Under the pieces are notes generated by a model. That model saw only the letters and a program-made list of their open reading frames with translations, was not told the DNA's origin and ran no database searches. From an uncultured Burkholderiales Genera incertae sedis bacterium (GTDB taxonomy: Bacteria > Pseudomonadota > Gammaproteobacteria > Burkholderiales > Eutrophovitaceae), in contig CAJQIK010000033.1 of the NCBI GenBank assembly GCA_905478365.1, positions 1 to 39,601 on the forward strand: DNA of 39,601 bases. Reading direction: 5' to 3'. Of the stretch, positions 1 through 39,601 are shown piece after piece. Numbering within the stretch: position 1 is the stretch's first letter; the number at the start of each line of letters is the position of its first letter. A program made the position numbers and the translations under genes.

Positions 1-580
1 CCAACCCAAAGAACCGCATCTTCAAGCCCTTCAAGTCGTCCAAAGTGTTAATTTCTTTTTTAAACCACCCCGATGCCTCGGGTGGGATCATATGGCAGGG
101 TATGTACTTAATATTCTGCGCACCATAGAGCTCATCAGCGAACTTAGAACCGTCGCCATAGTAGTACCAAGCTAAAAACTCAGTGGCATTAGGTCCAAAC
201 GGTAACGTGGTAAACATGCTGAACACATTATTAATTCCCGCGTAATAACCCGAACTCGCCCAAGCCATTTCTACTGACCCTTTAGACGCTGCTGGAATTG
301 CCTCCAACCCAGGAACCAGGGCATTGGGCTCAAAAAATTTGATCTCGAGTGTACCACCGGACAACCGGTCAACTTTTTCAGTCCACTCAACTCCTCCGAC
401 ACCCAAAATGGGTAAAGAAGACGGGAAGGCACTTGCCATTTGCAGTTTAACTTTTTTAACTGGAGCAGCCTCAGAGACTTCTCCACCGCCCGCAGTAGCG
501 CCATCTTCTCCACCACCACAACCAGTAAGAACCAACAAACCAATTAAACCTGACATCAAAGTGGTTCTAAATTTAATCAT
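1..580 (-). CDS. TRAP transporter substrate-binding lipoprotein, copy 1 (partial, cut by window edge)
   Basis: This gene runs off the left edge and is missing from the ORF track. Reading leftward from the ATG at 578-580 gives an open frame of about 193 codons. It starts with a lipoprotein signal (lipobox LTGC followed by a Gly-rich linker) and continues as a close match to the neighbouring copy 2, including KVKLQMASAFPSSLPILG and the conserved GWFKKEI and LKGLKMRFFGLG segments. In this family the protein binds a small organic acid in the periplasm and delivers it to a DctQ/DctM membrane pair. The Met-Arg in the LKMRF stretch falls where DctP-type proteins carry the carboxylate-binding Arg. 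It is the last of three tandem paralogues. DctQM could lie just beyond the edge. Orthology to the family is certain; the substrate is unknown. Confidence 0.9.
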   Translation of the reverse strand, partial: MIKFRTTLMSGLIGLLVLTGCGGGEDGATAGGGEVSEAAPVKKVKLQMASAFPSSLPILGVGGVEWTEKVDRLSGGTLEIKFFEPNALVPGLEAIPAASKGSVEMAWASSGYYAGINNVFSMFTTLPFGPNATEFLAWYYYGDGSKFADELYGAQNIKYIPCHMIPPEASGWFKKEINTLDDLKGLKMRFFGL

Positions 581-614
581 AACCCTCTCCCAATCTTCTC
601 TTATTGCTTGTTAA

Positions 615-633
615 GGGCGGAGTAAACCCGCCC
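615..633 (-). other. GC-rich intercistronic hairpin between TRAP SBP copies 1 and 2
   Basis: GGGCGG and CCGCCC face each other across a 7-nt loop, 35 nt upstream of the copy 1 start and 25 nt past the copy 2 stop. There is no T-tract immediately after the stem in the leftward direction, so it looks more like an mRNA-stabilising or attenuating hairpin than a full terminator. The role is inferred. Confidence 0.45.
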
Positions 634-658
634 ATACTATTTAATGTTGGATCCCCTT

Positions 659-1747
659 TTACTTCAGATATCCATTCTCTCGCCAAATAGCAAATTGCTC
701 TCGGAATGCCAGATAATTTTCGTAAACCCTTTTGAACTCTGGATTTACTGCCATTTCCTCTGCTGCCACTTCATCCCACGCGGCTTTAAAAGCTGCCAAA
801 AATTCAGGACCCCAATAATGTACGTTAACCCCTTGCTCGATCATTCGTGCCATTGCCGCCGGCTGAGAAAAATCTCCGAGAGCTAATCCATCACGCACTT
901 TATCGCCACAAGAAACTTCAATCACCGCTTGATGATGATCAGATAGACCATTCCAAACATCCATATTAATGAATACACCAAGAAAAGAAGCTGGTTGATG
1001 CCAACCTGGGAAGTAGTAATGTTTCGCTACCTGATACAGACCAATTCCCTCATCCATGGCCGGATTACCGAACTCAGTTGCATCAATGGTACCCAACTGC
1101 AACGCCTGGAATATTTCACCGCCAGCTAAAAGCTGCGTAGATGCGCCTAACTTTTCCATAACCTTCGCACCCAGACCAAAAAACCGCATCTTGAGACCCT
1201 TGAGATCATCAAGACTCTTGATCTCATTTTTGAACCAGCCTGAGGCCTCAGGCGGGATCATGATGCAGGGCACATACTTGATGCTGTGTTCTAAATACAA
1301 CTCATCAGCAAGCTTTTGTCCGTCCCCGTAGTAATACCATGCCAAAAATTCTGTCGCGTTAGGACCAAAAGGCAGCGTTGTAAACATGCTGAACACATTG
1401 TTGATCCCCGCATAATAACCAGAAGTAGCCCACGCCAAATCAACCGAGCCTTTAGATGCAGCTGGAATAGCTTCTAATCCAGGCACAAGCGCGTTAGGTT
1501 CAAAGAATTTTATTTCTAAACTTCCACCAGATAAGGTATCCACTGTTTCGGTCCAGTCGAGTCCACCATCACCCAGTATCGGTAACGACGACGGGAATGC
1601 GCTCGCCATCTTCAATTTAACTTTTTTGATAGGTGCGTTTGCAGGCGCTTCACCATCGGTCACCGCGACCTCATCTCCACCACCGCAACCGGTCAAAACA
1701 AATAGACCGATTACACCGGTCACCAAAAGGCCTTTAAATTTAGTCAT
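659..1747 (-). CDS. TRAP transporter substrate-binding lipoprotein DctP family, copy 2
   Basis: A 362-residue extracytoplasmic solute receptor of the TRAP (DctP) type. It has a lipoprotein signal peptide with lipobox LTGC at about residue 18-21, then the mature domain opening KVKLKMASAFPSS. The segments GGEIFQALQLGTIDATEF and the aromatic run KHYYFPGWHQ resemble the TakP-like subgroup that binds 2-oxo acids. In TakP the equivalent position reads EW rather than EF, so the ligand may differ. It is nearly collinear with copy 1 and clearly related to copy 3, indicating tandem duplication. No DctQ or DctM gene is visible next to it. The family call is firm; the ligand is unknown. Confidence 0.93.
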   Translation of the reverse strand: MTKFKGLLVTGVIGLFVLTGCGGGDEVAVTDGEAPANAPIKKVKLKMASAFPSSLPILGDGGLDWTETVDTLSGGSLEIKFFEPNALVPGLEAIPAASKGSVDLAWATSGYYAGINNVFSMFTTLPFGPNATEFLAWYYYGDGQKLADELYLEHSIKYVPCIMIPPEASGWFKNEIKSLDDLKGLKMRFFGLGAKVMEKLGASTQLLAGGEIFQALQLGTIDATEFGNPAMDEGIGLYQVAKHYYFPGWHQPASFLGVFINMDVWNGLSDHHQAVIEVSCGDKVRDGLALGDFSQPAAMARMIEQGVNVHYWGPEFLAAFKAAWDEVAAEEMAVNPEFKRVYENYLAFREQFAIWRENGYLK

Positions 1748-1941
1748 AAAACTCCTCCGAATGCACTTTTTAGTGCTTTTAATATCATGTTTTTCTAATT
1801 CTATAATGTTGGATCAAAATTTACATAAAACCCACCAAAAACCAATAGGTAAACCATCAAACGCTGATTACGAGACCCTATCACGACTCGGCCTGTCGAC
1901 CAAGAGATGGTTCATACCAAAAGGTCCGAATGGAATGGGGT

Positions 1942-3039
1942 CTACCTCAAATAGCCATTCTCCCCCCAGAGCTTGTAATCTTCTCGAAATTTTGTATAAG
2001 AGTCATGTATTTTTTTAAATTTTGGGTTCTTCGCAGACTCCTCCAAAACAACCTCATCCCAAGCTGTACGGTAAGCATTAAGAATTTCATCTGACCAATA
2101 ATGAATGGTAACCCCATGTTTTTCGACCATTCTTCGCATAGCAGGCGCTTGAGTAGCCTCACCCTCCGCAATCATCTCTTTAATGATGTAGCCACAGGAA
2201 ACCTCCACAATCTTCTGGTGATAACTCGATAGAGAATTCCATACATCCATATTGAAAAATAATCCCCCTAACGCTGTGGCTTGGTGCCAACCGGGGAAAT
2301 AATAATGCTTCGCAACCTGATAAAAACTTGAGCTCTCGTCTACCGTTGGCACGGAAAACTCGGTTGCATCAATAGTGCCCAACTGTAGCGCTTGAAAGAT
2401 ATCGCCTCCGGCAAGTAGCTGTGTCGCAACGCCTAATTTATCCATCACCTTGGCGCCTAAACCAAAGAATCGCATCTTCATACCTTTAAGGTCATCGACA
2501 GAATTGATTTCCTTCCTAAACCATCCCGACGCTTCTGGTGGCGTAATAAAGCAAGGAATTGCTTTGATATTGTGCTCCGCGTACATTTCATCAGCCAGCT
2601 CGTTTCCCCCACCGTATTGCAGCCAAGCTAACAACTCATCAGCTGAGGCGCCAAAGGGAACCGACGTAAAAAAACTGAATGCTAGATCATTGCCAGCGTA
2701 AAAACCCGAAGTCGACCAAGCAACATCTACAGACCCTTTCGATGCTGCTGGAATTGCCTCCAAAGCTGGCACTAGAGCACCAGGCTCAAAAAATTTTAAC
2801 TCTAAAGTACCCGCGGACACCTCCTCAATAGTGTCCGAAAAACGCACCCCATTCTTACCGATCAACTCGAGAGACGCCGGGAAGGCGCTGGCCATATTCA
2901 GCTTAACTTTCTGTTGCACTTTTTCATCAGCCAACCCCGATGAGTGCTGCGCTGAATCCCCATCACTATCGCCACATCCGGTCAAGATGAGTGCAGCTGC
3001 GACTGCGATTAGGTGTGACACCCAATTATCCACTCTCAT
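1942..3039 (-). CDS. TRAP transporter substrate-binding lipoprotein DctP family, copy 3
   Basis: A 365-residue paralogue of copies 1 and 2 and the first of the three in transcription order. It has a signal peptide with lipobox LTGC, an acidic linker, then the same receptor fold marked by KLNMASAFPASLEL, GWFRKEINSVDDLKGMKMRF and LAGGDIFQALQLG. It is more diverged than copies 1 and 2 are from each other: copy 2 has ATEFGNPAMDE where this one has ATEFSVPTVDE, in the region that shapes the ligand pocket of TakP-like proteins. Different ligands for the paralogues are therefore plausible. The start ATG follows GGGGAAATCA, a usable ribosome site. It sits 152 nt downstream of the epoxide hydrolase gene on the same strand. 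Confidence 0.93.
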   Translation of the reverse strand: MRVDNWVSHLIAVAAALILTGCGDSDGDSAQHSSGLADEKVQQKVKLNMASAFPASLELIGKNGVRFSDTIEEVSAGTLELKFFEPGALVPALEAIPAASKGSVDVAWSTSGFYAGNDLAFSFFTSVPFGASADELLAWLQYGGGNELADEMYAEHNIKAIPCFITPPEASGWFRKEINSVDDLKGMKMRFFGLGAKVMDKLGVATQLLAGGDIFQALQLGTIDATEFSVPTVDESSSFYQVAKHYYFPGWHQATALGGLFFNMDVWNSLSSYHQKIVEVSCGYIIKEMIAEGEATQAPAMRRMVEKHGVTIHYWSDEILNAYRTAWDEVVLEESAKNPKFKKIHDSYTKFREDYKLWGENGYLR

Positions 3040-3191
3040 TGATTTCCCCTCAATATATTGTTTTTCTTGAGTTTTTTTAAGCCGAGTCTGAAGTCTAGTC
3101 GAATTTCTATTAAATTCTTTTATTGATCATCGTAGCACAGTTAAGACGTAACCGATCGGCCAGATAACGCCCTTAATGTTCGGGAAGAGAT

Positions 3192-4349
3192 TTAGCGGTA
3201 AGCTCTAAAAAATTGGCGCATATCTTTAACCAGCGGTTCGGGTTGCTCCAAGGCCGCGAAGTGCCCGCCCCTTTCGCACTCGGTCCAGCTCTGAATATTA
3301 GAATAAAACAAATCGGCCACCGACCTTGGTGGAGAGAGAATTTCTTTTGGAAACTGAATATAACCCGTCGGCACATCAACAGTTTTACCAATCGGAATCG
3401 GCCATGGGCTGTGCATTCTGGCGTAGTATGGCCAAAACGAGGAGCCAATAGCACCAGTGGTCCAATACAGCATAATATCTGTGAGCATTGTATCGCGACC
3501 AAAATAACCGTCTAAATCGCCTCGATGATCAGTCCAAGTATGAAATTTCTCTACCAGCCAGGCTGCTAAGCCGACAGGAGAATCGGTCAAGCCGTAAGCT
3601 AGAGTTTGAGGCTTAGTACCCTGTATCCATTGATATCCAGTTTCATCTTTTAAGAACTCATTCAGTTGCTTTAAGAAAACAGCCTCTTCCTCAGAAGGAT
3701 TTTCTAAAATGCTTGGATCCCGTCGAACCGCAAGAAAATTTAGGTGTATCGCTTTTAACAATTCAGGGTAAACAAAACCCATGCGCGACGTGACGAAACC
3801 GCCCCAGTCCCCTCCTTGCGCCACAAAAGATTTAAAGCCAAGAACTTTGGTCATCAACTCAGCAAACGCATCGGTAATTTCCTCAACGGAAAAGCGGGCT
3901 TGATCAGGCTTGAAGGAAAATGTATAGCCTGGCAGAGAGGGGGCGATGACTGTAAACGAGTCCTCCGCAGACCCCCCATATGACACAGGGTCAGTCAGCA
4001 TGGGAATAATCTTATGGAACTCATACACCGATCCGGGCCAGCCATGAGACAAGAGCAGGGGCTGAGGATTCTCCCCTTTACCCTCCTCATAAATAAAGTG
4101 TAAATCGATCCCAGCTACCTTAGTTTTATATTGCTTGAATTGGTTAATAACGGCTTCATGTGCCCGCCAATCGTAATCATTCTCCCAATATGCGCAAAGA
4201 TCTTTTAGGTAACCCAAGTCAGCGCCATAAGACCAATTGTTGTTTGGAATTTCATCAGGCCAACGGGTATTTTTCAGGCGCTGTTTCAAGTCGCTTAGCG
4301 CGCTATCTGGGACCGAGAGAGTAAAAGGGGTAACTTGCTTATCAAGCAT
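3192..4349 (-). CDS. Epoxide hydrolase, microsomal (EPHX1-like) type
   Basis: An alpha/beta-hydrolase of 385 residues with the N-terminal epoxide-hydrolase domain (about 1-110; start TPFTLSVPDSALSDLKQRL, then the typical NNNWSYG stretch). The oxyanion-hole motif HGWPGS lies at about 102-107. The nucleophile elbow GGDWGG makes Asp181 the likely nucleophile, and the catalytic His is in ERGGHFAALEQPE near the C-terminus. The expected reaction is opening of an epoxide to a vicinal diol through a covalent ester. There is no signal peptide, so it is cytoplasmic. Its start is supported by AGGAT 8 nt upstream. It stands near other xenobiotic-type hydrolases; the physiological substrate is unknown. 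Confidence 0.92.
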   Translation of the reverse strand: MLDKQVTPFTLSVPDSALSDLKQRLKNTRWPDEIPNNNWSYGADLGYLKDLCAYWENDYDWRAHEAVINQFKQYKTKVAGIDLHFIYEEGKGENPQPLLLSHGWPGSVYEFHKIIPMLTDPVSYGGSAEDSFTVIAPSLPGYTFSFKPDQARFSVEEITDAFAELMTKVLGFKSFVAQGGDWGGFVTSRMGFVYPELLKAIHLNFLAVRRDPSILENPSEEEAVFLKQLNEFLKDETGYQWIQGTKPQTLAYGLTDSPVGLAAWLVEKFHTWTDHRGDLDGYFGRDTMLTDIMLYWTTGAIGSSFWPYYARMHSPWPIPIGKTVDVPTGYIQFPKEILSPPRSVADLFYSNIQSWTECERGGHFAALEQPEPLVKDMRQFFRAYR

Positions 4350-4476
4350 GAGGTTTTATCCTGAATCGCTAAAACTGACATTTTAACGAAAAGGCCCCTT
4401 TGAAAAAACCAGGAGATCAATAAAACTAACTTGTTGGGATTAAATCAGGACAATGCTGTTCGACATTTTGATACAG

Positions 4477-5076
4477 CTATTTGCCCACAGAAGAGTCGCA
4501 GGCCTGTCCTTGGGAATAAGCCACCCTTATTTGGCTACCCACAATTTCGAGAAAGCGCTTTTGAACTGCATAAGCCTCCTGCTCACGCCGATACCAGCGC
4601 TCGCAATCCTTTAAATCGACCAATTCATGATTCATATCCTGGACATAATGAACGAGCTCATGCAGTAACACCGAGCGCGCAAACACATTGGTTTCAGGCT
4701 TCATAGACTCATCCAGATAAACGCCTTCTCCAGCCCGATAAACCGCAAGTGCGGCGCAAGGCTTTTGGCACGCATATTGCTCAACAACAGAGTGCGCAAC
4801 CTTTTGTACTGGTGGAGGCTCATTAGGAATACGGTACTTGGTGATTTGGTCCAACGCCTCTAGAAGATCTATGATGAGCACATCAAGTGGAATAAAGTGC
4901 GTTGTTCCAAGCTTATTACTCAGGTCGCGCTCACCATCAGAAGGGTAATTACTGTACACGCCTGGGATTTGAGAGGTTGTATCTTCAGCAAACGCCGAGT
5001 TAGGCAGCCAACCCCAAATGAGAATCAAGCTCAAGATTAGGCATTGATGAGGAATAAAATAAGCAATCTGTTTCAT
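4477..5076 (-). CDS. Secreted HExxH-motif protein (putative metallopeptidase-like)
   Basis: I chose Met14 of the listed ORF as start because a clean signal peptide begins there (MKQIAYF, hydrophobic core LILSLILIWGW, cleavage after SAFA). The mature part of about 170 residues carries HELVHYVQ, a zinc-type HExxH motif. About 20 residues on, EQEAYAVQKRFLE could supply a third Glu ligand in gluzincin style. Two Cys pairs (YACQKPCAA, and the Cys of KDCERW with a later one) suggest disulfides in the periplasm. Length and motif fit small uncharacterised proteins related to DUF6647. Proteolytic activity is not shown. It begins 22 nt after the stop of the Sel1-repeat gene, so the two are probably co-transcribed. 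Confidence 0.75.
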   Translation of the reverse strand: MKQIAYFIPHQCLILSLILIWGWLPNSAFAEDTTSQIPGVYSNYPSDGERDLSNKLGTTHFIPLDVLIIDLLEALDQITKYRIPNEPPPVQKVAHSVVEQYACQKPCAALAVYRAGEGVYLDESMKPETNVFARSVLLHELVHYVQDMNHELVDLKDCERWYRREQEAYAVQKRFLEIVGSQIRVAYSQGQACDSSVGK

Positions 5077-5098
5077 AAAATCTCGCGAAAACCAATCG

Positions 5099-5980
5099 CT
5101 AAATACGGGACTCACCTTCGTCTAAATTCTGCTCGACCGTTTGAGGCGCTGTGAACTTCTTTAAAAACTCAATTCGAGTAGCAGCTTCCTGCTTTTGTGT
5201 CTCATTCAATTGCGCGTTTATAGAATTCGCCTCGCTCTCAGCAAACGTCAAACCGCCAACATCTTGAGGATCGAGCCTAAGCATAGAAATCTGATACCAA
5301 GAAAACGCCTCGACGAGATCTCTCTCGCCTCTGAGCCCATCGCGATAGAAATCACCGAGCGAAAGCATCGAATACGGATCACCGAGTTCAGCTCCCCCCA
5401 TAAACCAGTCATGTGCCGAATCGAGGCTTCTCTCGACTCCTCGACCCGTTTGATACAACGCACCGACATTGTAATGAGCAAGCGGGTCACCCGCATCGGC
5501 CGCGGTTTTGTACCAAGTCATGGCCAGTACGAAATCCTGGGTGACACCATCCCCGGTCTCATAGCAATCTCCGACAGAATTCATAGCCCAAGCATTACCA
5601 CCAATGGCGGACTTCAACCACCAATCAAATGCTTGCTTAATGTCTTGAGCTACCCCCTGACCATTAGCATAAGCGAGCCCAAGGTTATTCATCGCTAAGG
5701 GATACCCTCGATTTGCCGCCTCAGTCCACCACTTGACCGCTTCTTCAAAACTTTGCTTTCCATCATGCCCTGTGGCCCAGAGCAGTCCCACATTATTTAT
5801 TGCCTTGACGTCTCCTCGTTCGACCAACAGCCCAAGGTTATATGGGTCGAGCATATCCTTATTTGACTCGATGTCAGTGAAGGTATCTGGTCGCGGTTGT
5901 TTGGACTCTTCTGAAAAACCTAAAGAGCTTGATAGCAACAAAATAGCTGTTAAGCCCACAAAAAAATACTTATTGTTCAT
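5099..5980 (-). CDS. Sel1-repeat (SLR/TPR-like) periplasmic protein
   Basis: A 293-residue protein with a signal peptide (MNNKYFFVGLTAILLLSSSLG) followed by about five Sel1-type repeats from roughly residue 60 to 240. Examples are AMNNLGLAYANGQGVAQD, AMNSVGDCYETGDGVTQD and AHYNVGALYQTGRGVERS, each about 36 residues with the A-x-x-x-L-G and G-x-G-V pattern. Such solenoids usually act as protein-binding scaffolds. The partner could be the HExxH protein encoded directly downstream in the same direction. The ATG is preceded by GGGGGAATT, a strong ribosome site. No catalytic motif is visible. Confidence 0.88.
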   Translation of the reverse strand: MNNKYFFVGLTAILLLSSSLGFSEESKQPRPDTFTDIESNKDMLDPYNLGLLVERGDVKAINNVGLLWATGHDGKQSFEEAVKWWTEAANRGYPLAMNNLGLAYANGQGVAQDIKQAFDWWLKSAIGGNAWAMNSVGDCYETGDGVTQDFVLAMTWYKTAADAGDPLAHYNVGALYQTGRGVERSLDSAHDWFMGGAELGDPYSMLSLGDFYRDGLRGERDLVEAFSWYQISMLRLDPQDVGGLTFAESEANSINAQLNETQKQEAATRIEFLKKFTAPQTVEQNLDEGESRI

Positions 5981-6011
5981 AATTCCCCCACTGCAATCTA
6001 ACTCAGCCTCA

Positions 6012-6881
6012 TCATTTTTGATTTATTAAAAAAGGTACAATCTCGCTGAGCAGCTCATCAGGAGCCTCTTCAGGAATAAAGTGCCCGCATGGTAATGATT
6101 TGCCTATTACGTTATCAGCTTTTTCTTTCCAAGTATCCACCACATCGAAAAGTGACTCCATTTTGCCGAACTGACCCCATATTGTGTAGACCGGACAGGA
6201 GAGTTTAGTTCCTAAGTCCCTCTCATCATCTTCATAATCAATAGTAGCCGCCGCTCGATAGTCTTCTAAACCACAGCGAATCGTTCCGGGCAAGGTGAAC
6301 GCCCTTAAATACTCCGCGAATAATAAATCATCAATTGCATCTGGCCTCCAACTGAGTGAGCGAAACATTGTCTGAAGAAACGGCTCCGCACTATTTCTAA
6401 TCATGATTTCTGGTAGGTCTGGCGCTTGAAAGTAAAACCAGTGCCAGTAAGCTGCTGCTAATTCGCGGCCCGTTCGACTGAATATTGTGTGGGTCGGCAC
6501 AATATCAAGAACGATCAGCTTTTCGACTCTTTCGGGGAAATCAAGGGCGAGCCGATGCGCCACTCGTGCACCTCTATCATGGCCCATCAGAAAAAACGTC
6601 TCATGCCCTAACTCAGAAGCTAGACAAGCAATATCTTTTGCCATCGTTTTTTTATCGAAGCCGGAGCGTGCTTTTTCAGAGTCCCCATATCCCCTTAAAT
6701 CGGGAATAATCAGATTAAATCGCTTCATCAAAGTTGGGGATACCTTGTGCCACATCTGCCCGGTTTGCGGATATCCATGCAGCAATACCAAGGTAGGTCC
6801 TTCTCCTCCCGTCCATACATTCATTCGAATTCCATTGGCCCGAACTGTCGAACGCCTCATTCCCGCCATAAAATCAGCCAT
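6012..6881 (-). CDS. Alpha/beta hydrolase of the haloacetate/fluoroacetate dehalogenase type
   Basis: The start is placed at the ATG at 6879-6881 because AGGAAG lies 6 nt upstream, giving 289 residues instead of the 297 in the track. HGYPQT forms the oxyanion hole, and GHDRGARVAHR puts Asp102, Arg103 and Arg106 where fluoroacetate dehalogenases keep the nucleophile and the two carboxylate-binding Arg. YWHWFY (His147-Trp148) matches the halide pocket, EDYRAAATIDYEDD matches the family's cap segment, and CGHFIPEE holds the catalytic His. By family it would hydrolyse a 2-haloacid to a 2-hydroxyacid, but many proteins with this signature are untested and some are plain esterases or epoxide hydrolases. 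It is 31 nt downstream of the Sel1 gene's start, on the same strand. Confidence 0.85.
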   Translation of the reverse strand: MADFMAGMRRSTVRANGIRMNVWTGGEGPTLVLLHGYPQTGQMWHKVSPTLMKRFNLIIPDLRGYGDSEKARSGFDKKTMAKDIACLASELGHETFFLMGHDRGARVAHRLALDFPERVEKLIVLDIVPTHTIFSRTGRELAAAYWHWFYFQAPDLPEIMIRNSAEPFLQTMFRSLSWRPDAIDDLLFAEYLRAFTLPGTIRCGLEDYRAAATIDYEDDERDLGTKLSCPVYTIWGQFGKMESLFDVVDTWKEKADNVIGKSLPCGHFIPEEAPDELLSEIVPFLINQK

Positions 6882-6936
6882 AGCTAGCTTCCTATCAAAA
6901 TACAAAAATAATCCCGCTGACCCGACCGACTCAAAG

Positions 6937-8127
6937 TTAGCGGCCTAGATAAGCTCGTATTCTACGCACCCCTTCCGCAAGCACTGGGATTGGCTTAGGG
7001 TAGGAGAATCGAATATGTTCATTAGCTCGATAAACACCAAAATCCAGTCCAGGTGCGACTGCCACACCAGCACTCTCTATTAGGTCCTCGCACAACTTGA
7101 AACTATCATTAGAGAATCCGCTGCAATCAGCATAAATATATATCGCTCCGGTAGGCTCAACCGGAATTTTGAAACCAATCTCTCTTAACTCAGCTAATAA
7201 AAAATCTCTATGCTCCTGATAACTCGCCCTATGCACTTCACATTCACCAACGCTATCTGGATGAAAAGCCGCGAGGGCAGCTCTTTGGGCTATGTCTGGA
7301 CTGGAGATAAAAAGATTCTGGGCAAGCTTCTCGAAAGAACCTATAAATTTATCGGGAATTACAGCCCAGCCCAATCGCCAACCTGTCATCGCAAAATACT
7401 TAGAAAAACTATTGATCACAAAAATATCGTCGGCAAACTCCAAGGACGAGCAAGCATCAACTCCAAAAGTAATTCCGTGGTAGATCTCGTCAACAATTAG
7501 AGTCCCTTGGTTCGCCTGAACCACTCGATGAATATCTTTCAAAATGTCTTGCTTGATCGACGTGCCCGTAGGGTTAGAAGGGTTAGCAACCATTACCCCA
7601 ATGGTCCGGTCCGTCCAATGTTTTTCCACTAATTCGGGGGTCAACTGATAATCAGTTTCGGGCCCCACCGGTATCAGAATAGGGCGACCTTCCATCGTTG
7701 AAACAAAATGACGATTAGCAGGATAACCCGGATCAGCCATCAAAATCTCATCTCCTGGAGATACTAATACCCCCATCGTGAGCAGTAAAGCCCCTGAGGA
7801 TCCTGTCGTTATTGCGATTCTGTTTTTTGGAACTCCAACGTTATATCTTTGCCGATACCACCTTGATATTGCATTACGTAACTCGTCAGAACCAAGTGCC
7901 GGCAGATATTTCATTCGATCTTCGCGAAGCGCTCGGAGGCCTGATTCAACAACTAATTTTGGCGTAGGGAAATCAGGTTCGCCGACTGCCAAATTGACAA
8001 CATCTACTCCTGATGACTGGAGCTCCATGGCTCGGGTAATAATACGCATGACATGGAAAGGCTCAATATGATCCAAGCGTTTTGCATGCATAAGGATCTC
8101 ATCGTTGTGCAGACTTGTAGTATTCAT
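6937..8127 (-). CDS. Class I/II (aspartate-type) aminotransferase
   Basis: A 396-residue PLP enzyme of fold type I. Conserved marks are NLAVGEPDFPTP near residue 45, the PLP-phosphate region TTGSSGALLLT, MVANPSNPTGT with the PLP-ring Asn, VDEIYHG with the Asp that binds the pyridine nitrogen, and INSFSKYFAMTGWRLGW with the Schiff-base Lys. The C-terminal HIRFSYP provides the Arg that binds the substrate carboxylate. It transfers an amino group between an amino acid and a 2-oxo acid in the cytoplasm; the amino donor cannot be told from sequence. It is divergently arranged with the ketopantoate-reductase-like gene across about 100 nt. Confidence 0.92.
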   Translation of the reverse strand: MNTTSLHNDEILMHAKRLDHIEPFHVMRIITRAMELQSSGVDVVNLAVGEPDFPTPKLVVESGLRALREDRMKYLPALGSDELRNAISRWYRQRYNVGVPKNRIAITTGSSGALLLTMGVLVSPGDEILMADPGYPANRHFVSTMEGRPILIPVGPETDYQLTPELVEKHWTDRTIGVMVANPSNPTGTSIKQDILKDIHRVVQANQGTLIVDEIYHGITFGVDACSSLEFADDIFVINSFSKYFAMTGWRLGWAVIPDKFIGSFEKLAQNLFISSPDIAQRAALAAFHPDSVGECEVHRASYQEHRDFLLAELREIGFKIPVEPTGAIYIYADCSGFSNDSFKLCEDLIESAGVAVAPGLDFGVYRANEHIRFSYPKPIPVLAEGVRRIRAYLGR

Positions 8128-8227
8128 TTTTAGTTTTATTTTTTATCCGAAAGAACTTACCATTGTACCGGTCAAGTCAAATCCCCCAGTTTTTTAGTTA
8201 AAAATTTTCAATAATTTGGGAGAAAAA
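8128..8227. promoter_or_regulatory. Divergent intergenic promoter region (aminotransferase / KPR-like gene)
   Basis: An AT-rich 100-nt gap lies between two divergent starts, so promoters for both directions must lie here or overlap the coding ends. I could not assign -35/-10 boxes with confidence. The only clear element is GGGAGAAAAA directly before the ATG at 8228. Confidence 0.45.
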
Positions 8228-9163
8228 ATGCGCATAGTCGTTATTGGTACGGGAGGGGTAGGCGGGTACTTTGGTGCCAGACTTACTGAAGCCGGCGAAA
8301 ATGTTACTTTTGTCGCTCGAGGAGCCCATTTAGAGGCCATCAAAAGTCGCGGCCTGACCGTTTACTCCGCTTTAGGGGACATGCATTTGAGAGATGTTCA
8401 ATGCACTGAAAATACCCGCGATATCGGTCACGCAGACATTGTGATGATTGCAGTCAAGTTATGGGCTACGGATGAAGCTATTCAGACTGCAAAACCCCTA
8501 CTTGGCAAGAACACAGGAATTATCTCTTTTCAAAATGGAATCCTGGCAGAAGAAAGCTTAATTGCAGCTTATTCGTCCCAACATGCCATGGGTGGTGTCG
8601 CTAACATCGCGGCACTAATCGAAGAGCCTGGGGTCATTCGGCACAATGGAAACATGGCAAGTCTAGCTTTTGGAGAATTGAATAACACTCAATCAGAACG
8701 AGCACAATCACTTTTAACCGCATGTAGTAGAGCAAACATAAAAGCCGAGATTCCTGATGACATTAATCGTGCAATTTGGGAAAAGTATATTCGTTTAGTC
8801 ACGATGTCAGCTATGACCACTCTATGCAGAATGCCCATTGGACCAATACGAGATGAGGTTCATACGAGAAATTTACTTTCACAAATATTGGCCGAAATTA
8901 TTGACGTTGGTAAAGCTAAAGGTTTGAAATTTAGCGATAACGTTTTACAGGAGCAACTAGATATCATTGATGGCTATCCCCCGAGTATGGTCGCATCGAT
9001 GTGCGGCGATTTGCGAAGGGGCTATCCACTCGAAGTGCCTTGGTTCTCAGGGACAATAGTTAGACTGGGTAAAGAGCTTAATATTCCAACGCCTGCTAAC
9101 GGCTTTGTTTACGCGGCATTAAAACTCTTCGAGCACGGCAGGCCGATAGAGGCACAAATTTAA
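8228..9163 (+). CDS. Ketopantoate reductase (PanE/ApbA)-family 2-hydroxyacid dehydrogenase
   Basis: The start is moved to the ATG at 8228, which has GGGAGA just upstream; the track's TTG lies four codons earlier. The 311-residue protein opens with the Rossmann motif GTGGVGGYFGARL and has VKLWATDEA, with the conserved Lys of the family, and FQNGI. The C-terminal helical domain contains the NRAIWEKYIRLV segment. PanE proper makes pantoate for CoA. However, the family also contains D-mandelate and other branched 2-hydroxyacid dehydrogenases. Placement directly before a mandelate-racemase homologue makes a catabolic 2-oxo/2-hydroxy acid role more likely than pantothenate synthesis. That preference is inference, so no gene symbol is given. 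Confidence 0.85.
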   Translation: MRIVVIGTGGVGGYFGARLTEAGENVTFVARGAHLEAIKSRGLTVYSALGDMHLRDVQCTENTRDIGHADIVMIAVKLWATDEAIQTAKPLLGKNTGIISFQNGILAEESLIAAYSSQHAMGGVANIAALIEEPGVIRHNGNMASLAFGELNNTQSERAQSLLTACSRANIKAEIPDDINRAIWEKYIRLVTMSAMTTLCRMPIGPIRDEVHTRNLLSQILAEIIDVGKAKGLKFSDNVLQEQLDIIDGYPPSMVASMCGDLRRGYPLEVPWFSGTIVRLGKELNIPTPANGFVYAALKLFEHGRPIEAQI

Positions 9164-9200
9164 GGATTAAGATGAACCGTAAACTAAAAAGGATTTGAAA

Positions 9201-10292
9201 ATGTCGATAAAAATTACAGGATTTCAGGCACGTCCAGTCGCCGCACCGATCAAATATCCGCCCCGCCCCGCCAGTGGCGCTATTGATACGGCAGCCCTTG
9301 TTCTGATTGACCTTCAAACCAATGAGGGCATCACGGGGCACACTTACCTATTCACTTTTTCTCAAAGTATGCTTAAGCCAACGGTCGAATGCTTCAAAGC
9401 TGTTTGCGACCTGATCATCGGTGACGAAGCATCGCCATTAGAAATTGATAATAAGCTTCGAAAGCACTTCACCTTGTATGATGCACATGGCATTTTAGGT
9501 CAAGTACTTGCGGGTATAGATATGGCGGCCTGGGATATTCAAGCAAAAAGCCAAGGGGTTCCTCTCGCGACTGCACTGGGGGGCACTCCACTGTCAATCA
9601 AGGCCTACAACAGTTGTGGACTCTGGACTAACGAAACAGCTGACACACTACCCCAACTAGCACAAGAGCTCATTAGCAGTGGTGATTACACAGGTGTCAA
9701 AATGAGAATAGGCCGTCCTGATTTTGATTCGGACCTTGCCGCTGTAAGAGCGGTTAAAAGAGAAATTGGCGACAACGTATATCTGATGGCTGACTTCAAT
9801 CAATCTCTATCGGTAAATGAAGCACACAAAAGGTGTCGAGTACTAGATCACGAGGGACTTTATTGGATTGAGGATCCCATTCGACACGATGACTATGAAG
9901 GGTGCGCTAAGATTCGAGCAACAATTGATACCCCGATTCAAATTGGAGAAAATTTACTTAACTCATTGGAAATGAAAAAAGCCATCGACGCGGAGGCGGG
10001 GGATTTCTATATGCCAGATGTACAAAGAATTGGGGGCGTCACCGGTTGGCTGAGAGCCGCCTCTTTGGCACAAGCGAATGCGCTGGACCTCTCAAGCCAC
10101 CTATTCCCCGAGATCAGTTGCCATCTTCTTTCTGCATCCCCCACGAGGCACTGGCTTGAGTATATGGATTGGGGCGCAGGCGTTGTTCAAGAGCCAATTC
10201 AAATAGTCGATGGTTTAGCAATTACGCCAGATAGGCCCGGTATTGGAATTTCATGGGATGAGAAGGCAGTCCAAAAATATCTGGTATCTTGA
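9201..10292 (+). CDS. Mandelate racemase / muconate lactonizing enzyme family protein with a K166R-type change
   Basis: The start is the ATG at 9201, with AAAAAGG about 8 nt upstream. The 363-residue enolase-superfamily protein aligns closely with Pseudomonas mandelate racemase at a constant offset of three: metal ligands Asp198, Glu224 and Glu250, the His-Asp dyad His300/Asp273, electrophile Glu320 and Lys167. Segments such as GGVTGWLRAASLAQ and SSHLFPEIS are typical. The racemase's S-face base Lys166 is Arg169 here (GVKMRIG). The enzyme should abstract the alpha proton of a carboxylic acid, but two-base racemisation may be weakened, so an epimerase or dehydratase of a related acid is possible. 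It starts 37 nt after the KPR-like gene and is probably co-transcribed. Confidence 0.88.
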   Translation: MSIKITGFQARPVAAPIKYPPRPASGAIDTAALVLIDLQTNEGITGHTYLFTFSQSMLKPTVECFKAVCDLIIGDEASPLEIDNKLRKHFTLYDAHGILGQVLAGIDMAAWDIQAKSQGVPLATALGGTPLSIKAYNSCGLWTNETADTLPQLAQELISSGDYTGVKMRIGRPDFDSDLAAVRAVKREIGDNVYLMADFNQSLSVNEAHKRCRVLDHEGLYWIEDPIRHDDYEGCAKIRATIDTPIQIGENLLNSLEMKKAIDAEAGDFYMPDVQRIGGVTGWLRAASLAQANALDLSSHLFPEISCHLLSASPTRHWLEYMDWGAGVVQEPIQIVDGLAITPDRPGIGISWDEKAVQKYLVS

Positions 10293-10293
10293 T

Positions 10294-10644
10294 ATGAACG
10301 TCAAAATCTTTGGAATAAAAAATTGTGACACAATGAAAAAAGCCATGAAATGGCTTGATTCAAACAATATTGCATATGAATTTCACGATTACAAAAAGGA
10401 AGGTATCGACGACGAATGGCTTAAAAGATGGTGCGGCCTGGTGCCCTGGGACACCCTTCTCAACACGCGCGGTACAACTTGGCGTAAACTAAGTGATGAT
10501 GAGCGTTCGAACGTAGACGAAGAAAAAGCGTGTGAACTAATGAAGACGTATCCTTCATTAGTAAAAAGGCCGGTTTTGGTTGACTACACGGGACAAGTTT
10601 ATGTGGGCTTTTCTGAAGCTCAATATCAAGGGATAAAATTTTAA
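10294..10644 (+). CDS. YffB/ArsC-family (Spx-like) thioredoxin-fold protein
   Basis: The true start is the ATG at 10294, one base after the TGA of the preceding gene; the track's upstream start reads into that gene in another frame. The resulting 116-residue protein begins MNVKIFGIKNCDTMKKA, with a single Cys near residue 11 where arsenate reductase and Spx have theirs. LLNTRGTTWRKL and the late RPVLV segment are typical of ArsC/YffB. Family members are glutathione- or thioredoxin-linked oxidoreductases of unclear substrate. Tight spacing implies translational coupling with the racemase-like gene, though the functional link is not obvious. The family call is firm; the function is unknown. Confidence 0.9.
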   Translation: MNVKIFGIKNCDTMKKAMKWLDSNNIAYEFHDYKKEGIDDEWLKRWCGLVPWDTLLNTRGTTWRKLSDDERSNVDEEKACELMKTYPSLVKRPVLVDYTGQVYVGFSEAQYQGIKF

Positions 10645-10687
10645 GTCAGCACTTTAGAAAAAAACTCGATCACAGGTTTATTACAAA

Positions 10688-12073
10688 ATGGCTCTTCCAG
10701 AAAAAGATTCGCAAACCATTCTCGATAAGCTAACTAGCTTACTCAACGACCGCATCTCAACCAATGTATCGGTGAGAGATACACACGGTAAAGACGAATC
10801 GTGGCACCACCCACACCGACCGGACGTTGTAGCATTTCCCAAAACAACCGAAGAGGTCTCGGAAATCGTCAAGATATGTTCAGAATTCAATGTCCCTGTC
10901 ATCGCTTATGGCACGGGTACTAGCCTCGAGGGCAATGTCATCCCTCACAACGGCGGTATTGTTGTTGATCTAATGCACATGGATCAGGTATTACGCGTAA
11001 ACGCTGAAGATTTAGATTGCACTGTGCAAGCGAGAGTGACTCGAAAACAACTCAACGAATTCATTAAAGACCAAGGATTATTTTTTCCAATCGACCCTGG
11101 AGCTGATGCCTCGCTAGGCGGGATGGCTGCCACAAGGGCTTCCGGTACAAATGCGGTTCGGTATGGGACGATGCGTGAGAATGTTTTAGGACTGACCGTT
11201 GTTCTCGCTGACGGGCGTATTATCCGCACATCCAGGAGAGCCCGTAAGTCTGCTGCTGGATATGATTTAACCCGATTATTTGTTGGCTCTGAAGGAACAC
11301 TTGGAATCATCACAGAAGTTACATTAAAACTCTATGGTGTTCCTGAGGCAATGGCGGCAGCTGTGTGTTCTTTTGATTCGCTCGAAGGAGCAATTGATAC
11401 GGTAATACAAACCATACAACTCGGGGTACCGGTTGCTCGTATCGAGTTACTAGATGACGTTCAAATGGGCGCAGTTAATTCTTTTTCACAGCTTGATTAT
11501 CCCGTGAAAGATACGCTTTTTTTAGAATTTCATGGTAGCGAGGCTGGGGTTAAAGAACAGGCAGAAACCGTTCAAGCCATTGCTGCGGAGAACTCTGGTG
11601 GAGAGTTCAAATGGGCCACAAAACCTGAAGATAGAAATAAATTATGGGCGGCGAGGCATGATGTAACCTACGCCACTAAGGCACTTCGGGCTGGAGCAGA
11701 AGTATGGGCAACGGACGTATGCGTGCCAATTTCACGACTTGCTGAATGTATCTTAGAAACCAAAAAAGATCTAGCTGACAGCTTCCTCATGGCTCCACTC
11801 GTCGGCCACGTTGGGGACGGCAACTTCCACCTTGGCTTCGTCATAAAGAGGGAAGAAGAACATGAAACGAAAGAGGCTGAGCGCTTAAATGATCGCTTAG
11901 TTATGCGAGCAATCGCGATGGACGGCACATGTACCGGTGAACATGGTATTGGACTGGGTAAGATGAAATTTTTAACAGCGGAACATGGTGAAGGTGTCTC
12001 TGTTATGCGTAGCATCAAAAAGTCGCTTGACCCAAAAAACATCATGAATCCCGGAAAGATCTTTACCGTATAG
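10688..12073 (+). CDS. FAD-linked D-2-hydroxyacid (D-lactate-type) dehydrogenase, GlcD/LDHD family
   Basis: A 461-residue vanillyl-alcohol-oxidase-fold flavoprotein. FAD-binding PCMH domain: HRPDVVAFPKTTEEV, YGTGTSLEGN and DPGADASLGGMAATRASGT (about residues 35-165). The substrate domain ends in GHVGDGNFHLG and GEHGIGLGK, the metal and FAD motifs of D-lactate and D-2-hydroxyglutarate dehydrogenases. It should oxidise a D-2-hydroxy acid to the 2-oxo acid and pass electrons to quinone or an electron-transfer protein. There is no CCG-domain partner next to it, so it is the single-subunit LDHD type rather than the GlcDEF complex. It lies 43 nt after the YffB-like gene. Together with the racemase homologue it could handle both enantiomers of a hydroxy acid. 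Confidence 0.9.
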   Translation: MALPEKDSQTILDKLTSLLNDRISTNVSVRDTHGKDESWHHPHRPDVVAFPKTTEEVSEIVKICSEFNVPVIAYGTGTSLEGNVIPHNGGIVVDLMHMDQVLRVNAEDLDCTVQARVTRKQLNEFIKDQGLFFPIDPGADASLGGMAATRASGTNAVRYGTMRENVLGLTVVLADGRIIRTSRRARKSAAGYDLTRLFVGSEGTLGIITEVTLKLYGVPEAMAAAVCSFDSLEGAIDTVIQTIQLGVPVARIELLDDVQMGAVNSFSQLDYPVKDTLFLEFHGSEAGVKEQAETVQAIAAENSGGEFKWATKPEDRNKLWAARHDVTYATKALRAGAEVWATDVCVPISRLAECILETKKDLADSFLMAPLVGHVGDGNFHLGFVIKREEEHETKEAERLNDRLVMRAIAMDGTCTGEHGIGLGKMKFLTAEHGEGVSVMRSIKKSLDPKNIMNPGKIFTV

Positions 12074-12092
12074 TCAAACTGAAACTACCGTA

Positions 12093-13073
12093 TTGGACTC
12101 ACTGACTCAAATGGCGCTCGGAGCGTCAGTAGGTGCGGCGTGCGTATCGCGTGGTGATAAACGCCGCGCAGCGATACTCGGGGCAGCACTTGGGACGCTA
12201 CCAGATCTAGATATATTGATTCGCTACGCGGACCCCATTGATAATTTCATCGAACATCGAGGGTTCAGCCACTCACTCTTCGTACTCATCCCACTGTCAA
12301 TATTGATTTGGCTACTTGCGAAAAAAATTAGCGACCGAGTCACAAACGCGCCATACCCTTGGCTAGCGTCTATCACGCTGGCCTTGATAACCCATCCTAT
12401 TCTTGATGCTCATACGGTCTATGGGACTCAGCTCTTCTGGCCATTAAATAATCCACCTTTAATGTGGTCAACCATTTTTATAATTGATCCGATCTACACG
12501 CTACCACTCGTGATTATTGCCTTGACCGTAATTATTGTTCCGCGCTGGCAGGGTATACAGAAAACCTTGGCGATTGGACTTATATTGAGCTCGTCTTATC
12601 TGTCATGGTCTTGGGTGGCCAAAAGTCTGGTCACCCAAGAACTCGCTTCTCACATGGCATTAAATGACATGGATTATAAAAAATATTTTACCGTTCCCAC
12701 GCCATTCAACACACTACTTTGGCGCATTGTAGTAATGACATCTGAGGGCTATTACGAGGGGTTTTACTCGCTAACCAAACCTAAGAATCCGATCAACTTT
12801 AATTTCATCAAAGTTGATCCCGTCATGCAAACTATTGCATCCACCCACGATGCATACAAAAAACTTAATTGGTTCTCCCATGGATTTCTTAAGACAGAAG
12901 TTATTGATGATCAATTGATAATTAGCGACCTGCGTATGGGGCTAGAGCCAGATTACGTTTTTCGTTTTGCGATTAGTGACAAAAAGTCTGGCGAGTGGCG
13001 CCCCATCAAGCCTTTAAAAATTGGCACTCGATACGACCGATCAAAATTAGGAGAAATATTTAAAATGCTTTAA
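12093..13073 (+). CDS. YdjM/DUF457-family inner-membrane metal-dependent hydrolase
   Basis: A 326-residue membrane protein starting with TTG. This start is supported by the family N-terminus MDSLTQMALGASVGAA, which members begin with. Conserved features are LGTLPDLDI and the His-rich HRGFSHSL, then LALITHPILDAHTVYGT; the His and Asp residues presumably bind a metal. Hydrophobic segments include FVLIPLSILIWLLA and TLPLVIIALTVIIV. The C-terminal 130 residues are soluble. The biochemical role of this family is not established (some members are described as LexA-regulated). It converges with the CDGSH gene, with 17 nt between their ends and no hairpin. Confidence 0.85.
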   Translation: MDSLTQMALGASVGAACVSRGDKRRAAILGAALGTLPDLDILIRYADPIDNFIEHRGFSHSLFVLIPLSILIWLLAKKISDRVTNAPYPWLASITLALITHPILDAHTVYGTQLFWPLNNPPLMWSTIFIIDPIYTLPLVIIALTVIIVPRWQGIQKTLAIGLILSSSYLSWSWVAKSLVTQELASHMALNDMDYKKYFTVPTPFNTLLWRIVVMTSEGYYEGFYSLTKPKNPINFNFIKVDPVMQTIASTHDAYKKLNWFSHGFLKTEVIDDQLIISDLRMGLEPDYVFRFAISDKKSGEWRPIKPLKIGTRYDRSKLGEIFKML

Positions 13074-13090
13074 TAGCCAAACGTAAACCA

Positions 13091-13513
13091 TTACTGATTC
13101 AATCTATTCGTTTTTTTATGTGTACCGTCACAGAAAGGCTTAATTTGTGACAATCCACATCGGCACAATTTAACTTGCGTCCCTCGCCAAGTCACACCAC
13201 TGTCATCGACGATCGATACCGCTCCAGATATGTGCATCGGTCCATTTTGAATTGCAGCAACGACTACTTCACCACCCTCTTGGTTTGTAAGTTTCCCACT
13301 GACCGCGTATTTTCGCTCAAGTTGATCATGAGTATTAAAGAAAAAAGAATTGTGAGATTGGTCGCAAAACGGCGCACGATTAGTCCTGCCGCAACGACAA
13401 AATACTAATGACTCACCCGCCATATGGCGGCACGTCATCTGCTCATCAATATAAGTAAATGAACCCTTAAAGTAGAACGGCCCATCTGCGACTATCTTGA
13501 TCTCTAACATCAT
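13091..13513 (-). CDS. Dual CDGSH iron-sulfur domain protein
   Basis: About 140 residues when started at the ATG at 13511-13513, nine nucleotides past the SDR stop; the track's TTG start overlaps the SDR. Two CDGSH-type clusters are visible: FCRCGRTNRAPFCDQSH in the N-terminal half and LCRCGLSQIKPFCDGTH at the C-terminus. Each has the Cys-x-Cys...Cys...His pattern that binds a [2Fe-2S] cluster. The first has Gln instead of Gly after CD. Each half also begins with a short beta segment (VADGPFYFKGSF and IQNGPMHISGAV), as in an internally duplicated protein. It is the last gene of the benzoate operon. CDGSH proteins act in electron or cluster transfer, so a redox role in benzoyl-CoA oxidation is conceivable but unproven. 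Confidence 0.85.
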   Translation of the reverse strand: MMLEIKIVADGPFYFKGSFTYIDEQMTCRHMAGESLVFCRCGRTNRAPFCDQSHNSFFFNTHDQLERKYAVSGKLTNQEGGEVVVAAIQNGPMHISGAVSIVDDSGVTWRGTQVKLCRCGLSQIKPFCDGTHKKTNRLNQ

Positions 13514-13521
13514 TAACGTGG

Positions 13522-14304
13522 CTAGTGAGCGGTCCAACCACCGTCAATAGAATAGGAAGAACCCGTTATTGAGGATGCTTTATCAGAGGCAAGAAAAAGA
13601 GCTAGAGCAGCAATTTGATCTATCTGTACGAACTTCTGAGTTGGCTGTCGCGCCAAGATTACATCACGGATTACGTCCTCCTTGGAAATTGACTTTTCAA
13701 CCGATAAAGCATCCACTTGGCTACTAACGAGCGGCGTCTCGACCCAGCCCGGACAAATAGCGTTACAAGTAACGCCCGAATCGGCAACCTCGAGTGCTAC
13801 CGCCTTAGTAAAGCCAATTAATCCGTGCTTCGCCGCCACATAGGCAGACTTGTTGACGGAGGCGACCAGTCCGTGCGCCGAAGCAATATTAAGGATCCGT
13901 CCGAAATTATGGCTACGCATGCTCGGTATGAGTAATCGACTCATATGGAATGCTGACGATAAGTTAACAGCCAAGATAAGATCCCATTTATCAGTCGGGA
14001 AATGTTCAACCGGAGATACATGCTGAACTCCAGCATTGTTAATTAAGACATCAATAGCGCCTAACGCATCGTTAGCGCCTTTTACAAAGCGCTCAATTTC
14101 ATTAGGTTTCGCCATATCCGCATCAGAATAAAAAACCTGAGCACCAAAATTTACTTCGATATCCCGTTTGATTGCCTCAACAACTGCAGCGTCCCCCAAA
14201 CCATTTAAACCAATATCGTAACCGTTCAAGGCAAATTCCTTTGCAATTCCTAACCCAATACCTGAAGTAGAACCTGTAACCAAAACAACTTTTCTTTTAC
14301 TCAT
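13522..14304 (-). CDS. 3-hydroxybutyrate dehydrogenase-like short-chain dehydrogenase
   Basis: Started at the ATG at 14302-14304, giving 260 residues, the usual length; the track start extends 29 codons into the hydrolase gene. Classical SDR: TGSTSGIG at 10-17, NNAG at 89-92, catalytic Ser142, Tyr155 and Lys159 (YVAAKH). The segments GVQHVSPVEHFP and NIASAHGLVASVNKSAYVAAKHG are those of D-3-hydroxybutyrate dehydrogenases. It should interconvert a 3-hydroxy acid and its 3-oxo acid with NAD. It overlaps the hydrolase gene by 8 nt, so it belongs to the benzoate operon, where the substrate could be a 3-hydroxy acid from the lower pathway rather than hydroxybutyrate. The family call is strong; the substrate is inferred. 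Confidence 0.9.
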   Translation of the reverse strand: MSKRKVVLVTGSTSGIGLGIAKEFALNGYDIGLNGLGDAAVVEAIKRDIEVNFGAQVFYSDADMAKPNEIERFVKGANDALGAIDVLINNAGVQHVSPVEHFPTDKWDLILAVNLSSAFHMSRLLIPSMRSHNFGRILNIASAHGLVASVNKSAYVAAKHGLIGFTKAVALEVADSGVTCNAICPGWVETPLVSSQVDALSVEKSISKEDVIRDVILARQPTQKFVQIDQIAALALFLASDKASSITGSSYSIDGGWTAH

Positions 14305-15094
14305 ATCGATCCTCACACAAGCTGTCCTTGACAAATTGAGCAATGGCATCGATCGTAGCGCTGGCTTGGTCAAAATGCGGCGAATGCCCACAATCCTTCA
14401 AGATAACCCGCTGAGTCGGCGCGCGCGATAGCTTTTCGATAACCTCAATTTGAGCCAAAGTTCCATATGGGTCATTATCACTTTGAATAAGTAAAGACTC
14501 ACAACTGAGCTTTTCAACATACATTTGAATATCCCAATTCTTAAATTCTGGCGATAACCAAATGTCATTCCAACCCCAAAATGCAGATGCAACGTCTTCA
14601 TGGTAACGCCCTAGCTTCTTGGATAACTCTGTTGTTTCAAACGCAATACGAGCCTGCTCAATACTCTTTACCGTTAAATCTTCGACGAAAACATGAGGCG
14701 CCATCAGGACCAAGCCACCCACGTCATGTCCACCACCATTGTGAATCATAGCGATAGAAGCGCCATCGCTATGTCCAATTAGTATGGGCCTATCAACTCC
14801 TATATGTTTTAAAAAATTCGGAAGAGTATTCAACGCTTCTTGATGCATATAATCAAAAGTTCTTTTCTCGGACAACGGCGTAGACCTACCGTAGCCATAC
14901 CTAGAAAATACAAATACGCGACAACCTGTTGCTATCGCCAGTTCCTGCGGAAAGTTTTTCCATAAATCTATCGAACCTAAGCCTTCATGCAGTAAAACGA
15001 GTGCATCACTCGTAGGAATTGCGCTGTCGGATTCAATACATCGATACTCCAGCCGTTTCTCGTCAAAAACAAAATAATTATCTGTAATTTTCAT
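14297..15094 (-). CDS. Alpha/beta hydrolase of the benzoate operon
   Basis: Started at the ATG at 15092-15094 (MKITDNYFVF), with GGAAGAG about 11 nt upstream; this gives 265 residues against 291 in the track. LLHEGLGSIDLWKNFP is the oxyanion-hole strand, GHSDGA carries the nucleophile Ser, DNDPYG the acid and CGHSPHFDQ the His. It belongs to the broad lactonase/esterase group. From memory, box clusters often include a hydrolase proposed to open lactones formed from pathway semialdehydes; that is the most likely role here. It lies 37 nt downstream of livF and overlaps the SDR gene by 8 nt, supporting co-transcription. Thioesterase activity is an alternative. Confidence 0.85.
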   Translation of the reverse strand: MKITDNYFVFDEKRLEYRCIESDSAIPTSDALVLLHEGLGSIDLWKNFPQELAIATGCRVFVFSRYGYGRSTPLSEKRTFDYMHQEALNTLPNFLKHIGVDRPILIGHSDGASIAMIHNGGGHDVGGLVLMAPHVFVEDLTVKSIEQARIAFETTELSKKLGRYHEDVASAFWGWNDIWLSPEFKNWDIQMYVEKLSCESLLIQSDNDPYGTLAQIEVIEKLSRAPTQRVILKDCGHSPHFDQASATIDAIAQFVKDSLCEDRYE

Positions 15095-15131
15095 ACTTGA
15101 AGCTCTTCCAGAAAAAAATGCAATAAATACG

Positions 15132-15845
15132 TCACACTCCCAACCAGTTTTTAAGGGCTTCTGGACGTGCAATTAATTGCGATGAAATATCATTGAATAC
15201 GATCTCGCCTTTAACCATCACCACACATCGGTTTGATATTTTTGAAAGCGACTTGAAATTTTTATCTACAATCAAAGTAGAGATACCCGAAGCTTTGATA
15301 ACATCAATGATGTTCCAGATGTCTTGCGCAATAAGCGGCGCCAATCCCTCTGTAGCCTCATCCAAGATTAATAAATCCGGATTAGTAAGCAAGGCTCTAC
15401 CAATACTCAGCATCTGCTGCTCTCCCCCAGAGAGCTGTTGCCCGCCATGGGTTAGGCGTTCCTTAAGACGGGGGAAACTATCAAGCACCCGATCGTAGGT
15501 CCAGTCCATTCGGCCTTCAAACCCAGATCGCGCAGCCAAAAATAGGTTTTCTTTTACGGATAAGTTTTTGAAAATGCCCCGTCCTTCAGGGACATATGCG
15601 ATACCAGCCTTCGCAAGCAAATGAGTAGACAGCAATTTAGCGTCCTGCTCTCGAAATATAATGTCCCCAGAAGTGGCGGGGACTAATCCCAGGAGACACT
15701 TAATCAGCGTCGTTTTCCCCATTCCATTTCGCCCCATGAGCGCTATCGTTTCACCACTATTAATTTCTAAGCTGACGCCGCGAAGCACGTGACTCATCCC
15801 GTAGTGCGAGTGAAGGTCTTTAACAGTCATGAGCGCATTACTCAT
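15132..15845 (-). CDS. livF: Branched-chain-type ABC transporter ATP-binding protein LivF
   Basis: ATP-binding subunit of a HAAT-family importer, 237 residues from the ATG at 15843-15845. That ATG overlaps the livG stop by 8 nt; the track's GTG is four codons earlier. Walker A is GRNGMGKT, the signature is LSGGEQQMLSIGRALL and Walker B is LLILDEATEGL, followed by the LivF-type linker LAPLIAQDIW. With LivG, LivH, LivM and the binding lipoprotein it forms a complete importer. The neighbouring benzoate-CoA ligase makes benzoate or a related aromatic acid the likely substrate, although branched-chain amino acids cannot be excluded from sequence. Confidence 0.95.
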   Translation of the reverse strand: MSNALMTVKDLHSHYGMSHVLRGVSLEINSGETIALMGRNGMGKTTLIKCLLGLVPATSGDIIFREQDAKLLSTHLLAKAGIAYVPEGRGIFKNLSVKENLFLAARSGFEGRMDWTYDRVLDSFPRLKERLTHGGQQLSGGEQQMLSIGRALLTNPDLLILDEATEGLAPLIAQDIWNIIDVIKASGISTLIVDKNFKSLSKISNRCVVMVKGEIVFNDISSQLIARPEALKNWLGV

Positions 15846-16590
15846 CAATATCCCCACCCAAATAAGCCTCTTGAACTCGACGACTTAATCGAACGACCTC
15901 CGGTTTACCACTTTCAATAACCTCACCATTTACCATCACTGTAAGGTGATCAGCCAAGGCGAACACCGCATCCATATCATGCTCAACTAATATCATCGCA
16001 AAATCTGATCGGATATTTCTGAGTAGCTCCACCATCCTCAATGACTCCTCTGCACCCATACCAGCTAGAGGTTCGTCCAGAAGCAACACCTTTGGCTCAG
16101 TTGCTAAAGCTAAGGCGATTTCGACCTGTCGTTGTTCTCCGTGAGATAGCTCGTTTGCTTTTTTGTGGGCTAGCGAATCGAGCTGCAATCTTTGCATAAC
16201 TTGTTTAGATCTCGCTTCAACATCAGGATAAGAAGTAACGGCCCCAAAAAACCGCATGGAAATCTCTAGACGAGACTGAACAGCAATATTACAGTTCTCA
16301 AGGACACTTAAGTTCGGGTAGATATTGGTGCGCTGATAACTACGGCCCACCCCCAGAAGACTCATCTTTGTCGGCCCATAGCCTTTGACGTTTACCCCAT
16401 CAACCAATATTTGTCCATCAGTCGGTCGTAACTCTCCAGATAACAAATTAATTAAGGTGCTTTTGCCTGCACCGTTGGGGCCTATAACAGCATGAATCAT
16501 TCCGCGATCACAGGAAAGCGTTACGCTTGAAACCGCAGCTAATCCAGAAAAGTTTTTTGTTAAGCCTCGAGCTTCAATCAAAGACCCCAT
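15838..16590 (-). CDS. livG: Branched-chain-type ABC transporter ATP-binding protein LivG
   Basis: A 250-residue ATPase with Walker A GPNGAGKST near residue 37, signature LSHGEQRQVEIALAL (LSHGE rather than LSGGQ is normal in LivG), Walker B VLLLDEPLAGM and switch EHDMDAVF. The extra stretch between Walker A and signature (GVGRSYQRTNIYPNLSVLENC) is typical of LivG over LivF. It begins one nucleotide after the livM stop and overlaps livF by 8 nt. It energises uptake, presumably of an aromatic acid given the operon. Confidence 0.95.
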   Translation of the reverse strand: MGSLIEARGLTKNFSGLAAVSSVTLSCDRGMIHAVIGPNGAGKSTLINLLSGELRPTDGQILVDGVNVKGYGPTKMSLLGVGRSYQRTNIYPNLSVLENCNIAVQSRLEISMRFFGAVTSYPDVEARSKQVMQRLQLDSLAHKKANELSHGEQRQVEIALALATEPKVLLLDEPLAGMGAEESLRMVELLRNIRSDFAMILVEHDMDAVFALADHLTVMVNGEVIESGKPEVVRLSRRVQEAYLGGDIDE

Positions 16591-16591
16591 A

Positions 16592-17536
16592 TTAAGGCGC
16601 CTTTTTAAATATTTTTAATCCCACTAAGCCCTTGGGAAGAAAAAGTGCGACAAGAACAATCACGACTCCGGTCAAGAGCTGCCAATGTTTGGTCAACATC
16701 TGAAAGCCTTCCTCAACAAGCATTAGAGTTGTGGTTCCCAGGACCGGTCCGAGTACTGTCCCTTTCCCGCCGAGAATCACCATCATCAACGCGTGCCCTG
16801 ATACGTGCCAACCAACCATTTCGGGATTAACGACTCCATACTGAACAGCGGCTAAAAATCCACCTACAGCAGCAATCATGCTCGCAATCACAAAGCATAC
16901 TAATTTGAATTTGTACGTGTTGTAACCGATAGCCTTAGTCCTGTGTTCATTAACACGAATACCCGTAAGTACACGGCCAAATGGAGAGGCGATGATTCTT
17001 CTGATAACAATTAAAACCAAGAATAATAAAATCAACGTTAAATAATAAAAGTGAATCACATTTGCCAAATCCAGGTGCCACCAATCGAATAGACTAAGAT
17101 TGGGACGAACGTTTATATACATACCATCTGATCCACCGGCCAAATTCGTGTCGTGCAAAAAATAGAACAACATCTCACCAAGCGCCAATGTAGACATGAT
17201 GAAGAATATACCTTTAGTTCTTAGAACTAAGGCTCCAAATATTGCGCCAAGCACCCCAACAGATAAAATGCTGGCTAGAAACGCAACAAAGAAATTCATA
17301 GGTGAGTCTAGGGGACTTAGTATTGCTAGAACGTAACCGGAAAATCCAAAAAATGCAGCATGACCTAAGCTGACTAAACCAGTGAAACCAACTAACAAAT
17401 TTAAGCTACTGACAAAAATGATCATCACTAGAATTTTTGAGGCAAATTGAATATAAAACCGGTCACCCCAAAGTGGCAGACAAACTAAACCCAAAAGAAT
17501 TAACGCTGGTAAAACTTTTCTAAGTATCACGTTCAA
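16592..17536 (-). CDS. livM: Branched-chain-type ABC transporter permease LivM
   Basis: A 314-residue inner-membrane permease with many hydrophobic segments and the family marks LVGFTGLVSLGHAAFFG near the N-terminus and VVNPEMVGWHVSGHALMMVILGGKGTVLGP, which contains the cytoplasmic coupling loop. The start codon is TTG, directly after the livH stop. I accept it because GGGAG sits 6 nt upstream; a GTG two codons later is the only near alternative. It pairs with LivH to form the channel of the importer. Confidence 0.95.
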   Translation of the reverse strand: MNVILRKVLPALILLGLVCLPLWGDRFYIQFASKILVMIIFVSSLNLLVGFTGLVSLGHAAFFGFSGYVLAILSPLDSPMNFFVAFLASILSVGVLGAIFGALVLRTKGIFFIMSTLALGEMLFYFLHDTNLAGGSDGMYINVRPNLSLFDWWHLDLANVIHFYYLTLILLFLVLIVIRRIIASPFGRVLTGIRVNEHRTKAIGYNTYKFKLVCFVIASMIAAVGGFLAAVQYGVVNPEMVGWHVSGHALMMVILGGKGTVLGPVLGTTTLMLVEEGFQMLTKHWQLLTGVVIVLVALFLPKGLVGLKIFKKAP

Positions 17537-18433
17537 TTAATGCTCCCTACCGAATATCCCTTGAGGGCGGAACATTAATATCAAGGCCATTAGAGCAAAG
17601 ATACTCATACCGGCCATTTCTGGAAAAATATTTACGCCAAAAATATGAAGAGTCGTTACTTTTCCAAATGTATCAATTAAACCAACCAACAGCGCCGCGA
17701 CCATTGCGCCCTTTATCGAGCCTAAACCCCCGATAACAACAACGACAAAACTAACAATCAATACTTGACCACCCATACCAGGAAACACGGAGGATATCGG
17801 GGCCGATATCATTCCTGAGAACGCGGCGAGCGATACACCTAGAGCGAATATAAATCGATAAACCAATCCAATGTTTATACCCAGGGCTTTAGTCATTTCT
17901 CGATCAGATTCGCCAGCGCGAATCATCATGCCTAAACGGGTATGTTGAATACCTAAGAACATCAAAATAGCGATAACAATACAGACACTGGACAGCCAAA
18001 TTCGATACACAGGGTAGGCTAAGTTTTCAGTTAACTGAATTGATCCATCTAATAATGCTGGAATAGCAACGCTGTGCACATCATCCCCCCAAATGACACT
18101 TCTCAACTCAGAAAAAATTAGTATCAATCCGTAAGTAACCAATACTTGTTGCAAATGGTCTTTATCGTACAAAAACCTTATGAACAAGAACTCAAGGACC
18201 AAACCGAGCACAAATGCAACCACTACCCCTACAAACAAGCCTAACCAAAAATTTCCAATCCATCCCATGAATGACCAGGCCAGGTAAGCGCCAATCATAT
18301 AAAAACTGCCATGAGCAATATTGATTACACCCATGATCCCAAAAATTAATGTCAGTCCGCTTGCAACCAAAAAAAGTAGCAAACCGTATTGAATACCATT
18401 CATGGCTTGGATGAAAATTGTGACTGCGTCCAT
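17537..18433 (-). CDS. livH: Branched-chain-type ABC transporter permease LivH
   Basis: A 298-residue permease opening MDAVTIFIQAMNGIQYGLLL, with VASGLTLIFGIMGVINIAHGSFYMIGAY, the hallmark LivH segment, and VVVVIGGLGSIKGAMVAALLVGL near the C-terminus with the coupling EAA-like loop. It is multi-spanning. It follows the carboxyltransferase gene by 8 nt and abuts livM. It is part of the probable aromatic-acid importer. Confidence 0.95.
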   Translation of the reverse strand: MDAVTIFIQAMNGIQYGLLLFLVASGLTLIFGIMGVINIAHGSFYMIGAYLAWSFMGWIGNFWLGLFVGVVVAFVLGLVLEFLFIRFLYDKDHLQQVLVTYGLILIFSELRSVIWGDDVHSVAIPALLDGSIQLTENLAYPVYRIWLSSVCIVIAILMFLGIQHTRLGMMIRAGESDREMTKALGINIGLVYRFIFALGVSLAAFSGMISAPISSVFPGMGGQVLIVSFVVVVIGGLGSIKGAMVAALLVGLIDTFGKVTTLHIFGVNIFPEMAGMSIFALMALILMFRPQGIFGREH

Positions 18434-18441
18434 TCAGATTC

Positions 18442-19695
18442 CTAACTCATAACGCTCGACACGTCCTCGATAACATTATCGACGGCTTGCGCAGCAATCA
18501 ATTGCTTCACGGTTATTGTTGCATCGCCCTGCCAGCGCATAATATCGAGAGCTGCTGGTGGTAACACTCGAATTTGGCTTGTTTCCAACATACTCACCTC
18601 TGAGGCCGCTGCAGATAATGCCGCAAAAATCCCTCCTCCTGCAGCCCCTACTACAACTACATGTACATGCGTGCCACTCAAATGTTTCTCTCTCAAACAA
18701 ATTGCTAAAGCCGTAAGGTACTCCGATAACAATACACGTTCAGCACTTAGGCTAGGGGAATGACTAGAGCAATCAATGAACACTTTTATGCTTAGCACAG
18801 AACTTGGTAAAGCGTTAACCGCATACATCAAATCAAACATAGCTTCAGCATCAGCGAAATACTCAGCGACCAAAGCATAAACAGCCACTTTTTCATTTAC
18901 TTGATTTTCCGGAAAGAACAATGCGGACTTTCCAGACCAAGAGGTGTGTTGCCAGATCTTACTTGAATCAATTGAGGGATGAATGGACTGTTTGATAACT
19001 GACAGATCAGGACGGTTCAATCTCTCCTCTAATTCATTTAAAGCATCTATTTTGGAGATCCCCAAGTTTTTCTTAGTTGACAAAAAACGATGTATTTCGA
19101 ATTCATAGCCCTGTGAATTATCGTTTACTAATTGAAACCTACTCGACGTCTTGGACCGACTCTCGCCCCCCAAAATAAAGTGAAGGTCATCTCGATTTAT
19201 AAGAGCTTTTTCACCGTCTTGATTAAATGCTTGGATTAATTTTGGGCCAGACATGGAAATCTGTGAATGGGAATTCACTAAAACCATATCGCTCATCGAT
19301 GCCAACATACTGCCACCACCAAAACAGTGTCTGGTTACTAAGGACAAGACCCGAAGCCCAGCCAACTTAGCATCAAGCAAATCTTTAAAAACGAAACGAA
19401 AAGCGGCTAATCCGTTCGCGCCCTCAGTAACGCGAACCCCACCCGTGTTAAGAAGCATGACCAAAGGTAGCCCTAAGTGTTTCGCTGTCTCTATCCCCGC
19501 CCGAAGCTGCTTCGCTTCCGATACACCAATAGAACCTCCATGAACACTAAAATCAAACCCAACAATGACGGTATTGAGCATACCTCGCACGCCTCGTGCG
19601 ACACGTAAACTTCCAAAAGAGTCGCATTCGATATCCAGTAACTCATCGAAAAGTAGGTTTAATTGTTGATCTAGATCAAGTTGAGAGAAACGCAT
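18442..19695 (-). CDS. Fused malonate-decarboxylase-like carboxyltransferase (MdcD/MdcE-like), orphan in benzoate operon
   Basis: About 417 residues from the ATG at 19693-19695 (the track starts at TTG five codons earlier). Two crotonase-like halves are visible. The N-terminal half has VHGGSIGVSEAKQLRAGIETA, LLNTGGVRVTEGANG and VTRHCFGGGSMLASM followed by ISMSGPKLI, as in AccD and MdcD. The C-terminal half has VVVGAAGGGIFAALSA and the late IRVLPPAALDIM, as in MdcE. AccD's four-Cys zinc finger is absent. No biotin carrier, acyl-carrier MdcC or transferase MdcA is in the window. Family enzymes move or remove a carboxyl group from an acyl thioester. It sits between the binding lipoprotein and livH, 8 nt from livH, so it is clearly in the operon. 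The substrate is unknown; a decarboxylase or lyase for a pathway CoA ester is one guess. Confidence 0.75.
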   Translation of the reverse strand: MRFSQLDLDQQLNLLFDELLDIECDSFGSLRVARGVRGMLNTVIVGFDFSVHGGSIGVSEAKQLRAGIETAKHLGLPLVMLLNTGGVRVTEGANGLAAFRFVFKDLLDAKLAGLRVLSLVTRHCFGGGSMLASMSDMVLVNSHSQISMSGPKLIQAFNQDGEKALINRDDLHFILGGESRSKTSSRFQLVNDNSQGYEFEIHRFLSTKKNLGISKIDALNELEERLNRPDLSVIKQSIHPSIDSSKIWQHTSWSGKSALFFPENQVNEKVAVYALVAEYFADAEAMFDLMYAVNALPSSVLSIKVFIDCSSHSPSLSAERVLLSEYLTALAICLREKHLSGTHVHVVVVGAAGGGIFAALSAAASEVSMLETSQIRVLPPAALDIMRWQGDATITVKQLIAAQAVDNVIEDVSSVMS

Positions 19696-19780
19696 ACCTA
19701 TATACAACAATGAAGTTCGATGAACTGCACACCAAAAACATCTCGATCAGCCATCAATCAGTGGCGCAGGTCAATCAAGA

Positions 19781-20962
19781 TTAAAGATCACAACCAACGG
19801 CTGGGTCCTCCAAACCTTCCCATGCCGTCCCTACCACGCTGTTAACTCCGTTGTTAACTTTGACCGTATAAAAATTTTGAATTGGGTTATGCGCTCTAGA
19901 CATTGTCCAAGGACCGCGAGGACTGTCGATTTTTGCCCCCTCCATAGCGTTAATTGCCTGAGCTTTTTTTGATAAATCACCAGATGTTTCCTGAAGAGCC
20001 TTGATCAATAATAAACCGGCATCATATCCTTGAACGGCATAAACATCAGCCTCTTCACTGTAAGCCAATCGATAGGCCTCCCGGAAGGCTAAATTTTTAG
20101 GATTTTGAAGTCCATCAGCATAATGCAGTGTCGTTGTAATGCCCTCGGCCGCATCACCCTGGGCATCGAGCACACCTTCTGTTAAAAAGCCTGACCCGTA
20201 AAGTGGAATCGAGGACTTAAGTCCCGCCGCAGCATAGTCTTTAACAAACTTAACGGCACCACCCCCAGCAAAAAAACAAGCAACTGCATCAGGTTTTAAC
20301 GCCGCCACTTCTGTGAGAATAGCCTGAAATTCAACGTTTGGAAACGGCACGAATAATTCTTTAATAACCTCACCCCCAGCGGCTTCGAACCCCTCCCTGA
20401 AAGATGCCAGCGCCTCTTCCCCTGCTCCGTATTTCCAAGTTATAAAAACGGATTTTTTGTGCCCATCCTCCACCATGATACGGCCAAGTGGGTGGGTGGG
20501 CTGCCAATTAGAAAACGATGTTCGGAATACGTTAGGGGCACACATTGTACCCGTTGCAGCGTTCGCACCAGCGTTAGGTATGATCACCAAAGATCCCGTC
20601 TCCTGCGCAACTTTTATCATACCCATCGCCACGCCAGAATGAACGGTACCAATAACGACATCAACATTATCTCGAGTCATAATCTTATTCGCATTATCAG
20701 TAGCCTTGGAAGGATTTGATTCGTCATCTACCGTGAAAAACTCAATAGATTTTCCGAATGGATTGTCCCCCAATTCTCTTAGCGCCAGTTTAAAGCCATT
20801 CTCAATTGCCATTCCAAGCTTCGCGTATGTTCCGGTGTAAGGCAGCATGAAACCCACGCGAATTGAATCAGTAGTTTTACCGCAGCCGGCCAAAGACAAA
20901 AACGATAGTCCAGCTAAAGCTGAGGTACCCGCTAAAAATTGACGACGATTACTTATGGACAT
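19781..20962 (-). CDS. ABC transporter substrate-binding lipoprotein (Peripla_BP_6), Tat-type signal
   Basis: A 393-residue receptor of the branched-chain amino acid/aromatic acid (HAAT) family. The N-terminus has a twin-arginine motif NRRQFLAG and a lipobox LAGC at about residue 24-27, so it is probably exported folded by Tat and then lipidated. The mature protein starts SIRVGFMLPYTGTYAKLG, followed by NGFKLALRELG and the typical hinge segments. The ATG follows GGGGAACAAG, a strong site. It lies 24 nt downstream of the benzoate-CoA ligase and upstream of the liv permease genes; benzoate or a relative is the expected ligand by context. Confidence 0.93.
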   Translation of the reverse strand: MSISNRRQFLAGTSALAGLSFLSLAGCGKTTDSIRVGFMLPYTGTYAKLGMAIENGFKLALRELGDNPFGKSIEFFTVDDESNPSKATDNANKIMTRDNVDVVIGTVHSGVAMGMIKVAQETGSLVIIPNAGANAATGTMCAPNVFRTSFSNWQPTHPLGRIMVEDGHKKSVFITWKYGAGEEALASFREGFEAAGGEVIKELFVPFPNVEFQAILTEVAALKPDAVACFFAGGGAVKFVKDYAAAGLKSSIPLYGSGFLTEGVLDAQGDAAEGITTTLHYADGLQNPKNLAFREAYRLAYSEEADVYAVQGYDAGLLLIKALQETSGDLSKKAQAINAMEGAKIDSPRGPWTMSRAHNPIQNFYTVKVNNGVNSVVGTAWEGLEDPAVGCDL

Positions 20963-20986
20963 CTTGTTCCCCTTTAAACTTTTTTA

Positions 20987-22618
20987 TTACTCTGACTCGG
21001 TTCTCTGCCGTAACTTAAAACGTTGGATCTTACCCGTCGCTGTTTTTGGCAACTCACTAACAAACTCAATCCATCTCGGATATTTAAATGGCGCAAGTTT
21101 TGACTTAACATACTCTTTTAACTCGTCCTCTAAGCCAGAGGTCGCGCACGATGAGTCTACCAACACCACATACGCTCGAGGCTTTGTTAATTTATCTTCA
21201 TCTTCATCACCCACTACAGCCGCTTCAAGAACAGCGTTGTGCGACACAAGGACGCCCTCTACTTCAAATGGCGAAACGTAAAGACCACTCACCTTCAGCA
21301 TGTCGTCTGATCGTCCGCCATAAGTAAAGAATCCTTCATCATCGACACTATACTTATCTCCAGCACGGGTCCACTCGCCACAAAACGTTTCCCGAGATTT
21401 TTGTCTTTGGTTCCAGTATAAATTAGCTGCTGAAGGTCCCTTTATCTGAAGCTCCCCAAGCTCCCCAGCAGGGACATTTTGACCATCTTCATCAACTAAG
21501 CGTAGTTCGTATCCTGGCACTGGCTTGCCCGTGCTTCCGTATCGAAGATCGTCTGGGCGGTTCGATAGAAAGATGTGTAACATTTCAGTCGAGCCTATAC
21601 CGTCTAATATCTGACTACCAAAGTGTGATGTCCAACGGTTTCCGATCTCCGCCGGTAGCGCCTCTCCTGCAGAAGTAGCTACTCGAATCGCGATCTCGTC
21701 ACGGCTTGGTAAGTTGTCGTTTGCCAACATGGCTCCAAACAACGTGGGAACGCCGTAAAATATCGTGGGTTGGTGGTCTTTTAACCGCTTGAATACAGAT
21801 TCTGGTGTAGGTCTCTCAGACATCAGGACAGTTGTTGCTCCGACCGATAATGGAAATGTAAGACCATTTCCCAAACCATAGGCAAAGAATAATTTAGCCG
21901 CTGAAAAAACGATGTCCGTTTCTCTGATACCTAAAACTGGTTTAGCATACAGTTCAGCAGTGTAAGCCAAACTAGAGTGTACGTGAATTGTCCCTTTGGG
22001 GGCTCCTGTAGACCCTGAAGAATATAACCAAAAACATGTGTCGTCGCATGAAGTAATTGCAGGTTCGCACTCACCATCCGATTGGCTTTGTAGACTTTGT
22101 AAGTGGTGATGTTGGGGCGATGGTTCTCCTGAGACAATAATGTGTTCCAGATGGTTTGAATTGGCAATTGCCTCACCCAAGTTGTCAAGAAACGGGGATG
22201 CGACGATCAGAGCCTTTGCACGGCTATCCTCCATCATGAATTGATAGTCGCTTGGTGTGAGTAATGTATTCACCGCAATCGGAACGATACCAACCTTTAT
22301 CGCCCCAAGGAAAACGGCTGGGAAATCAATCGTATCCGAATGCACGATCATGACGCGATCTTCCATATTCAGCCCGAGCTTCCGTAGTGCATTACCCGAC
22401 TGGTTCACGCGTAATTTCAAGTCGTCATATGTGTAACTGCCCGAGTCATCAATATAAGCCACTTTTTCAGACCGACCGGCAAGAATGTTGCGCTCTAATA
22501 AATCATGAGCAGCATTGAATGCTCGCGGCATTGTGATGACTGGTGGGCTCGTAGAATGGTCAGACGAATAACTCTCTAACTTGGTAGACTCAATCTTTAA
22601 CACGCTTTTTCTCTTCAC
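20987..22618 (-). CDS. Benzoate-CoA ligase
   Basis: A 543-residue adenylate-forming ligase that converts benzoate, ATP and CoA to benzoyl-CoA, the entry step of the pathway. Diagnostic segments are the P-loop YSSGSTGAPKGT, AAKLFFAYGLGNGLTFP, SVGATTVLMSERPTPE and YGVPTLFGAML, all characteristic of benzoate/aryl-CoA ligases. DGIGSTEMLHIFLSN is also present, then the adenylate motif GEWTRAGDKY, the hinge GRSDDMLKVSGLYVSP and the catalytic Lys in PKTATGKIQRFKLR. The start is GTG in the track and lacks a clear ribosome site. The family's usual start falls in this region, so the true N-terminus may be a few codons downstream. It follows the flavodoxin gene by 31 nt. Confidence 0.94.
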   Translation of the reverse strand: MKRKSVLKIESTKLESYSSDHSTSPPVITMPRAFNAAHDLLERNILAGRSEKVAYIDDSGSYTYDDLKLRVNQSGNALRKLGLNMEDRVMIVHSDTIDFPAVFLGAIKVGIVPIAVNTLLTPSDYQFMMEDSRAKALIVASPFLDNLGEAIANSNHLEHIIVSGEPSPQHHHLQSLQSQSDGECEPAITSCDDTCFWLYSSGSTGAPKGTIHVHSSLAYTAELYAKPVLGIRETDIVFSAAKLFFAYGLGNGLTFPLSVGATTVLMSERPTPESVFKRLKDHQPTIFYGVPTLFGAMLANDNLPSRDEIAIRVATSAGEALPAEIGNRWTSHFGSQILDGIGSTEMLHIFLSNRPDDLRYGSTGKPVPGYELRLVDEDGQNVPAGELGELQIKGPSAANLYWNQRQKSRETFCGEWTRAGDKYSVDDEGFFTYGGRSDDMLKVSGLYVSPFEVEGVLVSHNAVLEAAVVGDEDEDKLTKPRAYVVLVDSSCATSGLEDELKEYVKSKLAPFKYPRWIEFVSELPKTATGKIQRFKLRQRTESE

Positions 22619-22649
22619 ATTGCTATTAATTTCGAAATACTCAAGTTAC

Positions 22650-23123
22650 TCACTTGTGGGACCAGACGCTTTCACATAAGCCTAACCACTCTTGAGACCA
22701 GTCAGCCGCTTCCTCCTCTGGCATTGTTCCAGAGCTGGCATCATGCATCAGTATATCGCCTATTCGGCCTGCTCCACACGAATTTAGAAGCTCGTCAAAC
22801 CGTTTACCTCCAAAACAATACGTTTCCGCATACGTTCGATCACCCAGGGCAATGACTCCATAGCGCAGATTTTTTAGATCTGGTCTTGAGCTATCCAGAG
22901 CCTCAACAAACGATCTAGCATTATCTGGAACGTCGCCCTGCCCGTAGGTTGACGTGCAAATAAGATAAATGCAGTCCATTTCAAATATCTCAGGGGTCAA
23001 TCCGTCCATATCGACGGTCTCGACCGCGACTCCTTCACCATCGAATCTTAACTCCAACTCTTGAGCAACCAGCTGTGCATTACCAGTCATAGTACCAATC
23101 AGAATTTTGATTTGTTTCTTCAT
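22650..23123 (-). CDS. Flavodoxin (MioC-like), first gene of the leftward benzoate operon
   Basis: I start at the ATG at 23121-23123 (MKKQIKILIGTMTGNAQ), with GGAG about 13 nt upstream. This gives 157 residues, normal for a long-chain or MioC-type flavodoxin. The track's TTG start would lie inside the operator-like palindrome. FMN phosphate loop GTMTGNAQ at 10-17; second loop CTSTYGQGDVPDNA around 57-69; third loop LGDRTYAETYCFGGKRFD around 93-110, with aromatic residues to stack on FMN. It is a cytoplasmic one-electron carrier. It heads the operon with benzoate-CoA ligase in a locus lacking boxA, so it is a candidate electron donor for BoxB; that role is inferred. Confidence 0.88.
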   Translation of the reverse strand: MKKQIKILIGTMTGNAQLVAQELELRFDGEGVAVETVDMDGLTPEIFEMDCIYLICTSTYGQGDVPDNARSFVEALDSSRPDLKNLRYGVIALGDRTYAETYCFGGKRFDELLNSCGAGRIGDILMHDASSGTMPEEEAADWSQEWLGLCESVWSHK

Positions 23124-23158
23124 TTGATTCTTGCCGCTCCACAAACTAAACATAATCA

Positions 23159-23186
23159 ATATTTAGGCAATATATTACCTAAATAT
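23159..23186. promoter_or_regulatory. 28-bp near-perfect palindrome, candidate BoxR operator 1
   Basis: Arms ATATTTAGG and CCTAAATAT (9 bp each, perfect) flank CAATATATTA, whose inner AATATATT is itself palindromic; only one base pair of fourteen fails. It lies 35 nt upstream of the flavodoxin ATG, in the divergent gap with boxR. Its position and symmetry suit a dimeric XRE-type regulator. Binding by BoxR is inferred. Confidence 0.6.
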
Positions 23187-23254
23187 ACGAATTTGATGCT
23201 TTATTATACAGTTTTCTTAAATTTGTAGTATCATTCATTACATGCTTTAAAAAA

Positions 23255-23273
23255 TAGTAATATATTGCAACTA
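23255..23273. promoter_or_regulatory. Second operator-like copy sharing the 12-bp core, candidate BoxR operator 2
   Basis: GTAATATATTGC at 23257-23268 is the exact reverse complement of 23167-23178 inside the palindrome. It is framed by TAG and CTA (TAGTAATATATTGCAACTA), as the first site is framed by TAGG and CCTA. The site lies 78 nt before the boxR ATG and 90 bp centre-to-centre from the first. A weak upstream promoter guess is TTGTAG (23223) with 17 nt to TTTAAA. Confidence 0.5.
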
Positions 23274-23351
23274 ATAAGGAACTTGAATCACACTATCGTG
23301 TCTATTCCTACAGATGACTTAAAAGATTAAACGACGTAGGAAAAACAAATT

Positions 23352-24287
23352 ATGCTTGAAACAGCGCATCAGAACCAAAGCGATCGCAGATCAACCCCCA
23401 GGTCAAACCCACGGGAAACGGCTAATGCAGAATTTTTAACCTTAGTTGGCTCAAGGGTCAAAAAAATTCGCAAAGAAAAAAAATTAACCAGAAAGGTTCT
23501 GTCGGAACATTCAGGAGTATCGGAGCGGTATCTTGCATTATTGGAATCTGGCCAAGGCAATGTATCCATTGCACTTTTGCGGCAAGTAGCACAGTCTCTT
23601 GATGTCGAACCAGAGATTCTTATTTCCAACTCGGCACCTGTGAACGCCGAGTCACGCCTCTTGTTAGGCTTATTGGCGGGCCTGACCAGTTCTGACAGAC
23701 ACAGGTTTAAGGACCAGCTACTGAAGGAATTACGCAACTCACCCGTGAGTCGCAGCTTTCGTATTGCTTTGATCGGACTCAGGGGAGCCGGTAAAACCAC
23801 AGTGGGTCAGAGACTCTCTAACATTTTAAATATTCCTTTCGTCGAGATCGATAGGGAAATTGAGAAGCTTGCGGATGCTCCACTATCAGAAATATTTATC
23901 ACTTATGGTCAGGAAGGCTATAGGAATTTAGAAAAAACATGCCTGGAAAATGTATTAGGTAATGGTAACAACTGCATCATTTCCACTGGCGGAAGTATTG
24001 TTCAAGACCATAAAGTGTACGACCTTCTTTTATCTACGTGCTACACCGTGTGGCTGAAGGCTTCGCCGAAAGAACATATGGATAGAGTTGTAGCGCAAGG
24101 CGACCTCAGACCCATAGCAGGAAATAACAAAGCAATGGATGAATTAAAAAATATTCTCCTCAAGCGACAGTCCGGCTACGAGAAGGCAGATTTAACCGTG
24201 ACAACGGATGGTAAGGCACCTGGCTTTATTGCCAGTCAAATACTCGCGGATCGAACGCTCAGAAAACTCATACAACACACAAACTAA
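23352..24287 (+). CDS. boxR: BoxR/BzdR-type transcriptional regulator (XRE HTH fused to shikimate-kinase-like domain)
   Basis: A 311-residue regulator. Residues 30-90 form an XRE-type helix-turn-helix (VGSRVKKIRKEKKLTRKVLSEHSGVSERY, then LESGQGNVSIALLRQVAQ). After a linker, residues 135-305 match shikimate kinase: Walker A IGLRGAGKTT at about 141-150, FVEIDREIE, FRxxE-like YRNLEKTCLE, and STGGSIV. This fusion is the signature of BzdR/BoxR, repressors of benzoate genes whose kinase-like domain senses benzoyl-CoA. The gene is divergent from the ligase operon and 18 nt upstream of boxC, so it probably represses both units until benzoyl-CoA accumulates. AGGAAAAACAAATT precedes the ATG. Confidence 0.92.
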   Translation: MLETAHQNQSDRRSTPRSNPRETANAEFLTLVGSRVKKIRKEKKLTRKVLSEHSGVSERYLALLESGQGNVSIALLRQVAQSLDVEPEILISNSAPVNAESRLLLGLLAGLTSSDRHRFKDQLLKELRNSPVSRSFRIALIGLRGAGKTTVGQRLSNILNIPFVEIDREIEKLADAPLSEIFITYGQEGYRNLEKTCLENVLGNGNNCIISTGGSIVQDHKVYDLLLSTCYTVWLKASPKEHMDRVVAQGDLRPIAGNNKAMDELKNILLKRQSGYEKADLTVTTDGKAPGFIASQILADRTLRKLIQHTN

Positions 24288-24305
24288 TTTGAATCCTTTA
24301 TAACC

Positions 24306-25988
24306 ATGCAACCATCAGTCCACACAGAAGAGTTACTCAGTACTGACAGGGTCCTGTTCGATACGCATCCAGAAGAGTATAAACATTGGGCACTTTCAAT
24401 CGAAGGAAGTACAGCAACATTAAGTATGGCAGTGAATGAAGATGAAGGCTTAAAACCCGGATATAAACTCAAACTTAACTCCTACGACTTAGGTGTCGAC
24501 ATCGAGCTCTACGACGCCATCAATCGAATCAGATTCGAACACCCAACTGTTAAATGTGTCGTAATTACTTCGGCTAAAGAGAGAATGTTTTGTTCGGGCG
24601 CCAATATTTATATGCTTGGACAGTCAAGTCATCCTTGGAAGGTTAACTTCTGTAAATTTACAAACGAAACCCGAAACGGAATTGAAGACTCAAGTAGGCA
24701 TGATGGCATTAAATTTCTCGCAGCCATCAATGGTACCGTCGCAGGGGGAGGCTACGAACTTGCTTTAGCCTGCGATAAGTTGCTCATGATTGATGATCGC
24801 TCTTCTAGCGTAAGTCTCCCAGAAGTACCGCTTTTGGGCGTTTTGCCGGGTACCGGCGGGCTCACACGAGTAATCGATAAGCGGAAAGTTAGAAGAGATC
24901 TGGCGGATGTATTCTGCTCAACAAGCGAAGGCGTTCGGGCAGAACGTGCCAAAACTTGGGGACTAGTCGATGAGATCGCCAAACCAAACGTGTTCGATGA
25001 GGCGCGAAGTGAATTAGTATCAGAATTAAGCTCTCAAAGTAACCGGCCAAAGGACGCGATCGGCGTAGAGCTGACGAAATTACATAGAACCCTAGATAAC
25101 GACGGAATACACTATTCAATAATCGACGTTGTCTTCAACAGAGCCTCACGCACGGCGTCATTCATTATAAAATCGCCACCCGCCTCAGTGTCGTCTGACA
25201 TCAATTCTATTCATAAAGAAGGATCATCCTGGTGGCCACTTGTATTTGCGCGGGAACTGGATGACGCAATATTACTATTACGAACCAACGAACTTGAGAT
25301 TGGAACTTGGATTTTCAGAACAAGCGGCAGTGTCGCAGACACCCTCCGCATGGATCGCATACTGAATGAACATCGTGAGGATTGGTTCGTAAAAGAAACG
25401 CTGGGGTACTTACGCCGCACTTTAGCTCGATTGGACGTATCGTCAAGAACGATCTTTTCACTTATCGATGAAGGTTCATGCTTCGCGGGAACCCTATTGG
25501 AGATTGCGCTCGCTTCAGACCGTATTTTTATGCTTTCCGAAACGGAGAGCGGCGATAAACCAAGTATCGCACTCTCGCCATTAAATTTTGGAAGTTTCCC
25601 GATGGTCAATCATCTTTCCAGACTAAAAAATCGTTTTTATGATCATGCCGATCAACATGAAGCGTTAATACCCCTCGAGGACCAGCTGCTGGATGCAGAA
25701 GAGGCGCTCGGCTTGGGACTAGTAACGTTCACACCTGATGACATAGATTGGGAGGACGAAATTCGTATCGCACTCGAAGAACGCATTAGTTTGTCACCCG
25801 ACGCACTCTCAGGCATGGAGGCGAACTTGAGATTTTCTGGTCCGGAAACCATGGAGACACGTATCTTTGCAAGATTGTCTGCTTGGCAAAACTGGATTTT
25901 TATTCGACCTAATGCTGTGGGTGAGGAAGGAGCACTTAAGGTTTTTGGTAGTGGAAAAAAACCGGCATTCAATTGGCAAAGAATTTAG
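24306..25988 (+). CDS. boxC: Benzoyl-CoA-dihydrodiol lyase (2,3-epoxybenzoyl-CoA dihydrolase) BoxC
   Basis: A 560-residue protein with two crotonase-fold halves, the length expected for BoxC. In the first half, YKLKLNSYDLGVDIELYDAI, ITSAKERMFCSGANIYMLG and NGTVAGGGYELALACD give the CoA-binding and oxyanion segments. PEVPLLGVLPGTGGLTRV is typical of the family. The second half includes LIDEGSCFAGTLLEIALASDRIFM. The enzyme hydrolyses 2,3-epoxybenzoyl-CoA and opens the ring, giving 3,4-dehydroadipyl-CoA semialdehyde and formate. It follows boxR by 18 nt without an obvious ribosome site (coupling is likely) and precedes boxB by 47 nt. Confidence 0.95.
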   Translation: MQPSVHTEELLSTDRVLFDTHPEEYKHWALSIEGSTATLSMAVNEDEGLKPGYKLKLNSYDLGVDIELYDAINRIRFEHPTVKCVVITSAKERMFCSGANIYMLGQSSHPWKVNFCKFTNETRNGIEDSSRHDGIKFLAAINGTVAGGGYELALACDKLLMIDDRSSSVSLPEVPLLGVLPGTGGLTRVIDKRKVRRDLADVFCSTSEGVRAERAKTWGLVDEIAKPNVFDEARSELVSELSSQSNRPKDAIGVELTKLHRTLDNDGIHYSIIDVVFNRASRTASFIIKSPPASVSSDINSIHKEGSSWWPLVFARELDDAILLLRTNELEIGTWIFRTSGSVADTLRMDRILNEHREDWFVKETLGYLRRTLARLDVSSRTIFSLIDEGSCFAGTLLEIALASDRIFMLSETESGDKPSIALSPLNFGSFPMVNHLSRLKNRFYDHADQHEALIPLEDQLLDAEEALGLGLVTFTPDDIDWEDEIRIALEERISLSPDALSGMEANLRFSGPETMETRIFARLSAWQNWIFIRPNAVGEEGALKVFGSGKKPAFNWQRI

Positions 25989-26035
25989 GCAAATTACAAT
26001 TTTTATTAAATGACAATTCCCGGAATAAATAAATT

Positions 26036-27445
26036 ATGAATATCAATTACAGCGACAAAATTCCCAATAATGTGAATCTGGCAAACGATAGAAAACTACA
26101 AAGAGCTTTAGAGCATTGGCAGCCGCATTTTTTAAAATGGTGGGATGAACAAGGCCCAAAAGATTTTCAATCGAACGATGTGTATTTAAGAACCGCTGTA
26201 GGGGTTGATGCGAAAGGTTGGGCTAGTTACGGACACGTGAAAATGCCTGATTACCGATGGGGAATATTTCTCGCAGATCAAATGCAGGACAGAACCATTG
26301 GCTTTGGTGATCACTTCGGCGAACCTGTTTGGCAACAAGTGCCTGGAGAATTACGATCTCAATTTCGAAGAATTATTGTGACCCAAGGTGACACCGAGCC
26401 AGCTTCTGTTGAACAGCAGAGGTTATTGGGTCTAACGTGCCCATCACTCTACGATCTTAGAAATTTATTCCAAGTTAATGTTGAGGAAGGAAGGCACCTG
26501 TGGGCAATGGTTTATCTTCTTCATTGTTACTTTGGTCGGGACGGAAGAGAAGAGGCCGAGGAACTCCTTTCCAGACATTCAGGAGATACGGATAACCCTC
26601 GCATCTTAGGGACATTCAATGAACCTATCAGTGACTGGTTATCGTTTTTTATGTTCACTTACTTCACTGACCGTGATGGTAAGTTTCAGTTGAAAAGTCT
26701 AAGCGAATCAGCCTTTGATCCGCTCGCAAGGACGTGTCGTTTTATGCTTACTGAGGAAGCGCATCATATGTTTGTTGGCGAAACTGGCGTGGGTCGTGTC
26801 ATCAAACGATGTCTCGAGGTCATGAACGAACTGGGCAGTGATGATCCGACTGGCGTTCGAGAAAACGGGGCTGTCGATCTAGTAACAATTCAAAAATATT
26901 TAAACTTCTGGTTTAGCTCCTCTCTCGATTTATTCGGCTCAGAGATCTCATCGAATGCAGCATCCTCATTCGCAAGCGGCATCAAAGGTCGACCTGACGA
27001 AGGCAGGTATGAAGATCACGTTTGTAATGATGCAACCTATGATATTGATACACCTGAGGGCACAGAGCAGGTCAACCTAAGAAATGCGATGAATGAAGTC
27101 ACTCGAGAAGCTTACGTCAAGGACTGTGAAATTGGTATTAAGCGTTGGAATATGATGATCAAAAGAGCGGGCTTTGATGTATCACTTACGTTGCCAAGTA
27201 CGAGGTTCCACAGAACGATTGGTAGCTGGGCGAACGTCCCGACAGATCCCACCGGGCAAGCCGTAAGCCGTTCGGAGTTCGACACCGGCATACCTAGCTG
27301 GTTGCCTACCGAAGAAGATAGGGCTTTCATCAGAAGCTTGATGCAACGCGTAGTCGAACCAGGAAAAATGGCTGGATGGATCGCCCCCCCTGATCGAGGT
27401 ATCAATAATAATCCGGTTGACTATGAATACGTGCGATTAAAATAA
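26036..27445 (+). CDS. boxB: Benzoyl-CoA 2,3-epoxidase, di-iron oxygenase subunit BoxB
   Basis: A 469-residue class I di-iron epoxidase that inserts one oxygen atom into benzoyl-CoA, giving the 2,3-epoxide. The six iron ligands expected from the known BoxB (recalled as E120, E150, H153, D211, E240, H243) appear here at an offset of one: Glu121, Glu151, His154 (EEGRH), Asp212, Glu241 and His244 (EEAHH). Segments YGHVKMPDYRWGIFLADQ and RVIKRCLEVMNE support the assignment. BoxB needs electrons, normally from BoxA, which is not in this window. The gene ends in a hairpin terminator 2 nt after its stop. GGAAT lies about 10 nt before the ATG. Confidence 0.95.
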   Translation: MNINYSDKIPNNVNLANDRKLQRALEHWQPHFLKWWDEQGPKDFQSNDVYLRTAVGVDAKGWASYGHVKMPDYRWGIFLADQMQDRTIGFGDHFGEPVWQQVPGELRSQFRRIIVTQGDTEPASVEQQRLLGLTCPSLYDLRNLFQVNVEEGRHLWAMVYLLHCYFGRDGREEAEELLSRHSGDTDNPRILGTFNEPISDWLSFFMFTYFTDRDGKFQLKSLSESAFDPLARTCRFMLTEEAHHMFVGETGVGRVIKRCLEVMNELGSDDPTGVRENGAVDLVTIQKYLNFWFSSSLDLFGSEISSNAASSFASGIKGRPDEGRYEDHVCNDATYDIDTPEGTEQVNLRNAMNEVTREAYVKDCEIGIKRWNMMIKRAGFDVSLTLPSTRFHRTIGSWANVPTDPTGQAVSRSEFDTGIPSWLPTEEDRAFIRSLMQRVVEPGKMAGWIAPPDRGINNNPVDYEYVRLK

Positions 27446-27446
27446 A

Positions 27447-27470
27447 AATAGGGAGCTCAAGCTCCCTATT
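27447..27470. terminator. Bidirectional hairpin terminator between boxB and the RND pump gene
   Basis: AATAGGGAGC and GCTCCCTATT form a perfect 10-bp stem with loop TCAA. A-rich sequence (AATAAAA) on the left gives a U-run for the leftward transcript, and CTATT follows on the right. The hairpin lies in the 49-nt gap between convergent genes, so it should stop transcription from both sides. Confidence 0.9.
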
Positions 27471-27494
27471 CTATTGTGTACGACTCCGCATCAC

Positions 27495-30400
27495 CTATGT
27501 TCCATCTCTAACGCGTGGCGTGGTGCGAACAATAAGCGAGTAGGCCACAGGAATAATAAACAGGGTCAATAGCGTACCAATCGACACACCTCCAACGATG
27601 ACCCACCCGATAGCTCGCCGAGCCTCTGCACCCGCGCCTGTGGACAACGCAAGCGGCAGCGCACCGAGGACCGTAGCTAGAGCCGTCATTAAGATCGGTC
27701 GCAACCTCAAGGTTGAAGCTTCTAAGACTGCCTCTATTTTTTCTTGCCCAGCCCTTCGCAGTTGATTAGCAAATTCCACGATAAGAATACCATTCTTCGT
27801 AATCAACCCTACAAGCATAACCAACCCAATTCGGCTATACACATTCAGAGAGCCCCCATCACCTAGCTTGGCATTTAGCCACATTACGAAAATGGCTCCC
27901 AGGAAGCCTAACGGCACAGTCAGCATGATAACAAAGGGACCAATGAAACTCTCAAACTGAGCCGCGAGTACGAGGTATATAAATATAAGCGCGAGCACTA
28001 GCGTTACTTTCATTTCGTCTCCACTATCTCTGTATTCCCTAGATGAGCCATTTAAATCAGTCGTCACATTTTTTGGTAGCTCTGCCGCCACAATTGAGTC
28101 GATAAAATCCAAGACTTCACCTTGGCTCGCCTCTGGGCCCACATTTCCACTGATGATGGCAGCACGAAACCTGTTGAAGTGATTGAGTTCTTTCGGGGTC
28201 ACAGTCTCCTCAATACTTACAAGATTAGAAAGCTGAACGAGTTGCCCACTCCTCGCGCGAACATATATTGACGTTAAATCCGTTGGCTGTCGCCGCTTCG
28301 CGTCTTCCATCTGTAATACCACGTCATACTGCTTCCCTTCTCGCTTGTATCGAGTTACATCACGCCCACCCAAAAGGGTTTCTACCGTAGTGCCGATCGT
28401 AGCCATGGAGATTCCCATTGATGCAGCCTTCTCACGGTCAACATTAACCCTCAATTGAGGCTTATTAAGCTTTAAATCAGTATCAAGGCCAGTGATGCCA
28501 GGATAACCTCTAAGCTTGGCCATCACCGTATTAACATGACCTTGCAATTCCTCATAAGAGTTTCCGTAAATCACATACTCTATCTCCTTGGCTGTAAAAC
28601 TTTGCCCCAAAGATAAGGGATTGATAGCAAACGAAATGACGCCGGGAATTCCCCCAAACAGCTTAGGAGTAATTTGTTTACTGATTTCAAGTTGACTACG
28701 TTTTCTGGTATCCCAATGTTCGAGTATGGCAAACCCAATTGCAAAGTTCACAGGATTTGGTCTTTCTAAACCAGGAGCCACAACCTCAAACAACGTTTCA
28801 ATTTCAGGAACATCACTTCCCAATATACCTGCAACCTGCTTCATATATCGATCGGTGTATTGCATTGTCGCCCCTTCCGGAGCGATCGCAAATGCCATAA
28901 AAAAACCTCGATCTTCTACTGGAGATAGCTCTTGCTTTAACTGTGCAAACAAACTAAGCATGGCAATGATTGCAACAACAAAAACACCGACAACAACGAA
29001 CCAGCCTTTGAGAAACAGTCTTAAAACAGCTGAATAACCATTATTGATTTTTTCAAAAATCAGCTCACTAGTTTTGTATATTGAGCCGTGATTTTCATGC
29101 TTCTTAAGAAGAATTGAACACATCATCGGCGTGAGTGTTAACGCTACAAAACCGCTAACCAGAACGGCAGAAACTACTGTCAAGGCAAACTCAACAAATA
29201 ATTGTCCAACGCGACCCGTCACAAAAACGAGTGGTGTGAATACGGCAACCAGCGTAATAGTCATCGCGACAACCGCAAACCCAATTTCCTTAGCCCCTTT
29301 CATTGCAGCTTCAAATCGATTCATTCCCGCCTCAATATGACGGTGAATGTTCTCCAGCATTACGATGGCATCATCAACAACCAAACCTACTGAGAGCACT
29401 ATACCCAGCAAAGTCAGAACGTTGATTGAAAAACCAAGTATATAAAGAAAAAAGAACGAGCCTATCAGTGAGATCGGTATTGTCACAATCGGTATTAGGG
29501 TCGCTCTAACGCTTCTTAAAAATACAAAAATAACGAGCACGACCAAAATTAACGCCTCGATCAACACCTTATAAACGGAATCAATCGCAGCGGAGATAAA
29601 CTGCGATGTATCGAACGCCACCTTCATCGACATGCCTTCAGGCAATCCGCTAATCAACTGTGGCAGCAAATCTCTGACCGCTTGGGCCAACGCAAGTGTA
29701 TTTCCAGTGGACTGTTTTACGACACCTAACCCAAGAGCTTCCTCTCCTGAAATCCTAACGATTTTTCTATTCTCGTAAGGCGCTGGAATCGCGTATCCCA
29801 CATCTTTAATTCTTATTGGATATCCAGAAATTTCTCGGATGATCATATTGTTAAAAGCTTCAGGACTCTTTAAATCAGTTTCAGTCATGACCGTCAACTC
29901 TCGGTCATTACTCTCAATTCGCCCGCCCGGCGAGTCTAGATTTTGTTGGCGTAAAGCAGTTTCTACATCCTGAATCGTTAAACCTCTGGCAGCAAGTTTC
30001 TCGCGATCAATCCATACTCTCATCGCGTATCGACGTTCGCCACCAATAATTACTGTAGCAACACCCGGAAGTGTTTTTAATGGATCAGTCAGATACCGAT
30101 CGGCATAATCGGTGAGCTCCATAGGGCTGTGCCGATCACTTTTTAACGCTAGCCAGAGCACAGGCCAAGCATCGGCTTCGATTTTAGAAACCACCGGGTC
30201 ATCTGCACTCTCGGGCAATAAAGTCTGTATTCGCGAGACCCTATCTCGAACATCATTCGCGGCAGCCTCTACGTTCCGGTCAGTTAAAAATGTAACCGTA
30301 ATCTCACTAACTTCCTCTTTACTTTTTGACTTGATCGTATCAACACCCTCAATCCCGGACAAAACGTCTTCTATTGGGGTCGTAATCACACTTTCTACAA

Positions 30401-30572
30401 CTTGGGCTGTAGCCCCCTTATATATTGTTCTAACAGAAACCGTTGGTGGATCTATTTTGGGATATTCTCTGACGGATAACCGGTCAAAAGATATAACGCC
30501 CAGCAATACAATTAGCAGACTGAAAACTGTCGCTAAAACTGGTCTACGGATGGAAATCTCAGAAAGAATCAT
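27495..30572 (-). CDS. RND efflux pump inner-membrane permease, HAE1 (AcrB/MexB-like) family
   Basis: A 1025-residue trimeric proton-driven exporter. The N-terminus LSEISIRRPVLATVFSLLIV is the first membrane helix of the family. TM4 carries GLVVDDAIVMLENIHRH with the paired Asp of the proton relay (around residue 400), and the two porter domains and two blocks of membrane helices are collinear with AcrB. The C-terminus keeps AQFESFIGPFVIMLTVPLGFLGA and GLITKNGILIVEFANQ. Its partner fusion protein is encoded 52 nt upstream. Substrates are unknown; placement beside an aromatic-acid locus makes export of toxic aromatics possible but not demonstrated. Confidence 0.94.
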   Translation of the reverse strand: MILSEISIRRPVLATVFSLLIVLLGVISFDRLSVREYPKIDPPTVSVRTIYKGATAQVVESVITTPIEDVLSGIEGVDTIKSKSKEEVSEITVTFLTDRNVEAAANDVRDRVSRIQTLLPESADDPVVSKIEADAWPVLWLALKSDRHSPMELTDYADRYLTDPLKTLPGVATVIIGGERRYAMRVWIDREKLAARGLTIQDVETALRQQNLDSPGGRIESNDRELTVMTETDLKSPEAFNNMIIREISGYPIRIKDVGYAIPAPYENRKIVRISGEEALGLGVVKQSTGNTLALAQAVRDLLPQLISGLPEGMSMKVAFDTSQFISAAIDSVYKVLIEALILVVLVIFVFLRSVRATLIPIVTIPISLIGSFFFLYILGFSINVLTLLGIVLSVGLVVDDAIVMLENIHRHIEAGMNRFEAAMKGAKEIGFAVVAMTITLVAVFTPLVFVTGRVGQLFVEFALTVVSAVLVSGFVALTLTPMMCSILLKKHENHGSIYKTSELIFEKINNGYSAVLRLFLKGWFVVVGVFVVAIIAMLSLFAQLKQELSPVEDRGFFMAFAIAPEGATMQYTDRYMKQVAGILGSDVPEIETLFEVVAPGLERPNPVNFAIGFAILEHWDTRKRSQLEISKQITPKLFGGIPGVISFAINPLSLGQSFTAKEIEYVIYGNSYEELQGHVNTVMAKLRGYPGITGLDTDLKLNKPQLRVNVDREKAASMGISMATIGTTVETLLGGRDVTRYKREGKQYDVVLQMEDAKRRQPTDLTSIYVRARSGQLVQLSNLVSIEETVTPKELNHFNRFRAAIISGNVGPEASQGEVLDFIDSIVAAELPKNVTTDLNGSSREYRDSGDEMKVTLVLALIFIYLVLAAQFESFIGPFVIMLTVPLGFLGAIFVMWLNAKLGDGGSLNVYSRIGLVMLVGLITKNGILIVEFANQLRRAGQEKIEAVLEASTLRLRPILMTALATVLGALPLALSTGAGAEARRAIGWVIVGGVSIGTLLTLFIIPVAYSLIVRTTPRVRDGT

Positions 30573-30624
30573 AAGTCACATTAACTAAAAGCAAGTTTTT
30601 CTTTACGCAAAACATTAACAGTAG

Positions 30625-31713
30625 TTATTGCGCGCCACCCAGCACCATTACTGGTGCACCATCTCTAATCTTCATTTGCCCCTCCGTCACCACCATATCC
30701 CCCGGACTCAACCCATTGAGAATCTCAACATACCCAGGCGTTCTGCGACCAAGCTCGACCTTTGTCAGTGATGCTTTCCCATCTATAACTCGGTACACAA
30801 AATTATCGGTTCCTTGGGGCCATAGCGCTTGCTCTGGAACTGATAACGCGTTTTGTTTCTTAGACATGATAAGAGACACCCTCGCGAACATGCCTGAGTG
30901 TAATTTCCCCTCTTTATTGCTGACCCTCGCCCGAACAAGAGCGGTTCGAGTTTCCCCGTCGATTCCGGTTTCGATTGCATAAACCTCACCCTTAAAGGTA
31001 TCAGCAGGAAACGCATCAACAACTACATCAATGACCTGGCCAGACCGGACTTTAGCGAGGTATACCGCAGGCACTCTAAAATCGATTTTCACCGAACTAA
31101 GGTCCTCTAATTTCGCGATATCTGCTCCCGCCTCGAGGTACGCTCCAGGACTGACCTTTCTGAGACCTATAACACCTGAAAAAGGAGCTGTCACAATGGT
31201 TTTTTGTAAGTGTGCATCTGCCTCCTGGACTAAGGCAGCCAATCTTGCCACCGCGCCTGCCTGTAAATCTAACGCCTCCTTACTAATGAACTTTTGTTGG
31301 TATAACTCCTTTAATCGCATATATCGTTGTTGCTCAGTTCGAAGCTCTGCACTAATGGCTGCAACTTGTGCGCGATATACGGCATCGTCAAGCGCAACCA
31401 ATAATTGGCCTTTTTGTATTACTTGCCCTTCATTAAAATTGAGCTCGACCAAACGACCACTGATCTCCGTTCTGACTCGCACAGATTCGTTAGCTACAAT
31501 GTTACCAACCGCGCTGATATCCTCTACCAAATCACCAACCAGAACAGGCAAAGCTTTAACAGGCAATCCTTGAGGTTTCGATGGCGCAGCTTGTTCAACT
31601 TTTTCAGGCGTTTTGCCTACCTCTTCCACAGGTCTATTTACCCACGCGAATAAACCCAAAACTACTACGACAATAACGCCCCAAAACGCTAAGCGACTTT
31701 TTGTTTTTGACAA
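30625..31713 (-). CDS. RND efflux periplasmic adaptor (membrane-fusion protein)
   Basis: A 362-residue HlyD/AcrA-family adaptor with an N-terminal membrane anchor (about 8-24, FWGVIVVVVLGLFAWV). The lipoyl half-motifs VRTEISGRLVELNFNEGQVIQKGQLLVALDD and IVTAPFSGVIGLRKVSPGAYLEAG flank a short coiled-coil hairpin (about 110-165). The beta-barrel and membrane-proximal domains end with SVPEQALWPQG and LSPGDMVVTEGQMKIRDGAPV. The start is TTG, supported by GGGGGG about 4 nt upstream. It couples the HAE1 pump to an outer-membrane channel. No channel is encoded directly beside it, so it may use the TolC-like protein farther right. Confidence 0.92.
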   Translation of the reverse strand: MSKTKSRLAFWGVIVVVVLGLFAWVNRPVEEVGKTPEKVEQAAPSKPQGLPVKALPVLVGDLVEDISAVGNIVANESVRVRTEISGRLVELNFNEGQVIQKGQLLVALDDAVYRAQVAAISAELRTEQQRYMRLKELYQQKFISKEALDLQAGAVARLAALVQEADAHLQKTIVTAPFSGVIGLRKVSPGAYLEAGADIAKLEDLSSVKIDFRVPAVYLAKVRSGQVIDVVVDAFPADTFKGEVYAIETGIDGETRTALVRARVSNKEGKLHSGMFARVSLIMSKKQNALSVPEQALWPQGTDNFVYRVIDGKASLTKVELGRRTPGYVEILNGLSPGDMVVTEGQMKIRDGAPVMVLGGAQ

Positions 31714-31740
31714 CTTGCCCCCCTGACTCTAAAAACTCTT

Positions 31741-31765
31741 CTAAACTCAACTTAGTGGAGTTTAG
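31741..31765. promoter_or_regulatory. Inverted repeat upstream of the adaptor/HAE1 pump operon, candidate operator
   Basis: CTAAACTC and GAGTTTAG (8 bp, perfect) are separated by 9 nt and end 28 nt before the TTG start of the adaptor gene. Such a site would suit a dimeric repressor of an efflux operon. No regulator gene is adjacent. A weak mRNA hairpin is the alternative. Confidence 0.4.
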
Positions 31766-31866
31766 GCCTATTTGCACCTCTGCGGTAAATGAAACTCTAG
31801 GCTAACTACCTCGGTAACACGCGAATTAACAAATCATATTCTCTTGCAACACTTAACCCTGCAACC

Positions 31867-32241
31867 CTACGATTTTGCTTCAGTCTTCGAGTTTGCAATC
31901 TCATCCCTTACTTGAGTCATATCAAGCTTCGCCATTCGATCAAGAAGACCTTCAAGCGAATATGCTGGAACAGCTCCCGGTTTCGAGTAGAGGATGATTT
32001 GCTCTCGGATAACAACCAAAGTCGGAATGGACCGAATCCCGAAAGACTCTGCCAACTCTTGCTCCTCTTCAGAATTTACCTTTGCAAAATAGACTCCGGT
32101 ATATGTCTCTGATGCGGCCTCGAAAACAGGCGCAAAAGTTTTACAAGGGGCACACCAAGGTGCCCAAAAATCAATAATGACCATGTCGTTTTCTTTAACG
32201 GCTTGGTCAAAAGTCTTACTCGTCAGGTTGGCTACTGGCAT
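31867..32241 (-). CDS. Thioredoxin-family protein with WCAPC active site
   Basis: A 124-residue thioredoxin fold without signal peptide: FWAPWCAPCKTFAPVF gives the redox Cys pair (about residues 31-34), and SIPTLVV gives the cis-Pro loop. The active site is Cys-Ala-Pro-Cys instead of the common Cys-Gly-Pro-Cys, a change seen in several thioredoxin-like proteins. It reduces disulfides in the cytoplasm. It lies between two RND systems, 65 nt after the HME pump start-to-end junction and on the same strand; a functional link with the pumps is not evident. Confidence 0.92.
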   Translation of the reverse strand: MPVANLTSKTFDQAVKENDMVIIDFWAPWCAPCKTFAPVFEAASETYTGVYFAKVNSEEEQELAESFGIRSIPTLVVIREQIILYSKPGAVPAYSLEGLLDRMAKLDMTQVRDEIANSKTEAKS

Positions 32242-32306
32242 GGTCGTATGTCCACATCATTAATTATTGCATTAGTCTAGCATTTTCCCAACAGCCGTAA
32301 GAATAT

Positions 32307-35300
32307 CTAAAAATCCTGATTCGAGTTTTGGAAACGTCCAAAATGATGCAAAATTGTAGGGAGCACGAGAAGATTCAATACCGTTGAGGTAAATAATCCA
32401 CCGACTATGATAGTTGCCATAGGACCCTCAATCTCGCGACCAGGCTCCCCTGTTCCAAGCGCTAGAGGTAACAACCCAAGCCCAGTAACTAAGGCCGTCA
32501 TAAGGATTGAGGGTAATCGCTCGGAAGCTCCACGCACAACCGTGTCAAAATTCCAAGCAACTCTTTCCACCTCAACAAGGTGCTTATAATGAGAAACCAA
32601 CATGATTGAATTTCTGAGCGTTATTCCAAAGAGAGTTACAAATCCGACTAAAGAACCAAGAGATAACCAACCGCCTGAAAATATGACGGCAATAACTCCT
32701 CCGATGAGGGCAAAGGGTAAATTTAAAAACGTAATCGCCATATTATGAAGTTGATTGAAAGCAATGTAGAGAAATATAAACACGCCAACCCCAGCTAGAA
32801 GCGAGTGAACGATTAAATCCGTTTTTGCTTGCCGCTCCGACTCCGCCGTACCAGAAAAAACAACATAATTTCCTGAAGATAGCTCCACCTCGGAGAGAAT
32901 CTTCTTTTTAGCTCTTTGCTCAAAAGAAGCTAGGTCACGACCAGAGAACTTTGCCGTAACGGTTTGTACGCGCCTTCCGTCCGAATGAAGGATCTTATAC
33001 CTTCCACCCACTAGATTTATATCAGCAACATCTGCCAACCTAATGATAGCGTCACCTATTCTTTTTACTGGCAACGCGGACAGAGAACGAACGTCTTTTC
33101 TTAATTCATCATCAAGTATTACGACAATGTCAACGACACTGTTTCCTTTCCTAATCTGGCCAACAACCTCTCCATCATAAGCCGCGCCAACAACTTCAAG
33201 AACTTCGCCAGGAGTCAGCCCCAACGCAGACAAACGCCCGTGTCTCAGTCGAATATCAAGTTGAGGCGTACCCGCTGGCGCCTGTATCTGAATATCCTCA
33301 GCGCCACGAACTTGATTCAAAGCAGCAGCAACTTTGAGGGCATCTCGATCTAACCTATCAAGGTCAGCCCCGTAAATTGTGACGACTAGTGGCGCAGCAA
33401 ACCCGGTAACTGTCTCCTCAATGCGCTCTGTCAAAAATGTGTTGACCCCAAAACTTAACCCAGGAAAAGTACCGAACTTCTCTCCACTGAGGACCTCCCG
33501 TATTTCCGCAAGCACTCTACCTTGCTCGTCACCACCCAAGGCACCAATTTCTATTTCGAATTCACTATAGTGAGTCCCAAACGTATCCGCACCATTTTTA
33601 GACCGCCCCACCCATTGAGCGACCGACTCGACACCATCGATTTCTCCTAACGCTTTCGATACACGATCACCAACTCTCAAAGACTCTCGTTCCGAAGTTC
33701 CTGGAACCGCTGTCATATGAGCTATATAGTGACCTTCTTTTAAAGCTGGAATGAACTCTCCCGAAAAAAGCGGAAAGACACAGATACCAGAAATGATAAA
33801 AACAATAGTAACCGTTAGATTGCGAGCAAATTTATTTTCGAACCACTTCAATAGCCTTTCATATCTTGGTCGTAACCATGAAACAGCGGGTGGATCATCT
33901 GCGGATAAACTGCGGCCTCCCAAAAGTAGGTAACTAAGCGCCGGCGTCAGCGTCACCGCCGTTACAAGAGACGCTAATATCGCAAAAATATAAGCCAGAC
34001 CTAGAGGTGCGAATAGCTTTCCAGCAATACCTGAAAGAGTTAATAAAGGTACAAATGCCAGCACAACAATAAACGTGGCATAGACAACAGAGCTTCTAAC
34101 TTCTACTGAGGCTTCCAAAACCACCTCGGATAGTTTCTTCGGCTCACCCAGAAGTTGATTTAATCGAAGTCTTCGAAAGATATTCTCCGTATCAATAATG
34201 GCGTCATCAACTACTTCTCCTAGAGCAATAGCCAAACCACCAATCACCATCACATTCAGTGCTATATCAAGAGCATCAAGTACAATCACGGCGGACAGCA
34301 AAGAGACTGGCATAGCAATTGCGCATATGACAGCTGTTCGGGCGTTATACAGAAATAAGAACAAAATACTAATAACTAAGGCAGACCCAATTAAAACGTC
34401 ACGTTGAACATTTTTTACTGCTGTTTCAATGAAGTTTGCCGGCCTGAATAGATTCTCGTGGAGAGTAACTTCCTCTCTTTCAATTAACGGAGCGAGTTCT
34501 GATATTGCGCGCTCCAAATCTTGAGTAACGGCATAAGTGTTAGCACCCAACTGGCCCTGGATCATCAAAAATACACCCTCTTTGGCATCTATAGATGCCG
34601 CACCAATGGAGGGCGCCGGGCCGGTTACAATTTTTGCTAAATCACCAAGACGTATCTTAGCTCCAGTACGAGACTCTACGATGAGGTGCTCGATATCTCC
34701 AAGATCTCTTGGCTGCCCATCCAATTGGATATTTAAATGCTGATTGGGGGTCGTGATAAAACCTGTTCCAACCATTCCCGTTACAGACTGTGCGGCCTTA
34801 AGCAAATCCTGAAATGAAACATCTGATTGTTCTAATTTTTGAAGATCCACCTGAATTTGCCACTGTCGCACGTCCCCGCCGAAAACGTTGACCTCAGCAA
34901 CCCCCGGGACACCCAGTAGGTGCGGGCGAATAGTCCAATCTACAAGTGTCCTTAAATCTGCAAACGAACGCTTATCTGACGTCACACCAATACCGAGAAC
35001 CGTACTAGCGGAAGAGGTCAACGGCGTCATGGTGGGTGCACTTACTCCTCGAGGCATTTCGGATCCCAGCGCAGATATTCTCTCGCCAACAACTTGACGA
35101 TTCAAATAAACATCACTTCCATCCTTAAATATCACCGTAACGACAGACAGCCCCGGGATCGACTGAGAACGAATATTTTCTAACTCCGGTATTCCCATTA
35201 ATGCATTCTCAATGGGCTGCGTAACCAGTTTTTCAACTAACGCAGAAGAGTAGCCTGGGGCTTCAATTTGAAGCACGACTTGACTGGGCGAAAACTCTGG

Positions 35301-35417
35301 GAATACGTCTAAATTTGCATTAGAAATTGTATACAAGCCATAGCTAACGATCGTAATTGCAAGGGTCACAACAACCCCAGCATATTTAATAGAGCTACGA
35401 ACGATTCCGGCAATCAT
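32307..35417 (-). CDS. RND efflux pump permease, HME (CzcA/CusA-like) family
   Basis: A 1036-residue inner-membrane pump opening MIAGIVRSSIKYAGVVVTLAI, then NANLDVFPEFSPSQVVLQIEAPG, the hallmark of the heavy-metal RND branch. TM4 reads LGEVVDDAIIDTENIFRR, a variant with two acidic residues before AIID, seen in a CzcA-like subgroup. I do not see the Met-rich metal relay of CusA, so copper/silver export is doubtful and the substrate is open. The C-terminus keeps LVGFVTLFGITLRNSIMLVSHY. Adaptor and outer-membrane genes lie directly upstream, so a complete tripartite system is encoded. Confidence 0.92.
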   Translation of the reverse strand: MIAGIVRSSIKYAGVVVTLAITIVSYGLYTISNANLDVFPEFSPSQVVLQIEAPGYSSALVEKLVTQPIENALMGIPELENIRSQSIPGLSVVTVIFKDGSDVYLNRQVVGERISALGSEMPRGVSAPTMTPLTSSASTVLGIGVTSDKRSFADLRTLVDWTIRPHLLGVPGVAEVNVFGGDVRQWQIQVDLQKLEQSDVSFQDLLKAAQSVTGMVGTGFITTPNQHLNIQLDGQPRDLGDIEHLIVESRTGAKIRLGDLAKIVTGPAPSIGAASIDAKEGVFLMIQGQLGANTYAVTQDLERAISELAPLIEREEVTLHENLFRPANFIETAVKNVQRDVLIGSALVISILFLFLYNARTAVICAIAMPVSLLSAVIVLDALDIALNVMVIGGLAIALGEVVDDAIIDTENIFRRLRLNQLLGEPKKLSEVVLEASVEVRSSVVYATFIVVLAFVPLLTLSGIAGKLFAPLGLAYIFAILASLVTAVTLTPALSYLLLGGRSLSADDPPAVSWLRPRYERLLKWFENKFARNLTVTIVFIISGICVFPLFSGEFIPALKEGHYIAHMTAVPGTSERESLRVGDRVSKALGEIDGVESVAQWVGRSKNGADTFGTHYSEFEIEIGALGGDEQGRVLAEIREVLSGEKFGTFPGLSFGVNTFLTERIEETVTGFAAPLVVTIYGADLDRLDRDALKVAAALNQVRGAEDIQIQAPAGTPQLDIRLRHGRLSALGLTPGEVLEVVGAAYDGEVVGQIRKGNSVVDIVVILDDELRKDVRSLSALPVKRIGDAIIRLADVADINLVGGRYKILHSDGRRVQTVTAKFSGRDLASFEQRAKKKILSEVELSSGNYVVFSGTAESERQAKTDLIVHSLLAGVGVFIFLYIAFNQLHNMAITFLNLPFALIGGVIAVIFSGGWLSLGSLVGFVTLFGITLRNSIMLVSHYKHLVEVERVAWNFDTVVRGASERLPSILMTALVTGLGLLPLALGTGEPGREIEGPMATIIVGGLFTSTVLNLLVLPTILHHFGRFQNSNQDF

Positions 35418-35489
35418 TAGTTAGCCGTCCAAAAATATGACAGCGAAGAATTGTGACACTTGTACCTCACTTTGGCTAAGTAATGAATC

Positions 35490-36551
35490 TCAATCCTCAT
35501 TCTCGTTACGTATTTGATACTTCAATTCTTCCGATAGTAAAAGCTGAGCGCCGGACACGACAATTTGATCTCCTGGGCTCAGTGCCTCAACCTCGAACCA
35601 TCCAATTCCTAAATCAACGGTAGCCTCAATTTCAACTCTTGCAAAAACTCCATCACTAAGTTGTTTGAATACCCATGGCTTTCCAGAGTGCCATATAACT
35701 GCTTCATCAGGCACCAGAACGCCAGCAGCATCCTTCAAGCTGACAGACAGTGACGCTACAATGCGGGTACCTTCCGGTATTTTTGATTCAGTGATAAAAA
35801 ACTTGTCTACGCCTCCTGTACCTAACTTAACGTTTGGCGCGTCACCAACATACCGTCCAGCAATTTTTAGATGCGGCGAAGCCACTGGCGCCACTTCAAT
35901 TTCACTGATATCCAATTCAGCTAGGGATGCCTCTTTAATGAATACACGTAACAAACTCGCATTTTGGTTTGCTAAATTTTTAAAATTTTTAGAATACTCA
36001 TTTAATAACCATTCGCTAATCGTACTACCCCATTTCGTAATCGATGTTTGTCTCAATGACGACAGATCTCGCTGTATATTGGACCTATAAGTGCGGACAG
36101 CCTTAAGCTGATACTCGATGTCCAGTAATTCACGTCGAGAGATGCTTTGTCTATCTTCGTATAGTAAGCGAGCGTTCTTATGAGATTCCGCTAGATGGGC
36201 CTCCTCAACAGCTTTCGTCTGATCTGCGTTTAACAAAGCAATTAGCTGAGCTCTAATATCCAAGAGACCGGCAACATCAAGAACCTCACCGAACAATTCA
36301 TATCCCGATTGGTGGTAGGTTGGGGTCAAGGCTAAAAACTCGATACCAGCCATACTCTGGTCTCTGGGCTCTAAGCGAACAATTGAAACGCCGTTCTCCT
36401 CGCTCAAAGAATCCCTTGTCTCTATTTCTTCCTCATAGTCAGAATCACTGAATAACAAATCATCCCGATTGACAGTAACGAGGAGCAATAAAAGTAGGCC
36501 TATCAAAATAGTAAGGCCGCCAATAACCAAGTTATAGTGCCGCTTATTCAA
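35490..36551 (-). CDS. Periplasmic adaptor of the HME-type RND pump
   Basis: A 353-residue divergent membrane-fusion protein. It has an N-terminal anchor (LVIGGLTILIGLLLLLLVTV), an acidic linker, then a helical hairpin (about 110-190, with AHLAESHKNARLLYEDRQ and LKAVRTYRSNIQRDLSSL) and the beta-barrel VLVPDEAVIWHSGKPWVFKQ. It ends LSPGDQIVVSGAQLLLSEELK. The start is TTG, overlapping the outer-membrane gene's stop by 8 nt, which points to translational coupling. No His/Met-rich metal-binding tail is seen. It bridges the outer-membrane channel and the downstream pump. Confidence 0.87.
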   Translation of the reverse strand: MNKRHYNLVIGGLTILIGLLLLLLVTVNRDDLLFSDSDYEEEIETRDSLSEENGVSIVRLEPRDQSMAGIEFLALTPTYHQSGYELFGEVLDVAGLLDIRAQLIALLNADQTKAVEEAHLAESHKNARLLYEDRQSISRRELLDIEYQLKAVRTYRSNIQRDLSSLRQTSITKWGSTISEWLLNEYSKNFKNLANQNASLLRVFIKEASLAELDISEIEVAPVASPHLKIAGRYVGDAPNVKLGTGGVDKFFITESKIPEGTRIVASLSVSLKDAAGVLVPDEAVIWHSGKPWVFKQLSDGVFARVEIEATVDLGIGWFEVEALSPGDQIVVSGAQLLLSEELKYQIRNENED

Positions 36552-37977
36552 GTGGATCTTTCAATTGGTAATTCATACTCGCCAAGACCTTATATTGAAA
36601 TAGTAACGGAGTTTGACACGAATCCTCGAGTGCAGCGAGAGCTGTAAAATAATCCGACATTTGATCGATAAATTGCTCTGCTATAGCAATGTACGCCAAC
36701 CGTCCATCATAAAGATCAACTCGACTGATGTTACCAACACCAAACCTCTCCTCCGCTCCCGAAAAAATTTCATTCGCTTGACGTAAATTCGATCGACTCT
36801 GCACCAGACGCGCTCGAGCAGACTGAGCCATCGCGTGATATCCCTCAACCTGTGAAAGGATATTAATTTGAGTTTCTTTCACTTCAAGATGTTTTAAATT
36901 CCGCACATTTTCAGCTTGCAATATAAGTACGTCAGATTGTTTTGGTAAGGCTAAGCCCAAAGCAAAATTCCAGATTTTATCTCCCTGATCCCAGAAGTAT
37001 CCTGGTGATATTGAAATTTCCGGGTACTGCTTTATCAGTGCTAATTTTAATTCAACATCAGCAAGCCCAAAATCAACCAACGACTCCTGCAAATCGATTC
37101 TATTAAGCAAGGCAGCGCTTCGATATACTTCTACTCCCGAAATATCAGGAGTCTCGTCAAAAGTAAGGTGGCTCATAACCAATTGTTCTAGGTCAATCGC
37201 TGGCATACCGATGAACCCAGCCATAGTTGATACAATCTCTAACCGTTCCGTTTCAAGCATCAACTCTTGCTCCAGAAATAACCCTAGGTCGTACTTTCTT
37301 TTGTTCAATTGATCGCGGTTTGCAAACCCGTAGGAAAATCTGGCCTCAACAAGATCTATCAACTCTCGAGCTAACTTAATTTTCTGGATATTGAGTTTCC
37401 GCTTAGCTGCATTTGCATTCCATCGGAATAAATTATTGCGCAGCTCCGAATGTAGCAACCATATTTCCTGCGTTAATTTTAACGTGGCATCATCTACGTA
37501 GAGTAGTGATTTTTCAGACAGTACTTTCTGTTTTTTTTCCGAGAAAAAAGGAAGACCAACGGTAAAACCCAACCCCCAAGGTTTCTCTCCATTAACTTCG
37601 TTCGTATGATACTCAGTAGCTACTTGAACTTTTTTTTGTATTTCTAATCCGGACAATTGAGCCGAAACTTCAAATAACTCTTTATTTTGCCTCGCAACTT
37701 TTAGTCTCGGGCTGAAATAAAGAGCGGTATACATAAGTTCTTCGAGTCCCCATTTCTCAGGTGGCCAAGGCCGGTTATAGCCCAGTTTCGCTGCGAAAAC
37801 ATCCACGCTTTCACGTGTTATGTCCCTAGTATCAAAATCTTGAGTTATTTGGTCAGAATCAGGTTGATCCAACACATAGCCCTTCATCTGCCCACACCCA
37901 CATAGACTAATAAAAAGCATACCCACACATAGATATCGACGCCAGCTAATGGACGTGAGTACCCTCTGGAGGAACAT
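36544..37977 (-). CDS. TolC/CusC-like outer-membrane efflux lipoprotein
   Basis: I start at the ATG at 37975-37977 because a lipoprotein signal begins there (MFLQRVLTS, hydrophobic CVGMLFISL, lipobox LCGC); the track's ATG is 27 codons earlier, two nucleotides after the leuA stop. The mature protein of about 450 residues contains two outer-membrane-efflux repeats rich in helix, with ELMYTALYFSPRLKVARQ at the start, LIDLVEARFSYGFANRDQLNKRKYDL in the middle and RFGVGNISRVDLYDGRLAYI near the end. It forms the outer-membrane channel of the tripartite pump encoded downstream. Confidence 0.85.
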   Translation of the reverse strand: MFLQRVLTSISWRRYLCVGMLFISLCGCGQMKGYVLDQPDSDQITQDFDTRDITRESVDVFAAKLGYNRPWPPEKWGLEELMYTALYFSPRLKVARQNKELFEVSAQLSGLEIQKKVQVATEYHTNEVNGEKPWGLGFTVGLPFFSEKKQKVLSEKSLLYVDDATLKLTQEIWLLHSELRNNLFRWNANAAKRKLNIQKIKLARELIDLVEARFSYGFANRDQLNKRKYDLGLFLEQELMLETERLEIVSTMAGFIGMPAIDLEQLVMSHLTFDETPDISGVEVYRSAALLNRIDLQESLVDFGLADVELKLALIKQYPEISISPGYFWDQGDKIWNFALGLALPKQSDVLILQAENVRNLKHLEVKETQINILSQVEGYHAMAQSARARLVQSRSNLRQANEIFSGAEERFGVGNISRVDLYDGRLAYIAIAEQFIDQMSDYFTALAALEDSCQTPLLFQYKVLASMNYQLKDPLE

Positions 37978-38060
37978 TTCTAACCCGACATTGCTCATTA
38001 AACCTAGACAACAAAACTTAAGGAACGACGTCTTATCAGACAAAGGAGCCTGAAACATCG

Positions 38061-39599
38061 CTAGACTTGAGGATTAACTTTCTCTAGGCCTGACTTTAAC
38101 TTGTTAACAGCGTTCAAGTAAGCTTTAGCAGAGGCCACAACAATATCCGTGTCTGCCCCATGTCCGTTAACGATCTTACCGTTTTTAGCTAACCTAACAC
38201 TAACCTCGCCTTGAGAGTCTGTGCCACTGGTGACCGCATTTACGGAATAAAGTTGAAGGTCCGCTCCGCTGGCGACTATAGATTCGATGGCTTTAAATGT
38301 CGCATCGACTTGCCCACTACCTGACGCATCAGCACTTTTTTCCTCGTCATCCTCCGATAAGAACACAGTGGCTCTTGGCGGCTCACCCGTTTCAAAGTAT
38401 GCTTTTAAGGACAACAATTTGAAACGCTCATCGTCTTGACTAATCGCCTCATCTGAGGAAATCAACATGATGAGATCCTCATCAAAAATCTCGTGCTTTT
38501 TATCTGCTAATTCTTTAAAACGAGCAAACGTAGCGTTCATCAATTCTTCACCGTTAACCTCGATACCCAACTCGATTAACCTTTGCTTGAATGCATTCCT
38601 ACCAGAGTGCTTGCCTAAAACTAGCTTGTTTGTAGACCAGCCCACGTCCTCAGCCTTCATTATTTCATAGGTTTCTCGATGTTTTAGGACACCGTCTTGA
38701 TGGATACCCGATTCGTGAGCAAACGCATTGGCACCAACAATGGCTTTGTTAGGCTGGACTGGAAAGCCGGTCACGGCAGAAACTAGTTTCGAAGCAGGCA
38801 CTATCTGAGTCGCGTCGATTCCCGTGTCACATTTGAAAAAATCTTGTCGCGTTCTAACAGCCATAACTATCTCTTCCAATGACGCATTACCGGCGCGCTC
38901 TCCCAGACCGTTCACGGTACACTCGATCTGTCGTACGCCTGCGGCGATAGCCGCTAATGAATTCGCGACAGCAACCCCCAAATCATTATGGCAATGAACA
39001 GACCATACCGCCTTATCTGAGTTAGGTATACGGGTCATAAGGTTACGCATTAATTCTGCGAACTGGTCTGGCATTGTGTAGCCCACCGTGTCTGGAATAT
39101 TGATTGTCCTGGCACCAGCCTTAATCACAGCCTCGAGAATCCTGCAAAGATAATCAGGCTCCGACCTACCCGCATCCTCAGGAGAAAACTCTACATCCTC
39201 ACAAAGGGAACGCGCGAGCGCTACTGATTTAACAGCTTGCTCTAAGACTTGATCGCCGCTCATACGTAATTTCCTCTCCATATGGATTGGCGACGTTGCT
39301 ATAAATGTATGTATTCTCGGGCTGTTAGCTGGCTTAACCGATTCGGCCGCGCGTCGTATATCGTTTTCAGAAGCCCTCGCTAAACCGCAAACCGTGCTCT
39401 CTTTGATCGCTTCAGCCACCGCCCGGACAGATTCAAAGTCACCATTACTCGCGGCTGGGAACCCCGCTTCGATTACATCAACCCGCATTCTCTCTAGTTG
39501 TTTTCCGATACGCAACTTCTCCTCACGAGTCATCGAAGCACCAGGACTTTGCTCGCCATCCCGCATGGTTGTATCAAAAATTATCAAACGGTCACTCAT
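38061..39599 (-). CDS. leuA: 2-isopropylmalate synthase LeuA
   Basis: A 512-residue enzyme, essentially full length, with its ATG two bases from the window end. It condenses acetyl-CoA with 2-oxoisovalerate, the first step of leucine synthesis. The N-terminal TIM barrel starts [32 protein letters not shown] gives the metal-binding His pair, [18 protein letters not shown] follows, and [13 protein letters not shown] is the family signature. The C-terminal LeuA regulatory domain (about 390-505) has [17 protein letters not shown], where leucine feedback acts. Its promoter lies outside the window. The efflux gene follows within 83 nt on the same strand. Confidence 0.97.
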
Positions 39600-39601
39600 A
39601 C

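Follow-up and report, generated by a model that had tools for sequence, protein, structure and literature searches.

The window, the whole 39,601-nt stretch of DNA that was analysed, contains an open reading frame (ORF) on the minus strand that starts with an ATG at position 19695, ends with a stop at position 18442 and encodes 417 amino acids (aa). The product, a fused two-domain carboxyltransferase-like protein, is called CTf here. The coordinates 18442-19695 agree with those of the original prediction; the strand, however, is the minus strand, the opposite strand being full of stops there.

The benzoate operon around CTf

CTf lies in an operon that runs in the order flavodoxin, benzoate-CoA ligase (BCL), livK, CTf, livH, livM, livG, livF, alpha/beta hydrolase, SDR and is divergent from boxR-boxC-boxB. 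It starts 85 nt after livK, and the measured gap to livH is 8 nt, as originally given. The features are:

26036-27445, plus strand: boxB, above cut-off
24306-25988, plus strand: boxC, above cut-off
23352-24287, plus strand: boxR regulator, above cut-off
22650-23159, minus strand: flavodoxin/MioC-like protein, heads the operon
20987-22618, minus strand: BCL (810 bits to TIGR02262, 642 bits to 2v7b)
19781-20962, minus strand: livK-type substrate-binding protein
18442-19695, minus strand: CTf, 417 aa plus stop
19021-19695, minus strand: CTf N half, residues 1-225, AccD/MdcD-like, expected CoA-ester site
19315-19326, minus strand: C124-F-G126-G127, oxyanion motif of the CTf N half; G126 and G127 invariant in 46 homologues
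18445-18888, minus strand: CTf C half, residues 270-417, AccA/MdcE-like
18631-18639, minus strand: G353-G354-G355, oxyanion-like motif of the CTf C half; G354 invariant in 46 homologues
17537-18433, minus strand: livH permease
16592-17536, minus strand: livM permease
15838-16590, minus strand: livG ATPase
15132-15857, minus strand: livF ATPase
14297-15172, minus strand: alpha/beta hydrolase
13522-14391, minus strand: 3-hydroxybutyrate dehydrogenase-type SDR

The proposed setting, an operon for the uptake of an aromatic acid, is confirmed by the TIGR02262 score of BCL, whose best match in the PDB is the benzoate-CoA ligase 2v7b, and by the scores of BoxC, BoxB and BoxR. In agreement with the original prediction, ORF lists and family scans revealed no genes for a biotin carrier, an acyl-carrier protein (ACP) or a CoA transferase among the ORFs of the window. 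Scans for promoters and terminators from livK to livH gave no signal above chance. At the end of the operon lies a gene for a CDGSH iron-sulphur protein (13091-13537, minus strand) that is conserved in the genus. Elsewhere in the window (659-3039, minus strand) is a tandem pair of clearly similar proteins that are lipoprotein-like and solute-binding-like.

The locus corresponds to the BoxR-regulated benzoate divergon of Betaproteobacteria, in which boxR-boxC-boxB lie opposite BCL, a hydrolase and a benzoate ABC transporter; the alpha/beta hydrolase is possibly the lactonase of those BoxR regulons (PMC6449761). Unlike that divergon, the window locus has a carboxyltransferase (CT) between livK and livH, a flavodoxin heads its operon, and the genus has neither BoxA nor BoxD over cut-off. 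In all nine genus genomes, the BoxA model (TIGR03224) scores at best ~41 bits against a cut-off of 459, and the model NF008868/PRK11903, presumably that of the BoxD aldehyde dehydrogenase, at best 123 bits against 444. The flavodoxin may serve BoxB in place of BoxA. Similar flavodoxins (51% identity) are present upstream of livK at loci L171 and L176.

Family scans and profile comparison both uphold the claim that one chain joins an MdcD/AccD-like and an MdcE-like half. The N half scores 75 bits against PRK07189/MdcD, where the curated cut-off is 228, and 47 bits against Pfam Carboxyl_trans; the C half gives sub-cut-off matches to MdcE (23 bits against 237) and AccA. When a profile of 46 CT sequences was aligned with the proteins of a true malonate decarboxylase locus, hhalign gave a probability of 99.6 for MdcD and 97.2 for MdcE. 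Like MdcACDE, CTf pairs an MdcD-like with an MdcE-like half and has the oxyanion glycines; the CTs of the window clade keep both motifs, the N-half one as CFGG or CYGG and the C-half one as GGG.

The AlphaFold model of CTf is confident (mean pLDDT 87.4, pTM 0.90). Foldseek aligned it over the full length of two-domain carboxyltransferases, with biotin-dependent enzymes as the best matches, at a TM of ~0.42 and an rmsd of ~18 A; thus, the two domains of CTf have a different relative arrangement from that in the matched single chains. Structure prediction and comparison, which the original prediction had proposed as a check, support a two-domain CT fold with this different domain placement.

Relatives of CTf and their linkage to MatB

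Orthologues of CTf are present in 8/8 other genomes of the genus, with 47-66% identity over full-length copies (one of the eight, at a contig start, is a fragment); within the reach of each contig, their operon position and neighbours are the same. This distribution, the kept position and the purifying selection described below indicate that CTf is not a chance ORF. Profile searches found a fused-CT match in 17/17 genomes of the family, and there are related fused CTs beyond it, in further families of the order. A single-sequence scan of named genomes gave no matches; a profile search of these genomes recovered Betaproteobacteria MAGs, including NorthSea_HE361-14_B37, TMED22 and UBA3031. CTf scores 569 bits across the entire profile A2, of which the window sequence is itself a part. 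It is homologous over both halves to a group defined in this analysis, the MatB-linked fused carboxyltransferases, and is 21-35% identical to the members outside the genus. In a plasmid collection, no full-length relatives of the window CT and none of the CT-MatB-MCD type were found; matches to the CT of another MatB-linked lineage were, where annotation exists, mainly annotated mdcD/mdcE pairs.

Operons with BCL, livK and livH are common in the order. Every readable locus of the genus has the CT between livK and livH, but none of the sampled BCL operons outside the genus in which both genes are readable does. Among the loci sampled, the benzoate-operon location of a fused CT is confined to this marine genus. 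Thus, the gene and benzoate ligase do not as a rule occur together, a point that the original prediction had proposed to survey, and the sampled operons do not place the CT in the enzyme set of the box pathway.

The partner outside the genus is MatB, malonyl-CoA synthetase, which adjoins the fused CT at 42/42 non-genus loci with readable flanks (counted by hand from the neighbourhood table after removal of duplicates and contig-end cases). The usual layouts are M20 hydrolase-CT-MatB after a liv transporter, CT-MatB, or CT-MatB with a classical malonyl-CoA decarboxylase (MCD, PF05292). At L080 (10108-12933) and L081 (9922-12780), a single open frame of 941 and 952 aa, respectively, spans both CT and MatB with no internal stop. 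The loci examined, whose neighbours were scanned in part, gave no recognisable biotin-carrier or carboxylase gene beside the CT. A description of CT-MatB pairs or fusions was not found in the open-access literature. At one locus (L084:13023-16954), two amidases, one FmdA-type and one AtzE-like, and a urea-type ABC binding protein come after CT-MatB; the set may form a route for a malonyl amide or ureidomalonate.

The classical MCD, beside or divergent from CT-MatB, is present at 11 of the 42 loci, where the CT would be either redundant or active on another malonyl-CoA. L086, L087, L088, L090, L093 and L038 are among the loci that have CT-MatB and the classical MCD. MatA/MCD, which occurs with MatB in malonate operons, has the same role beside MatB as that proposed for the CT, but it belongs to a different Pfam family.

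These neighbourhoods offer no support for the carboxylated aromatic substrate that was originally suggested: the readable homologues outside the genus pair with MatB rather than with benzoate ligase, and the CT-MatB fusions in two relatives also disfavour it. The possibility, also raised, that homologues would accompany a full malonate decarboxylase set holds in spirit only, as the partner is MatB and not the full set. MdcA was found in 0/17 family genomes; it lies beside a CT-family match solely in true malonate decarboxylase loci.

CTf had been described as an orphan. However, the same genome encodes MatB (G000:C91, 687 bits, over the curated cut-off), and the MatB operon of the genus is missing the CT that sister genera carry there. 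MatB scores over the cut-off in 7/9 genus genomes and is split over contigs in one more. The sister genera have the form livKHMGF-M20-CT-MatB; in the genus, six genomes have livKHMGF-M20-MatB with no CT and with an M20-MatB spacing of 55-57 nt, which leaves no room for one. CTf itself is neither adjacent nor fused to MatB, which is part of the M20 operon on a different contig. Searches for PF05292 MCD and MdcA found neither in the genus genomes. Loci L109-L114 and those of the sister genera carry the operon, with or without the CT. It lies next to ATP synthase genes at L029, and ORFs of the same size, unscanned, are found there at L109-L113. Its composition points to a malonyl amide that is taken up and hydrolysed.

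Origin and selection

The CTs of the window genus form one clade (support 100/100) on a long stem branch, and this clade groups at 100/100 with L080, L081 and L084, which belong to another family. A tree constrained to keep the CTs of the genus together with those of its own family was rejected (p-AU 0.0034), in a test with long branches and skewed composition and with a group chosen after the first tree had been seen. In addition, the inter-domain linker is 26-28 residues in 7/7 sister-genus CTs versus 58-63 in the window genus. On the AU test and the linker deletion of the sister genera, the idea that the family's own CT simply moved is rejected, although an early-splitting genus with long branches could mimic the signal against it. 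Because the tree and the independent linker deletion agree, the replacement of the family CT by a distinct CT lineage is favoured over relocation, but not proven. The window is a clean case of a gene that has changed its operon context.

CTf is under purifying selection (dN/dS 0.19-0.27). Most other operon genes have values of ~0.03-0.15 in the same comparisons, the exceptions being livG (0.24) and abH1 (0.24 in one pair and up to 0.17 elsewhere); relative to livH, livK and BCL, the CTf value is roughly 2-6 times higher. CTf is thus constrained, but less so than its neighbours, a pattern compatible with a lesser role or with adaptation to a new function.

Putative activity of CTf

The best account of these data is that CTf would decarboxylate malonyl-CoA, or a substituted malonyl-CoA, independently of biotin and ACP and in trans with MatB; confidence in this reading, from sequence and neighbourhood, is somewhat better than even. 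MatB would make malonyl-CoA or a substituted malonyl-CoA, and CTf would release CO2 from it, yielding acetyl-CoA or the acyl-CoA, respectively. The CoA ester would sit in the N half, and the two glycine-rich oxyanion motifs are predicted to meet across the domain interface and stabilise the enolate, as in MdcD-MdcE. CTf would be expressed with the benzoate genes of a BoxR-type operon, with whatever benefit such co-expression might bring, while its putative partner is encoded elsewhere, in the livKHMGF-M20-MatB operon, whose own CT has been lost. A one-piece malonyl-CoA decarboxylase is proposed because the relatives sit beside or are fused to MatB; a substituted substrate is kept as an option mainly because 11 loci carry an additional MCD. 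Counting against decarboxylation are these same 11/42 loci, the fast evolution of CTf, the separation of CTf from MatB in the genus and the replacement, described below, of two residues that matter for MdcE activity. A malonate-type decarboxylase in a benzoate operon is supported as a putative activity, and an aromatic substrate is not.

If this reading is correct, MatB and a one-chain, sometimes MatB-fused CT would constitute an apparently undescribed malonate route in Burkholderiales-type bacteria, putatively without biotin or MdcC. Since family models score these CTs below their cut-offs, the proteins are annotated as subunits of acetyl-CoA carboxylase or malonate decarboxylase, or not at all.

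The faster evolution of CTf relative to its neighbours makes a changed function possible. It is conceivable, although improbable, that the CT has been neofunctionalised in the benzoate operon and removes CO2 from a beta-carboxyl CoA ester of the aromatic catabolism of the genus. The genus-specific position in every readable genome, the evolutionary rate and the long stem branch would fit, and the sub-cut-off scores of the BoxA and BoxD models suggest that the benzoate route may be unusual. However, the genome still encodes MatB, the nearest relatives have the CT fused to it, and the box pathway is not known to involve a beta-carboxyl thioester. It is slightly less probable still that a captured CT took on a step in aromatic-acid catabolism, such as decarboxylation of an aromatic-derived malonyl-type CoA ester, in a genus without recognisable BoxA or BoxD; such a step would extend what the locus can use. 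Decarboxylation of phthaloyl-CoA was discarded as chemically implausible, since it would presumably produce an aryl anion lacking stabilisation, for which CT chemistry offers no support.

Two further readings are unlikely, to about the same degree. Most described box clusters do not encode the hydratase/isomerase step after 3,4-dehydroadipyl-CoA (PMC6449761), and the operon context would suit an isomerase, hydratase or thioesterase of the crotonase fold that acts on benzoyl-CoA intermediates and fills an unassigned box step; yet a simple crotonase would not need the full two-domain CT with both oxyanion motifs that CTf has kept, and the relatives pair with MatB. Alternatively, CTf might be a gene of little metabolic role under relaxed constraint, kept through its place in the operon. 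Its dN/dS is the highest or near-highest of the operon genes compared but well under 1, and the gene is intact in all nine genus genomes bar one contig-edge fragment, with invariant motif glycines.

Least probable, and very doubtful, is a biotin-dependent carboxyltransferase that uses a carrier encoded elsewhere, such as that of acetyl-CoA carboxylase: the Foldseek matches point this way, and the GGG of the C half is closer to the C-domain glycine pair, a motif of biotin-dependent carboxyltransferases, than to the SGG of MdcE, but no carrier or carboxylase gene was recognised in the window or beside the relatives' CT at the incompletely scanned loci examined, and the CT-MatB fusions make a consumer of malonyl-CoA more likely. 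AccD/AccA and PccB share domain order and fold with CTf; unlike them, the CT chain is short and pairs with MatB.

For the favoured reading, a one-chain decarboxylase of malonyl-CoA, the closest known systems include the biotin-independent malonate decarboxylase MdcD-MdcE, which likewise has two crotonase-type halves, both oxyanion motifs and no biotin. CTf differs in being a single fused chain without MdcA or MdcC that scores far under the NCBIfam cut-offs. MdcD-MdcE alone decarboxylates malonyl-CoA with a kcat of 2.3 per s, the oxyanion hole of the Pseudomonas enzyme is built from main-chain amides of MdcD, and MdcE residues Gln100 and Ser142 each account for a ~10-fold gain in activity (PMC5534430). 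In an alignment made via another MdcE, these two residues are replaced in CTf by His312 and Gly354, respectively; a His at position 312 is also present in many MatB-linked members.
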